From Amphirosellinia nigrospora (taxonomy: Eukaryota; Ascomycota; Sordariomycetes; Xylariales; Xylariaceae): a stretch of 64,000 bases of DNA. Shown here piece by piece: positions 1 to 64,000 of the stretch (positions are counted from its first letter, which is position 1; each line of letters starts with the position of its first letter). Below the pieces are notes generated by a model. It was not told where the DNA came from and made no database searches. It worked only from the letters and a program-made list of their open reading frames with translations. The position numbers were made by a program, and so were the translations under genes. The stretch spans positions 1,364,001 through 1,428,000 of the forward strand of contig SCHM01000002.1 of the NCBI GenBank assembly GCA_004123355.1, written 5' to 3'.

Positions 1-833
1 AGTCGGACATGGCCTGCACTCGCACGCCAAAAGGAGCTGTGGACCGTATATCCTTGCGTGGACACCAAATCCAAAACGAAGCACACGGATGAAAAACCGT
101 TGTGGAATGGGATGAAGTATGTCTTGAGCATAAACCGCTTCGAACGCAAAAAGGACATCGCACTCGCTATCAAAGCCTTTGCTGGCCTGAGCAAGAAACA
201 ACGTGCCGGGGCGAGGCTCGCTGTTGCTGGAGGCTACGATCCCCGCGTCTCTGAGAACGTCGGGTACCACAATGAACTAGTCAAGTTAGCCGAGTCTCTC
301 GGCCTGAAGAACATGACAGTCAAGACGCCCCAAACAGCTCAGGCCGTGCCGCAGGACGTCGAGGTCTTGTTTCTCCAGAACGTGACTAACATATTGAAGG
401 AGATGCTGTTATCATCGGCTCGTCTCCTAGTCTACACCCTGCGAACGAACATTTCGGTATTGTACCCCTCGAGGCTATGCTCAGCGGCATTCCTGTTCTT
501 GCCGCCGACACAGGTGGCCCCGTAGAGACCGTCGTGGAAGGCAAGACCGGCTGGCTGCGCTCTCCTGATAACGTCGACGAATGGACCGCAGTTATGGACA
601 AAGCTCTTCACCAGCTAAGCGCACAGGACCTAGCGGAAATGTCGAAGGCAGGTATCGAGCGGGTCAAGAATGGGTTTGGGGAGGCAGAGATGGCTCAGCG
701 CTTAGACTCCATTTTTGATAAGATAATTGATATGGAGAGGCCTAATCGAAGCAGCATTATCACGATAGCTTTACTGGGAGGCTTGCTTGGCTTGGTTAGT
801 GCTACGGCAGTTGCAGTCCAGGCATATTCATAA
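1..833 (+). CDS. ALG2: ALG2, alpha-1,3/1,6-mannosyltransferase (3' part)
   Basis: C-terminal part of the GT4 glycosyltransferase that adds the second and third mannose to the dolichol-linked oligosaccharide on the cytosolic face of the ER. The frame is open from base 1, so the start lies outside the window. Visible are the UDP/GDP-sugar-binding half (YVLSINRFERKKDIALAIKAF), the motif VPLEAMLSGIPVLA of the GT4 donor site, and a C-terminal hydrophobic segment (IITIALLGGLLGLVSATAVAV) that fits the membrane anchor of ALG2. The reading frame changes at the CCC of 437-439: upstream it reads ...ARLLVYT, downstream ...NEHFGIVPLEAM; one additional C joins them exactly. As ALG2 is essential in fungi, a sequence error is likelier than a real mutation. 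Confidence 0.9.
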
Positions 834-1890
834 TGATTTGCAAAAGTAGTCGGCTTCGATGGTTCTAAGTGGGATGAATTCGAGACTGGCTTTGTATGAT
901 ACCTAGGTAAACCATAGAAAACGAAGTGTTATATCTATACTCGTTGCCAAAAGCTACTGGTCAAAGCTAGGTTAGTCAGGCAAGACAATCAATATGAGCA
1001 AATAAATCACCAATCTAACAGCAGTATGTTGGCGGGTTGGCTGACGAGCGATGCACGCTCGTCCAGGCGGGTGTAGGGATTAGCAATTTCGGGTCTTTGT
1101 TACCGATGGAATAAGACTCCCCTAGTGTCCCACCCGCTCATTGCTTCACACCTATACTCAGTTCTTACCTACATACCTTGGTAGAGATATTACTGTCAGG
1201 TAGTTGAAACTCAGTGCTAGTTTCATCTAGCATGTTCTCGTATGAGGGATCCTTTAGTTGACGAGGGTGGCCTTTGCGAAGTCGGTTTAGCTGAAGCCTC
1301 GTGGAAGTCAGGTGGAACGAAACGGCGATGTTCACTCACCTCATTGTTCTGGCCAACAACTGCTACGGCACGTTTGTGCCTGGCTTACTTTGATAGGAAA
1401 ACTTGCGAAGTTAAAATGACACACATGCTCGGGGAAAATCTAGTCCGCGGCGCCGTGTGGTCACGTAGCGACACCAATCATTTCTTGCCCTGGGCTAATG
1501 AAGAGCTCGGAGTAACTTTCTTTGTCTTCTAAAATCGGTTGTTTATTTTATGCCTAGTGGGTTGAACCCCCTTTCGCAGATGGATGTTGTGATAAGTCCG
1601 AAAGGCATAGGTAGGTCGGGTCGCCTACATACCGAGGCTCGTTCTTTATGTATCGGGAATTTCAGAGGCGTTCTGCGGAAGCAAAAATATTGGCGATCTA
1701 TCTCGCCTTTGTCTTTTATCGTGCTCCCTTCTTGCATAGCTGTGCCTATATCTATTTGCTATCTTCCCTATGGATGAAAAGCTCTATTTCGCATCGCCAA
1801 CTCTGCGTCGAGCACCGCTTCGAATAAACCGGTTCTGACACGGCCCTCTGGACCAACAGCATATAGCCATTGTCGACTGATAACGACAAC
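834..1890. other. Intergenic stretch, no gene seen
   Basis: Downstream region of ALG2. The open frame at 1242-1532 has no start context, splice pattern or motif I recognise and is not called. Confidence 0.5.
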
Positions 1891-2094
1891 ATGACCGTCG
1901 ATATGAGAGCGTTCAAGACTTGCGACAGCTGTCACAGGACACTTCGCACCGGAATGTTTGCCGATACACAGAGCCAGGAACTGGCCAGTGTATGTCGCTG
2001 CTGCAAGTACCAAGACTCATTGATCGAGACTTCGGGACCGAAAAGTCCGAACTGGTGGCAGTTGACCGTACGAACGTACTCTAAGGAATCATAA
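1891..2094 (+). CDS. Small cysteine-pair protein, hypothetical
   Basis: A 67-residue open frame from the first ATG at 1891 (the frame is open a little further upstream). It contains the spacing CDSC-x17-CRCC, with an F between the pairs (GMF) and a K/Y-rich end after the second pair. This is the layout of small zinc-knuckle motifs (CxxC...F...CxxC) met in fungal proteins of unknown role. No intron sites are obvious. It could be a free small protein, one exon of a longer gene, or a chance frame; the cysteine spacing is the only reason for calling it. Confidence 0.3.
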   Translation: MTVDMRAFKTCDSCHRTLRTGMFADTQSQELASVCRCCKYQDSLIETSGPKSPNWWQLTVRTYSKES

Positions 2095-3054
2095 CGCCTA
2101 TGAGCTTCTGTGTCAACCAGCCGGTGTTTCGCAGGGGTTACATTAGGTAGCGAAACAATAACGTCATCGGGTCGACAGGTTTAGTCGAAGAAAACCGTCG
2201 CCAAAATTCCCTAGTTCATAAGCTCCAAAACATTATCGATGCAATACCGCACCTAGCTCTGAATTTTATACAGGCAGGTTTATGCAGTGATGGCATTACC
2301 AGCAGTATTATGATGCTGCACACCCCGAACCTCACAATACCTCTATTCGACTCCTATATCATCTAAATTCAAGGGGCATGTATGCACATAGCTAAGGCTA
2401 GTGTATGAAAGACGATGACGGCTTTCATTACTGGGCATGATGTTGTGCAATGGGCACCTCGATCAGTATTCCCCTCGTCATCTTATGTTCTTGCGGAACT
2501 AAGAAGACAACTACATATACCACAAAAACAATAAAAGCTGAGGATGTCTCAATTGCCTCATAATAAATAATGAATCAAATTCATCTCGTCGTCGATGCTT
2601 GCATGAATAGTGCACGTGAAGTTGAGGCAGTATGGATTACTAAGATTGCTGGGGCGAACAGATTGATATTATAGGTACAGTATGAGATAGATATATCCGC
2701 AATATTCATTATATATTGTAACAACCAGAAAACCATTCCTCACAGCCTTGGGTCTATTCCTAAGTAAGTATATATAGCGTGCTCAAATTTCTACTCCATA
2801 GACTCTATTATAGTTAGAATGCCCCTGTAGTGAAATGGGCTTTGAGCATCCTCACCGTCTACCTAAGCAGGTACTTACATTCTGCGTTATTGTATGAATG
2901 GCTCCGCCATTGCCGGAGATGACGAACCTCGTCATCCCTAGAGCGAACTTTGTAGGGTGCTACAAGCAAGTTTTTGTGTCGCAAGGTATGTGCCAATTCA
3001 TCGCTGTTTACTCGTACTGTATTTGGCTGCGAAGAAATAAAGAATCCGCGGACT
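2095..3054. other. Intergenic stretch, AT-moderate, no gene seen
   Basis: Nothing coding recognised on either strand. It lies between the small CxxC frame and the 3' end of the regulator at 3055. Confidence 0.5.
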
Positions 3055-5396
3055 TTATAAGGCGAGATCGTAATTATCATATAGATCGAAAAACCACAGG
3101 TCGTCGAGATGCCCCGCGGCCGGGTCGGTATTTACGTTTATGATTGATGATGTTGTTGAGATATCTGAAAATCGCTTCAGCGCCTTCGGGTGTAGCGGGG
3201 TTTTGAATCTGCTTAAAAGGCGATTGACCTCTGCATATGTCAATTGGGCATCCTTGTATCTATTTCGTATTTTCCTAAATTGGTCTGCTGAAGGTAAGCG
3301 ACTCTGACTAACTCCGGCGACAATTGCGGCACATACGTATAAGGAACCGGGGTACTGTCCACATGCTTGAAAATTGCTCTAGAAAGAGCAGCAGCAAGTC
3401 TTGACCTCGGTTAATGTTCGATATGAAGGGGCCTGCTGGGTCCGCAGTGCTCCGTCGATGTAGTTCTAAGAAGCAAAGTGCTGAGAATACAATAAAGCAC
3501 TATAACACTATAGGTTAGCGACAATTATTCGGTGATATGAGGACTCTGTAAGAACTCCAAAGGGGGGAGCAGCGTGTGCAACAGTATCTGATTATAAAAC
3601 AGCCACGTTCAACCCGGATTTTCCTGGAACCACTCACTATTGCAGGGTCAATTCTTGGGGAATGTTGATTATCCCAATGCTCGATTACTGAGACGATATT
3701 CTGGCACTGCTCGAGAGATTCAAGCCAACTCTGCATAAATCCAGCTTCATCCCCATCAAGTCTAGGGTTATGGCAATGATCAAAGTGGCCATGTGTATAT
3801 GAAGAATATTGGTGAGCCTTATATGATGCTCAATACACGACTCGCAACTTAATACATTTCTCGCTGGATTGAGATAACGTGAAGGGAGCGATAATCTTAA
3901 AGCATTGATGGCCCCCTTAAGAGCCGCAGTTTTTGTCTGTAATCGCTTCCCCTCGGTTCGCAGTCTCAAAACTATTAGAAACGAGAAATTAGTAAGTTTT
4001 TATAGCTATTATATTGCCTAGGGGCATATAGGAAGAACAGAAACCGAACAGCAGACTTCTCAATACGTACTATATCCAGCTCGTCGTAAAGTGGTCGTTG
4101 TGATCATATGTAGGTTGTAGTTAACCATAATTCCGTTCGAGACCACGGCTTTCGAGGTTTCCCATATGTCCTCGACGTCATCGGGTAAAAATACCTTAGG
4201 AATGGAGGTTGAAAGGCTATGGACTTGATCATGTGGCTTCCTTGCGAGTGCGGTATTGATGCTTTCGAGTTCTACCACAAAAGGGGTGCCAACAGTGATG
4301 TTAGAGTAGGAGTCTAGGCAATATATGCACCAGAAAAGGTAACGCCAATCCTCAATATCGTCTTCAGTCACAGCAGTGTAATCGAAGGCTGAACATAATT
4401 CCGGATTATCGATCTGATTCACTCCGACTGTATATGCCCTTCTGGCCAACCTGCTGATACGCATCCAAGAATTGGACCCAGGAGACTGATGAAACTCATA
4501 ATAGGCGAGCAGACACTCTAGTCTGAAAGAGTCTAGGCTATTTGGAGTATCTGAGGAGGCTGTTTCTGGTGACATGGTCTCAAGGAGAAACTGCATGCAT
4601 AATTCGATATCTTCAGGCTTCCAGAAGTTAATAGGACTTAATACTTTTGCAGTTACCGTGACAATGGTCACGAGTAGATTTCTATTAGCTAAACCATCGT
4701 CGTACTGCTGGAGGAAATGACCGATCCGGAAAAGGGGTATCGCAGAGTGAACCTGGTTGAAGAAGTGCATGAGACTTCAAATCCTGATTGTCAGTACAAT
4801 GTAACCATAACGTTGGTATCTATATATACCTACAGCTCCTTTTCATGCTCATGACTCAATAAGTAGCCTGGGTATAGCCCTATACTTCCACTTCCGCTAT
4901 CAGAGCGGACTCCCGGGTCTAGTAAGCCATATGTTGGATCCTGCAAACTGAATCCCCCAAATCCATGCACTTCTTCCTGGGGTAGGCAAAGGCCTTCGAC
5001 CATATCTGGGAACATGATGCCTGGTTCATGTGCGAGGGAGCGTTGGTCTGGTGTCAAGAAAACGTCCTCTTCGCGGGTGTAACTTGGGTCTCAATTGAAG
5101 CTGAGCTCGCCGAAGGAGTTCCATGTTTCTGACGGCGCGAGCCTCGCGGAGGGCCCGGCTTTTTACGCTCTGCCAAGTATGTGCATGGCGAGCCTGCTTC
5201 TATGCAACGGGAACAGCTGGGTCGTTGTAAGTCGCCTGGGAAGCGGTGAGCATAAGCATCTCACCATCACATAACTTTACTTACATTTCACCTTTTTACT
5301 ATAAGTTCTGTATTAGTCGGGCACTGTTCGAAGCATTTAACTGATCGCTCACCGGATACAGCGGTCACAGACACGGTTTCTTCCGCTCAATGACAT
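3055..5396 (-). CDS. Zn2Cys6 transcription factor with fungal-specific TF domain
   Basis: Pathway-type regulator. Spliced reading gives exons 5396-5353, 5298-5285, 5235-5134, 5089-4834, 4774-4071, 3971-3638, 3499-3337 and 3287-3055. The first three exons join into CDRCIRKKVKCDLQRPSC followed by SRCIEAGSPCTY, a complete Zn2Cys6 cluster with the usual basic linker (ERKKPGPPRGSRRQKHG). The fifth exon opens with LLMHFFNQVHSAIPLF, the start of the fungal-specific TF (MHR) domain; the tail holds DLLLLFLEQF and ends LYDNYDLAL. Introns are 44-138 nt, several with CTAAT/CTAAC branch sites. The 5133-5090 intron has a weak GTCAG donor and is the least sure. At 3765-3767 (GGG on the + strand) the frame slips; one more base in this run restores TPRLDGDEAGFMQSW. 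It sits tail-on to the dioxygenase at 5900 and is the natural candidate regulator of the aromatic cluster. Confidence 0.82.
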
Positions 5397-5628
5397 TGCT
5401 CATGAGGTACTCCCGATATTGATCCGCAACCAAAGTGTAGGGATGCGAGAAAAAGAAGCCATTAAGCCGATAATCATGCAGACGGCTAAACTTGCGAGCC
5501 CATTAATGCTGCGCCGATGAGATTGTGAGATGAGGAGGACAATACCTACTCCCCGCTGAGGGAAGTCAGGATACCTGAATCTCCCTAACTTAGATCATCT
5601 CCTACATTGTGGGGTAACCTACTACAAA

Positions 5629-5649
5629 GGTACCTAGGTACCTAGGTAC
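5629..5649. repeat. Palindromic TACCTAGG tandem repeat
   Basis: Tandem GGTACC/CCTAGG palindromes between the regulator and the dioxygenase. Related short runs occur near 52193 and 63779, and a variant lies at 17003-17016. Confidence 0.7.
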
Positions 5650-5899
5650 ATTCATATACACGGGGCCCGCGGTTATCCAGGTGATACTGTTTAATATAAT
5701 ATTTGCATTCTAGACGCATATAAATTCCCCATTAAAAAAATAGTCTCGTGTCAATCCATAAATACCTATACATCTTACATATAAAAACTTAGGACGGGAT
5801 CTCAGAAGCCCGACCACCTTGCAATGCACCCCAAATGACATGCCAAATACCTTATCGCACTGTCCATCGCATCTCATTTGGAAAACTGTAGAAAACACC

Positions 5900-7101
5900 T
5901 CAAGAGAAGCTATATTTCGTACTGTCATCGGCAAAGTCCTTTGGCAGTTCTGGACCCCAAACCGATAGAGGACCCACGACTTCGCGTGTCGTAGGAGTGT
6001 CTTCATTCACCAGATCTCCGTCGGCGTAGTGCTCGATCTTGAACCCACTCGGATCCTTCCAGTAGTCAAAGATTTGGCTGCCGAGGATGTGTCGCCCAAC
6101 ACCCCAAACACTTTCATAGCCTTTCTTAGCTAGGTACTCGTGGCCGATCAATTGTTCATCGAAGTCGGCGACCTCGTAGGATGTATGGTGTAAGTAACTC
6201 TTCTTGACTTCAGGTGGCGCTCGTTGCATGAAAAAACAATGGTGGTCGGAAAACTCCTTCCCTAGATCGAGGTGCATAAATGTGAGGACGTCAATGTTGG
6301 AGAAGTCCCAGTGAAACAAGACGTTTGATGGTACGAAGTTGAAGTTGCCTGTGTACCAGCTTATCTCGGTATCGAAATCTCGGTATACCAGTCCAAAGTG
6401 ACCGAGCTTGTGGACTAACGCGGCACCCTCACGATACCGTTGGAATGTGCCTGCGATTAATTAGCAAGTCCCTTCGATGTGGGAGGCGTATCGCCGCCTG
6501 ATATCAAGAGCTACCTTTCCTAAGCTTCTCAAAAGGACCATTGTAAGGTCCTTGTATCTCGTGGGTGGCTGATGGCGCCGTCTCCTCGATCTCTCTTTCG
6601 GCCTGGCCGTAGACGACATGAAATTGTGTATCGTCCGATCGATTGACTAGAACAATCGGTGTTATTTATTGCTTTTCTGGAGCGTTGTGTGTGGGGTTTT
6701 CGAAAATTTCACAATCCTAAAGACGAGAAGAACAATGACTCCCTGAATTCCTTACATGTGATCATTTTTCCGCCGCCAGGTGCATCTGCAAGGCTTGAGG
6801 GCGTGGCTCCTGGCAAAAGTACCGCTTTCTCAAACTCTTCCTCTGATTTTGCTACAAATGCAGCACCTCCAAATCTCGGGTTGCCATCTTTGCTCTTGGA
6901 AGCGACATAAACGTACGGATCCACGCCGTAACCTCGGAACCAAATCTTGTCCTCGTCTCGCTTTACTTCCACGAAACCCCAGTCTACCGCAAACTTAGAA
7001 AACACCTCTAGATCTGGATGCTCGAAGTAGACATGGGCAATGCGTGCGAGCTGGACTTTCGAGGAATCATTGGCGATCTCAGGGATACGCATGTCGGGCA
7101 T
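5900..7101 (-). CDS. Extradiol ring-cleavage dioxygenase (VOC / type I)
   Basis: Predicted Fe(II) enzyme that opens catecholic rings next to the two hydroxyls. Exons 7101-6756, 6646-6515 and 6450-5900 join in frame to 342 residues with no break. The two VOC halves are visible. The three metal ligands of type I extradiol dioxygenases fit KLGHFGLVYRDFD (His), SYLHHTSYEV (His) and FKIEHYADGD (Glu). The N-terminal half shows VQLARIAHVYFEHPDL. I chose the ATG at 7101; an in-frame ATG at 7161 would add 20 hydrophobic residues unlike the family. The gene is divergent from the monooxygenase with 413 bp between the start codons, so co-regulation is likely. Substrate cannot be read from sequence: catechol, substituted dihydroxybenzoate or dihydroxybiphenyl-type compounds are all possible. 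Confidence 0.85.
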
Positions 7102-7514
7102 GATGGTTTCGCGAATGAACCGTGGGAGTCTAGAAAGTGCTGACAATAAGAGAAGAGACATGATTGAAATTAATCAAGAAGAACTGTCTCGCGTCGATAT
7201 GACGCTTTTTCAACGCCAGTCCCTACTCGCATCGATGCAGCGCCGGCAAACACCTAATTTGTGGAGTTCCTCCGCGGAACAACTAAAGATTCAATCCGGG
7301 AAAACAGCACGACGCAAGCAATTGTCATCCATGAAACCAGACTTCGATTGCATATTGTGACTAGAATTATTGATTTAAAATTAATAGTAATCCTAATATA
7401 TAGGGTGGCTTAGGAAGCTTTAGTAACATACAAGTAGAGTTCGTCGCTGCCAAAATCTCCAGCTTCCTGTAGCCGGTACAGATTCTCATATATCGTTATT
7501 ATCAAGTTTGCTCT
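7102..7514. promoter_or_regulatory. Bidirectional promoter of dioxygenase and monooxygenase
   Basis: Non-coding gap between two divergent start codons. It contains GTTCC-TCCGC-GGAAC at 7266-7280, an inverted repeat around TCCGCGGA with CCG/CGG triplets that could bind a Zn2Cys6 dimer, and TGTAGCCGGTACA at 7468-7480. Binding is inferred only. Confidence 0.45.
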
Positions 7515-9614
7515 ATGGAGACTACAGAAGTCATCATTGTTGGTGCCGGTCCGGCTGGTCTCACCTTGGCTATCTGTCTATCAAAATTGAAAGTAAAGGT
7601 TAGCAAAATACCCAGTTACAGATGAGAGAAAGTATGCTCAGAATTTCCAGTCAATCATATTAGAAAAAGACCTTGAGATTGCCGAAGACCCCAGAGGAGT
7701 CGCCATCACTCATGATGCGGTCAGAATTTGTTGGGACCTTGGGCTCGGCGGGGATATGGACAAGATTGGCTATGGTAAAACTTACTACTGCGACATCAAT
7801 AGCGACAATTACTAACAATGGCATGTTCAGAATCACCTCATTTTAACTTCCATAAGACCTCGTTTTTGAATGCCCATTCTTCAAGGTCGACGGGGTTCCG
7901 GATGGTTTCAGTCAAGCGCTTCCAAGCGCTATCTTCCAGATCCAACCAATGTTAGGTGAGTCCAGTACAATAATCATCTGAGAATCATTCATATACTTAT
8001 AAAGTAGAGTCAACAATGCGTGATAAGTTGAAAGATTCACAGTATTGCGAACTCCGATGCGGCTGTACTGTGACGGGACGAAAGCAAAGTGGCACCGAGA
8101 TTACCGCTGAGTACACTGACGCTCAAGGACGGCGCAAAACTATACGAGGTTCCTGGCTTATAGGAGCAGATGGAAAGCGGGGAATAGTAAGAAAACACTT
8201 CCTCGAGCCGACAGCGGGAGTTCGACAAGTGGACAGCGCCTACAGATATGATGGAACCTGGGTAGCAGCAAACCTGGAAATATCTATACCGACTCCAGAC
8301 TCTCATCCTGATTTCCCCCTTTGGAAGCTAGGATATACCCCGACTGAAGTCTACGATCTATTTTGGCCTATTGGATGGCATTTCGGTAGTCCTCCCGGAA
8401 AGCCCCTTGCCGCTGGGCGTTTCGGGCCGTACGAGTCTCGTCTATGGCGTCATGAGTTCGCTCAGAATGACTGGAAAGACACCATGGATTCAGAAGAGCT
8501 CCTCTGGGAACACCTCACTCCAATGATCACTCGGAAGTGCGACGAGAGAGCTAGAGCGTTTCCTTCGGGTGAGGTGATATATCCCCGCGACTGTATTGAA
8601 ATTCGACGTTGCCGGCCGTTTCGCTTTACACATAAAGTGGTAAACAAATGGTTTGATGATAGAACGATCCTGATTGGAGATGCAGCACGTGAGTGGTCCC
8701 CTGAAAGCTCAAATACCTAGCCACCTGCAAAAGTTCAAAAACCCCTCTTAGATGCAAGTTAAATAGTATACTGACTATCAACCTTTAAAGATGTGTTTCC
8801 ACCATTCGGCGGGCAGGGAATAGCAAGTGGCCTAAGAGACGCACAACAGTTGGCCTGGCGCCTAATGCTGCTACAACGTTTACCTAATACCACCCGTTCT
8901 ATCTGCGACAAAATTCTCGAAGCTTGGGCGCAAGAACGTACTTACAGCGTAAGTCTTGCGGCGAGCCTCACAAAATTCAATGGCCAGTTGTGCAACTATG
9001 GAGACTCGTGGGGGTTCTGGTTCTTACGAAACTTGAATTGGGTTATGCGACAGATCCCGCTTCTTCCCCAACCCCCAGATCCATTCTCAGCAGCTGAAGC
9101 GCGCGGCTTCACGACGGTTGATAGAGGTTTCTTCTCGTCTGGACATGCGGGAGGAGGGAGACTCCCCCAGGTCTACTTGTCGTTGGATAATGCTGGCCCG
9201 ACGCTATCGGATTCAATCTTCAGACCAAAGGATGCAGCTATGACACTCCTAATAATAGCAGGAGGCGACCCTGGAGGCGATATTGCCGAGGCAAGAAGAG
9301 CTCTAGATGAAGCCAAAATCAACGAAGCCGTTCTCAGCTATGACTCGATCAAAGTCATCTGCTCGGAGCCGTACACCAGCGCTGGTAGTAACCTAGAGGT
9401 ATTCTACCCCACGCCGCTGGAGCGGCTGTCAGAGGCAGGCGTATCAATACGACCCTTGTACGCGCCCTCGAATCTATTCAGTCGCTTCAGCCCTTCTACG
9501 AAGTTCGTCATTCTCCGTGCGGACTTTTTCATGTTTGGCCTGGCGAAGGATTATTCGGAGTTGGTGGAATGTATTACCTACCTAAAGCTTCGTCTTCAGT
9601 GTGCAGTCTTATAG
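7515..9614 (+). CDS. FAD-dependent aromatic monooxygenase (phenol hydroxylase / MhpA type)
   Basis: Predicted to hydroxylate a phenolic ring using FAD and NAD(P)H. Exons: 7515-7598, 7651-7774, 7831-7955, 8008-8688, 8791-9614. Family landmarks in order: VIIVGAGPAGLTLAICLSKL (Rossmann GxGxxG), SWLIGADGKRGIVRK (DG motif), RTILIGDAAHVFPPFGGQG (GD motif, made by the last splice), then a C-terminal thioredoxin-like domain ending FVILRADFFMFGLA as in phenol hydroxylases. The length of about 610 residues suits the family. In the third exon the frame slips at CCC 7873-7875; one more C gives SFLNAPFFKVDGV and makes all exon phases agree. It starts head-to-head with the extradiol dioxygenase, which would use its catechol product. 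Confidence 0.88.
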
Positions 9615-10110
9615 TCACCTTTATTAAGGTAGATAGCCTATTTAATTTAATTAATTCTTTTTAAACAAAATTGACTCCCCCTCTTGATGCTGCTTTTTCT
9701 CTTCCTCGATTAAGTTATTGATGTCTTTATCATAGAACACATTTAACAATTAGAACTCTCTTAAAAGTCTTGCTATATGAGATGTAGATTTCAGTAGCCT
9801 AAAATATACCTACCTTAGAGACTATCAAACGACGCATAGTAGCACAAGACATATTTTTAAGAATAAGTTCGAGTTATACAATATAAATTAGAGCCACGTA
9901 GCATAGATTGAGTTCAAGGGAATTGTATCGAGAGCAGAAACATAGCCAGCTCCTCAATGATATTACCACCGTGTGGCGAAGGCTACAGCAAGTCTTTGGA
10001 CCTTTAGGTACAAGAAGGTCACCCAATCATTCCTTTTCCATTCTCCTTAGCAGATGACACCGCATGTGAGTGGGCATCCCACAGGACAAGATAACCAAAA
10101 AAACAAAGTC
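9615..10110. other. Convergent intergenic spacer
   Basis: AT-rich 3' region shared by the monooxygenase and the FAH-fold gene, which end facing each other. No gene seen. Confidence 0.6.
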
Positions 10111-11251
10111 TTACTCGAAAACAATCTTATTCTTGAGCTCGCCGATACCAGGGATCGAAACTTCGACGACATCGCCGTCGTTCAGGAACGTTCGCGGTTT
10201 CATGAACGCGCCAACGCCGGCCGGCGTCCCCGTCATGACGGCAGTGAAAGCCGGGATAGTGGTGCCTATACATCACGTCAGCGACTTTTCACTTCGTAAA
10301 AAATATTTTTTAAACAAAAATCACATACCTTGGCTCATGAAGCTTAGCACCTTCGCCGGCGCAAACACCATATCCTTCTCGAAATCCACGTCCTGCCTCG
10401 TCTCCCCGTTGACCTTGAGCGTCATGTGCTTCTCCAGGGTGGCGAACGCCTCTCGGCTGACCAGCGCCGGCCCGATGGGCGCGAAGTTGTCAAAGGCCTT
10501 GGCGTAGAAGTACTGCCCGCCGGCGTGGTCCGGCATCTGGAAGAGGCGGCAGGACAGGTCGTTGCCGATGGTATATCCCAGGATGGCGTCCGCGGCTTCG
10601 CTTTCCGTTACGTCTTTGCAGGCTCGCGATGTCACGAAGACGAGTTCGCCCTTTTTATTTATTTAGTGTAAGTCTTCTCCATGCCCGGAACTGCTGGAGT
10701 CAGGGGTGGTAAGGGGTCGAGAGAGAGAAGAGATGTGTACGTACCTCGTAGTCCGGAAAACTCGCGGCGCAGTACTTATTCATCACGATATCCTGACCGG
10801 GACTCGCCAGCGTCGCAGCCGGCTTTGTCCAAAGCGGCGGGGACTTGCTTACTTGAAGCTGGAGAACAAAATCATCGTGAGCGGTGGGTGGTCGATGTCT
10901 TCGGCTTATAGAGGGCCAAAGAACTTACGCTTGCTTCCTTCGCGTGACTTTGGTAGTTCAAGCCTACACAGTAGATGGGCAAGTCATCTCGGGGCAGAGG
11001 AGCGAGGAGCTACATAAAAGACTTCCGTCAGCTGTCTTATTCTTCATGCTAGAGTTAATAATGGTAGCTGTTCTTACCTCCTTTATTGCTACGCTCTCTG
11101 CATTAGACTTGGACAACAAGTCTTCAAACGACTTATACGCCGTGGTTTCCGATCCAGGTGCCGATGACGTCGAGTTAACCTCTCCTAGGTCGGCGTAGTA
11201 GGTCCCGCCATTTTGTGACTTGAAACGGATAACTTTCGTAAAGGCACTCAT
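10111..11251 (-). CDS. Fumarylacetoacetate hydrolase (FAH) family enzyme
   Basis: Predicted metal-dependent hydrolase, decarboxylase or hydratase of the FAH fold, acting on oxo-dienoic or fumaryl-oxo acids, i.e. ring-fission products. Exons 11251-11078, 11009-10929, 10858-10745, 10650-10329 and 10265-10111 join without break to 281 residues. Hallmarks: VGLNYQSHAKEA, the metal site with FPDYEGELVFV (ExE) and LGYTIGNDLSCR (Asp), and the C-terminal TAVMTGTPAGVGAFMKPRTF. In bacterial meta pathways such enzymes follow extradiol cleavage, which fits its place two genes from the dioxygenase. It could equally serve a gentisate/homogentisate-like route (fumarylpyruvate). Exact reaction unknown. Confidence 0.85.
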
Positions 11252-12620
11252 GGTGATACTTTTGAGCGGTGAGGGCGATGATCTACTGAGGTACGATGAA
11301 TAGAAAGTTGATTGCTAGCTGGATAGACAAGTAAGTAGATCGAGTGGTGTAGTCTCGAGAAGAATATCGTGACTACAGACCGGTTTCAAATGGGCCACCG
11401 GGATGGCCGGACACCCGCGAGATTGTCCGGCCGACGATCTGGGCCGGCGTAATGCATCATGCAAAGCACACAGGTTCTTCCATAGCTTGTTTACGTACCA
11501 TTAGCGTGTTACGATCGCTCATATTGATTCAAAACATCCCGATACACTGTATGGTCCGAAACCTTGAAAGATACATTCCCACGGGCGCCGGAGGATCTAC
11601 CAACGAAACCTCCGGAGAGACTCGCAGTCCACCTAGAGGATCCCCGCATTCCCAGCCCCACGGAGCAACCTCGCATGTGCTATGCTATGCTCTAGATCTA
11701 GAGATCATAGGCCTTGCGGGGACGGTTTTAGAATCCAGAGGATTTAAGCACATTCCCAGTTGCCAGTGAATAGCACTATAGAATATTAAACAAGTTTGCG
11801 CAAAGGAAGACGTGGGATTAGCTAAGCTCCCGCATAGGAACAGGACACCTTGAGGAACGTCGGACATTACTTAGACTTCCTAGTCTCGGCTTTGGACGAA
11901 TTAATTAGTTATCTTATTATCGTCTCTCTTCTCGGCTTACACCATCGTTCGCCGTGGGGAAGCGGGGAATGTCTACAAAAGCAATGAGCTCGCCCCATCA
12001 TCACGTTCGTGGACCTTGATCGAACATGTCGCCACTCGAACTATCTTGATTGACTAAATATATTTAATAGTCCCATTATACTCTTGAAGCTAGTCAAAAC
12101 AGTGATCCTCTTCTTTTTTTTTTTTTTGGCCTGCTGCATCTCATGTCACCCACTCGTCACTAAAACTGTTATCCCCAAATCCCCACCTGACTTCCGTGCC
12201 CTAGACTGATCTCCGATCGACCGTAGATCCTAGTTTGCCGATCATCGGGAATTATTTCTGCCGACTGAAACATACATATAGTTAAGCTGTTGTTTAATAT
12301 ACTATCCCTGAGCGTACTAAAACGGTGGTTTATCGTAATATTTTCAATCGGGTCGAGCAAGGTTACTCTGTGAGGCCATAAGGGTCGCAAAATATTATCA
12401 TCTTTTGTACGGTTTGACCAAAGAGTTTGACAACTACGATATCGCATTAGTACAAGAGAAAAAGCTTCTCACAACAAAGTTACCATTATCTAGAAACCTC
12501 GAGTGATGATGTACAGATTATTCATTCCGTGAAATTCATACAACCGTGATATCATATTCCAAAGTAATCCACACCGAAATCAGGTTTGCCCAATAATTGT
12601 TTTAACCATATAATCCCAAA
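11252..12620. other. Intergenic stretch with FAH promoter, no gene seen
   Basis: Upstream region of the FAH-fold gene and 3' flank of the aldehyde dehydrogenase. Apart from the inverted repeat at 11405-11432 I see no structure; a T12-like run lies near 12113. Confidence 0.5.
11405..11432. promoter_or_regulatory. Perfect inverted repeat, putative operator
   Basis: GGCCGGACA, 10-nt spacer, TGTCCGGCC: nine matched bases per arm, about 150 bp upstream of the FAH start codon. The arms carry inverted CGG/CCG triplets (CGG-N16-CCG), the kind of site bound by Zn2Cys6 dimers. A stem-loop in RNA is an alternative reading. Confidence 0.5.
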
Positions 12621-14347
12621 TTAGAAAATCGCGCCGCCCAGACGGATAGCAACCGACTTGTTTTGCGTGTAGTTAGCTAGCGCGGCCTCTCCTAGCTCGC
12701 GACCAATACCACTCTCCTTGAAACCGCCGAAGGGAACTTGGTGATGTATCAAGTTGTAGCCTTTTCAATTGTTAGTTCATAAGGAAAGACTAAGGATAAA
12801 GGGAGGATGAGGGGACGTACAGTTAACCCAAACGGTGCCTGCCTTGATTTTACTGCTTACACGGAGGGCCGTGTTTAGATCGTTTGTGTGGACAGCGGCG
12901 GCAAGACCGTAAGTACTGTCATTACCCAGCTTTATAACATCTGCCTCGTCTTTAAACTTGGCAATGGCACAAACGGGACCGAAAATTTCCTCTTGCATGA
13001 TCTTCATGTCAGAGGTAACATTGCTGAAAATGGTAGGCTTGATGAAGTAGCCCTTGTCACCATGGCGCTCGCCACCAGTCTCAACGGTAGCACCGCCCTT
13101 CTTTCCCTCTTCGATGTAACCCATAATACGGTCGAATTGGAGCTGACTAACTTGGGGGCCTTGGAAGGTCTTCTCGTCGAATGGGTCACCAACAGCATTC
13201 TCCTCCGCCCGCTTCTTGAATGCTGCGATAAACTTGTCGTAGATGCCCTCTTGGACGTAGATACGAGAGCCGGCGCAGCAGCACTGGCCGTGGTTATAGT
13301 AGATACCAAAGTTGACCCAAGAGATGGCCTGCTCGATATCTGCGTCGTTGAAAACGATGTTGGGAGACTTTCCACCAAGCTCTAATGTTACTTTCTTCAA
13401 GTTGGAGGAGGCAGCTGCCTTCATGATAGTACGGCCAACAAGGGTGGAACCAGTGAAGGCAATTTTGTCAACATCCATGTGGGAGGACAGAGCGGCACCG
13501 GCAACTCTGCCGAAGCCGGAGACGATGTTTAGGACACCGGCTGGGAAGCCGGCCTCCTTGACTAGGTTAGCGAAGACCAGAGCGGACAGAGGGGTCTGTT
13601 CGGCGGTCTTGAGGACGACGGTGTTACCCGTCGCAAGGGCGGGGCCGATCTTCCAGGCCAACATCAACAGAGGGAAGTTCCAGGGGATAATCTGCCCACA
13701 GACACCGAGCTTTATTGTCATGTTAAGTCTCTTAGCCTTGCAAGGTGTATAGCATAGAAAATATGCAGACTCACCGGTTCCGGTACGGTGTAATGGAAGG
13801 ACTCGTGGTCAACATCGACGGTGTTGCCGTGGATCTTGTCGGCCCAGCCACCGTAATATCGGATGCATCCAGCGACAGCGCCTACATCTCCACGAGCCAT
13901 GGTGATGGACTTGCCATTGTCTAGAGATTCGACAGCAGCGAGGAGGTCAACGTTCTTCTCGACGAGGTCGGCCAGATTCGTCATGTAGACACCTCGCTGT
14001 TGCGGTTTGGTTTCGCGCCATGTGGTCTCGAAAGCCTTGCGGGCGGCGGCTACTGCAATATCGATATCCTTTTCTGTGGCCTCGGAGACGGAGGTGATGA
14101 CTTCCTCAGTGGTGGGGTTGATGACCTCGAACGTCTTCTTGTCGACACCTTCTACCCACTCATTGTTGATGAAGCTGCGGGACGTAAATAAGCGTTAGTG
14201 GTAAGGATACCAGTCTACATGCAGCAAGAGAAAGATAATCTGTTGGGGTGTTGGAAGGTGTGGCTACAATAATTGGACTACTCACAGTCCAGTGGGTTGG
14301 GTATAGGTGCCGGTGATTGGCGTCTTCAGTTCAACGCTTAGAGGCAT
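12621..14347 (-). CDS. Aldehyde dehydrogenase (NAD(P)+), class 1/2 type
   Basis: Oxidises aldehydes to acids; probably cytosolic, since no targeting peptide is seen ([15 protein letters not shown] start). Exons 14347-14286, 14174-13775, 13709-12821 and 12760-12621 join cleanly to 496 residues, the normal family length. Motifs: [22 protein letters not shown] (NAD fold), [14 protein letters not shown] (general-base Glu), [15 protein letters not shown] (catalytic Cys in a three-Cys run as in other fungal ALDHs), EEIFGPV, and [15 protein letters not shown] near the C-terminus. Its GC content is higher than the flanks, suggesting high expression. It may be the general acetaldehyde/ALD gene that happens to lie here, or it may serve the neighbouring catabolic set by oxidising an aldehyde product. 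Confidence 0.93.
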
Positions 14348-16722
14348 GATGTCGAGATGTGGTGTGAGATTTGATTGAACTGGCGAGAGGATTTGGCCGC
14401 GGGGTCAAATGGTTCGACGATGAGTCGAGGTCTTAGAGGGGTAGAGGGGTATAAGGGTATATATATAGGCACGAGGATGTTGGGGAAAGGACTAATTGGC
14501 TTCGAGAGCTGCGGCCGAAGCTCTCTTTATCTTCACCTCTCTCACTCCGCGCGGGCGAAAGGCGGGGTAGTGGCGCTAGCGGCGAGGAGGGGGAGTGGAG
14601 GGGAGTGCATTGCCTACTTCGGACGGGGCCGCGCCCTGATTGGCCCACTGGTAGATGGCCGGGGTGCAGGAACTCGAGGTGCTAGGTAGCGAGTCAAGGC
14701 CTCTTGAACGGAGCTACGGAGTTCTGATATCACTACCCCAACTTTTTAGCGGATCAGCATTTGTGATACTGATTCTATTCTCCAGTCTAACTGTTTATCG
14801 GTTTGCCGAATTAAGTACATGGCACAATTGAGAGAAATCACTCTCCAGCAAGTACCTTGTGGGTTGATATGGAGGTTGGGACATGCAGATTAAGCTTTGG
14901 CCATTAAGTCAAACAACATCTACCAAACCCCGAAACCAGTTTCAGCAAACTCATTCGCGGGGTACTGGGCTAGGCAGATGTAGACATCGTGATGGTAAGA
15001 CAAATAGATGCACGCCACAGCGCCGTATCACCTAGTCCAGAATAATTGTGTCCCTAAGTCTTAAGCGGCGCTTACGTACGGCAACCACCTCGTGGCATCA
15101 GTAGATTTCAATCGTATCCGTGTTGTACAGTATCGCCGCGCAGTTCGACGCTAGCCAGTGACCAATGAGGCTCATGGATAGCCGCATAGAAGACGGCTTA
15201 GCTTCATTCCAACGGCACAAGGGAACTTTTTAGCCCAGGTACTAGCATAGAGGATCAGACCGGGGAGGGGGCAGACTGGAGTAATGTGATACCTTGCGAC
15301 ACCTGTCATACTTACTGTACTGCATACAGGTAGGTCAAGTCGAAATGTGATAGTGGCACCTAACAAAAAAGAAAAAAGACCGATGAACGAACGTTAAATT
15401 TCTCGACTAAAACATTGCTAAGATAATAAGAAGAATAGCACCGTTCGCTAGAGGCCTATGCCACAGTAGGTAAAGGTTTGCTATCACATCACTGAGACAT
15501 AACATAGAAGCTAACCTTAGATAGTTAGACCACGCGGGACCATGTTCTGGAGCAATGGTACCCCACATAGTTGAGGTCATCTGCTTACGAACATGCGCAG
15601 CTCGAAAGGTCCCAAGCTGGGCTGACTCTAGGCGCCTCCAGACGGACAAAGGGAAGCTTTTGATCTGACCATTTAACGGTGGCCTTTATGCCCGAGGCTT
15701 ATGAGAATTTGTCGGACATGATGGAAGCGGCCATGTCAAACATGCTTATGGGGATTAGTAAACACCATCATCAAACCTAAGGCATGCGAACATGGAGTTC
15801 GAGCGATTGGTTTCGCCTGCTGTGGGGTAGTTCATAGTATTTGTTGATTACCTTGCACGGAGTACCCCTTAGATAGGTTTTATTGTGTTGAACCAAAAGG
15901 GAATTTTACCTGAGCTATCCTGCTTTTAGCCTGAGCTTGGCCTGACCAGGACCAACAAGTTAAAATAGACTTGGAAACTTGTATCACTTCCAATATACGT
16001 ATAACTGTAAATATACCTAATAAATAGAAGTTAAAGTTTAAATATAATAAATAGCAATTTATTAGGCAAGGGCGCATTTTTCTTGGCCAAAAAATGCTTT
16101 GATTGCGAACCGAAAAGGTCATGAAAGATCAGATTGTCGTTAAATATTTATCTTGGACCCCTTACTTTGTCATCGAGAACTTGTCGCTTGAGAAATGCGA
16201 GGCCATGTTCCGTGAAGAAGTGGAAGTTTCTCAACTCCTGTTCATTGACATCCCTTTCAGTGGTTCGGTCATCCAACGGAAGGAAGCCGCTCTCAAGTAA
16301 TACTTTCGAATCCGGATCAACTGTGGTTGGCGCCATCGACAACAGACTGCTAGTGAGTGTCGGGATATAAGTCATTGAAAGAGCTTTTCGCGATAAACTA
16401 ATGCATTAGCCACCCCCGCTGTCGTGGCTCAACATCTTCTCATTCTCAGTCGTGAGTGGCTGTGAAGCGAAAGCCCATAGATAGTGCCACTTATCAGCGA
16501 GCTCGGACTGGCGCGCATAAGCTCCAAACATCGACTGGGCTTCGGCCGTAAAAGGCGTACGAAGAGCCCTTCAACTTTTAACGCTATTGCATTATCACTT
16601 CCAGACAACCCCTAGAATTGTAGCGGGCGAATAGACTCGCGAAAAACAGAGGACGATGTCTCGAAATCGAATTATTAATACATCTTGTAGTGTATAGTGT
16701 GCCATTTGCCTAACCTACATCC
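14348..16722. other. Long intergenic stretch, no gene seen
   Basis: 14348-14700 is the GC-rich promoter side of the aldehyde dehydrogenase. The rest shows only short frames without recognisable motifs; 15960-16060 is a small AT-rich patch. Confidence 0.5.
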
Positions 16723-17950
16723 TCACTGTTGATCTATAACCTGATCATAGAACCCCAACTTCCCGTTCTTATAAGCCGACATCGAATAAGCCAAGGCCAA
16801 ACTTTTCTTGTCTCCAAGACACCTCAAAAGTACATGGTCTTTGTGTTCCACTGATTCCACCATTTGCACATAGTCTTTTCGGTCTTTCCACCGCTGCCTG
16901 GCCTCGTCATCCACCGGCTGTCCGTCTTCGTCGTAATTATCAGGCGAACCGAATGAAACAGGCATAACTTGTAGGAACTCTGGGAACATAACAAGCTGCA
17001 AAGGTACCTAAGGTACATGCACCTTCCCAGTCAATAATACCAAGGACCTGAAACCTCTCATCGACAACTATGTTGCTATGGAAAAAGTCGGCGTGGCAAA
17101 GCGGAAATGGCCCATAATTGTGACACAACATCCGCTTAGCCATCGCCTTAATTTGGGATGGGAACTCGTTGATAGATGCCAGGACTCGTTGTGCCGGTCC
17201 TCCTTTCATCAGCTCTAGTATTCTGTCCTTTCCACGGGGAAACCTAGTGTGCTCCGCCCAAGCCTCGAAGAATGATGTCGCGGAGTCGAACGGCCCGCCA
17301 ATATCCGGGAAAGAGCCAATGTTATATTCGCCCTCTCCACTCCGAACAATGGTTCCGATCTTTGAGAAACGCAATGCAGTCATTTGTACCTATATTTAGA
17401 TTTGGCTGGAGTGTTTGATTGATAAGAGAGCTGACTGACATGACACTCGGCCACTGAGCGATAGAATGTTTGGCGGTAGGCGAAGGGAATCCGGCCTCTG
17501 TGCACATCATACCCGCCTGCGGCATCCATAGCGGTATTCCCAGGCAGGAACTCCAACAGGATTATCACCATCGACATCGTATGCGAATATATGCGGTACT
17601 GGAAGTTTACATTTTTCCTTAATTAACTGCATAACAGCAATTTCGTTGCGTAACTTTGCCGAGTCTGTAGCAGATCTATGCAAGCTGATCCTAGCAACCC
17701 ATCGAGTCTCATCTGAGAACTGGAGTATGCAAACAAGGATGTTTAATCCATTATTCATCTCGCTTGGTAGTATGCAAGGTAGCCCATGATTAAGGTCTGA
17801 GGCTCTTTGGCACAGGTTGACCCAATTTGTCTTCTGAATGGCTTCGCGGACAGAGTGAAGTGGATCATACTCGCTTATTTTCCAGTTGAGAAGATCTGTT
17901 AATGGCGATTGTGATGACATACCGACAGACCAGGTTGTTGTCATCATCAT
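16723..17950 (-). pseudogene. Aminoglycoside-phosphotransferase-like kinase, broken
   Basis: APH/choline-kinase-fold protein of the family expanded in fungi; substrate unknown. In order: start region from 17950, lysine-loop area with RWVARISLHR and NEIAVMQLIKEK, hinge LLEFLPGNTAMD, then (after an intron from GTCAGT to ATATAG near 17440-17390) the catalytic loop CHADFFHSN and the metal site LGIIDWEGA, with a C-terminal helical part ending GFYDQVIDQQ. There are two frame changes. One lies at about 17545-17560, where DGDNPVG and LEFLPGN are read in different frames and a few hinge residues are missing. The other lies at 17003-17016 on GGTACCTAAGGTAC, between WEGACT and PLQLVMFPEF. Neither is a simple C/G-run slip, so this may be a true pseudogene. 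Confidence 0.6.
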
Positions 17951-18887
17951 ACATCGGTAGATGTTAACACCGGAGACCGAAGCAACAGTTTTCTGGAGGG
18001 CCCTAGCGATCAGCTTACACCTCGGGAGAGCAAGGACCGAAGTTATAACGTCACCCGTGAGAAATAGAAAGGGCCAACTAAAACTCGGGCAGCTTTAGTA
18101 TTGAAATGAAAAATGATTCGGAAATACTATGACCGACACGAGGAGGGAAATGTAGCCATAAATACGATGAATGGCTGAAGAGAAACTGAAACTAACTGTT
18201 GCACGTATCGCTCTAGCCCTCGTTTATTTGTACCATTTTGAGCTATTTCGGCTACACAGGCCAACGGAGGTGTAAGAGGTCCTTTGACGCCATAGCCAAT
18301 CATTAGATCTTGAGAATGAAGCTATTCCCAAGCCTTCTATTTGAGCCCTTGTGATACTAGCCATAGTCTTTTATTTGAGAGTCTCCAGCGATGCGGACGA
18401 CTTGTGGGGCGACTTGCATTCCCTTACGACTATTTAGGCTACCAATGTACAAGTATGGCGATGCAATGAGCAGTAGCTCAAAGATATAGCAACTAGGTAT
18501 TTGGATGAATGTTTGAGACTTTGCTAATCTGAACGATCAACTCATAAATTTCTCTACCTAAAGCATAGATGACCACAAAATTTAAGTTCAAATGACAGCC
18601 CGAGGTGATCATGACGTATGTGGTTTAGATGTGTAGCCCTTTCCATGCAATAGAGTTTATGATAAGGAGTTTTCAATGGGCTCTGAGATTGTGTATCGTA
18701 TCGATAAGGACACTTGGGGCAGGAATTGAGGGCAAGCTTGTCGGCGCCCCATCTAATTTTTCTCCGACCTCAGCATCATGGTCCAGCAGCGCTGCTAACA
18801 AGAAGGCAATTGGAGGCCGTCAGGCAATTGGAACCAATCTGCAGAATATCATTCTGACATGCATTATAGCACACGACAAGTCGAACT
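17951..18887. other. Intergenic stretch, no gene seen
   Basis: Space between two divergently placed genes; presumably holds both promoters. No coding motif found. Confidence 0.5.
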
Positions 18888-21800
18888 ATGGCTGATGTCG
18901 AAGCAGCCATCGCGGCTGCCATGAGCGCAGCGATGCCAAGCGCCCCACCAATGAGTGAGTACCACCACGCCGTCCTCGTTCCCGTCTCTCCCTCGTATGC
19001 TCGACGGATATCCGTAGCCCATGGCCTGTAGATGGCCCGGTCGGGGCGGGCGCGAAGGTGGCTCGCTGCCATGATCACAAAGTTCCATTCTGGGCTCTTC
19101 GCGTTCGAGTATCTGATACTATGGCATAGGCCCCGTCATCAAGGCTGAACCTCTGTCCGGGAATGCCGTCGACTACGAACCTACCATGCCGCCGCCGCCG
19201 CCAAAGTCGCCGCAATCTCCCCTTAAGCGATATCGCTCGCCGAGCGACGGCAACCCCGTCAATGGCGACGAGCACCGAAATGAGAAGCGGGTCAAGACGG
19301 AGCCCGCCCCCGAACCCGAAAATGACATGGACGAGATAGCACGAATGGTCCAGGCCGTACAGGCGTCTGTCATGAAGGATTTCCTTTCCGCGCCAGCTCC
19401 GAATATAGAACCCGAGCCTGAGCCCGAGCCTAAACCCGAGCCCGAACCCGAACCTACGCCCGCACCCGCACCTATACTCGAGTTAGGACTCACACCCGAG
19501 CCCACAACCCATCTAGGCCAGTCGGATGAGATCTTCGAGACGACGGAACACGAGCAGATTAACATCGAGTCAGCTCTGGAGGCTGCTTTGGATCAACAAC
19601 GTTCCCATCGGCAGAGATAGAACCGCGCCCGGACACACTGTGGAACAATCCACGAGATTATACACGCAGGAAACATATAATTCCGGCCCTCGGTGCCTTG
19701 GTCAGTGCTCATGGTCCTAGAATGATGCGAGAGGCATGGCTGACGTAGCGGCAAGGCTGTTGACATATTGATCGCCCTATCTGAGCAAACGCTGGAGGAT
19801 ACCGTGGCCACGTTGACCAGCGATTCCGACTCTGATATCGCTAAAGAATACAATGTGTTGCGAGGCGCATTCGACCTGCAGCGCAGGCAGTTATCCCATC
19901 CCCAAGCGTCCTCACGAATCCTCGACGCTGCAAAACTCGGTATTAGAGATCAGACAAGAGAGGTGATCCGGGTCACTAACCTTGCTTCAACATGTGCCAG
20001 CATATTTGGCACGAACGAAATAACTTTAGAGGAGGTGAACAACAACTTCTTAAACATATTCGTACCTGAGGGCCGAGGATTGTCCCATGACGCTGCAGAG
20101 CTATACTTAGGGTTGAAGACACAGCTTTTTTTAGCTGTTTTGGAAGGCGGTCTAGACAAACCCAAGGATCAGTACCTTGAAGAGCTTTTTGTGACAAATG
20201 TTGAACAGTCCTTGCAAGCTCATCATCCTTATAGCCCCTTGACGACCTCAGAACTCGACTTTGTTGCCAATTCGAAAGCGCGCAAGAGAATGCTTTTGAT
20301 CGCCTCCGCGCCTGCCGATAGTGTCTGTAAGTTCTTAAAATATTGTTGCCATCGTTTTCGTGGGTATTAACATTCGTACCAGATGTTCTAAGCAAGCAAT
20401 TCGCCTACGAAGCTTTCTTGGATACTCTTAGCACATATCTCAATGATCACATTGATAGTATCCAAGCCCAAGTGTCAAGCAAACTTGAAGCGAAGGCTCC
20501 TACTGAAAGCCCCGCCCCAGCCGATAGTAATATGCATGATCTGACGAGCGAGTTCGACTTGAACGCCATGATAGAGGAAGCTTCGCGGGCAGCAGCACAA
20601 GGTGCATTCCAACCCTCTACTAATGAACCACCCGCATTCGATGACCTATCCGCTTTCCTCTCAGAAAACGTGTCCAGAGCCGTTGAGCAATCACGGCAGG
20701 CAGCCCCCAATGCAGAGCTACCCTCCGCTATCGCTTCGGCAGCGGAGAGTGCATCAAGAGCTACAGCCTTAGCCCTAGAAAGCATAGCGAGGACGCAATA
20801 CCACCCAACAGCAATACCTCATACACCTAGTATGTTCATCATTCGGTGCGCCATGTAACAGGAGAACTAACGAATACCAGATCAAACCCAGTCTTCCACT
20901 AATCACCACAATTACCAGGCGCAACAGACACAGGCTCCCCATTATTCCCCTTATCAGCAGCAGCAAGGACCACAGCAGCCGGTAGCCAACATCCAGACGA
21001 ATTATCAAACGCCAAACGATCACTTGCCTCCAAATCAGAGCGACTCGACGCCCGCCCTCTATGAGCGGGCTCGACAAGCAGCCGCGGCACGATCCTCGAC
21101 CCACGCCCGGCGCGAAGGCTCTCATTCGACTCGGCGGCCGTGGAGCCCTGAAGAAGAAAAGGCGTTGATGATGGGGCTTGATATGGTGAAGGGTCCTCAT
21201 TGGTCACAGATTTTATCACTCTTTGGTCCCAATGGCTCAATTAGCCAGATACTTGCGGATCGGACACAAGTTCAGTTAAAAGACAAGGCTCGTAATCTGA
21301 AGCTTTTTTTCCTGAAGACTAACTCCGAGATGCCATACTACCTGCAATGTGTTACGGGAGAATTGAAGACTCGAGCACCTACTCAGGCCGCCAGGAAAGA
21401 GGCAGAAGAGAAGGCAAGGATGAATTCCGAAGAGCACCAGGCACATATGAATGGAATCCTAGCATTGGCTAGTGGCCTTCAAAATAACCCAGCCCAGAGG
21501 TCCAGTCCTTCTGGAGCTATTACCAGCAGCACCACAACTCATCAACAACATCCGCATCCTCATTCACATCACCAAAATACGCCAGCCGTCTCACGACAGC
21601 CATCACAACCCATGGTTTCGGCCCAACCATCCCGCCCAGTCATACCGGCACCTCAGCCAGTTAGTTTACCTACCTTGACACCCACCAACCAACAACAGCA
21701 TATACAACAGCCTCTAGCACAACAATCGACACCACGACAAGATAACCCTCCATCATTACAAGCACCACCCAAACTACAAGTACCAAACACGCAGCAACAA

Positions 21801-21995
21801 GCCACGACAACGCCAGAAACAGCGACAATGCCAGATCATAGCAGCTTGAGCATCGAGGATCAGGCGCTTCTCAGTCTCAAGGCCGCCATGGAAGGCATGG
21901 AAGGCGATTCTGCACCGCCGGCGGCACCGCAATCAACAAGTACCGTTGTCAAACAAGAAGAGCATGCTGGACACAACGATACGCCGATGACATAA
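18888..21995 (+). CDS. TBF1: TBF1/TRF-like telobox Myb protein
   Basis: Nuclear DNA-binding protein expected to bind TTAGGG-type repeats at telomeres and some promoters. Exons: 18888-18954, 19130-20326, 20383-20829, 20881-21995. N-terminus: [12 protein letters not shown], basic patch KRYRSP...NEKRVKTE (possible NLS), then a Glu-Pro repeat around 19410-19480. Next comes an alpha-helical TRF-homology (dimerisation) region from [19 protein letters not shown] to [12 protein letters not shown] Gln-rich linker leads to a single C-terminal Myb repeat, [17 protein letters not shown], ending in the telobox-like [16 protein letters not shown]; a Q/P-rich tail follows. The second exon has three frame slips within 170 bp: CCC at 19604-19606, near 19741 and near 19765. 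Each is cured by one base, so the gene is probably intact in the organism. Confidence 0.82.
19415..19484 (+). repeat. Glu-Pro coding microsatellite
   Basis: Imperfect hexamer repeat (GAGCCC/GAACCT types) encoding alternating Pro and Glu with some Lys, Thr and Ala, inside the TBF1-like gene. Confidence 0.8.
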
Positions 21996-23515
21996 ACCGA
22001 TATACTCGTTTCTCCTTGATTTTTCTACATCGTGCCAGCGATTGATTTTGGTATTTTCAGTGGCAGGAAGGGTTTTGATTCTCTCTGCGGTTATATGTTT
22101 GATACCCCTAAGGTTGGTCGGAGTGGTTCTTGGGCTGCTTTTGGTGCTAGGGGACTGGGGGACTAGGCGAAAGCGGATATGAGGCCGCCAATGTAACATC
22201 AGACACATATTAAACAGAATGTGTAAGGCCATTAGATGGCATAGCTACCTAGCTAAGTGACTTCTGTGGCGAATATTACACCTTGGAATCTAGTCCCGGC
22301 ATCTTGGAAGTGCACTGCTACCAGCTGCATTATTACCATCGTCCAGCCAGTAGTACCCTAAAGGCAGTCGCAACAAATAATTAAATAGGCCTTGTATATT
22401 AGATTTCCTCGATCCTGATTATAGTTGATAGGGTTTAATATGATAGCCCCTAGGTAACGAATGCCGTGTATATACTTTTTATCTCAACACCCCAGTTCAA
22501 CTCGTCTATTCATTGACGTACCTACCAATCACCTACCTGTGCATACAATAAATAATATCCGCACAACCTGATACGTACAACTATATAATGTAGACAACGC
22601 GAGGTCCCGTCCCCTTCTAAGCCACAAAGATCACTTCTATCTGCGAGAGAGGACCAACACAGAGATGACTGCTTGATAGTCCCTGACCTTTAGGCATAGA
22701 TAGAGGCCAATCTCACCTACCGAAAGGAAATAATAGGAAACTATAGATCTTAACACTCAAAGAGAATGATTAGCTGAATTTGACTGCATTCCAAGCCTGT
22801 GTGACATTATAAGCCTTCTAACAAAGGTTTGAGAGAGGATTTAGAGATAGACATAACTTAGTAATAATGTACTAAGGTAATTAGTCCGTATGGCTATCAG
22901 GAAGCCTTCAGAATCCTCTTTTAGTTGGGTGAGGCTATATATGCAACTGGCTTAGTATCATAACCTCCTAGGTCTGTCTACACATCCTAGTTTAGTGAGG
23001 GCTAAATAGCCTCATTGCTAATATTACCAAAGCAGGCTTTTTACGGCTTTCAGCTTGTTTCGACATATATGACATGTGTGTCTTTCCGCCAGACTCTCCT
23101 CTGTGTACTATAATTCTAACCAAGAATAGACCAAGAAAAACGCATCTCGCGACACGTATAGGTACTATCCATATAATGATATGGCCGAACCGTTTCATTA
23201 TGACTATAACAGGTAGCCCCTAGAATAAATCTTAATAAAAATGAATATATTTAACTCCTCTGATGAGGCTCCGAATGTGCTAATGAATGATTCCTAATGT
23301 TATATAAGGCGCTGCTTATGGTGCTTGCCTCCATCCCAATGATATAAACCGAGAGAGGTATGCTAATGCCATATCACTGGTCCTTAGTCTCGAACAAGAC
23401 GGACGCCCAATCCATAAACCCATCAACGCCGCTGGATACCCATATCCGTACCTGCCTATATGTAAGAACCGCTTTCTTTGATGGACTTAAACCTATAAAT
23501 AAAATTCGATGTTTG
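21996..23515. other. Convergent intergenic spacer, no gene seen
   Basis: 3' flanks of the telobox gene and the MINDY gene, which face each other. Short frames only; no motif recognised. Confidence 0.55.
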
Positions 23516-26438
23516 TCACATTACGTTGCACTCTCTGTCTCTTGCAGTCGCTCCCGAGGTGCTCCCAGCAGCAACAGAGGCCGAGGATTGCCGTGGTCGG
23601 TGTGATGATGTACTAGGAGACGCAACATTGCTCTGGCTTCTCAAAGTCGAGCTTCTCCTTGGATTTGGACTTCTCGGATTACTCTCCGGATGACTAGGAT
23701 GGCCGGCAGGCGGAAGGTATGGAGTCGACTTTGCGGCCTTTTTATAATTACTGGAGTCAGTAATATCTGCTTATGGTAAAAAATTCTTTGATAGTGATGG
23801 GAGCTTATGAGGGTAATAAGAAAAGAGAGAATACGGTAATTTAAGTGATTCGTGTTGTTTTCGCCCTGTTGGTAGGCCTAGAGCTATGGCGATGGGCTAC
23901 TAACCTGTTCGTAGCTGGGTGGTGCATCATCCAAGTCATCATCTGTAGGCCGATGAGTCCTAGGAGGAATCAGGGACCGAACCTGCTGTACGGGTCTTCC
24001 ACCACCAGCCTGTGCGGCCGCCCTTGCTGGCTGGTTAGTGGAACTGCCTCTAGGAGGTGGTAAACTATGCGTGCTCCCTCTTGTCGTGCTGCTGATAGAC
24101 CCACCACGAGTTCGGTTACCAGTGCGACCACCATCTCTTCCTTGTTGTTCGATGAACTGCTCCGATAGTTGGCTTTCTCGGCGCCGGGCTGCTTGCTCTG
24201 CCCGATGCCTCTCTTCCTCCTCCTCCTGGAGTTGTAATGCTAGTGCTAAGTCCCTGTCTTCCTGTTCGTTTTGTGGTGAAAGTGGTGTAGTGGCCGCTGC
24301 CGGTGGTTGGGTTTGTTGATTGCCGCGCGAGCGTCTATTCTGCACCGTTTGCCAACCGCTATCGCTAGACGTACCAGCAGCGGAGGAATTTTGCCAACCA
24401 TCATCGTTTCTTGCTGCTTTTTGGAGCTGGTTACCACCCACAACGCGGAAGTCACCAGAAAAAAATTCCGACCGCTCGCCTCTAACGTCAGCCAGCGACT
24501 CCCACACTACTTCATCATGAGTGAAGTAGCCAGCATCTGTAACAAGCGTAAATAGTTGACGTGTCTGTGGATGGCGGTATAATGTGGAAAAGTGATCGTT
24601 ACGGAAAAGGATTGAGATCTCGCCCGGTTTGATAGATTCAGTAACGACATCAAGACCCGATGGCGTTAATTGGGTTGCTGTCGTTAAAAGAAATGATTTA
24701 ATGGTAATAATATCTTGATACAGTTGCTGCTCTTCGTCAGTGAGCCCAGTTGGTGAACTACTAAACTTGACTTCAAGCTCCTCTTCATGGAATAGCAGGT
24801 TTTGAGCGTCGTCATATGACGTAGCTCGCCTTTTTAGTGCGTCGTATATGGGGTCATCTTTCGAAGGTAGCCAGCCATGAATGAGAGGAATTTGAAATGT
24901 AGCATAGAGCTCCATGTCTCTAGTTTTCTCGAAGGTACCGGGAATGCCACCATCACCGTCAGGCGATGGAACAAGAGGCAGCATTGTTTGCTTATAAGCT
25001 GTCACGGCTTCGGGGGCAGGTATAAACCGTGGGTTAACGTTCATCCCAGTATGTAGACCTTGTAGAAAACTGTACAGTTCTGACATGTCTGGCAAGGGTG
25101 CATTTGAGTCTAGATGACGGGAAGACATGAGCTCGTCTACAACCACTTCCAGAAGGAAACTGAGGCTAACTTGTTCACGGGATCCGAGTATTTCGGCCAA
25201 ACTTGTGCCGGGCCGGTCAGCCGGCGTGCTTAACGTCAATGCGTTAACCAAGGCTACCAAGGGACATGGGCCATTAGCATTTTGAACTAGAATAGGTGAT
25301 TTTCGGGGATTCACGGCTGCTTTTGGGTCATGCCAGTTGATGTTCTTGATCTGGTAGGTTTCTGACATATTCACATTGCTTGGCGATTGACGACGTGGAG
25401 GTTGCGGAGGTGGAACTTCTGCCGATGTCCTTGGCGGCAATGCCGGCGCCTCTTCAGTCGCATGAGTCGCAACTTCTTTCGCTGTATCGTCCTCCAAGTC
25501 CACAAAGTCTTCCCAAGTGCTCTGTTTGGAGAGGGTCCCCGGAGCAGGCTCTGGCGTGGATTCATGTTCAACTAAGTTCCAGCCATCGATGTTTTCGGGC
25601 GGGATTTCCGATTGGGGCACTGCGGGCAGCTTACCCTTATTGCTAGATTCCTCTCCTTCCCAGGCATTTTCGTCGCCTAATAGGCTGTTCATAGCTATTG
25701 GGTTCGCCGGCGCGGGACTAGGAGATGAAGTTGACTGGACGCTCCCAGTGGACACACCAGTAGACGCCGACTTCGAGCGAGAGCCCCAAACGTTTGCATC
25801 GAGGTCCTGGTCGAGTAACGACGGCGGTGTGTGCGCATAATCGTAATGCCTCCCGCCATTCTGCGTTGGCTGCCATGGGTTTGTGCTGTGATCCTGAGGT
25901 TCTCGAGCTGGTGGGACGGGCTACCACGGCTGGTGTTCTGAAGTAATGGTAGGTTCGTTAAGAGGTATTTGTGTTGAATTGAGTGCTTCCGATGAGCGCT
26001 GTACCGGTTTGCGCTTGAAAGGATTCGTCTCAGATCGTGCAACGCCAGGGCGCAGGATATTTGGGACCTCGTCCAACTTGGCCGGTGGCCCGTTCCTAAT
26101 TGGCAGAATTACTTCCTTATCTATGTCATTCCAAGGGTTTTGCGCCCCTTGCTCATAGGGAGGGTTGGTAGTAGTAGTGCCAGGTAGCAATGGATCGGGA
26201 ACTTGTCGAGATATATTGGCGCTCTCGGATTCGTTCGCCTCGCTATCTCTGGAGGGCGTTTGGTCCGAAGCGCCGCCCCATATCCGTTCCGAGTCGACTT
26301 CGGAATCAGTAGCGGACCATACTTCTATACGGGGGGAGTGGCCACGGCGGGGTTATTGTTGCTGTTGCTGTCGTTGTCGTCGGCGGCTTTGGTGTCGCTG
26401 GCCGAGGAAGTCTTGGGCGGTGATTTTCGGGTCACCAT
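23516..26438 (-). CDS. MINDY-family K48-specific deubiquitinase with CaaX tail
   Basis: Cysteine protease that trims Lys48-linked ubiquitin chains. Main exon to 23905, intron 23904-23738, last exon 23737-23516. The catalytic domain starts near YQIKNINWHDPK. It holds the oxyanion Gln and active Cys in ILVQNANGPCPLVALVNAL, and the catalytic His in ILFRNDHFSTLYRHP. A ubiquitin-interacting helix follows (DRDLALALQLQEEEEERHR). The final exon ends in ECNVM, a CaaX prenylation box, as known for human MINDY-1/2; membrane attachment is inferred. The N-terminal ~280 residues are low-complexity. There, G6 at 26331-26336 (+ strand) breaks the frame (one more base joins ATPP to RIEVWSATDSEV), and an in-frame TAG lies at 25923-25921 between EHQPW and PVPPAREPQ. 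Confidence 0.85.
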
Positions 26439-27139
26439 CTTAAAAGACACAGTAGTGGACGGTGAGGGAAAAGCGAATGTGTGAGGTTTCCCCTCTAGGT
26501 TACTGGGTAAGTAGCGAAGGGTCTGCCGACTCTCGAGTTGGTTGAAAAGTACACGCGGGAGGCTGCTAAAATAAACCCAAAAAACAAGAGGCGTAGGTCG
26601 AGTGAAGGTGCAAGCGACCACAGCTGTAGATCTATCCGCGCTGAAGCCTATCTAGGCTCGACAGTAGAAGCAGATATGAGGGAACCGAGAGAGGTTGCGT
26701 CATCAGCGCAAGTAGACGACGAGCAGGCGCCTACTGTAGGTACCTAGTCTAACTCGCTAGCGTTGCAGTGAGCTAAGCTACCCCAGACTGAGATAAGACG
26801 TATGGTATCTAGCGTAGTATGCTCAGGACCAGCCGGGACTCGAGAAGTTGAGGAAACAGCGGATTGTGTGATGAGCGGTTATGAAAAAATGGACAGCAGA
26901 CAGAAAAGAAGCTGAGTTGGAAAGCGCGTTTGTGTTGTTCGATCTGTTGTGTTCACATGGAAAGTTTAACTCGATACGTGCAGCCCTGCTTCTGTGCAGG
27001 CTGCAATCAAATGAACATTAACTGTATTTGACTACAGTACCTGCTCCTCATGTGGGATCTTGTAGCTGTCATCCAATTTACATAGCAGCTAGCCTACTAA
27101 AGTCAAGTCTCAGGTACTCCAGTGTGACCACTTTGCCGT
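26439..27139. other. Upstream region of the MINDY gene, no gene seen
   Basis: Promoter side of the deubiquitinase up to the target-site duplication of the LTR element. Normal base composition, no motif recognised. Confidence 0.5.
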
Positions 27140-27144
27140 CATAC
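27140..27144. repeat. Target-site duplication, left copy (CATAC)
   Basis: Matches the CATAC at 40654-40658 immediately after the right LTR. Confidence 0.75.
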
Positions 27145-27289
27145 AGCTGGTGGGTCAATTATATAAGCTAAATCACGTGCTTCTCGCTATATAGGCAGTT
27201 TTTTTTAAGGGGGCCCTTAGAGGTCTTTCTACTCCAAATATAACTCTAATTTCCTGCCCTATCCTAGTTCGTTATAGTGAATCTTTTCT
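27145..27289. repeat. Left LTR
   Basis: 145 bp, starting AGCTGGTGGGTC and ending GTGAATCTTTTCT. Equal in length to the right copy; the 15 differences I count are all C/T or G/A transitions. It contains AAGGGGGCCCTT, a perfect palindrome, as does the right copy. Confidence 0.85.
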
Positions 27290-28142
27290 AGTAATTTCGC
27301 CTGGATATTAATTATTTAAGCTTTTTTTAGTTAGCAAATTAAATCTTGTTTTATTTTCTATTGTTTAATTATTTAGTTAATTAAGTTAGTTATTAATAAC
27401 TAGGTTTATAAATATAACTTATATTTGTGCTTAAATAAGCTAATTAACTAAATATTTAATAATCGTTAAATATTTTTATTATTACTTTATATATAACTAA
27501 AAGCCCCTTAATTTAGGGGCAAAAATGCTTGAATTTTTAGGAACCACGTATTTAAGTTAATAAATAAGTTATAGTTACCGGTTATACTAGTTCGCTCTTT
27601 TTTAATAAATTATATATAATAAAACCTGCTATTTTATTTTAATTTATTAACTATAATATCTTGTTTTTTATATAACTATATAATTACGTTAAAAAATATT
27701 TAGCCGTTTAGTTAATAGCAGCAATAAATTTGCTTATAAATATAAGCGTTAGTATATAATATCCTTTATACATCTACTTTATTAATAGCAATAATATACG
27801 CTAAAATTATACTATTGTTTATAATTAAACTATAATTTTAAACTATAAAACAAAATTAAAAAGTTAAATATTATAGCGAATAATTAATTTTTACTTTAAA
27901 TAAAAAAACTTACTATAATATTAAAATCTTTAAAAAGATTTTTAACCTAAATAAAATTAAAAAAGTTCTCTAGTAAGCACAAATTGCTATTCTAAATCCT
28001 AAATATAACTATAAGCTATCTTTAATTTTAAACATAACTATAAGCTATTTTTAATCCTAAATATAACTATAAACTCTATATTTTAAATAATAGCGCTATT
28101 GTAAAATATACTAATTTTTATAACGTATTAAACTTTTATCTT

Positions 28143-28372
28143 TTCGAAAAAAGCCTAAACTTATTAATAAATCTAAAAAAAACCTTATAAATTAGCTAAA
28201 ACGTTTAAAAAAAAAAACCCTTCGAAAAAAGCCTAAGCTTGCTAATAAATCCAAAAAAAACCTTATAAGCTAGCTAAAACGTTTAAAAAAAAAACCTTTC
28301 AAAAAAAACCTAAGCTTACTAACAAATCTAAAAAAAACCTTATAAACCAGCTAAAACGTTTAAAAAAAAAAA
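28143..28372 (+). repeat. Three tandem copies of a ~77-bp unit
   Basis: Copies begin at 28143, 28221 and 28298 (TTCGAAAAAAGCC / TTCAAAAAAAACC) and run to an A-tract. In one + frame the first two units differ from an open, Lys-rich 26-codon repeat only by TAA codons, which RIP would make from CAA. It probably lay in a basic, nucleic-acid-binding part of a gag-like protein. Confidence 0.6.
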
Positions 28373-29690
28373 CTTAAAAACTTAAAAAACGTATTTATTA
28401 TAATCGATCTAAAGCCCTAAAATCTTTAAAAACTTAAAAACTACGCTTAAAACATTATAATAAAAAGCAAAAAAATAAGCAAAAAAAATTATAAACAAAC
28501 ACCGCATAAAAAATGCCGCTATACTTATTATGCCAATATAACAGCTAATTTTACAGCAACCGTAATCTTTTTAAAAAACAGCTCAATAAAAGTTATATTT
28601 AAATAAAGTTTATAATAGCAATACTAATTTATAACCTAAAAATAATAAATATTTAAATTAATATCAAATTAAAAAAACAAAAAATAAAATAACTATAAAT
28701 ATAATTAAACAAATAATATTAAATAATTATATTTAATACAACGTATAACTATTAAATAATTAAGTTTAATAGAATATATAACTATTAAATAATTAAATTT
28801 AATATAAAATCAAATTTAATATAATTTATAAAAAAAAAAATCAAAAATAAAACTTTATAATTTATTTATATTATACTATTACTTTTAATATAAATATTTA
28901 ACCTTAAATTATTTTATTAAATTTATAGTTATCCGTATAATAAAAAATAAATACTAAAACTAAATATATATAATAATAAATAAAAACAAAAAAGTTCTTA
29001 ATTCGGGTAAAAGAATTTCCTATTTAAGATATAAAAAACAAAAATTTTTTTATCGACAAAAAAACCTTCTTTTTACTTAGTTGTACCTCCTTCATAAAAC
29101 TCAAGCATATATAAGCTTTTTTTTAAATTAACCTTTAATTTAAATTTATTTAATAAAAAAAAACAAATTATATTACTAACTAGTTTAATATTTTTAAAAA
29201 CGTTTAATAAATTAGCTAAACTATTTTTATATATATAAATCTCGATTAATTTATTTTAAAATAATTTTTTAAGCCCGGTTAATTTAATATATTTTATAGC
29301 TTTAATTTTTTAGCTATTTTTCGTCGTTTTTAGTTTATATAAACAACTATTTTTTATTATATAGCTAAACCTACTAGTTTAATTACTTTTAACGTTATTA
29401 TTTTTAATAGTATAATAATATAAATTATTATTTTTTAATTATATTTTATTTAAACCTAAATTATTTAAGCCTTACTATAAATAACTTATTATATACTACT
29501 ATAGCTACTAGAACAAATAAAACTTTTATAAAAAAACTAATCGTATTTATAACGTTATAAATATTATACTAGCTATAATATAAAGTTAAATAATTAATAA
29601 TTTATTTATATTTTAATATTTTTATATATATAATTTTATTAAAAGTATAAAATAGATATAAGGTATTAATAGCTATAATAAACGTAGCTA

Positions 29691-29877
29691 GCTTTAATAA
29701 TTAGCTTTTTTTACTTTTTAAATCTTTTATTTTATTTTTTTTTTTTTAAACTTTAAGTTTAATTATATTAAGTTTAATATATATAGCTATAATTATACTT
29801 TTAAAGTTTTTTTTAGCTAAACTTTAACTTTGCTTATATTTTATTTAATTATTATAATATTATACCGATATATTAAA
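29691..29877. repeat. Internal direct repeat, copy A
   Basis: Starts GCTAGCTTTAATAATTAGC and continues through a T-rich tract and TATATATAGCTATAATTATAC to GATATATTAAA. Matches copy B at 37871-38130 in the same direction. Confidence 0.55.
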
Positions 29878-32800
29878 AACTTTTTTTAAATAAAAATCCT
29901 ATTATTTATAATTTTAGTCTAATATAAAAATATTTAATATTAATTATTATAAAAAGTTTAAAAATAAAAAAACTATTATTTAATAGCTATAAAAACTTTA
30001 GTAAAAATTCTATCGAATAAAATTTATTAAACAATTAAATAAAATCGTAAATATTATATAAATAATTAATATATTATATAAAAGTTTAATAGCTATATTT
30101 ATAAATAACAATATATAATTATAAAAATTATCGAAAAAACTAAATTTAAATAATTTTTATTTTAAAATTTTATAAATATCGAATAATTCTTTAAAAATTG
30201 TTATTTTACTTTTATAGTAAATAAAGCTGCTATTTTTTTTATTAAAAAATTAAAAAAGCTAGCCTAAAACTTTAATAAAATATTATTAGCATATTATATT
30301 CGGGTATAAAATTTTATAAAACGTATAAAAACTAGAAATATTCTAAGAATTTTATTAAGCAAATTTTTAATATTTTTAAAAGTTTTTACCCTAAAAACTA
30401 TAATTAATTATTTTATTTTAAGATTATTTAGTTTTAATTTATAATAAAAAGCTATAAATAAAAGCGCTAAAACTAAAACTATTTTATAAAAATGCTATAA
30501 AATAGTTAAAAGCTATTAATAAATTTTAAACTTTAAAATTTTTATATAAAAATAGAATTTTAATAAGCTTTAACTATAAATATTAAAAAAATTTATTATT
30601 AAAAATATAAAAATAAAAATAAATTAAGCTTTTGTTTATTTATACTTTATTTTAGCTATAAATATAATAATTATTAATTCTTTTTTTTAAAATCTTTATA
30701 TTTATATTTTATAGTAGTTTTTTTATATATTTAAAATACAATTTTTTTTATATTAAAAAAATCTAGCTAAGTATTTTTTTTTAAAACTTTTTTACTCCTA
30801 TTTATAAAAGTTTTACTTTATAAACAAAATATAATTAAAATATTAATCGGGATAGCTATAATATTAAAAATCGTAAAAAAAATTCGTTAAATTTAAATTA
30901 AAAACTTTAACTATAAAACTTTTTACTTTTTTACAAATTATTAAAATACTTTTTAATTAACGGATAAAAAAATTAATACTTAGTATATATATTTGTTTTA
31001 AATATAATAAGCAAGGTTATATTTTAATTATTTATTAAAAACTAAAAAACAAATATATTATTGCTTAAAAGTTTATATATTTTAAAGCTCTAGTTTATTT
31101 TACTTTAAAAGCTATAAAAACGTAGCTTAAAATAAAATAACTTTTCGATTTATTTAGCTTTATAACTTATATATAAATAATAGTTAGCTAATAAATAAAC
31201 TCTTTAACTTTAAAAGCTATTATAATATAAAAAATAAAAATACTTTTAAATTAATTAATATTTATAATTTTATATCTTTAATATTTATTATAACTATTTA
31301 ACTACTTATAAAAATAAAAACTTGAATTTTAAAAAGCTTAAAAATATAAGCTTTAGCTTTATATTTATATTACTAAATAAAAGTTTAATAATTTATACTT
31401 TTTATTTTTTAAAAATAAAAATATAACTTTAATAATAATTTATAAAATAAAATAATATATTTATAATTTATACTAGCTATTATAACGTAACCTTATAAAA
31501 AACGTAAAAATAAAAGTATTTTTATACTTATTTATAACTTATTTAATTTAAAAAATAACGCCTTATAACAGTAAAAAATAATTAAGTTAAAAGCTAAAAC
31601 GTTTTATACTGTTTAACTATTTAAGCCTTTAAAAAAAATTAAAAAATAAGCTAGTAAAAGTCCGTTTAATTAAGCAACATAAGCAAAAATATAGCTTATT
31701 ATTATAAGTTTTTTAAATTTATAGTAAATATATCTTAATTTAACTAAAATATTTAAATATTTATTTATATACTTAAATAAAAATTTAAAATTAAACTAAA
31801 ATATTTTACCGCTATAAAAATATTTAAACAACTTTTAATATTAAAAATAAAAATAAACGTAAAAACTATATTAATCTTATAATTTATTTACTTTTATTAT
31901 TTATTTTTAATAATTAAATATAAACTTAGTTTAAATAGATTTAAAATTAATAATAAAGTTAAAATAGTATTAAAAAAGAATTATATATAAACTAATTAAA
32001 AATCTAATATTAATTTAATTTTTAATGTTTTAATATATAAATTAAAACTAAAATAAAAACTTTTAAATAATTTAAAAATTTTTATTTTATATATTATTAT
32101 TTTTATTAATAATTTTGTTCTTATTAATAAATTTATAGTTTTTAATATAAATATTAAAAATATATAAAAAAATATTTAGTATATTATTAAGCTTATAAAT
32201 TTAAAAAGTATTAATAATAAAACTTTTATTTTATTAAGCTTATTTTAGCTATAAAATATTATAGTTATTTTTAATATCTAAAAAAATATTTTAACTATTA
32301 AAAACCTTACTAATAATAAAATTATAATTATTAAAAAGCCTTATTTTAACGTAGCTTTTAATTATTATATTATTTTAATACTTAAAAAGCTATTATTATA
32401 AATTTTTTTTATTATAACGATATAAAACGCTAAAAAAAAAATAAAAACTAAAAATAAAAATAAATTAAATAAAAAAACTTTTAAAACTAATTCTAGATCT
32501 AAGTTTTCGTTATAAAATAAAAAATTAGTTTTAACTATATAATTAAATTATTAAATTGCTTAGAAAACAATAAATAATACTAATATTTTTATTTTTTTTT
32601 AATTCGTTTATAATAAAAATTGCTTTTTTATTTTTCGGAATATTTAATTTATTAATATATCCCGATTTAAAATAGTTTGCTTACTATAGCTTAAAATTTA
32701 TTATTATATTTTTAAACAAAATTATTTTTTATTCTTTATATAGCTATTTAGCTATTATTACCTTTAAATATATAATTTTTATAAACTATATTACAGCTAA

Positions 32801-35181
32801 AAAACAAAATATTTATTTATAAATTTAAATTTTAAATAAATTAAAACTTTTTATTTTTAAAATATTTTTTACCGAAAAATAAATAAAAAAGCTCTTTATC
32901 CTAATAAAAGCCGAAATATTATTTAAAATAGTACAAACGTAGTTCGAAACCTCTAAGCTCCGCTTAAACTCTTTAGTCCTTAAATATTTATTTAAAAATA
33001 TAATACGCACGTTTTATACCTATAAATACCTAAACGCTACTTTTATATTAAATATAGCTTTTATTAATTTTATTATTTATCGAATTAAATTAAAGCCTAA
33101 AACTTTTTTTTAAAATAAATCCCGTCGAAAAATATAAAATAAAGCTTAAAAATACTAGCTTAATAAATTTATCTAAAAAAAATTAATACTAATATATATA
33201 AATTTATTATTTCGGCAAATAATAAACTATTTAATTAAAATAATTAGCCCGTTTTAGTTCTAAAAATAAAAATATTAATAAACTAAACTTATAAACTAAG
33301 CTTAAACTTATTTTTAACTATTATAATATATAAAAAACATTTTTAATATTATTATAACTTTAATTACAAATATATATAATTATTTATCTAGTTTAAAAAT
33401 TAAATATTATTTTATATTTAATCTTAAATATATTTACTAGTTTATATATATTTACTTTTTTAATAAATATATATTATATTTTTTATTCTTAAATTTTTAT
33501 AACTATAACTAACTAAATTATTTTAAAGTTTTTAAATAGCTAGTTTTATAATAATTAAAATTATAGCTATTATAATTAAGCTAATCTTAATATTAAATCT
33601 TAAACTATTATTTATAACAATTAATAAAATTAAAAATTATTTACTTTTATAACATATATAAATAATATATTCTTTATTTATAAAACTTTTAAAAAATAAT
33701 AAATATTTATTTAAAATAACTTTTTTTATATATAAACTAGTTTATATTAAAACTATTTTTTAAAAAAGTTTAACTAAAATTTAAATAAATTATAGCTTTA
33801 AATATATATTATAAAATTTATAATATAACTAAAATATTGCTTAAAAAATATATACGTTTTTTAAATTAGCTAATATTTAATACTTAAACTAAAATTTAAT
33901 TTTTTTTAAAAATAATTAAGCTAACTTAAAACTAGCTTAAAAATTATTTAAAAATAGCTCGACTTTTAAATCGTTTAACTAATAAAATAAAATAAAAATA
34001 AAATATATTAAAAGCTTTTTTTTTAAGCTTTTAAAAATACAATTATTAACTATTGTTTAAATATATAAATATATATTTAGCATTTTTATTAAAGCTTATT
34101 TTAACGCTTTTAATTTCGGCGCTAGTTTTTTAATTATTTAATAATAAAAAAAAATACTTAAACTTTTAATATATAATAGTTTTTTATTTAGCAAATATTA
34201 ATAAAACTATAGCATATATAAATATAAATTTTTTAATATTATTAAATTTAAAAAAATATTTTAAATATTTTTTTTAAATCTTAATATTATATTAACTTTT
34301 TTATAAATTATAAACTTTTAATTTTTTTTTTATGCTTAAACAATTATAAAAAATTTATATTAAATAAATAACTAAACTATAACTATTAAATTTTTAAATA
34401 TTATATATATAAAGTATATAAAACAAAACTACTAATGTTTTTTTATATATAATTTTTTTAATATAAAATATAAAAATATTAAATTAATCGTTTTATTTAG
34501 GTTTATTAATACTAATAAAAAATAAATAAAAAAAATAAAATTAATAGCTATAAAAATTTATTAAAAAGTTTTTTATAATAAAAAACTAAAAACCTTATTA
34601 ATAAAATTATAAGCTTTTTTTAAATTATAATTAAATCTAAATTATATTTTTTTTAAATATAGTTTAATAAACTAAAAAAATATACTAATTTAATAAAAAT
34701 TTATAGATTTTTTAATTAAACATAAATAAATACTATATAGTTTTTTAATACTATTTTAGCTATAAAAATAAAAACTAATAACTTAAAATATTTATTAAAA
34801 CTTTAATATTAATAGATTTATTAATTTATTAAATATATAAACGTAAATAAGCTTAATCGTTTAAATATAAAAATCTTTATAAATTATTATAAATTATTTA
34901 AACTAAAAAATTAACGTTTTAAATATTATCGAAAAAAAGTTTAAAAACTATACTTTTATTAAAATAAAATTATAAATATATTATAAAAAGCTTATAATAA
35001 AAAAAGCTATTTTTTACTTATTATTATATTATAAAAATTTAATTAAAATATATATTAGCTAATAATATTTAATAATATTAAAAATTATTATTTTAGCTAT
35101 TTAATATATATTAAATTCGGACCGTTTAAACTTAAAGTATTATTTTTACTTATTATTATGTTTAAACTTTATTAAGTTATT

Positions 35182-35259
35182 ATTACGGATTTTTATGGTT
35201 TTTTCTTTATTAGTCGAAATAAATAATATTTTTTAGCTTTTATTAATTATTTTAGCAAA
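35182..35259 (+). pseudogene. Copia-type integrase remnant
   Basis: One frame reads ITDFYG, FFFISRNK, stop, YFLAFINYFSK. This follows the copia integrase core (D..GP....S.....YFL.FIDD.S), with P-to-F and D-to-N changes and a TAA that RIP would produce. It suggests an integrase-bearing element on the + strand. Confidence 0.45.
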
Positions 35260-37870
35260 TAAATTAACTATTATATTATTAAAACTATAGTATAAAATAA
35301 TTATTAATATTTTTAAAAAATAAAAATATTTAACTAATATTATTTTTTTAAGTTTTTATGTAAATTTAAAGTTTACTTTTTATTTAAAAATATTTTATAA
35401 AGCTATATAAAATATAAGCTCTAAAGTTATTAATAATTTTTTAAAATTATATAAATTTTATAGCTTAATTAAACGTTTTTTAAAAACTATTTAAATAGTA
35501 TTATTTAAACTTATTATAATAAATAAATTATTAGTTCGGGAAAACTAAAAAAACATTTAAAAAAAGCTATATACTATATAAATATATATTATATAAAAAA
35601 TATAAAATATTTTATATTTAAAATTATATATAAATATTTACTTCGAAATACTTTAAAATTTATATATTTAAATGCCTATTTATTATTTTTATAATCTAGC
35701 TTTTATAAAAAATCCTATTTAATTTTTAAAGCAAAAAAGCTATAAAACTTAATCTTTAAATATATTTTATAAATATAAGCTTATTATAAAAACATATTAA
35801 ACAAAATATCTAAAAAAAAAAAAATAAACGTTATATTTATAATATTCGAATATTTTATATTAAAACTAAAGATTTAGCAATATTATAATAAAAAAAAAGT
35901 CTTAAACTATTTAAGCTTACTTTTAAATATAAAAGCTTATTTAAAGTTAATTATTAAATAAAACGACTTTTATTTCGATTTAAAAACTTAAATAATTTTA
36001 AAGTTTTAAATTATAATTATTATAAAAATAATTTAAAACTATTTATATTATAATAAAAATAACTATATTAACCTAATAATTTAATTATTTTTTTTGTTAA
36101 TTATTACGTAAACTATAATAACTAACTAAATTATAGCTATATTAAATCCTACGAATAATTTAGCTTATAAACAAAACTTATTAGCTTAATATATGCTTAT
36201 TTTAATTTATATATAGCTAGAAACTAATTTAAAAAAAATAATACTTGTTTTATTAAAAAAAATTATATACTAAAAAAAAAATATATGCTTTTATATACTG
36301 CTATACCTTATATTTATAAATTTATTTTTTTACGCTTTTAATTTTATTATTTTTTTCTTTTTTTATATATTTAAATTAATTTTATAATATATATATTTAA
36401 TTAATTTTATTAATACTTTAATTATATTTATTATTATATTTAATAACTAAAATATTATTTATAAAACTTTATATTTTAAGTATATAAAATTTATTATAGC
36501 TAATATTAAAGCTTAAAAAAAACTAGCTTTAAATTTAATAACTATTATTAATTTAATATTAATATATTAGCTAATACTAATAATTAATTTAGCTTAAAAA
36601 CTTTTATACGTTATTACTAAGAATTTTTTTAAAACTTCTAAAAAATAACTATAATAGCTGTAAATAAAAACAAAAATCTTATTAATACTTATAACTTTAT
36701 ATTCCGCGTAACTAAAAATAAATATAAAAATACTTTATTAAGTTTAATCTAAGTTTATTAATTTAAAAAATTCGAATAATTTACTTTTTATAACTTTTAT
36801 TAAGCTAAACGTTTTTTTATTTAATAATATATTTTATTTAATAATTTTAAAGCTAAACTTACTATTAATAGCTATATTTTTAATATTTTAAATAATATCG
36901 AACTAAATAACGTTAAACTTTAAAAAATAACGATAATTTTAATATTTAATTATTAAAAAATATATTATATAAAAAATAGTTTTAATATTTATAGTTTAAA
37001 ATAATATTTTATTTTAAAAAAATATATAAAGCTATATATTTTGCTTAGTTTAATATTAATTAAATTATTTTTTTTATATTATAATAATATTAATATAACT
37101 TTTTATTAATATAACTTTTTATTAAATACTTTATATAAATATCTTTAACCCCTTAGTTTTTTTAAATAAATAAGAAATTAAATTATATTAAAAAAGATAA
37201 AATAAATTAAATTATTTATTAAATTTTATAAAATAACCTATTATATATATTATTAAATAATTAATATATTTAAAAATTACGTAATTATGCACTTATTTAT
37301 TAAAAAAAAAGAATTATAAGCTTAATTAAAAAAATAGTTACTTTTATATTCGATTATTTATATTATAACATAGCTCGTTTATATATTTTTAATTTTATCG
37401 TTGTTAATTTTAATTTTTTTATTTTTTTTAAATTATTTTCCGCCCCTTTTTTCTTTATTACTTTAAATATAATAACTTTAACTTTAATTAAACTTTAATT
37501 TTATACTTAATTTTTTATATTATTGTTATTATTAACACTTTTATTTATTTTAATAGTTACGCTATTAAGAAAATATTAGCTTATTAAAATAAAAAATTAA
37601 ATTAACTTAATACTTTTAAATTTAATTTTATTAATTATTAATAACGGCTTATATTTTTAATTATTAAATATTTATTTAATACTCTTATATAAAATAACTA
37701 TAAATATTAGCTTAACGTTTATAGTTAAATTAACTAATAATTTATATTTATAACCGTAAATATAAAATTATAATAATTATATTTTATTAGTTTTATTTTT
37801 AAACCTTATTTATTATAAATTTAGCCGTTTAATTATTTATTAAGCTTTATATTTAATTAATAATAAAATA

Positions 37871-38130
37871 GCTAGTTTTAATAATTAGCTTTTTAAGTTT
37901 TTTTATTTTACTTTTTTTTTTTTTAAACTTTAAACTTAATTATACTAAGTTTTAATATATATAGCTATAATTATACTTTTAAAATTCTTTTTACGCTTTA
38001 AATCTAAAGTTTAATTATATTAAACTTTAATATATATTATTTTAATTATACTTCTAAAGTTTTTTTTAGCTAAATTTTAACTTTATTTATATTTTACTTA
38101 ATCGTTAAAATATTACGCTAATACATTAAA
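37871..38130. repeat. Internal direct repeat, copy B
   Basis: Same order of blocks as copy A, with about 70 bp extra in the middle that looks like a local duplication of the AATTATATTAAACTTTAATA block. Could be the second LTR of an inner, nested element. Confidence 0.5.
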
Positions 38131-40508
38131 CAACTTTATTATTAATATACAATATAATACTTTTTAAATTAGTTAATTTATATTAAAACATAAACTTTTT
38201 TAAATATAAAAATCTTAATCTATAAATATAATTATTTAAAGCTAAACTCTAATTAATAAAACAAACTCTTTTATTTTTCGATAAAAAAACTTATAAAAAA
38301 TATACTTAGTTAAATTAAACTTATTAATATTAATAAAAAATATTAAACTATAATTATTTTAACTAATCGAAAAAATTTTATTATAAACTTAAAACTAAAA
38401 AAAAATAAAACAAAATTATAAACTTTTTATTATAATATTAATAAAAATAAATAACTATAAGCTAATATTATATATATAATAAATAATATATAAATTTATA
38501 AAAAACAACTAATATTTAAGTTTAAAGTTTAAACTAATATTTATTTTTACTTAAAATAATAAAATATTAAACTTAATTCTTTTTATTACTTATTTTTAAA
38601 CAAATATTTTTATAAATATTAAATTTTATTTACTTAAAAAAAACGTTAAATATATTATTTTATTTAATAATTTTAAAACTAAAACTAATTATTATATTAA
38701 ACTAATAAAAAATTCTAGTTTTTTTTATCTTTTTATTAAACTAACTAAATTTTTATTTAAATAGCTATTAATATTAATCTAGCTAATATTATTTATAATA
38801 ATAAAAATAAAAAAATAGCTAATAAAAATTTCCTTTAAATAAAAATAAAAATATTTTAAGCTAAAACTATAAAATTAATAAAAACTTTATTATAATATTT
38901 TATAATTCTTAAAAATATTTAATATATAATTATATTATTTTTAATTTATTTAAAGTTTTTATATAATAGTTTTTAATATAAAAATCTATTTAAAAACTTA
39001 TTAAAATTTTAATTAAAACTAAAATTTTAACTACTTTTTATTTTTTCTTAACTTTATAATATATATTTATATTAGCCTAAAATTTATAAAAAACCTTAGC
39101 TTAAATATTTACTTTTATTTAAAAAAAGCTTATAAAAAATTAAAATTACTAATTAAAATAGCATTTTATAATATATTTTTTTTTAAAAAGCCTTTAAATT
39201 AGCTTAAAAAATAAAAAACCTTAAAAATAATAAAATATTACTACTTAAAAACTTTTAAAATTTCGAAATTTTAAGTTTACGCCTATATATTTAAACAAAC
39301 ATAATACTATTTACCTTATTTAAATCAAAGCTAACTAGCTAATTTATAAATCTTTTATAGCTATATAAATTTAAATAATTAAACCTATTTATAATATTTA
39401 TTATAAATAACTAAAAAAACTAAAAATAAAACAATAAAAACTTATTAAATATTTTAAGTTTATTTTACTTAATAAACTTAAATATTAAAGTATATATAGC
39501 TATTTTATTAATATAAATATAATAGCTTTAAAAAAACATTTAAAAAAACAATATATTAACCTAGTTTAAAATATAAACTAATTAAATCCTTAAACTTTTA
39601 AAAATAATTTTAAAAACTTATATATTATTAACTAGCTTTTTTTTTAACTAAAACGTTAAAAAAATCTTCTATAAATTCTAAGCGCAAAAAACTATAACTA
39701 AATAATCTAATTAAAACATTTTAAGCACTTAATATAAAAACTAATAAAAATATAAAAATTCTAAAACTATAATTAAAAACTAAACAATAAAATTCTAATA
39801 ACTATTATTAACTACTTAAAACTATATAAAAAAAATAACTAATAAAAAAAAACAATCTTTAAACTAAAATCTAAAATATTTTAAATAAAAAACTAAAAAA
39901 AACCTAATAATATTAAATTAAACTTACTTTTATATCTAATAAAATACTTATATTAATTTAAATATTAAAACAATACTATTAAAATTAAATTAAGTTTTTA
40001 AACATTTTAACCAACTTTACTTTTTACTTAAGCCATTATTTAAATAAAACCTAAAAAAAAAATATACTAATTATTAATATAATAATTAAATTAGCTATAA
40101 TACTTTTATAAACGTTTAATAAACTAATAATAAAATATAAATTATTAAAAAAATACTTATACTGCTTATTATAGTTTTTAACAAAAATAATTCGTTTATA
40201 GCTAATAAGTTTAACAATAGTTTTAATAATAACTTAAACTTTTAACTTAATTAATTTACTAAAATCGAACTATTAAAAAAAAATAATATAATTTAAAAAA
40301 AATAAAATTATTTAATAAATTTTTTAATACTAATAAATAAAGTTTCCTAAATTATATTATATAAATTATTATTTATTTTTTTTACTATTTAAATCTAATA
40401 AAATAATTATTACATTATATTAACTTCATAAAATTTTTCTATTAATATCTGCTTTATTCTTACAATTAAATATAATAAGCAGGGGGCGCCTATTCTATGC
40501 CCCTAAAT

Positions 40509-40653
40509 AGCTAGTAGGTCAATTATATAAGCTAAATTACGTACTTTTCGCTATATAAGCAGTTTTTTTTAAGGGGGCCCTTAGAGGTCTCTCCACTCCG
40601 AATACAACTCCAATTTCCTGCCCTATCCTAGTTCGTCACAGTAAATCCTTTCT
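40509..40653. repeat. Right LTR
   Basis: 145 bp starting AGCTAGTAGGTC and ending GTAAATCCTTTCT, followed directly by CATAC. A G-rich run, GCAGGGGGCG, lies about 25 bp before it and could be the polypurine tract. Confidence 0.85.
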
Positions 40654-40658
40654 CATAC
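40654..40658. repeat. Target-site duplication, right copy (CATAC)
   Basis: Pairs with 27140-27144. Confidence 0.75.
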
Positions 40659-40976
40659 CTGCAGATGGTGTGGCGGTGCGTTGGGCCATAGGTAGGCATT
40701 AGACAGCCAATTGACAGAAGCCAATGGCAGCCAAGCTAGTATAATAGCCTACAAGATTGTGGCTGGGACGAGGTTTACACGTTGGGTATTTGCCTCCAGG
40801 CAGCAAGATTCCGCATCAATCACTTATCAGACCCCAATTGTCTTATGATGATCAAAACCGTGCATTGTGTGCTTCCATTTCAAGATTAGACTTGGTTTTG
40901 GGTTGTTCCGTGGACCAAAACTCAACGCTAATGTTAGCCAGGGTATTGACCTATCTAAGCCTACCATTCCAATCGT
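40659..40976. other. Short intergenic stretch, no gene seen
   Basis: Normal composition resumes right after the element. The frame at 40757-40993 has no recognisable feature. Confidence 0.5.
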
Positions 40977-41957
40977 TCAGGAAGCTTGGTTAAAATCGTA
41001 GGCGTTACCAAAAGCTCGGTTTAGATATCCATCCATCGCTTGTTGCTTCGATACCCAATCAACGGGTACCTCCAAGCCAAGTTCTCCTCGAGTGTCCAGA
41101 TCCTCGAGAACAGGCCTGACATCTTCCGCGAACTCGAGTCTCATGGATTTCGGTACCAACTCGCGAAGTGAATCTGAGCCAGCATGACGCGCACCTTCTC
41201 GCTCTTATTCGGCATGCCGGCGTGCCATAACCTGAGGTCGCGAATTATGATGCTCCCTTTCTTAATGTTTGGTTGAAGCGGCGAGCCATGCGTTTCAACC
41301 CGCTTTGCCAGGAAATCCTGCCTTATCCGACCACTGGCTCTCTCCCCGTGTGCGCCTTCTTGGGCTTTGATACCATCAATACCTGCGTTGTGTGTGCCAG
41401 CCATACCTCAGTAGAGCCATTTTGAGGCGTCATATCTTGGAGATATCAGTCAATGCCGTTTCAAACACTTGCTTCAGGGGAGATATAGATTCCTTGTAGT
41501 AGGTTACTATTGCTTCCCAGATACCTTACACCCGAACTCAAAAAGAACTTGGAGAACAGCGAAATAAATCAATACCCACTAGCGGGACGTTGATGACCAG
41601 AGCAAAAGGGTGCTCTGGATGAGCGAAGTCGGCATCGGAATGCACCGGTTGACGTTGAGGTGAAGCTCCAGGAACCGGTGGCATTGCGTGTTGCCAGAAC
41701 AGAAAGTCCACTTAGGCCGGGGCCCGAGCACAGAAGAGGTAATTTGAGTTGCGATAGGGTCTATTGGCTAATGAATTAGCTGTAAATTTATTCGGGGTAT
41801 AACAGGGGCAACGCAACTTGTGAAGATCGATGGATAGAAATATTCAGCATAGGGAGGTGCGTCCTGCTGAATATTACGACGTATAGTTGAAAGGGCCGTT
41901 TTTCGCCGCGAGCTTGAGAATGCGAGCATCTTCTACCATCTTTGTGTTGAGGTGGTC
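40977..41957 (-). CDS. Phytanoyl-CoA dioxygenase (PhyH) family oxygenase, frame-broken
   Basis: Fe(II)/2-oxoglutarate oxygenase of the PhyH type; substrate unknown. Read from the right: DHLNTKMVEDARILKLAAKNGPFNY, then IDPIATQITSSVLGPRPK, the HxD iron ligand pair in QPVHSDADFAHPEHPFALV, EVWLGTHNAGIDGIK, the distal-His/Arg region GSIIIRDLRLWHAGMPN, and a C-terminal end GYLNRAFGNAYDFNQAS. At least three one-base slips, near 41145, 41397 and 41711, each at a G/C doublet, plus an unclear join near 41880 and an intron around 41830-41780. The usual 30-40 N-terminal residues are not recognisable, so the 5' end is either in an unseen exon or lost. The gene lies 320 bp from the RIP-affected element. 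Confidence 0.6.
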
Positions 41958-42051
41958 TTATATCATGTGGGATAACCCCTCAACCACCACCAACCATCCA
42001 GATGGACGCCCGTACCGCAATTTCGAGGTTCCTTTCACTTAGTCTATTACT

Positions 42052-42567
42052 TCATTCTTCGGTGGATGGGCGCACGACCTGTAACAAACGCTGTGTTTGA
42101 ATGTCGTCTTCGTTGAAGAATGGCCTTCGGCCGACAGAGAGACTTGCGCGAAGCAAAATTCGGTCTCTGGCACTATAGCTAACATCTTGCTAGGCTTGAT
42201 ACCAAATAATTCAAATCCCTATGAGAATAATAGTCCAGACCGGAAGGCATTATGTTAAGGCAACGAGTCGCAGCTTTATAGATGTCTTCAACAGTAAAGA
42301 CATCACGTTCGTCCAATGAGGGTCAAACCCGAGCTCGGTTTTGTCTACTATTAGTCTTGGTTTAGCGCTATGCCGGTGCCATGGGACGCTCACGATGTCC
42401 CCACCTCTATCCTAAACATAGTCCTTGTTCTCCTGGTACAACGGAAAATCGCGATTACATTCAAAGCGTAACACACAGTAAATCTTACCAGAAAAGTAAT
42501 TCCGTATATGCAACCAAGGGCTCGGTTCAGATTCGTCATGTGGAGAAATGAAGGGCATCCATTTCAT
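42052..42567 (-). CDS. Unidentified gene, fragmentary reading frames
   Basis: I do not recognise the family. Coding character is suggested by consecutive frames: MKWMPFISPHDESEPSPWLH from 42567; a possible intron (GTAAGA to ACCAG); DRGGDIVSVPWHRHSAKPRL; ERDVFTVEDIYKAATRCLNI continuing with MPSGLDYYSHRDLNYLVSS; and ILLRASLSVGRRPFFNEDDI continuing with QTQRLLQVVRPSTEE to a stop at 42052. These need two or three frame changes or introns. The first ATG overlaps the stop of the upstream regulator (ATGA). It may be a real gene with indels, or a decayed one. Confidence 0.35.
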
Positions 42568-44195
42568 GGTGCTGGTCTATTAGTCATCCAGTGTCCTTGC
42601 AAATCGGTAATCATTTTTTGAATAGGCCACCCAGTAATCTTCTTGCATGCCACAAGGTGCCTTACTACCTCTTGTTGAGATGCTTCAGATCGTATATACT
42701 TAGCGCCTGTAAATTGATTAGCAATGAGCATGGGTAGCGCTACCAATCAATGAAAGAGCAACCGCTTTTGGCACTTACAGTAGGATATGGGACCGAAAGC
42801 ATTGACAAGGACAGACGGTTCGTTAGACGTGAATGCAATACCGCTGATTTCAATGCCAATATTCTCAAGAAGATCCTCCTTAGCTATAATTATTCCCACG
42901 AAAAACTCCACGCTCAAAGCAAGGGATATCAGTTGCTCGACTTGGTTGACAGTTTGAGCGTGTATGGCCAGCATTGCAAGTGACACCAGACAGTAGTGTC
43001 GTGATGCAGCTAGTCGACGTTAGATTTGCGTTTTATTTCCATCTCCGAAGAACATTACCATGGCAGCATTTCAAGAAATGCACAGTTGGAAGCCTAGATA
43101 AAGAGGGAAGCGCGGCCCGTGAGAAGGGCTTGAAATGTGTTGGTAGGTCTGATAGCCAATCTTCAACGTAGGAAAACATACTATCCCAACTATCCGTGAT
43201 CTTCTTGGCTTCTGTGTTCCAGTCACCGCATTGACTATTCGCCCGAGGACCAGGGATATGGCATTTAGATAATCTTGATCACACGAAACATTGTACAACC
43301 TAGGGATAGGATCTAAGTTCATCTTGAGGGGGCAGTTCCTGAATAGGCTAAACGTGATGTCCTCACGAAGATAATTCCAGAAACCAGAGTGAACGAGGCC
43401 GCCTGCGGGTGATCAAGAAAATTTTGGAGTTGTGATGCTAGAGAGAACGCTCCTTTCAGGTGTCTGTTAGGATCATGGTCCTCTGTATAGTCCGATCCGT
43501 CAGTCATTTTTGTCCGCTTAGGGAGTTGTCTAGCTCACCAGCGAGGATTTCGTATGACCTTAGCAGGCAAGTGCTTGCCAACGCCACGCCTTTCTTAATC
43601 AACACATCCTCCGGATCAAGGTCGATGAGACGTCTAATGCATCGTGTATGATAATTTTCTGCTATCGTTCGCGCAGAAGGGGCCGTGGTCTGAGTCACAT
43701 ACATTGCAGACAAAGCTATCACGGCGTCGAAAAGGAGGGGCTCGTCCAAAGCGATGATTGGAACCTCTGTACTAAAAGAGCTCTGTGAATCGCTAAGATC
43801 GTACCACGGTGCAACGTTACTGATGTAGCGACGAAAGTAGTTTGCGAGTTCGGATGACTTTAAAGCTTTGCGGGGCAGCTCGTCTGACAAGAAGCCGTCC
43901 TCTGAGGGTGCACATACAAGTCAGTACGAGCTATACCTACTGGCAGTATACGCAACATACGTTCTGAATCAAGGTTATTGCAGCTTGAGTTCTTGGGTAA
44001 CGGAACTTGCCGCTCTGATCGATCGCAGTACCGTTTTGCTTTTGAGCATCGTTGACAGACAGGTAGCGCCTCATCGCCTTCCAAGATGAGAAACGATGTA
44101 AACATTTCATCATAGTAACACATGAACTGGGGAAGGGCATATTAGAGGGCCATTGAAAGTATGTAATACGTACACTTGATTTTACGCTGCCGGCA
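42564..44195 (-). CDS. Zn2Cys6 transcription factor, Fungal_trans_2 type
   Basis: Regulator of the ARCA-like class. The first half of the zinc cluster is at 44195-44172 (CRQRKIKC), followed by an intron and the second half, LPVCQRCSKAKRYCDR; the exact start is not resolved. The MHR-like domain includes DEPLLFDAVIALSAMYVTQT and GFWNYLREDITFSLF; ENIGIEISGIAFTSNEPSVL continues with VNAFGPISYC. After an intron ending near 42721 comes the typical end, VACKKITGWPIQKMITDLQ. One-base slips lie at GGG 43407-43409 and at CC 43226-43227 (+ strand); one more base at each restores the family pattern. It stands next to the PhyH oxygenase and the unidentified gene and may control them. Confidence 0.65.
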
Positions 44196-44801
44196 CGTAT
44201 TGCTTTAACATGGCGAATTAGAAGATGTAGCCCGATTCTTATTATCGGGAGTGGTTATCCTTCATGAATATGAGCTTCTACATACCAGGCTATGGTTACC
44301 CAAAAATTTCAATTAATATTCAGTAGGACTAGGCGGCTTTATCTCGTAGCTTACCTGCGCTTCTATACTGTCGGGGCATGGTTTGAGGTACCCCACGTCA
44401 CGATGGCTTTATTCTCGTTTGTTGAAAAGCGCCACTAACAATGGCTTTTCTGTACAACCGATGCCTAGAATGTAACCCCTAGATTCTTGATTAGGTGAGT
44501 TTTGGTGATCTGATAGTACCAAGGGAGGGTAGTGCAGGACCCAGGCTGTTACCTATGTTATCGATATGTCGTCACCGGCCCACGGCAATTGCTTCCGGAC
44601 TCGTGGGGTACAGCAATGATCTGGCTGTGGATTAAAAGGGTTAGACTGGGCTGCATCATCCCGCATCAACAATGGTCTAAAACCCCAGATTTTTTTTCAC
44701 GCTCCACTCCTTTCCGTGTCGTATTACCTCGACAACAAACATTGTATCATCATCACCATCCCACCTTATAGGGCCTCTAATTGTGTACTACCTTGTTAAT
44801 A
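44196..44801. other. Intergenic stretch, no gene seen
   Basis: Divergent promoter space between the second regulator and the steroid-reductase-like gene. Confidence 0.5.
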
Positions 44802-45726
44802 ATGGCCATCATTGAAGGATGGCTCCCTGCGAGCCAGGAGAATTGGGAGACATTGATGTGGTGGTGGCGGTTTTATCCAATTGTAAGTTGGCCGGTTTGA
44901 TCGGTCAATTGGGAGACAGATTGGAGATTTTGCTAATTCTGTGTTACAGTTCGGCTCTATGCAGTGGTTCTCGTCTTGGTACGGCATGGGCAAAACGTCT
45001 GTTGAGAGCAGACTCAACATACCCGGCCGCATCGCTTGGTTCACTATGGAGGTGCCCGGCTTCGTTACCCTCCTCTACATCATGACCACTTTGCCCACAC
45101 AGCACGACATTACCGACCTACCGTGGCAGAATAAAGTCCTGGCCTCGTTGTTTGTCATGCACTACATCTATCGTGCCGTGTTTTTCCCTTTCCTGCAGCC
45201 ATCCATGTCCCCCATTCACGTATCAGTCTGGTCAATGGCTGCCATCTTCCAAGTTGTCAATGGCACCGCTATTGGTTGCTGGCTAGCTGCTTACGGCCCC
45301 ACCACGCAGTCACAATGGGAGGCCCAGGGTTTCTCCATCGTCCAGTTTGCTACCGGCCTCGTTATCTTCTATGTCGGGCTCACTGGCAACTACTTCTCCG
45401 ACGAGGAACTCCGCGAAATTCGACGCAGCGAATTGAGGCGGCAGGAGAAGTTGAAGCAGCAGGGCAAGGTTATCGACAAACACTATGAGGTGCCACAAAA
45501 CGGTCTATTCAAGTACATGCTCTTCCCTCATTATTTCATGGAGTGGGTTGAGTGGGCTGGATATTGGATCGCTGGCGGCCTAGCGTTTACTCCTGCCCGG
45601 TGCTTCCTCTTGAATGAGTTCTTCGCCATGCTTCCTCGTGCTGTTTCCGGTGGCAAGTGGTACAAAGAGAGATTTGGCGAGGAGAAGATCAAGGGCAAAT
45701 ACGTCATCATTCCCGGGGTTTACTAA
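44802..45726 (+). CDS. 3-oxo-5-alpha-steroid 4-dehydrogenase-like membrane enzyme
   Basis: NADPH-dependent reductase of the steroid 5-alpha-reductase superfamily, predicted in the ER membrane. Exons 44802-44882 and 44950-45726 join without break to 285 residues. Several hydrophobic segments are visible (FVTLLYIMTTL, VSVWSMAAIFQVVNGTAIG, FSIVQFATGLVIFYVGLTGN). The C-terminal superfamily block follows: GLFKYMLFPHYFMEWVEWAG ... GGKWYKERFGEEKIKGKYVI. The fungal relatives lie close to DET2/SRD5A1-type proteins; whether it acts on sterols, polyprenols or another enone cannot be told from sequence. Note GMGKTSVESRLNIPGRIAWF near the N-terminus, shared by this family. Confidence 0.85.
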
Positions 45727-46541
45727 GCTTCCCCTACTCTAAGTAGCTGTTCCGCCTAATTATACACTTGCGAATGCTCAGACGTGTGTCATGGGCTGAG
45801 CTGTATTCCTAGGGGGAATGAATCATCCACAAGTTGCTTTATTGTAGCCGACACAGACGCGACAATCTGGGCTAGTATATAGGTAGATATGTAGCTCTAA
45901 TTCACCAGAGAGTTATTTAGGTAACAAGTCTGTATAATATTTATTCCTTAATAGCTATAATTGCCATAATATAGTAACAAGAGACAATGAGGTAACAATG
46001 TATGCCAATCGCCAATTCTCACGCCTTAATGACATAACATGTAGTACACACTTTGAGAATTATTCACAAGAAGTATGACATAAAACAATCAAGTTCATGC
46101 ACGGTACTTTCAACGTCGGTAAAGGATAAGTAGTACCGTGGTGCTTCAAAGCAAGGCTGAGTTTCACAGTCGGGATGACCCGGGCTCAGTCCCGCAGTTC
46201 AATATCGTACAATGTGCTGGTGCCACTGGAAAAGCCCTTGTAAGCTAAGGGGCTGAAAGCATGCTCCTCTGTTGATCGGATCTTCTCTGTGCTAAGCATT
46301 TGACTTCCATAATCGCCAGTCAGATTACAAATTATACTATTAGCCGGCTTGGGGGCCATCGGCCTTCTTAATTAAATTGACATACAGAACTGGGAGTTCT
46401 TCTATGTTTGTGAGGACTTTATCTTATTCAACATGCTATCAAAACTACATGGCAGAAGCGTATTTTAAAATCCAACGACCCCCATATACTCTCAAACTTA
46501 GCGTTAAAGCATAAGACGATGATCACCTCACCATGAGCAAT
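45727..46541. other. Convergent intergenic spacer, no gene seen
   Basis: 3' flanks of the reductase and the endoglucanase; no motif rec­ognised. Confidence 0.55.
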
Positions 46542-47769
46542 TTAGGGGGCGTATGTCTTGAGTATAGAGTTGTAGTAAGTGTAGCCAGTTCCGCTCGGGG
46601 GCTCGAAGCTGAAGATATAATCACCCCACCAGGGGCCGGCGGCCCACCAGAGCGCGCCCTGCCAGACGTCGCTGTTCTCCTGCAGGTGGTCGAGCAGGCC
46701 CGTGACGGCGCTCTGGCACTGGGCGTTGGCGCCGCCGGCGAACTCGCCCAGGATGCCCGTCTTGTTGTTCTCGCGCAGCCAGGCGGTGGCGGTGGCGAGA
46801 CGCTCTGCGCCGATGGTGCCCGAGACGCAGACGTCCGAGGTGCCCGAGTTGTCCGAGTCGAGGTACTGGTGCATCTCGTAGACGAGCTTGTCGGCCGAGT
46901 CGGTCAGCCCGGCCAGGTTGTCGTTGGTGTCGGCCCACGCGTGGGCGCCCGACCAGCTGTTGCCCTCGGCGAAGATGTACTGCGAGGTCGCGCCCGCGCC
47001 GCGGATGGCGTCGATGGCGGCCTGGTTTAGGTTGAGAACCAACGTCTGGTCCATGTCGTGGTACTCGTTGTTGGTGTCGAAAATGACCTTCTCGTTGGAC
47101 TTGAAGGCGGTCGCCACCGTCGTCCAAAAGCTACCGAAGCCGTCTACATCAGTGATGATGTCGCTGTAGTAGCGCCCAAAATTGTGTCTTTCAAAAACTA
47201 GAAGTTAGCAAATATCATCCGTATGCAGATAGTATCAGTTTTCAGAGCGTAGCTAATATGTAGAAATGATGAGTAGTAAAGCGGAGGCAGATCGCCAGCC
47301 TTTTCTAATGTTATTTGACAGAGGAACGAAATGATCTAGAAATCACATACGGGTCTAATATAGCATATCCGCCATTGCTGGTAATGTAATTCACTGTAGC
47401 GGTCAAGTTCGTCATATAGTCGGTAGCAGCCGCGGTAGTGAGCGTGTTAGGTACGAGACGCTCCATGGCGAAGGCTACGCGGAATAAGTTATATCCTTGG
47501 CTCAAGAGAGTCTATGTGTCTGTCAGGAATGTACCGCTCAAAAGCGAGGACCTTGATTTGCTTTCTTACCGAAATAGCTGCGTTGTCCGGAAGTAAAACT
47601 CCTTGCCCCAGGTTCCCGGATATGTGCCCTGCCCGAACTCGGCCACCGACAGATTGATTCCAAGCCACTTCAACTTTCCGGCTGCACTTGTGGCCGGCTC
47701 CAAAGCTGGCGCCGCGGCGGCGAGACCGGCGAGGCCAGCCAGCATGCTATTAAGGACGAAGGACCGCAT
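46542..47769 (-). CDS. Secreted GH5 endo-beta-1,4-glucanase
   Basis: Cellulase cutting internal beta-1,4-glucan bonds outside the cell. Exons 47769-47570, 47511-47351 and 47187-46542; about 335 residues. Signal peptide [22 protein letters not shown]5 features: [44 protein letters not shown], the acid/base Glu in [46 protein letters not shown], and the nucleophile Glu in GILGEFAGG. No cellulose-binding module or linker. Near 47589 the first exon needs one more C (TTCCGG) to read FYFPDNAAIS and match the next exon. The third exon is clearly richer in G and C than exons 1 and 2. Confidence 0.9.
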
Positions 47770-48248
47770 CTTGACTACGAAGCTTCAGGGGACTTCTTTC
47801 GTGGGGTTGTGTGAGAAGAAGCTCCTCCCGACTTCTAGGCGGCGGGTAGACGACATTATATATTTTTATTAATACGTACATATATCGTACATATATAGAT
47901 CTCGAGGCTATGTGGTGTCAGGTAGTACTCAAAGGAGGTCGCCAGTCCGCGTTCTTGCATGCGCAACCTTGCTCAAGGCTCACGGCAACTAACGGTGTAG
48001 ACCAATAATGGGGCGACGGAGGCTAGCTTGGTGCCTAAAGCGGAAAGTGGGTCTCTGGAAATGGAGCCGCGGGAACGATGCCGCTAAATTTTGGTGCTGT
48101 TTCGCGTATTGTTCCACGAATGGCTCCTTGAAGACGGAGATATAAGGGGCGAGTGAGTATTGCCATGACGAACGGACAACTATTGTTTGCGTCAATCCTC
48201 GAGGACCTCTCGCCATAATTCGCACCCAACAGACAGATTGCTCTCATC
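47770..48248. other. Divergent promoter space, no gene seen
   Basis: Upstream of the endoglucanase. An AT stretch with repeated TACGTACATATAT lies around 47870-47900. Confidence 0.5.
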
Positions 48249-48584
48249 ATGGATGAGCTTCCCAAGGATATTAGGGAATGGGTAAGTATGCATGTTTGTT
48301 TACTGGCAGAATACCCAGCTCAACCACGGTAGTTTTCATGGCATCTACTCACCTACTTAATCTATTCATATATCTTCTTTCAGCATCATATGATTGTCCG
48401 AAGCCGGCAAGAAAGCCTCCGTGTAGGCGCGATCGACACTCCACTCCGGTACAGGTACCGGGCTCACATCGGCCTTGGCAACAATGGTATGATATACATA
48501 CCATTGCGACAGCTCTACAAATTCATCAGATTCCTGTTTGCCTGTTACAACAGGAACAATAGTCTATGCTATGGTTTGTGGTAG
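48249..48584 (+). CDS. Small hypothetical protein
   Basis: Not recognised. ATG at 48249 gives MDELPKDIREW, then a well-formed intron 48282-48383 (GTAAGT to TTTCAG). The next exon is read in frame from 48384 (HHMIVRSRQESLRVGAIDTP) to a stop at 48584, about 78 residues. A GT at 48487 may start another intron, so the end is unsure. The splice sites are the main support. Confidence 0.35.
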
Positions 48585-49374
48585 AGTTTGCGTGTCATAT
48601 GTTGCGGTTGAAAATCACTTAGTGAAGCAGACATCGTAGCCGTCAATGAACAACAGTGAGGGGTCACGATGCTTTATGCGAGCATGTATTATAGAGTTCT
48701 TGCTCCTAATGCTAGCTCTGAAGATATAAGTTCCCATCGTCAATGAGCATTTTTGTTCGGTACTATCATTATTCTGTTAACTAGAACGTATGAGCTGAGA
48801 TTTATTACCATGCCTGATGAAACCAAGGGACTCGATCGTCGATATTTCACCACTGTAATATGCCGCCTCAGTTGATCTACTAAGTCACTGGCACGCATAA
48901 ATAAAATTTGCAGCAATACCTAGTGCAGTTGAGCATTTATTCTATTCAATACACTGTAACAAGTCTAGTATGACCACACTAGTGTGCCCAGACACTTGAT
49001 GCGTTAGCAGACATCATCGCGAGAACCTCACACATTCGAAATACTCATCGGCGCTTGTATCCTGGAACTCTCATCCGTCCATGCTGTCGAAAAAAATCCG
49101 CCCCCAGGCCAGCCTGAGGCTCTACACCTGTTAGTACTATCGGTTAGAGTCCGCGAGAAGCGAGGCCTCCAGGAACCATTTGTCGAGCTATTCCGTCTAA
49201 AGTTCATTCCCTGGCTATAGCTTTGAAATCCCGTTTGTTGACAACTGCAATGCGGGTGAACTATTAGGATCACCAGGTTGTTGAGCACAAAGAGCTCAAC
49301 CTTGAGCTTGATGCTATATACTACCGGTTTATAGATAGTTTGAATATAGAAGTAGTCGGCGAATTGAAGGACAA
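48585..49374. other. Intergenic stretch, no gene seen
   Basis: Only short frames without features. Confidence 0.5.
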
Positions 49375-50462
49375 CTAAGTTCGCAAACGGTTAGCCTTGA
49401 GATTGTTAACGCTTTTGGCGATAGACACAAGGAGAAGAGAGGAAATTGGGTTCGCAAATAGACGCGATAGAGGGCACCAAGGTAATTTGGATTGCACCTA
49501 CTAAGGGATATGTCTAGCGCAAGAACCATGACGAACAGCCATATAAGTTCACGAAGGACCTTCCGGACCCTAGCGCCCTTGATTATTGCCATCGGCTTTA
49601 GCGTCTTTCTCGACATGTACACATACACTGCAACACTCAAGATCAGTAATCGCCATCTCGAGCGTAATTTGCTATATCTAGAAGCTTCCAAACCATCATT
49701 TGAGCCAATCAAGAAACCTCATGTTTGAAATTCCCCAACAGGAAAAAATGATTTCGATAATTGCTTACCTCCCGACAATATGCACTCTTGTACGCCGAGT
49801 ACCGCTATCTGCACTATTACTACCGCATCGAATGCAGAAATCGTGCGGTTTTTTGAATTGTACCTGAAGCTGATAAAGATGAATAAGACACCCGTTGGGA
49901 GTTGAACCATTACAAATGAGGTGATAATCATCGTCAACAACCAGCGCAGTTGCTTCGGATCACCCATCACGAGGTGTAGACGCGAGTACATCATGATAGA
50001 CTGGCCGGTAGCCATGAGGTTCCACTGGAAAACTTGGAGTTAGTTGCAGCCAAATGGGAAGCGAAGATTATGAGGGTTTCAAAAGCTTTCAGACACTAAT
50101 TGCTCGGAAAGGAAAGCGTGTACTCTTCACTTGCAAAATAATAAGAAAATAATTCCGAGAATCACTCACCGAGATATCTATAAAGATGGCTGTAGGCCCG
50201 GCGGGAGTGACATCGAACTGTCGCAGCAATATAAATAGTGAATTCAGCGGAATCCCCGTGTTTGCGCATATCGCACTCCAGAAATAAAGCCCTTGGCGAC
50301 GGCGAACGTGCGAAAGATCGAGATATATATTTCGAGACTGTTGTACGCGGCAATGGCGAAAAGTCCTCCGATTATTGATGCGATAGGTGGCGTGAGTTTT
50401 TCGAGAATTGACCCTGTTTCTCCTGCCATGGTTGGTGCCGCGTCCTCTGCGAATATAATCAT
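49375..50462 (-). CDS. Multi-pass membrane protein, DUF7703-like
   Basis: Fungal integral membrane protein of unknown role. From 50462: IASIIGGLFAIAAYNSLEIY is the first membrane segment; then a slip at CCC 50290-50292 (+ strand), after which the frame reads LYFWSAICANTGIPLNSLFI. An intron starts GTGAGT and ends TTTTCCAG. Next come WNLMATGQSIMMYSRLHLV, LRWLLTMIITSFVMVQLPTG and AVLGVQECILSG, then a second intron from GTAAGC. The last part has KLLDIANYARDGDY, RVRKVLRELIWLFVMVLALD and a final region with at least two more frame changes; an end at 49375 is the best fit. The GQSxxxYSRLHLV signature is what suggests DUF7703. Probably functional in the organism but badly represented here. Confidence 0.5.
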
Positions 50463-51600
50463 ACGATGCGAAAGGTTCTGCTGAGACTACTCGTCGTTAT
50501 GCAACTAATATTGCGACTGCGAGATGAGGTCTAGTTGAATCTTGGCGCGTATCAATGCCGTCGGGGCTAGATGCTGAGCATGAAATGAAGCTGCTTATCT
50601 GATCAAGGACAACGCGCCCCATCGCTGAAAGTGGGAGATCAAGAAGGAGGACATTCTTTCGCGACACTTTATCGAAGACGACGCGATACAAAAACCAGAT
50701 GCCTGATTAAACTTTAGGCTAGGTGTGAGGTGCTAGCTGTAGGGCTCTCTCAGTATCATTAATATATCTGCGTCACCTTACCAAACAAGAAGCGGGTATG
50801 ACTCAGTTGTCTTTTGTATGACATCGCTCCAATTGCTGAATGAATGTTGAGCCTTGAGACCATTTCTAGATAAGGCTGACTTATATCCTTACAGCGGCTC
50901 TATTTGAGCATCGATATAGAGAAATCGGGCACAGGGCACCGGGCTCATTCTCTTTATAAGGGTTTCCCATGCCAGGGAATATGTTGGTTCTCGTTTGATA
51001 ATTGAAGCACTCGGTGTCCTAGATATTTGGGCTGGCTAGCATTTTCGTCCACGAAGATCACGAAGCCGGGGTAGCTGACTACTAACCTAGCTACCTAGCC
51101 GCCGAACGTCAATCGGCCGATCCCTCTATAGCACACGATTTGCGGGTAAGCGGTAACCTAGGTCGAAGGAAGATACTTTGGTTGGCGCACGGAAGTGACC
51201 CATCTAAATTATAAGTAAAGCACTTGTGCAAGTCTGGGCAGGTCTGGGTGCTGATGGTGTGTAGAGATGAACGTCAGGGCCAAAGCTCCTGTCACTAGCG
51301 AGTCAACCACCTCTTAAGGTTAGGGAGGCATATGGGTTTGAAAAAATAAGAACAGTTTTAGCGTTGATGGTACCAGAAAAGATATCTGCCTGGCGAGGAG
51401 GTGCTGGTTTCTTGCGGCGACTGTCAGATGTGGTGCCGTTAGCGACAGATAGCCAAGTAGAGAATACATAAATATCCTACTAGTCTAGACAGAACCTTGA
51501 AGTTTAAACTTTTGGAGACGGCCAGGAACCTATGATATGCTAGGCACGTAGATTATGCAGCGAATCATAATTTGTCTTAAGCCCCGAAATCGCCAGTAAC
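50463..51600. other. Intergenic stretch, no gene seen
   Basis: Upstream of the membrane protein gene and of the tRNA. No motif recognised. Confidence 0.5.
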
Positions 51601-51702
51601 GTCTTCGTGGCTCAGTTGGTCAGAGCGTTGGTCTCATATTTATATGATCCAATCCAAGGTTGGGATATCCAAAGGTCGTGAGTTCGAGCCTCACCGAGGA
51701 CA
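51601..51702 (+). tRNA. tRNA-Met (anticodon CAT), with intron
   Basis: Acceptor stem GTCTTCG/CGAGGAC pairs fully (one T-G). D arm GCTC-AGTTGGTCA-GAGC includes box A. Anticodon loop CTCATA puts CAT at 51635-51637. An intron of about 27 nt starts after 51638 and ends near 51665. Variable loop AGGTC, T arm GTGAG-TTCGAGC-CTCAC (box B), discriminator A. The anticodon stem TTGGT/TCCAA has one T-T mismatch. The D and T arms resemble elongator tRNA-Met. Confidence 0.8.
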
Positions 51703-53235
51703 ACACTTTGCTTCATTTTGCAATAACAATTCACCGTGACAAGATTATCTTATCTTAGGTAACTTTTGCACTACATTTACATGGCGCTTTCACCACTCCT
51801 TTTTAAAGTGCCTTCGGATGGCGGCATGTTAGTAGTATACGTAGCCTACTAACCTTCTTGGGTATAAACAGACCAAGCAACCTTTTAAGTATATGAACAA
51901 TGTCTGGTGGCATGTGTAAATAAATTAGGGGTTAGGGGCTCTCCCCTATTTTATGTCAGAGTAATGCATTTTTTAGAAAATGAGATGATACCTCATCAGA
52001 AACTTTTTTTCTTCGAGGCAACCCAAGCTGTGATAAACACCTAAACCCATGCATGACCAAGTAATTCACCCGATTCTACTTCATTCATTCACCGCTGTTC
52101 TGGAGATATGGAAATAATAGTAGCTACTCGCATTAAGGGAAGCCTTGTGGTCACGGTCACGGCACGGTCTAATTTGTTCTCCCTTAATGCTGGGTACCTA
52201 GGTAGCATGTCGCGTGACATCACCTCCATAATTCGTTACTACTTCTTGCAATTTTTTGCCAAAAACTACTCTAACTTGCATTGTTGCTCTTACTCGGCTG
52301 TTTCATGGAGCAGAGAGATAGGTATGTGATAATTAAAGCAGCATTCCTGCACATTTCTGTACGAGCATGTTAAAGGGGTAAAAGGGACGCGTAGTAGCTT
52401 AAAGATTCTCTGGCCCTATTTCATTTAGCGCTAAGCTGTAGCGGTATACAGAATACCTACCTAACTGCCCCGCAGCCTTGATCAGTGGTCTGAACAGTAC
52501 AGTAAATGTTTGTTATAGATCATCGGCAGTTAGTGCAGGGGTAATTGTTATGTTCAACATAAGGTTGGGCAAGCAGAAACATCAAGTTGCTGGTAGAAGG
52601 AACTTGGCTGTGCTATAGTAATATCTACCTACCTACTAGAATTAACCAAAACTCTCTCGTCTGTAATTCACAACGATGCCAATGTGCCAGTCGCAGCGGG
52701 CACCCTATACGCTGCAAATTAACCGTAGTGCATCTTTCAATCCAGCGGCGAACAACAGCCCAAAAAGGCAACATTACAAGTACCTTAAAACGTGAACCAA
52801 GCGAGTAGGTACCTCAATTTACATTGGCGCTTGCAAGTGCCTACCTCACCTACATTATCTACCGTACCTAACCTTCAAGCTCTTCATCTCCGCGACCGAA
52901 AACACAACACCTAATTATACCTACCTTGCACGTCTCTGCATCTGCCTTTTTTTAAATGTTGCCTCCCATTAGTCCGCTCACCCGGTCGGCGAATCTCTAG
53001 ACCCCCAACCTCCGGACGCACACACGCTGCATCAAACGTAGCATCGTCTGCACGTCTCCCGCCCTCCCAACGCCGACCCGTTCGTACTGACAAGTCGGCT
53101 GCTCATGGCAAGCACGCCTCGAGTCTCGAGAGCATAACATCGCCCGACACCCCCAAGTCACTTATATCGATTTTGATCTTGAGTCCCCGTCTCCTACGTC
53201 CTTCCTGTCTGCCTATCTGCTCATCGGCTGCCAAC
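51703..53235. other. Intergenic stretch with RabGAP promoter, no gene seen
   Basis: No coding motif. 52800-53230 is pyrimidine-rich on the + strand with repeated CCTACCT elements, as in ascomycete 5' UTRs. A TACCTAGGTA palindrome lies near 52193. Confidence 0.5.
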
Positions 53236-56139
53236 ATGTCGACCCTCGAAGAACCTGCCTCCGAAACCACACCCACAACCACAACGCCCCGGCTTGATGA
53301 TTCGCCAGCCACCTCGGACAAGGAGTCGGTACGTACAGCCACAACCACAGCAGTGAGCTACATGCACCCTCAAAGCCACTGTCACCTTCTCTATGCCGCT
53401 GCATGTAACCCTTGGGACGTGCTCGGACTAATCCCACACTTGTCGCCAGGATACCTTTGAAGATGCTGTTGACTCAGGATCTGTCCGATCCCTCACAGGC
53501 CGCAAGGTCACCCAGCCAAGCTCACCACCCCCAGTTAGCACCAGCGTAGATAGCGTCCTCGATGCACCAGAGAGCCCCGTGAACACAGAAGAGCCAAATG
53601 GTCATGCAGTAGATGGGGCTGTCGAGGACCCGGACGACGAAGAAGGCACCGTCACCACAGACTCAGCAAGGGCCTCGACGCGATTTTCGCAAGCGTCTCT
53701 AGACAATGTAGATCTCGGTGATGGCCCCCCGAGCGAGCAACCAAAAGGTCAGTTGCGCTACACAAACTACTCACTTATCAAGGTGTCGATTGGCTAAAAT
53801 TGGGAGCAGTGGAAGCGGTGGAGGCAGAGGAACCAGCTGTGCCAGAGGTAGTGAAACAGCCCACAAAGAAACTTTCTCTCAGCAATATCGCATCCTCACT
53901 TCCTTCTATGCCGTGGTCTCCCTCGGGCGCCGAATCACCCCCGAAGACAAGTCCTGTTCCACCCACCTCCAACCCAACCGTACCACCTCCGCCGCCGCCT
54001 CCTACAAGGAAGATCACGAGCCCCTTTTCTTGGCTGTCCCGAAATTCCGGTGCCAAAGAGAATGTTGCGCTACCAGCTTTGACCAGTACAGGCTCTCCCA
54101 GGCGGAACACAGCAAGCTCGGTAGCCACGTTAGCTAGCAATCCTGAAATGATGCTAAGCAAATTAGAAGAGGAGAACCCTTCGACAGGTGCGAATGGGGG
54201 TGTTCGCTTATCAAGAAATAGTTTACGGGATAGGTTCAAAATGGTGCGTCTCCGTGAAGAAGCAGGCATAACCTTGACCCCAAGCGATGATGAACAGTCC
54301 CAAGGTGTTGTTGTGAACTTGATTACGCGATCAGCTACAATGGGCATCGTGACCCCGGCACGGAGGCCATTGACGGAGCAAATACCCAACCACCAACATC
54401 ACCACTGCCACCTACCCCAGATACGAGTCTGGCTCCCGGCACTGTATCGGGCGTTTCAGCTGGCCCCTCCGCTATGAGTGATACACCAGTTGACTGGGAC
54501 CTCTGGCAATCTGTTGTCTACGAGGGGCCGGCTGCCGTTGCTAGAACTAGTGCAGAGGAATTGAACCGGGCAATCGCAACTGGCATTCCTAACGCTATCC
54601 GTGGCGTTGTTTGGCAAGTTCTGGCGCAAAGCAAAAATGAAGACCTGGAACTCGTCTACAAGGAGCTGGTATCTCGGGGAACGGAGAAAGATAAAGATAG
54701 AAACAGCAATAGTACGGCCACAAGTATCACTAGCAACAATAACTTGCTTGCTGAGAAAGAAACCACAGCCTCATCTGCGTCCTCGACAAAGTCTGAGCAG
54801 TCTGGTGGGAGTGGCAAGCGATTGCCAGCACCCCCCCTGAGCCGTCCGAAGCTGTTTTAAAGGCCCAAGCTCTAGCCGCTGTAGAAAGAAAAAGAAGGAA
54901 AAGAGGATGCAGCTGCAATTCAGAGGCTCGAGAAGACGATTCGGAGGGATCTCGGTACCAGAACAAGCTATTCGAAGTATGCTGCAGCTGCTGGTCTACA
55001 AGATGGACTTTTCGGTGTATGCAAAGCTTATGCGCTCTTCGATGAAGGTGTGGATATGCTCAGGGTATGAACTTTCTCATAATGCCGCTAACTGCAAGAA
55101 GCGTTTTTGCCTCCTAGTACGTCTCATGAATGTACAAGCTGCGAGATCTCTTCATCCAGGATATGCCGGGACTTCATATGCACCTATACCAATTCGAACG
55201 CATACTAGAGGACTTGGAGCCGGCTTTGTATTGCCATTTACACCGCCGAGGAATAACACCCCATTTGTATGCCACCCAATGGTTCCTCACCTTATTCGCC
55301 TACAGGTTTCCCCTCCAGTTGGTCCTCAGGATTTATGACCTCATCCTTTCTGAAGGCCTATCCGCGATTCTTCGATTCGGAATAGTTCTTATGCAAAAGA
55401 ATTCCTCAACGCTTCTTGGTATGTCAGACATGTTACAATTGACTACATACCTAAAGGACATATTCGATGTATACATTGATCAATCCCGAGCGCCGGCAGT
55501 ATTCTCGAGAACGGATTTTTTGGCAGCAGCTCCTCCAACCTGGACAAGGAGGTATACCGAGCGGACCAACTAATTCGTGATGCCTGCGATGTGACGCTGA
55601 CGCCGGAGCTTCTGAAAGCGTATGCTACGGAATGGGAGGAGAGAACACGCGCAGAGAAAGAACGGGAGCAAGAATTGGAGCAGCTCAGGGCCGCCAACGT
55701 GAATCTCGCCATCAAGGTTCGCAAGCTAGAGGAACGGATTGAAGTCAGCGACCGCGAACAAGCGGATATGGCGAATGACCTTATTCATACGAAGGTCGAG
55801 AACGAAGAATTGAAAGATAAGAATGAGAGTCTGACCGGACAGGTCAAGGAGCTCCGTATCGTGATTGAGAAACAACCTGAGGAAATCGAGCAAGCTTGGA
55901 GACCAGAACGAGACGATCTCATGAAACGAAATGCCAAAGTACATGAAGAGAACGAGCGACTTGAGAAAGAGTTGTCTGAACTGGAGGAGCAACTTGTTCA
56001 GACAAAGATGCAGTATGCAGAGGTATGTCCAATTCTCGCATCCTAAGTTTCTCCAAGCCTGCTAACTATTTTGCAGACGAATTCTCAGCACGAGACACTC
56101 AAGAGAAAATGGCAAGAGCTAAAAAAGCAATTTGCTTGA
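53236..56139 (+). CDS. GYP5: GYP5-like TBC domain Rab GTPase-activating protein
   Basis: Stimulates GTP hydrolysis by Rab/Ypt proteins in ER-Golgi and exocytic traffic. Exons 53236-53328, 53450-53747, 53783 onward, to a last intron 56023-56076 (CTAAC branch) and stop at 56137. N-terminal 300 residues acidic and Pro-rich (VPPPPPPPTRKITSPFSWL). TBC landmarks: IRGVVWQVLAQSKN, TIRRDLGTRTSYSKY (arginine finger region), QDGLFGVCKAYALFDEGV, YAQGMNFLIMPL, LYATQWFLTLFAYRFPLQ (glutamine finger). The C-terminus is a long coiled coil (EKEREQELEQLRAANVNLA ... EENERLEKELSELEEQLVQ). Frame slips at CCCC 54353-54356, C7 54831-54837, the A-rich 54888-54900, near 55061, around 55090-55135, and at CCC 55485-55487. 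The 35-nt intron 53748-53782 is very short and could be another slip instead. Confidence 0.82.
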
Positions 56140-57350
56140 GGAATTTATGCTGCTGCAAGTGTCACGTCGCTTAGAGTGATACATGTTTATCACCTGTTCA
56201 AACTTCATGTCGTTTCCTCCCAGCCTTTCAAGAGCTGAACTTGGTCGGGAGGTCTTGTAGTCAAGAAATCTTGAGACACGAATGGAAATGACGCAGATCA
56301 ATACAGGTTATACAAGAACCAGCAGTTGGATGTGGGCAAATCCAGCCTTTTTTGTTGCCCTCAAATTTCTGGTCGCATGTTGATAATACAATTGTATGCA
56401 TACATCAGGACACAGGCGGGCATGATTCTCTTTTTTCGACGCAATACCGGCGTTTGGTTGAAGAGCACCACAATGGCATCAGAAAGGTGTGTATTTGAGT
56501 ATGAAATGACCATTTTTAGTCTTCAACATTACTCTACATACATTTTCCCGAAAGAAATGAGGGGGAAGAAGGAAAGAGACTGAGGAGCTTGGCTGAGGCA
56601 GCGCCTCACCCACACATAGAAACTTCGCAGCCACGGATGGAGATGAAAGAGAAGAACACTTTGTAAAGAACATGCAAGCACAAGCCTTGGGAGCAAGACA
56701 TGGTTGGTGTTGGGGATGTGTTTGCATAGATGTATAGCTTCACAATGCTATACGAATGAGTACATGTTGAGTTTTTCAGCATTGAGAATTAGGATTAGCA
56801 TTGTATCATAATGCACCTGGTGCGATGGTCGGACTAAAGTGCATCCATCTATATTTTTGAGTGTTCAGAGACCTAAGTGACAAGTGATTCGTTCCTCGGG
56901 AGTCGTATAATGCTAGTGCGAGAAGATTGAATCCAACAAGCTAAGTAACAGTTTACATCACAGAAGAGAGTCCATTGAAGATATAAATCCGACACAGATA
57001 GTAGACCTAGGTTTACTACAAGGCCTCGTTTACCTATCTATATGAAGTGTCGATTTACTGTAGCCAGCACACATACACACGGGTAGGAATACGTTGATTT
57101 TGTTCATTTCAATCGTAAACAGAACATCAAATTGCCACATACGCCTCTTCGGCGATCTTTTATTGATCTTGACCTAATAGAAGCGATCCCTTCCCATGCT
57201 GAAAATGATCAGAATCCGTGAACACCAGTTCCAGTGCGGGTAATAATCGCAGTGGCCTCATACTCGTATGCATGGTGAACCTTCCAGCCTCGAGTTATTT
57301 TCATCCTCTGCGCATCTCCCCCTTAATCACGTAGCAGATATAAACGGCAT
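56140..57350. other. Convergent intergenic spacer, no gene seen
   Basis: 3' flanks of the RabGAP and eS8 genes. Confidence 0.55.
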
Positions 57351-58108
57351 CTACTTGTGCAGCTTGCGCTGGTAGAAGGCAAGCTCCTCGCCCTCCAGGA
57401 TGTAGCCGTCGCAGCGGCCGCTCTGGCCGGGTCGGCTGGCGATAACGGCGAAGAGACGACCAGCCTCGAACTGCTTCTCAATGGCGGCCTCGACCTTGCC
57501 CTGGGCGGCAAAGCGGGCAGCCTGCTTTCTCTCGACAGAGCCGCTCTTCTTGATGGCCTCCTCGTCGGTCTTACCCTGCTTCTGCTGGCGTCTGCGGCCG
57601 AGGGGCTGTCCGTAGTGGGCCTCGTACCACTGGCGGAAGGGAGCGGCATCGATCTGGACGACGGCGGACTTGGTCAGGGTGTTGGTACGGACCAGCTCGT
57701 TGTTGGAAGGGTGGTAGGCGACGACGATGACACGGGTCTTGCGGGTGCAGCCCTCAGAGGCCCAGGCGAAGTTGCCCGAGTCGAGACGCAGAGCACGGTA
57801 CTTGTGGTTGCCGCCGCGGGTGCGGACGGTGTGGATTCGCTTGGGGCCGATACGGGTGTTGGCCTCCTGGCGGCCGGCCTCGAAAGCGCGCTTCTTCCCT
57901 GGTGAGGAGGTCAGAACGTATGGTCATGCGGGCGGCATCAAAGCCAGCCCCATAATGCATACGGGCTTTCGATATCACACGGGTGTCTCTCTATTCTCTC
58001 GCGAGAAGGAGAGGACACGCGGGTTATTCATGGCGGGGACGTACGGTAGTAGGCTCGCTTCGCACCGGAGGCGGAACGCTTATGGCGTGAGTCTCGTGAG
58101 ATACCCAT
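57351..58108 (-). CDS. RPS8: 40S ribosomal protein eS8
   Basis: Small-subunit ribosomal protein. Exons 58108-58045 and 57898-57351 join to 203 residues, the usual length. It starts MGISRDSRHKRSASGAKRAY and continues KKRAFEAGRQEANTRIGPKR, KYRALRLDSGNFAW, SGRCDGYILEGEELAFYQRK and LHK at the end. No frame break. Codons are strongly C-ending, as for highly expressed genes. The split after codon 21 and a further intron in the leader are typical of ribosomal protein genes in filamentous fungi. Confidence 0.96.
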
Positions 58109-58116
58109 GATTGCGG

Positions 58117-58312
58117 CTGCGAGAAATACACACTCTGTTAGCTGTGGATGTCGGGTTTATGTGGGTGGTGGGATGAGCAGCTGAAATTGCGACCAGGTGT
58201 AAATTGATCTCTAGCGGCGGCAGCAAACGCCAATGCCTCGAAGAACGAGAGTAATGCGAATTGGATATAACAGTAACAGGCGCTTATTGGAGAGAAGAGT
58301 GACGCCACTTAC
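58117..58312 (-). other. Leader (5' UTR) intron of the eS8 gene
   Basis: GTAAGT donor at 58312 and TTTCTCGCAG acceptor ending at 58117, eight bases before the ATG. Confidence 0.6.
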
Positions 58313-59795
58313 CTGATGTCTATGGGAATCGACCGAGGTTTGTGAGTTGGGCGTGAGAGGGAGGCGGCAGGAAAAAGTTCACGAGAGGGCGAGATGGAGT
58401 TGTAGTGCAGCGACTGGAATTTGCAAATCCAATGTGGGCGCTTTTTCGTGAAAACTTCGGGAGGGGATGTACCTCGTACCTATCTAATCTAAACCCCACT
58501 TTTGCACATTTAGGGCTTTAATGGTGAGTGGCTGGTGCTAAAACTATGTAGAGCACTGTGGCGCGAGAAGTGGCTAGGTCCCCTGTGGCTCGGTGAGTGG
58601 GCACTGTGCAGACAGTCACATAGGTACTTGACCAGAAGGGTTCTTCATTGTAAACACAACATTTAACACTAAATAAGTTGAGTAATCTACAATGGATGTT
58701 AGAGTGAAAAGAACACGAGGAATTCCACGATGTTAGCAACTTATGCTTCAGATAGCGAAGTGGCGACAACTTTGGCCCAACATAGGGGTTGAAACCTAAG
58801 GGTTCATAGCCTCCTGAGCATGACTTGAATATGAATATGGTCATCATGGCACCTCACGATAGTGCGTTCATTAATTTCATTTGCGAAACTTATTCCTTAT
58901 AGTATAGTACTAAGAAGTGACATTAATACACCCATATTGTTATTATAGACATTGTATATCTGCCAGTAGTGCGTTCTCCATTTCCCCCTTTTTTACGGTC
59001 CTCAATCTTGATGTTTTCCTTGACGGCACATGTTCGTATACTTCTATACCATCTACGTTTTCATTTCAAGTGTTAGAGAGCTTGGTCACGGGAAAGAGGA
59101 CGCATAGAGAGTAGGAAATAATACAGCGAAGCCACCATGCAAGCTGTATCGTTTTTACGAAAGCATACGTCGAGAGAAATAACGAGGGGATGGTGGTGCT
59201 TCCTACTATTCCATCAACTACTAGCGACACCGAAGATGTCGGTCGTTTAGTGAGCAAGCTAGAGCCGAAATGAGTAAAGACTTGTCCATGACGACTAAGT
59301 AGTTACAACTCAATAAATACATCAATTGGACTCTTCACACAAAGGCAAGAAAAGGGGAAGAGTGATATCATTACAGATCATATATGGAGCATAAACGGTT
59401 TCCATAACGTGTGGTAGTCTTCCAATACGAGTCAATTATTTAGTGTATGTGTATTAGTATAGTTGTATCAGAGACCTCGCAGGGGTAGGGTGTAGACATC
59501 TGTTGTTGCGCGGAGAACCAGTGAAGCCATCTCCGTGGGCTCTATGTGACTACATGACTATATACAGAGGGTCTCTTTGTCTGGTCTGGTCCCCGTGTCT
59601 AGATCCCTGTTCCTGTCAAGTTGCGCGAAATGGTCTGAACAACTTCGCAGGCTAGTCCTTAGCTATATACATATCCTCCATTCCAAGTGAGGTGTCGTAA
59701 CATCAAGTATTTAGTTTGCGGTAGATTTGTACTTATTTCTCCCCGTATATCTCCTGTTATTTCACGAGGCCGTGTTGATTGTCCTCCTTATCAGC
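58313..59795. other. Intergenic stretch, no gene seen
   Basis: 58313-58480 is the eS8 promoter/leader side. Nothing coding recognised beyond it. Confidence 0.5.
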
Positions 59796-60284
59796 TTACG
59801 ATGGGAAGAAGCGGCTTTGTTTGTTGCTCGGGTAGGCTAAGAGGCGGCGGGAAGGAAAGGGGTCGCCTAAGCACGCCTGGAGAAAACTCTCGCCCCAGTT
59901 CTCAGCCGACTTTTGCGTGACTGGCTGGCCCGTGAGAGGCGATGGGTCACCAGGCCTCCAGTTACTCTCCAATAAGTAATCAAAATGCTGTACGCGGTCA
60001 GGTTGCGAGACGGGGGGCTCGCCGGCAATCAAACCACATGCTTCAGGGAACCCGTAAACGCATCCAGACGCCTCATAGTCTTTCTTAGATTGCCTCAACT
60101 CCTCCACGCCCTTCTGGTGCGCATCTCTAACCTCGCTTCTTGTTTTACGAAGACTCCCCTGACGACCTTCCGATGCGTGTTCCAATTTCTTTCCGAGGTG
60201 ATCGTATAGGTCTTTCGCGAAAGCCAGTGTATATTCTTCAAATGTTGGCGCCCAAGGCGCCCTGCTGATAGCGTCGCTTGCCAT
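59796..60284 (-). CDS. Hypothetical protein, 162 residues
   Basis: Single open frame from an ATG at 60284 to 59796, with no need for introns. Not recognised. Soluble and charged: MASDAISRAPWAPTFEEYTL, a Lys/Glu-rich helix region (DLYDHLGKKLEHASEGRQGS; RSEVRDAHQKGVEELRQSKK), one Cys-containing stretch GCVYGFPEACGL, and a C-terminal part with several Trp and Pro (SNWRPGDPSPLTGQP). No signal peptide or membrane segment. Length and bias make it a plausible gene; conservation is unknown. Confidence 0.5.
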   Translation of the reverse strand: MASDAISRAPWAPTFEEYTLAFAKDLYDHLGKKLEHASEGRQGSLRKTRSEVRDAHQKGVEELRQSKKDYEASGCVYGFPEACGLIAGEPPVSQPDRVQHFDYLLESNWRPGDPSPLTGQPVTQKSAENWGESFLQACLGDPFPSRRLLAYPSNKQSRFFPS

Positions 60285-63200
60285 GCTGACTTGGTTGATA
60301 CAAGATTAGCCAGTCAGTTCCAACCTCGATATTGAGGCGTAGCTTACTTCTTTTGCTGGCTAGTTGTGCGAAGGAGTGTATGTTTCCGAGTATCCTGCTG
60401 CGAAGCACGATGTAGATATGATAGTGTCTCTCGGGTATTGATGCGCTAGGTATAGCAATATATCTGGTCAGAATATCTGTAGGAGTATTACAAGTTAGAA
60501 GAAGCAAAAGAACTGAACAAATGCAACGAGCATTGCCATATATTTATATTAATTACCAGCTCCGTAGTTGCGGGTGACGACGACAAATCTAAAGGCTATT
60601 CAGGGGCATCCATGGGATTAGGTTTCAATATCTATTGCCCGGAAACCTTCTCATTCATCAGTCTTGCAGTTACGACTCACATCTCCGTTGCCGAAAAGCA
60701 TGGGCTCCACCAAGATTGCAAACACATAAAGTAAGTTTCCCGATGACTGACCTATTGTACAAAACCTTGAGCGATGTAGAACAAGAGCGAATAAAATTCT
60801 GTGAATTGTACCGATCCAAAGTAACCAGCCATGGTACTGTTAAACGCCGTATGATATGTAAATTGCTATGAGCATTCCTTCCACTCACGTACATTTGTAT
60901 ATTTTCAATATAATAAGGAAGGAAAGCTTTGCAGCAGCAGCTCCTCTTACCTATCCTAGAGTGGATATATAAACTTTACCTACAATGTCGATCTAGAGTT
61001 TGTAGTAACTTTTAGTTTTCGGGTTCCTATTAATATCGCGAGGATACCTTTTAAGGTTTCATTTGATAACTAAGTTTTGAAAGCTTATGGATAACTCTGG
61101 ATAGGCAGGCTACATAAGATAACGCGTAATGAAAAATTTATTTGGTTTGCGCTCCGAGGCCTACTATAGTTGAAGTTCTTACAGTGCGGCCGAAATATTT
61201 CGTAGGGACCAATTTGAGATGTGCCGTTGGAGGGATATGGCTTCTGCTACGTTTTATACAAAGCTAAAATAGTAAAGTCTAATCGCCAACAACTCTATGT
61301 ACCATCAACATATCCGAAGTATGAAGTACAGCTTTGGGGTTGGTGGTCACCATGTACGCAATGTTTTATTTGGGATACTACCTTGTATTTGGGATACCTG
61401 TTTTGGAAGGCGTACATGAAATGTAAACTGAAGATGGGGGAACTACGTGGGCTACTTCCCCACGAACTAGAACATCTCAAGTCTTCACTAGGAAGGCAAG
61501 ATATTGCCTACAAAGGCTCAAAAACTCGAACTTTAACGCCGCACTCATATATTTTGTCCACAATGAGGTAATAGAAAACTAATTTCAAAGTTAGGGATAT
61601 CGAATGCATTGCTTCGGCGATAAACGACCAATCAAATCGTTGAGTGATAAATACGTGTCAAGGTCAAAATCTAGTAACGATATATGACAGTGTGGTCATA
61701 CACTGTCGTAGCATGTGAATACAGAGTGAACAGAATTACGTTTGTTGGGGGAGCAGGGGTGGGTGATCGAACCCAGAATAAAAGACCTAAATAATCTAGA
61801 GGAATGCCGAGGAACTGGTACGGAAAAGTAGGTCGTGTCGTGCTTCGTAGTTGTTTGCCTACGACGTGCTCACTGCCGGGGTTATCGGCCGACAAGTGGA
61901 AGCCGGCCGTGACTCGAGACGAGGGCGTTCGGCGAGATGATCATAGGCGGGTAATCGCCACATGATAGCTTCTAGAAGGTTTATAGTGGCGTCTGGAACG
62001 GGGATTATTGTCACATGCAGGTCGCCACGCCGCCACGCCGCCACGCGCGGACGGAAAGCCAACTGCATGTGTTTTAGCTTACCAGTGAGGAGCACACGAT
62101 ATCTTGTTATAATCACCTTAGCACTTGTTAGTGCCAAGAAGAGCTACGAGCTTAAACATAGACAGAGGACTATATAAGAGATAGTCTACTCAGGTCATGG
62201 CATGAGCATGCTATAGTCAACATGTTGCGTGATGATGACTGGGTAACGAAAGCATTGGCCGGAGACGCCGCGTAGCGTGTTTGATTCCGCTATTTACTTG
62301 TTGATCTTGTCGTCTAATGTGGGTTGGTCATCTATTGCTAGTTTTGGGATTTTACAACTTGCTCATTATAGGATGGCCTGAAAGCTTGGTATCTATCGGC
62401 AAACGCGAGACATTAAGGCACCCCATGAGTAGATTCCATGGTATGAATTTAATAGATCATCATAGTGAAAAAACCGGTTCTTAACATTGCTTAATATAAA
62501 TCTATCCAATCACCAATCTCTCGTAGCTGACGGTTGGTATCGGAGACAATACGCACTTTACGGCTTGACGCAAAGCCTCGCAGTTTATTCGGCCGACACT
62601 GCCGCAACAGAAGGCTATGGCAAGAGTGGGGTGGCACAACATATCTGGGCATGGAAACTCCATATTAACCGAGGCAGACAGGGAGGGTTGCTGGGGAGGT
62701 TCCCAATATCAGTGGACGGAGAAAGAGGCGTCGTGATCTTCTGCAGGACGTTGGATCATGCACCTTTCAGAGTGACTCTGAACCCTGTTCGGGGGCATCG
62801 AATAAACTTACTATGTAATATTTCCCCATCCTTTGCTCGGATTCTGATAGATGGAACTACCCAACCACAGGTAAAAGCAGGGTGGGATCCCGAGGGAGGG
62901 AGAGAATCAGAGCTGAAAGTTGCCAAGCACTATGGTGCAACTCAATGAATGTCAACCCGGTTTAATTAAGGCGCCGAGGCATCGCATGACTCCGCTTGCA
63001 GAGATGTCTTTTATCAACTGAACGAGTCATCTTGCAACCAGCCACATAGGGTGAACAGCGATGCTGGGGAATGATATCTGCCTTGACATCGCCATGAGTT
63101 CGTAGTAGCGAAACAATGAACTACAAATAAAATGTCGTAGCATACATAAGGCTGTGTGAATGTAATTTTTTTTGGCAATAATCAAAGTAGCCTGGTTTGA

Positions 63201-64000
63201 AAAAAATCGCGTACGTAGCATAGTGAAGCTATCGTTTTCGAACCGTCTGGGCCTAGCCAGAGAAAACGATATAAAAGAGCGACGAAGAGCCACAAAGAGC
63301 CATAACTAACCCGAATTAGTGTGTATGTCCATCTCAAGTTTGCGGGATAGGCTGCAAGTGGGAGATTCAGTCGGGGATGTTATGTCGAGGAGCTGCCAAT
63401 CAAAGACTCGCAGTTCAGTATCGCTTTCCGAAAGAGGTTGTCTAGAGTCCTTCAGGGTCTTGGCATATATCTTGATTGTCCCGAGCAGCTGGCCAGTGGG
63501 ACGGGTGAGCGGGCCCACGTGGACTATTCCGCTACTATGATTGGCCATCGACAAAGAGCCTCACCTCGGGCGTGCTAAACAAGACAGGGTACAGCCCTGC
63601 TCATCCCCCCTCCCGCCCAGCCCTTCGGGAAGTAGTACAAGACTGGCTAGGCTAAGCAGGCACTACTTAGGTATGTAGGTAGGGTACCCACTGTCAATAG
63701 CATCCCTATATGGATGTACGATCTGAATGTCATACCTATAACCACCTATACCACGATCTATAGGTCGTGCTATATCTACCTAGGTACCTAACCTACCCAG
63801 GACGCTATGCAGTACGAAGATGTGCCTTGCATACACACTTAGGCACAGTAAAAGAACGCCATTCGAACAACACGGCGCACTTCGGTCTTGGCTACGCTAT
63901 GGCATGGCATTCGCAGGATTTACTTTCAAGACTCTAGGATGGCTCGCCTAGGCAAAAACGTGGGCCGAGCTATTGGCTGACAGCTCTCGAAGAATAAAAT
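60285..64000. other. Gene-poor end of window
   Basis: No gene I can support. Longest frames are 61221-61571 (+) and 62487-62948 (+, 153 codons); neither starts with ATG in a fitting context nor shows a known motif. Also present: CGCCACGC triplet repeat at 62022-62046 and CCTAGGTACCTA palindromes near 63779. Confidence 0.45.

Follow-up and report, generated by a model that had tools for sequence, protein, structure and literature searches.

Related systems

In Escherichia coli, the mhp and hpc (hpa) pathways proceed by hydroxylation, extradiol cleavage and then hydrolysis, and they draw on an MhpA-like monooxygenase and an HpaG-like FAH fold; the MhpB dioxygenase is LigB-type, and MhpC is an alpha/beta hydrolase. 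In Pseudomonas mandelii 7HK4, the degradation of 7-hydroxycoumarin has been assigned to hcdABC, in which genes for a class A flavin hydroxylase, a type I extradiol dioxygenase and an FAA-family hydrolase are adjacent (PMC6222606). The ipp cluster of Rhodococcus sp. D-6 is reported to contain a monooxygenase, an HHE-motif extradiol dioxygenase, a FAHD2-like protein and an acetoacetyl-CoA synthetase-like gene; it differs from the locus described here in that the monooxygenase is two-component and the short dioxygenase (211 aa) cleaves 2-isopropylhydroquinone (PMC12442392). CDO3 of E. polonica is also an ascomycete extradiol dioxygenase, but one of the class III LigB type rather than a VOC enzyme; its source cites ring cleavage in vitro by fungal LigB-type enzymes and, in the extracts available, describes no FMO-FAH cluster for them (PMC8896014). 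The fungal degradative gene-cluster classes of Gluck-Thaler and Slot are reported to be built each around one of 13 core genes, PMO and ARD amongst them (PMC10735191).

Extracts of the literature describe fungal meta-cleavage as uncharacterised. It has been reported for A. niger that growth on gallic acid was kept after deletion of 17 putative ring-cleavage genes, which had been chosen by the domains PF00775, PF02900 and PF04444; VOC enzymes (PF00903) lie outside that choice. Searches of the literature found nothing relevant on fungal VOC clusters, and nothing on orcinol, trihydroxytoluene or olivetol that helped with the present one. As far as the literature searched goes, the cluster is new for fungi, whilst the chemistry itself is already known. 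Genes apparently suited to ring hydroxylation, bacterial-style ring opening and hydrolysis lie side by side in it, a route that has hardly been explored in fungi. We consider it probable (roughly 0.7) that its core is a fungal catabolic module that opens an aromatic compound by extradiol (meta) cleavage.

Organisation of the locus

The locus lies in Amphirosellinia nigrospora (genome 48.1 Mb; GCA_004123355.1) on contig SCHM01000002.1, and the window, i.e. the whole stretch of 64,000 nucleotides that was analysed, covers positions 1,364,001-1,428,000. Its features, in window coordinates, are as follows.

3055..5396, minus strand: Zn2Cys6 regulator; Zn_clus at the 5' end, Fungal_trans in 4060-4770; frame apparently interrupted; the 3055 end was judged by eye from the reading frames
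5900..7101, minus strand: VOC (type I) extradiol dioxygenase, 342 aa; exons 7101-6756, 6646-6515, 6450-5900 (gene model, Pfam/NCBIfam, alignments, fold)
7102..7514, no strand: divergent intergenic region between dioxygenase and monooxygenase, 413 bp; putative bidirectional promoter (gene models)
7515..9614, plus strand: class A flavin monooxygenase, MhpA-like, 603 aa; exons 7515-7598, 7651-7774, 7857-7955, 8008-8688, 8791-9614
10111..11251, minus strand: FAH-superfamily hydrolase, 281 aa; exons 11251-11078, 11009-10929, 10858-10745, 10650-10329, 10265-10111
12621..14347, minus strand: aldehyde dehydrogenase, 496 aa; exons 14347-14286, 14174-13775, 13709-12821, 12760-12621; probably not a cluster member

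All four enzyme frames are open, and all 13 introns in their models are GT..AG introns of 52-111 nt. The core (5900-11251) consists of the dioxygenase, monooxygenase and FAH genes, the same three enzyme families that adjoin one another in hcdABC. The first two lie head to head with 413 bp between the chosen start codons, or 353 bp if an earlier in-frame ATG of the dioxygenase gene, at 7161, is used. An earlier note, made from the sequence of this stretch, had proposed a VOC dioxygenase, a head-to-head monooxygenase and an FAH-fold hydrolase here, and gene models and Pfam domains bear this out. The note had also counted an aldehyde dehydrogenase in the set. That gene is present (Pfam Aldedh, 9.9e-185), but it lies 1.4 kb beyond the FAH gene, is one of a large family with 41 genomic exon matches, its own among them, and lacks a match at both the paralogous and the second fungal loci; it was therefore rejected as a core member, being probably a general-purpose gene that does not belong to the cluster. 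Overall, the observation made in the note is partly confirmed and its interpretation partly supported.

The surroundings bear on whether the core might instead tailor a secondary metabolite, opening or contracting the ring of a polyketide or quinone. Such roles have precedents in fungi. Allantofuranone biosynthesis is reported to involve AlfB, which has been classed among the extradiol dioxygenases (PMC12105029), and the terrein cluster, which also contains FAD monooxygenases and a Zn2Cys6 gene, is reported to include TerI, a predicted glyoxalase/dioxygenase (PMC12848540). Against this, neither a PKS nor an NRPS was found among the window proteins searched, which represent part of the frames, and the longest stop-to-stop stretch of the window (678 aa) is a MINDY deubiquitinase. 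Some bacterial relatives, moreover, adjoin genes for an acyl-CoA synthetase, for OmpW or for a porin (at L048, L049, L052, L055 and L056) or an aromatic-acid transporter gene (L059). A tailoring role is very improbable. The same set of window proteins yielded no aromatic transporter.

The three core enzymes

The dioxygenase matches Pfam Glyoxalase (6e-07) and has the C-terminal catalytic VOC domain fold of type I extradiol dioxygenases. The 2-His-1-Glu site, the absence of which would have spoken against the earlier note, is intact: H177, H248 and E299 are invariant in 10/10 rows of one alignment and in 38/38 rows of a second. A homogentisate or gentisate route was rejected, as the enzyme is extradiol-like in both sequence and fold. 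It was not assigned to HpaD (homoprotocatechuate 2,3-dioxygenase), scoring 43.7 bits against an NCBIfam equivalog cut-off of 321.4. Its identity to the nine bacterial proteins of alignment A1 is just 29-36%, and in an unrooted tree that carried long-branch warnings the fungal rows and one further locus, L057, form a single clade (100/100) grouped with eight Pseudomonas/Azoarcus rows at 95/77. Together with the introns, which the note had already read as a sign against recent bacterial transfer, the low identity and the tree placement led us to reject such a transfer.

The monooxygenase contains Pfam FAD_binding_3 (1.6e-38) and has the features of an MhpA-like class A enzyme, with GAGPAG at residue 10, GADGKRG at 155 and GDAAH at 326, corresponding to the GxGxxG, DG and GD motifs. 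Among curated families it scores best with the 3-(3-hydroxyphenyl)propionate/3-hydroxycinnamate hydroxylase group, at 8.8e-49 and under the family cut-off; with 166.6 bits against a curated cut-off of 390 for the best-scoring model, PRK06183, it is by sequence a distant relative of MhpA proper and not a member. It had been described as phenol-hydroxylase-type, a label that is not supported by this best family or by the absence, among its families at E<=0.001, of PF07976, the C-terminal dimerisation domain of phenol hydroxylase (Trichosporon type). As it is 23-27% identical to the bacterial proteins among the matches listed, it need not act on their substrate.

The hydrolase belongs to the FAH superfamily (Pfam FAA_hydrolase, PF01557, 2.1e-59) and carries HAKE at residue 80, DYEGE at 121 and GNDL at 152, corresponding to the HxxE and acidic metal-site motifs. 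It falls far short of HpaG-C (112.9 bits against a cut-off of 276.4), as the dioxygenase does of HpaD. The comparison with mhp/hpc logic consequently holds only in part: hydroxylation, extradiol cleavage and hydrolysis are shared, but the dioxygenase and hydrolase of mhp are of other types and the HpaD and HpaG-C cut-offs are missed.

Linkage in bacteria and in the fungal genome

Of 555 relatives of the dioxygenase 80 were kept, and L057 was then left out because it is fungal-looking. An FAH gene lies nearby in 66/79 (a tblastn count, the FAH background being a Pfam count in six VOC-carrying genomes), in a sample biased by a scan alignment in which 9/10 rows were bacterial VOCs already known to adjoin FAH genes. 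At 10/79 loci, several with short flanks, neither an FAH nor a monooxygenase partner was found. Operons with FMO, VOC and FAH genes in tandem, the same three families as in the fungus, are present on a Burkholderia multivorans plasmid (NZ_CP020399, L048) and on Sphingopyxis pRW412a (L054), with VOC proteins 35% and 33% identical to the fungal one and, for L048, a monooxygenase (H32) that is ~25% identical. They differ in having TetR-type regulator genes beside them and, at L048, acyl-CoA synthetase and OmpW genes. Three monooxygenase neighbourhoods were opened: H39 contains a pair of small VOC genes as well as an FAH gene, H40 lacks genes of both families, and H34 is without annotation. At H37 the VOC gene is 267 kb distant from the monooxygenase.

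Within the fungal genome, two of the three VOC paralogues lie <=3.1 kb from an FAH gene, and six FAH loci were seen in total. The rough chance of such proximity is ~5 in a million, counting FAH genes within 5 kb and taking loci as independent, an assumption that a joint duplication would break. The C1 locus has no monooxygenase match in the 29 kb read and the C6 locus neither an FAH nor an MhpA-like match in 20 kb; each of these paralogues has one apparent frame break (assembly error or mutation). At L057, no FAH match was found in 37 kb, and the match to the window monooxygenase is confined to 40 residues (45%, E 3e-5); in an earlier count that included this locus, a monooxygenase match was present and an FAH match absent. 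That the three genes are chance neighbours serving separate processes would fit their origin in large superfamilies, the C6 locus and the regulators, which look different at each of four fungal loci; the proximity of FAH genes at two of three fungal VOC loci and in most bacterial relatives makes this very improbable, a shade more so than a tailoring role.

Proposed pathway

The families, conserved catalytic residues, extradiol fold and linkage are established by computation. We infer the reactions, their order, the metal and the co-regulation of the core as follows. The flavin monooxygenase would hydroxylate a phenolic compound, likely of the resorcinol or hydroxyphenylpropanoid type, to a catechol or trihydroxybenzene; the dioxygenase, probably Fe(II)-dependent, would cut the ring adjacent to the diol, and the FAH-family hydrolase would split the 2,4-dioxo (acylpyruvate-like) chain so formed, releasing small acids. 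Meta-cleavage, as the note had read the cluster, is supported by the intact triad, the extradiol fold, the second VOC-FAH locus in the genome, the bacterial linkage and the precedent of hcdABC, which unlike the fungal core is a bacterial operon with a demonstrated substrate, 3-(2,4-dihydroxyphenyl)propionate (PMC6222606). The yellow ring-fission product proposed as an assay may mislead, because the meta-cleavage product of hcdABC is reported to be colourless (PMC6222606).

The monooxygenase and dioxygenase could alternatively break down a phenolic toxin of plant or microbial origin, the product not serving as a carbon source. Detoxification is one of two scenarios proposed for a fungal extradiol enzyme in the extracts of that study (PMC8896014), and the proteins searched included no additional recognisable catabolic enzyme encoded next to the cluster; the hydrolase, however, would act one step past ring opening, and the VOC-FAH linkage is strong in bacterial loci and repeated in the fungal genome, so that we regard detoxification as unlikely, if the least unlikely of the alternatives. 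For catabolism by meta-cleavage, the compact cluster makes fungal extradiol cleavage testable with three gene deletions and a single enzyme assay. We lean slightly towards a wider reading, in which ascomycetes own a family of VOC-type extradiol dioxygenases, with its own regulator for each paralogue, that runs genuine meta-cleavage and was overlooked because surveys of fungal ring cleavage sought the intradiol and LigB families.

Regulator gene and promoters

The Zn2Cys6 gene, a candidate regulator of the module, sits downstream of the dioxygenase gene and contains Zn_clus (1.5e-11) and Fungal_trans (8.5e-11). The adjoining regulator of the note is thus found with both domains, but its frame appears interrupted, and none of the splice models tried connects the Zn2Cys6 exon to the remainder. 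No clear common promoter motif was found; in an uncontrolled comparison, just 9-11-base words were in common, the aldehyde dehydrogenase promoter included. Elsewhere in the genome, one VOC paralogue adjoins a Zn2Cys6 gene together with a gene carrying QutR/TanX-like repressor domains.

Gene content of the locus

The genome of Amphirosellinia nigrospora (48.1 Mb in 11 contigs; window at G000:C4:1364001-1428000) contains a real, coherent group of genes encoding a VOC extradiol dioxygenase, a flavin monooxygenase and an FAH-family protein, which most likely represents a predicted fungal meta-cleavage pathway with chemistry already familiar from bacteria. The earlier note had placed five gene families at 3055-14347, each of which was borne out by Pfam, and had described introns in the enzyme genes; manual splicing resolved four of the genes as continuous models, all with GT..AG introns.

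Genes at the locus (window coordinates)
5396-3055, minus strand: Zn2Cys6 gene (Pfam)
7101-5900, minus strand: VOC protein (hand-spliced model and Pfam)
7515-9614, plus strand: flavin monooxygenase (hand-spliced model and Pfam)
11251-10111, minus strand: FAH-family protein (hand-spliced model and Pfam)
14347-12621, minus strand: aldehyde dehydrogenase (hand-spliced model and Pfam)

The curated family nearest to the monooxygenase is that of the 3-(3-hydroxyphenyl)propionate hydroxylases (8.8e-49, under the family's own cut-off). For the FAH-family protein it is 2,4-didehydro-3-deoxy-L-rhamnonate hydrolase (6.3e-39), with the HpaG C-terminal domain at 1.6e-32, both likewise under cut-off; among solved structures 6iym ranks first (3.5e-37), and FAHD1 acylpyruvase is also matched. 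A sequence check found the motif residues kept in both proteins.

In the Zn2Cys6 gene, the zinc-cluster exon could not be connected to the Fungal_trans part and C-terminus by any of the splice models tried. A single-base frame break is also apparent in each of two VOC paralogues (L043 ~3190; L045 ~9550), which makes an assembly error a plausible cause of the break in the regulator. By eye, both paralogue breaks fall at short G runs and may be consensus errors of the assembly; apparent single-base breaks thus number three, all in otherwise conserved genes (the third at window 3055-5396).

Paralogues and a second fungal-looking locus

The two further VOC genes lie on contigs C1 and C6 (37-53% and 37-61% over exon matches to the window VOC, respectively). 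The C1 copy is preceded by a Fungal_trans-domain gene and ends 0.5 kb ahead of another FAH gene (match C1:4725804-4726546). At G000:C6:5179676-5186570 (L045:3676 to L046:566), the C6 copy adjoins a Zn2Cys6 gene and open frames in which shikimate-kinase, dehydroquinase and shikimate-dehydrogenase domains were matched; the 20 kb examined there contain no FAH match. QutR-type repressors are built from these three enzyme domains, and the neighbourhood recalls, by its domains, QutR/TanX-type activator-repressor modules. In A. niger, gallic acid use is described as being controlled by the TanR/TanX activator-repressor pair (PMC10512348). Elsewhere in the genome there are LigB matches in 2 places and 7 exon matches to intradiol dioxygenases, 6 of them over cut-off.

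L057 (NYXK01000232.1, G007:C231), filed as a Deltaproteobacteria MAG, looks eukaryotic and fungal, because its VOC match is interrupted by two intron-like stretches with stops and a 599-aa ORF with Zn_clus and Fungal_trans domains lies 2.6 kb ahead; it is likely contamination in a public assembly. The VOC gene is accompanied by a fragment of an acetoacetate-CoA ligase (4.2e-35) and by two genes for flavin monooxygenases (FAD_binding_3 at 9.2e-06 and 4.5e-25). The 37 kb examined contain no FAH match, and the two in this MAG are both on other contigs. A VOC tree of 90 rows places the three fungal paralogues together with L057 in a single clade (100/100); this clade is grouped with eight Pseudomonas/Azoarcus rows at 95/77, and the tree carries long-branch warnings.

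Bacterial relatives

Plasmid records matching the VOC protein by tblastn numbered 133 (30 listed), and those matching the monooxygenase 261 (20 listed); among the matches listed, 7 of the 20 monooxygenase rows had a VOC match within 5 kb on the same record, and an eighth had one 267 kb distant. Nine VOC neighbourhoods were inspected, picked for having annotation: all nine hold an FAH-family gene and four an MhpA-like or FAD monooxygenase, these four not including L050, with molybdopterin hydroxylase genes, and L051, with a 4-hydroxyphenylacetate 3-hydroxylase-type gene. Three monooxygenase neighbourhoods were also inspected: in H39 an FAH gene occurs with two small VOC genes, H40 shows neither kind of gene, and H34 carries no annotation.

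A scan of genome contigs kept the best 80 of 555 VOC relatives, or 79 with L057 set aside. FAH matches occur in the flanks of 66 (within 500 bp in 57), MhpA-like monooxygenase matches in 38 (within 500 bp in 18), both in 35 and neither, in the flanks examined, in 10. The FAH background in six of the relatives' genomes (66 matches in 36.0 Mb) predicts ~2.3 in the 1.235 Mb of flanks examined. In Pseudomonas sp. ERMR1:02, a 919-aa ORF (L058:1483-4239) carries a VOC extradiol dioxygenase domain fused with a class A flavin monooxygenase.

Proposed chemistry and fungal precedents

2,4-Dioxo acids are substrates of FAH-type hydrolases, in keeping with a ring bearing a third hydroxyl. Among characterised systems with this enzyme set, hcdABC comes closest: as described, its class A flavin hydroxylase yields a trihydroxyphenyl compound whose ring is then opened by a type I extradiol dioxygenase, and the role proposed for its FAA-family hydrolase is to cleave the ring-opened product (PMC6222606). 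Given this precedent and the FAH-type activity, the putative substrate of the fungal cluster would be expected to be of resorcinol or hydroxyphenylpropanoid type. The hcd product is reported as colourless (PMC6222606), so that an assay scored by yellow colour could miss true activity.

Extradiol enzymes are described as rarer in fungi (PMC12388069), and by another account intradiol cleavage alone has been described in this group, though intermediates from A. flavus are cited as pointing to an extradiol gallate dioxygenase; deletion of 17 genes picked via PF00775, PF02900 and PF04444 left growth on gallic acid unaffected (PMC10512348). A DUF3500 protein is proposed as the gallic acid ring opener of A. 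nidulans (PMC12388069), which argues against a VOC enzyme for gallic acid. In-vitro activity is stated for CDO3, a LigB-type extradiol enzyme (PMC8896014), and in Dichomitus squalens a putative extradiol dioxygenase is reported to go up on most aromatics tried (PMC6763618). No report of a fungal VOC-monooxygenase-FAH catabolic cluster was found in the full-text literature searched, which mostly excludes subscription papers; within it, and as far as seen, the meta-cleavage cluster predicted from these genes is new for fungi.

Remainder of the window

Ten further frames were searched for domains, with no PKS, NRPS or transporter among them.

Other features of the window
1-833: end of a group 1 glycosyltransferase gene, at the left edge (PF00534, 1.9e-09 and 2.7e-07)
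16940-17383: APH-type phosphotransferase domain (PF01636, 2.5e-07)
19744-21992: TRF telomere-repeat-binding-factor domain (7.9e-32) and Myb domain (1.4e-05)

The glycosyltransferase is ALG2-like by eye, and the TRF and Myb frames are probably one telomere-binding protein gene. Other frames among the ten encode a MINDY deubiquitinase, a steroid-dehydrogenase-type protein and a GH5 cellulase.
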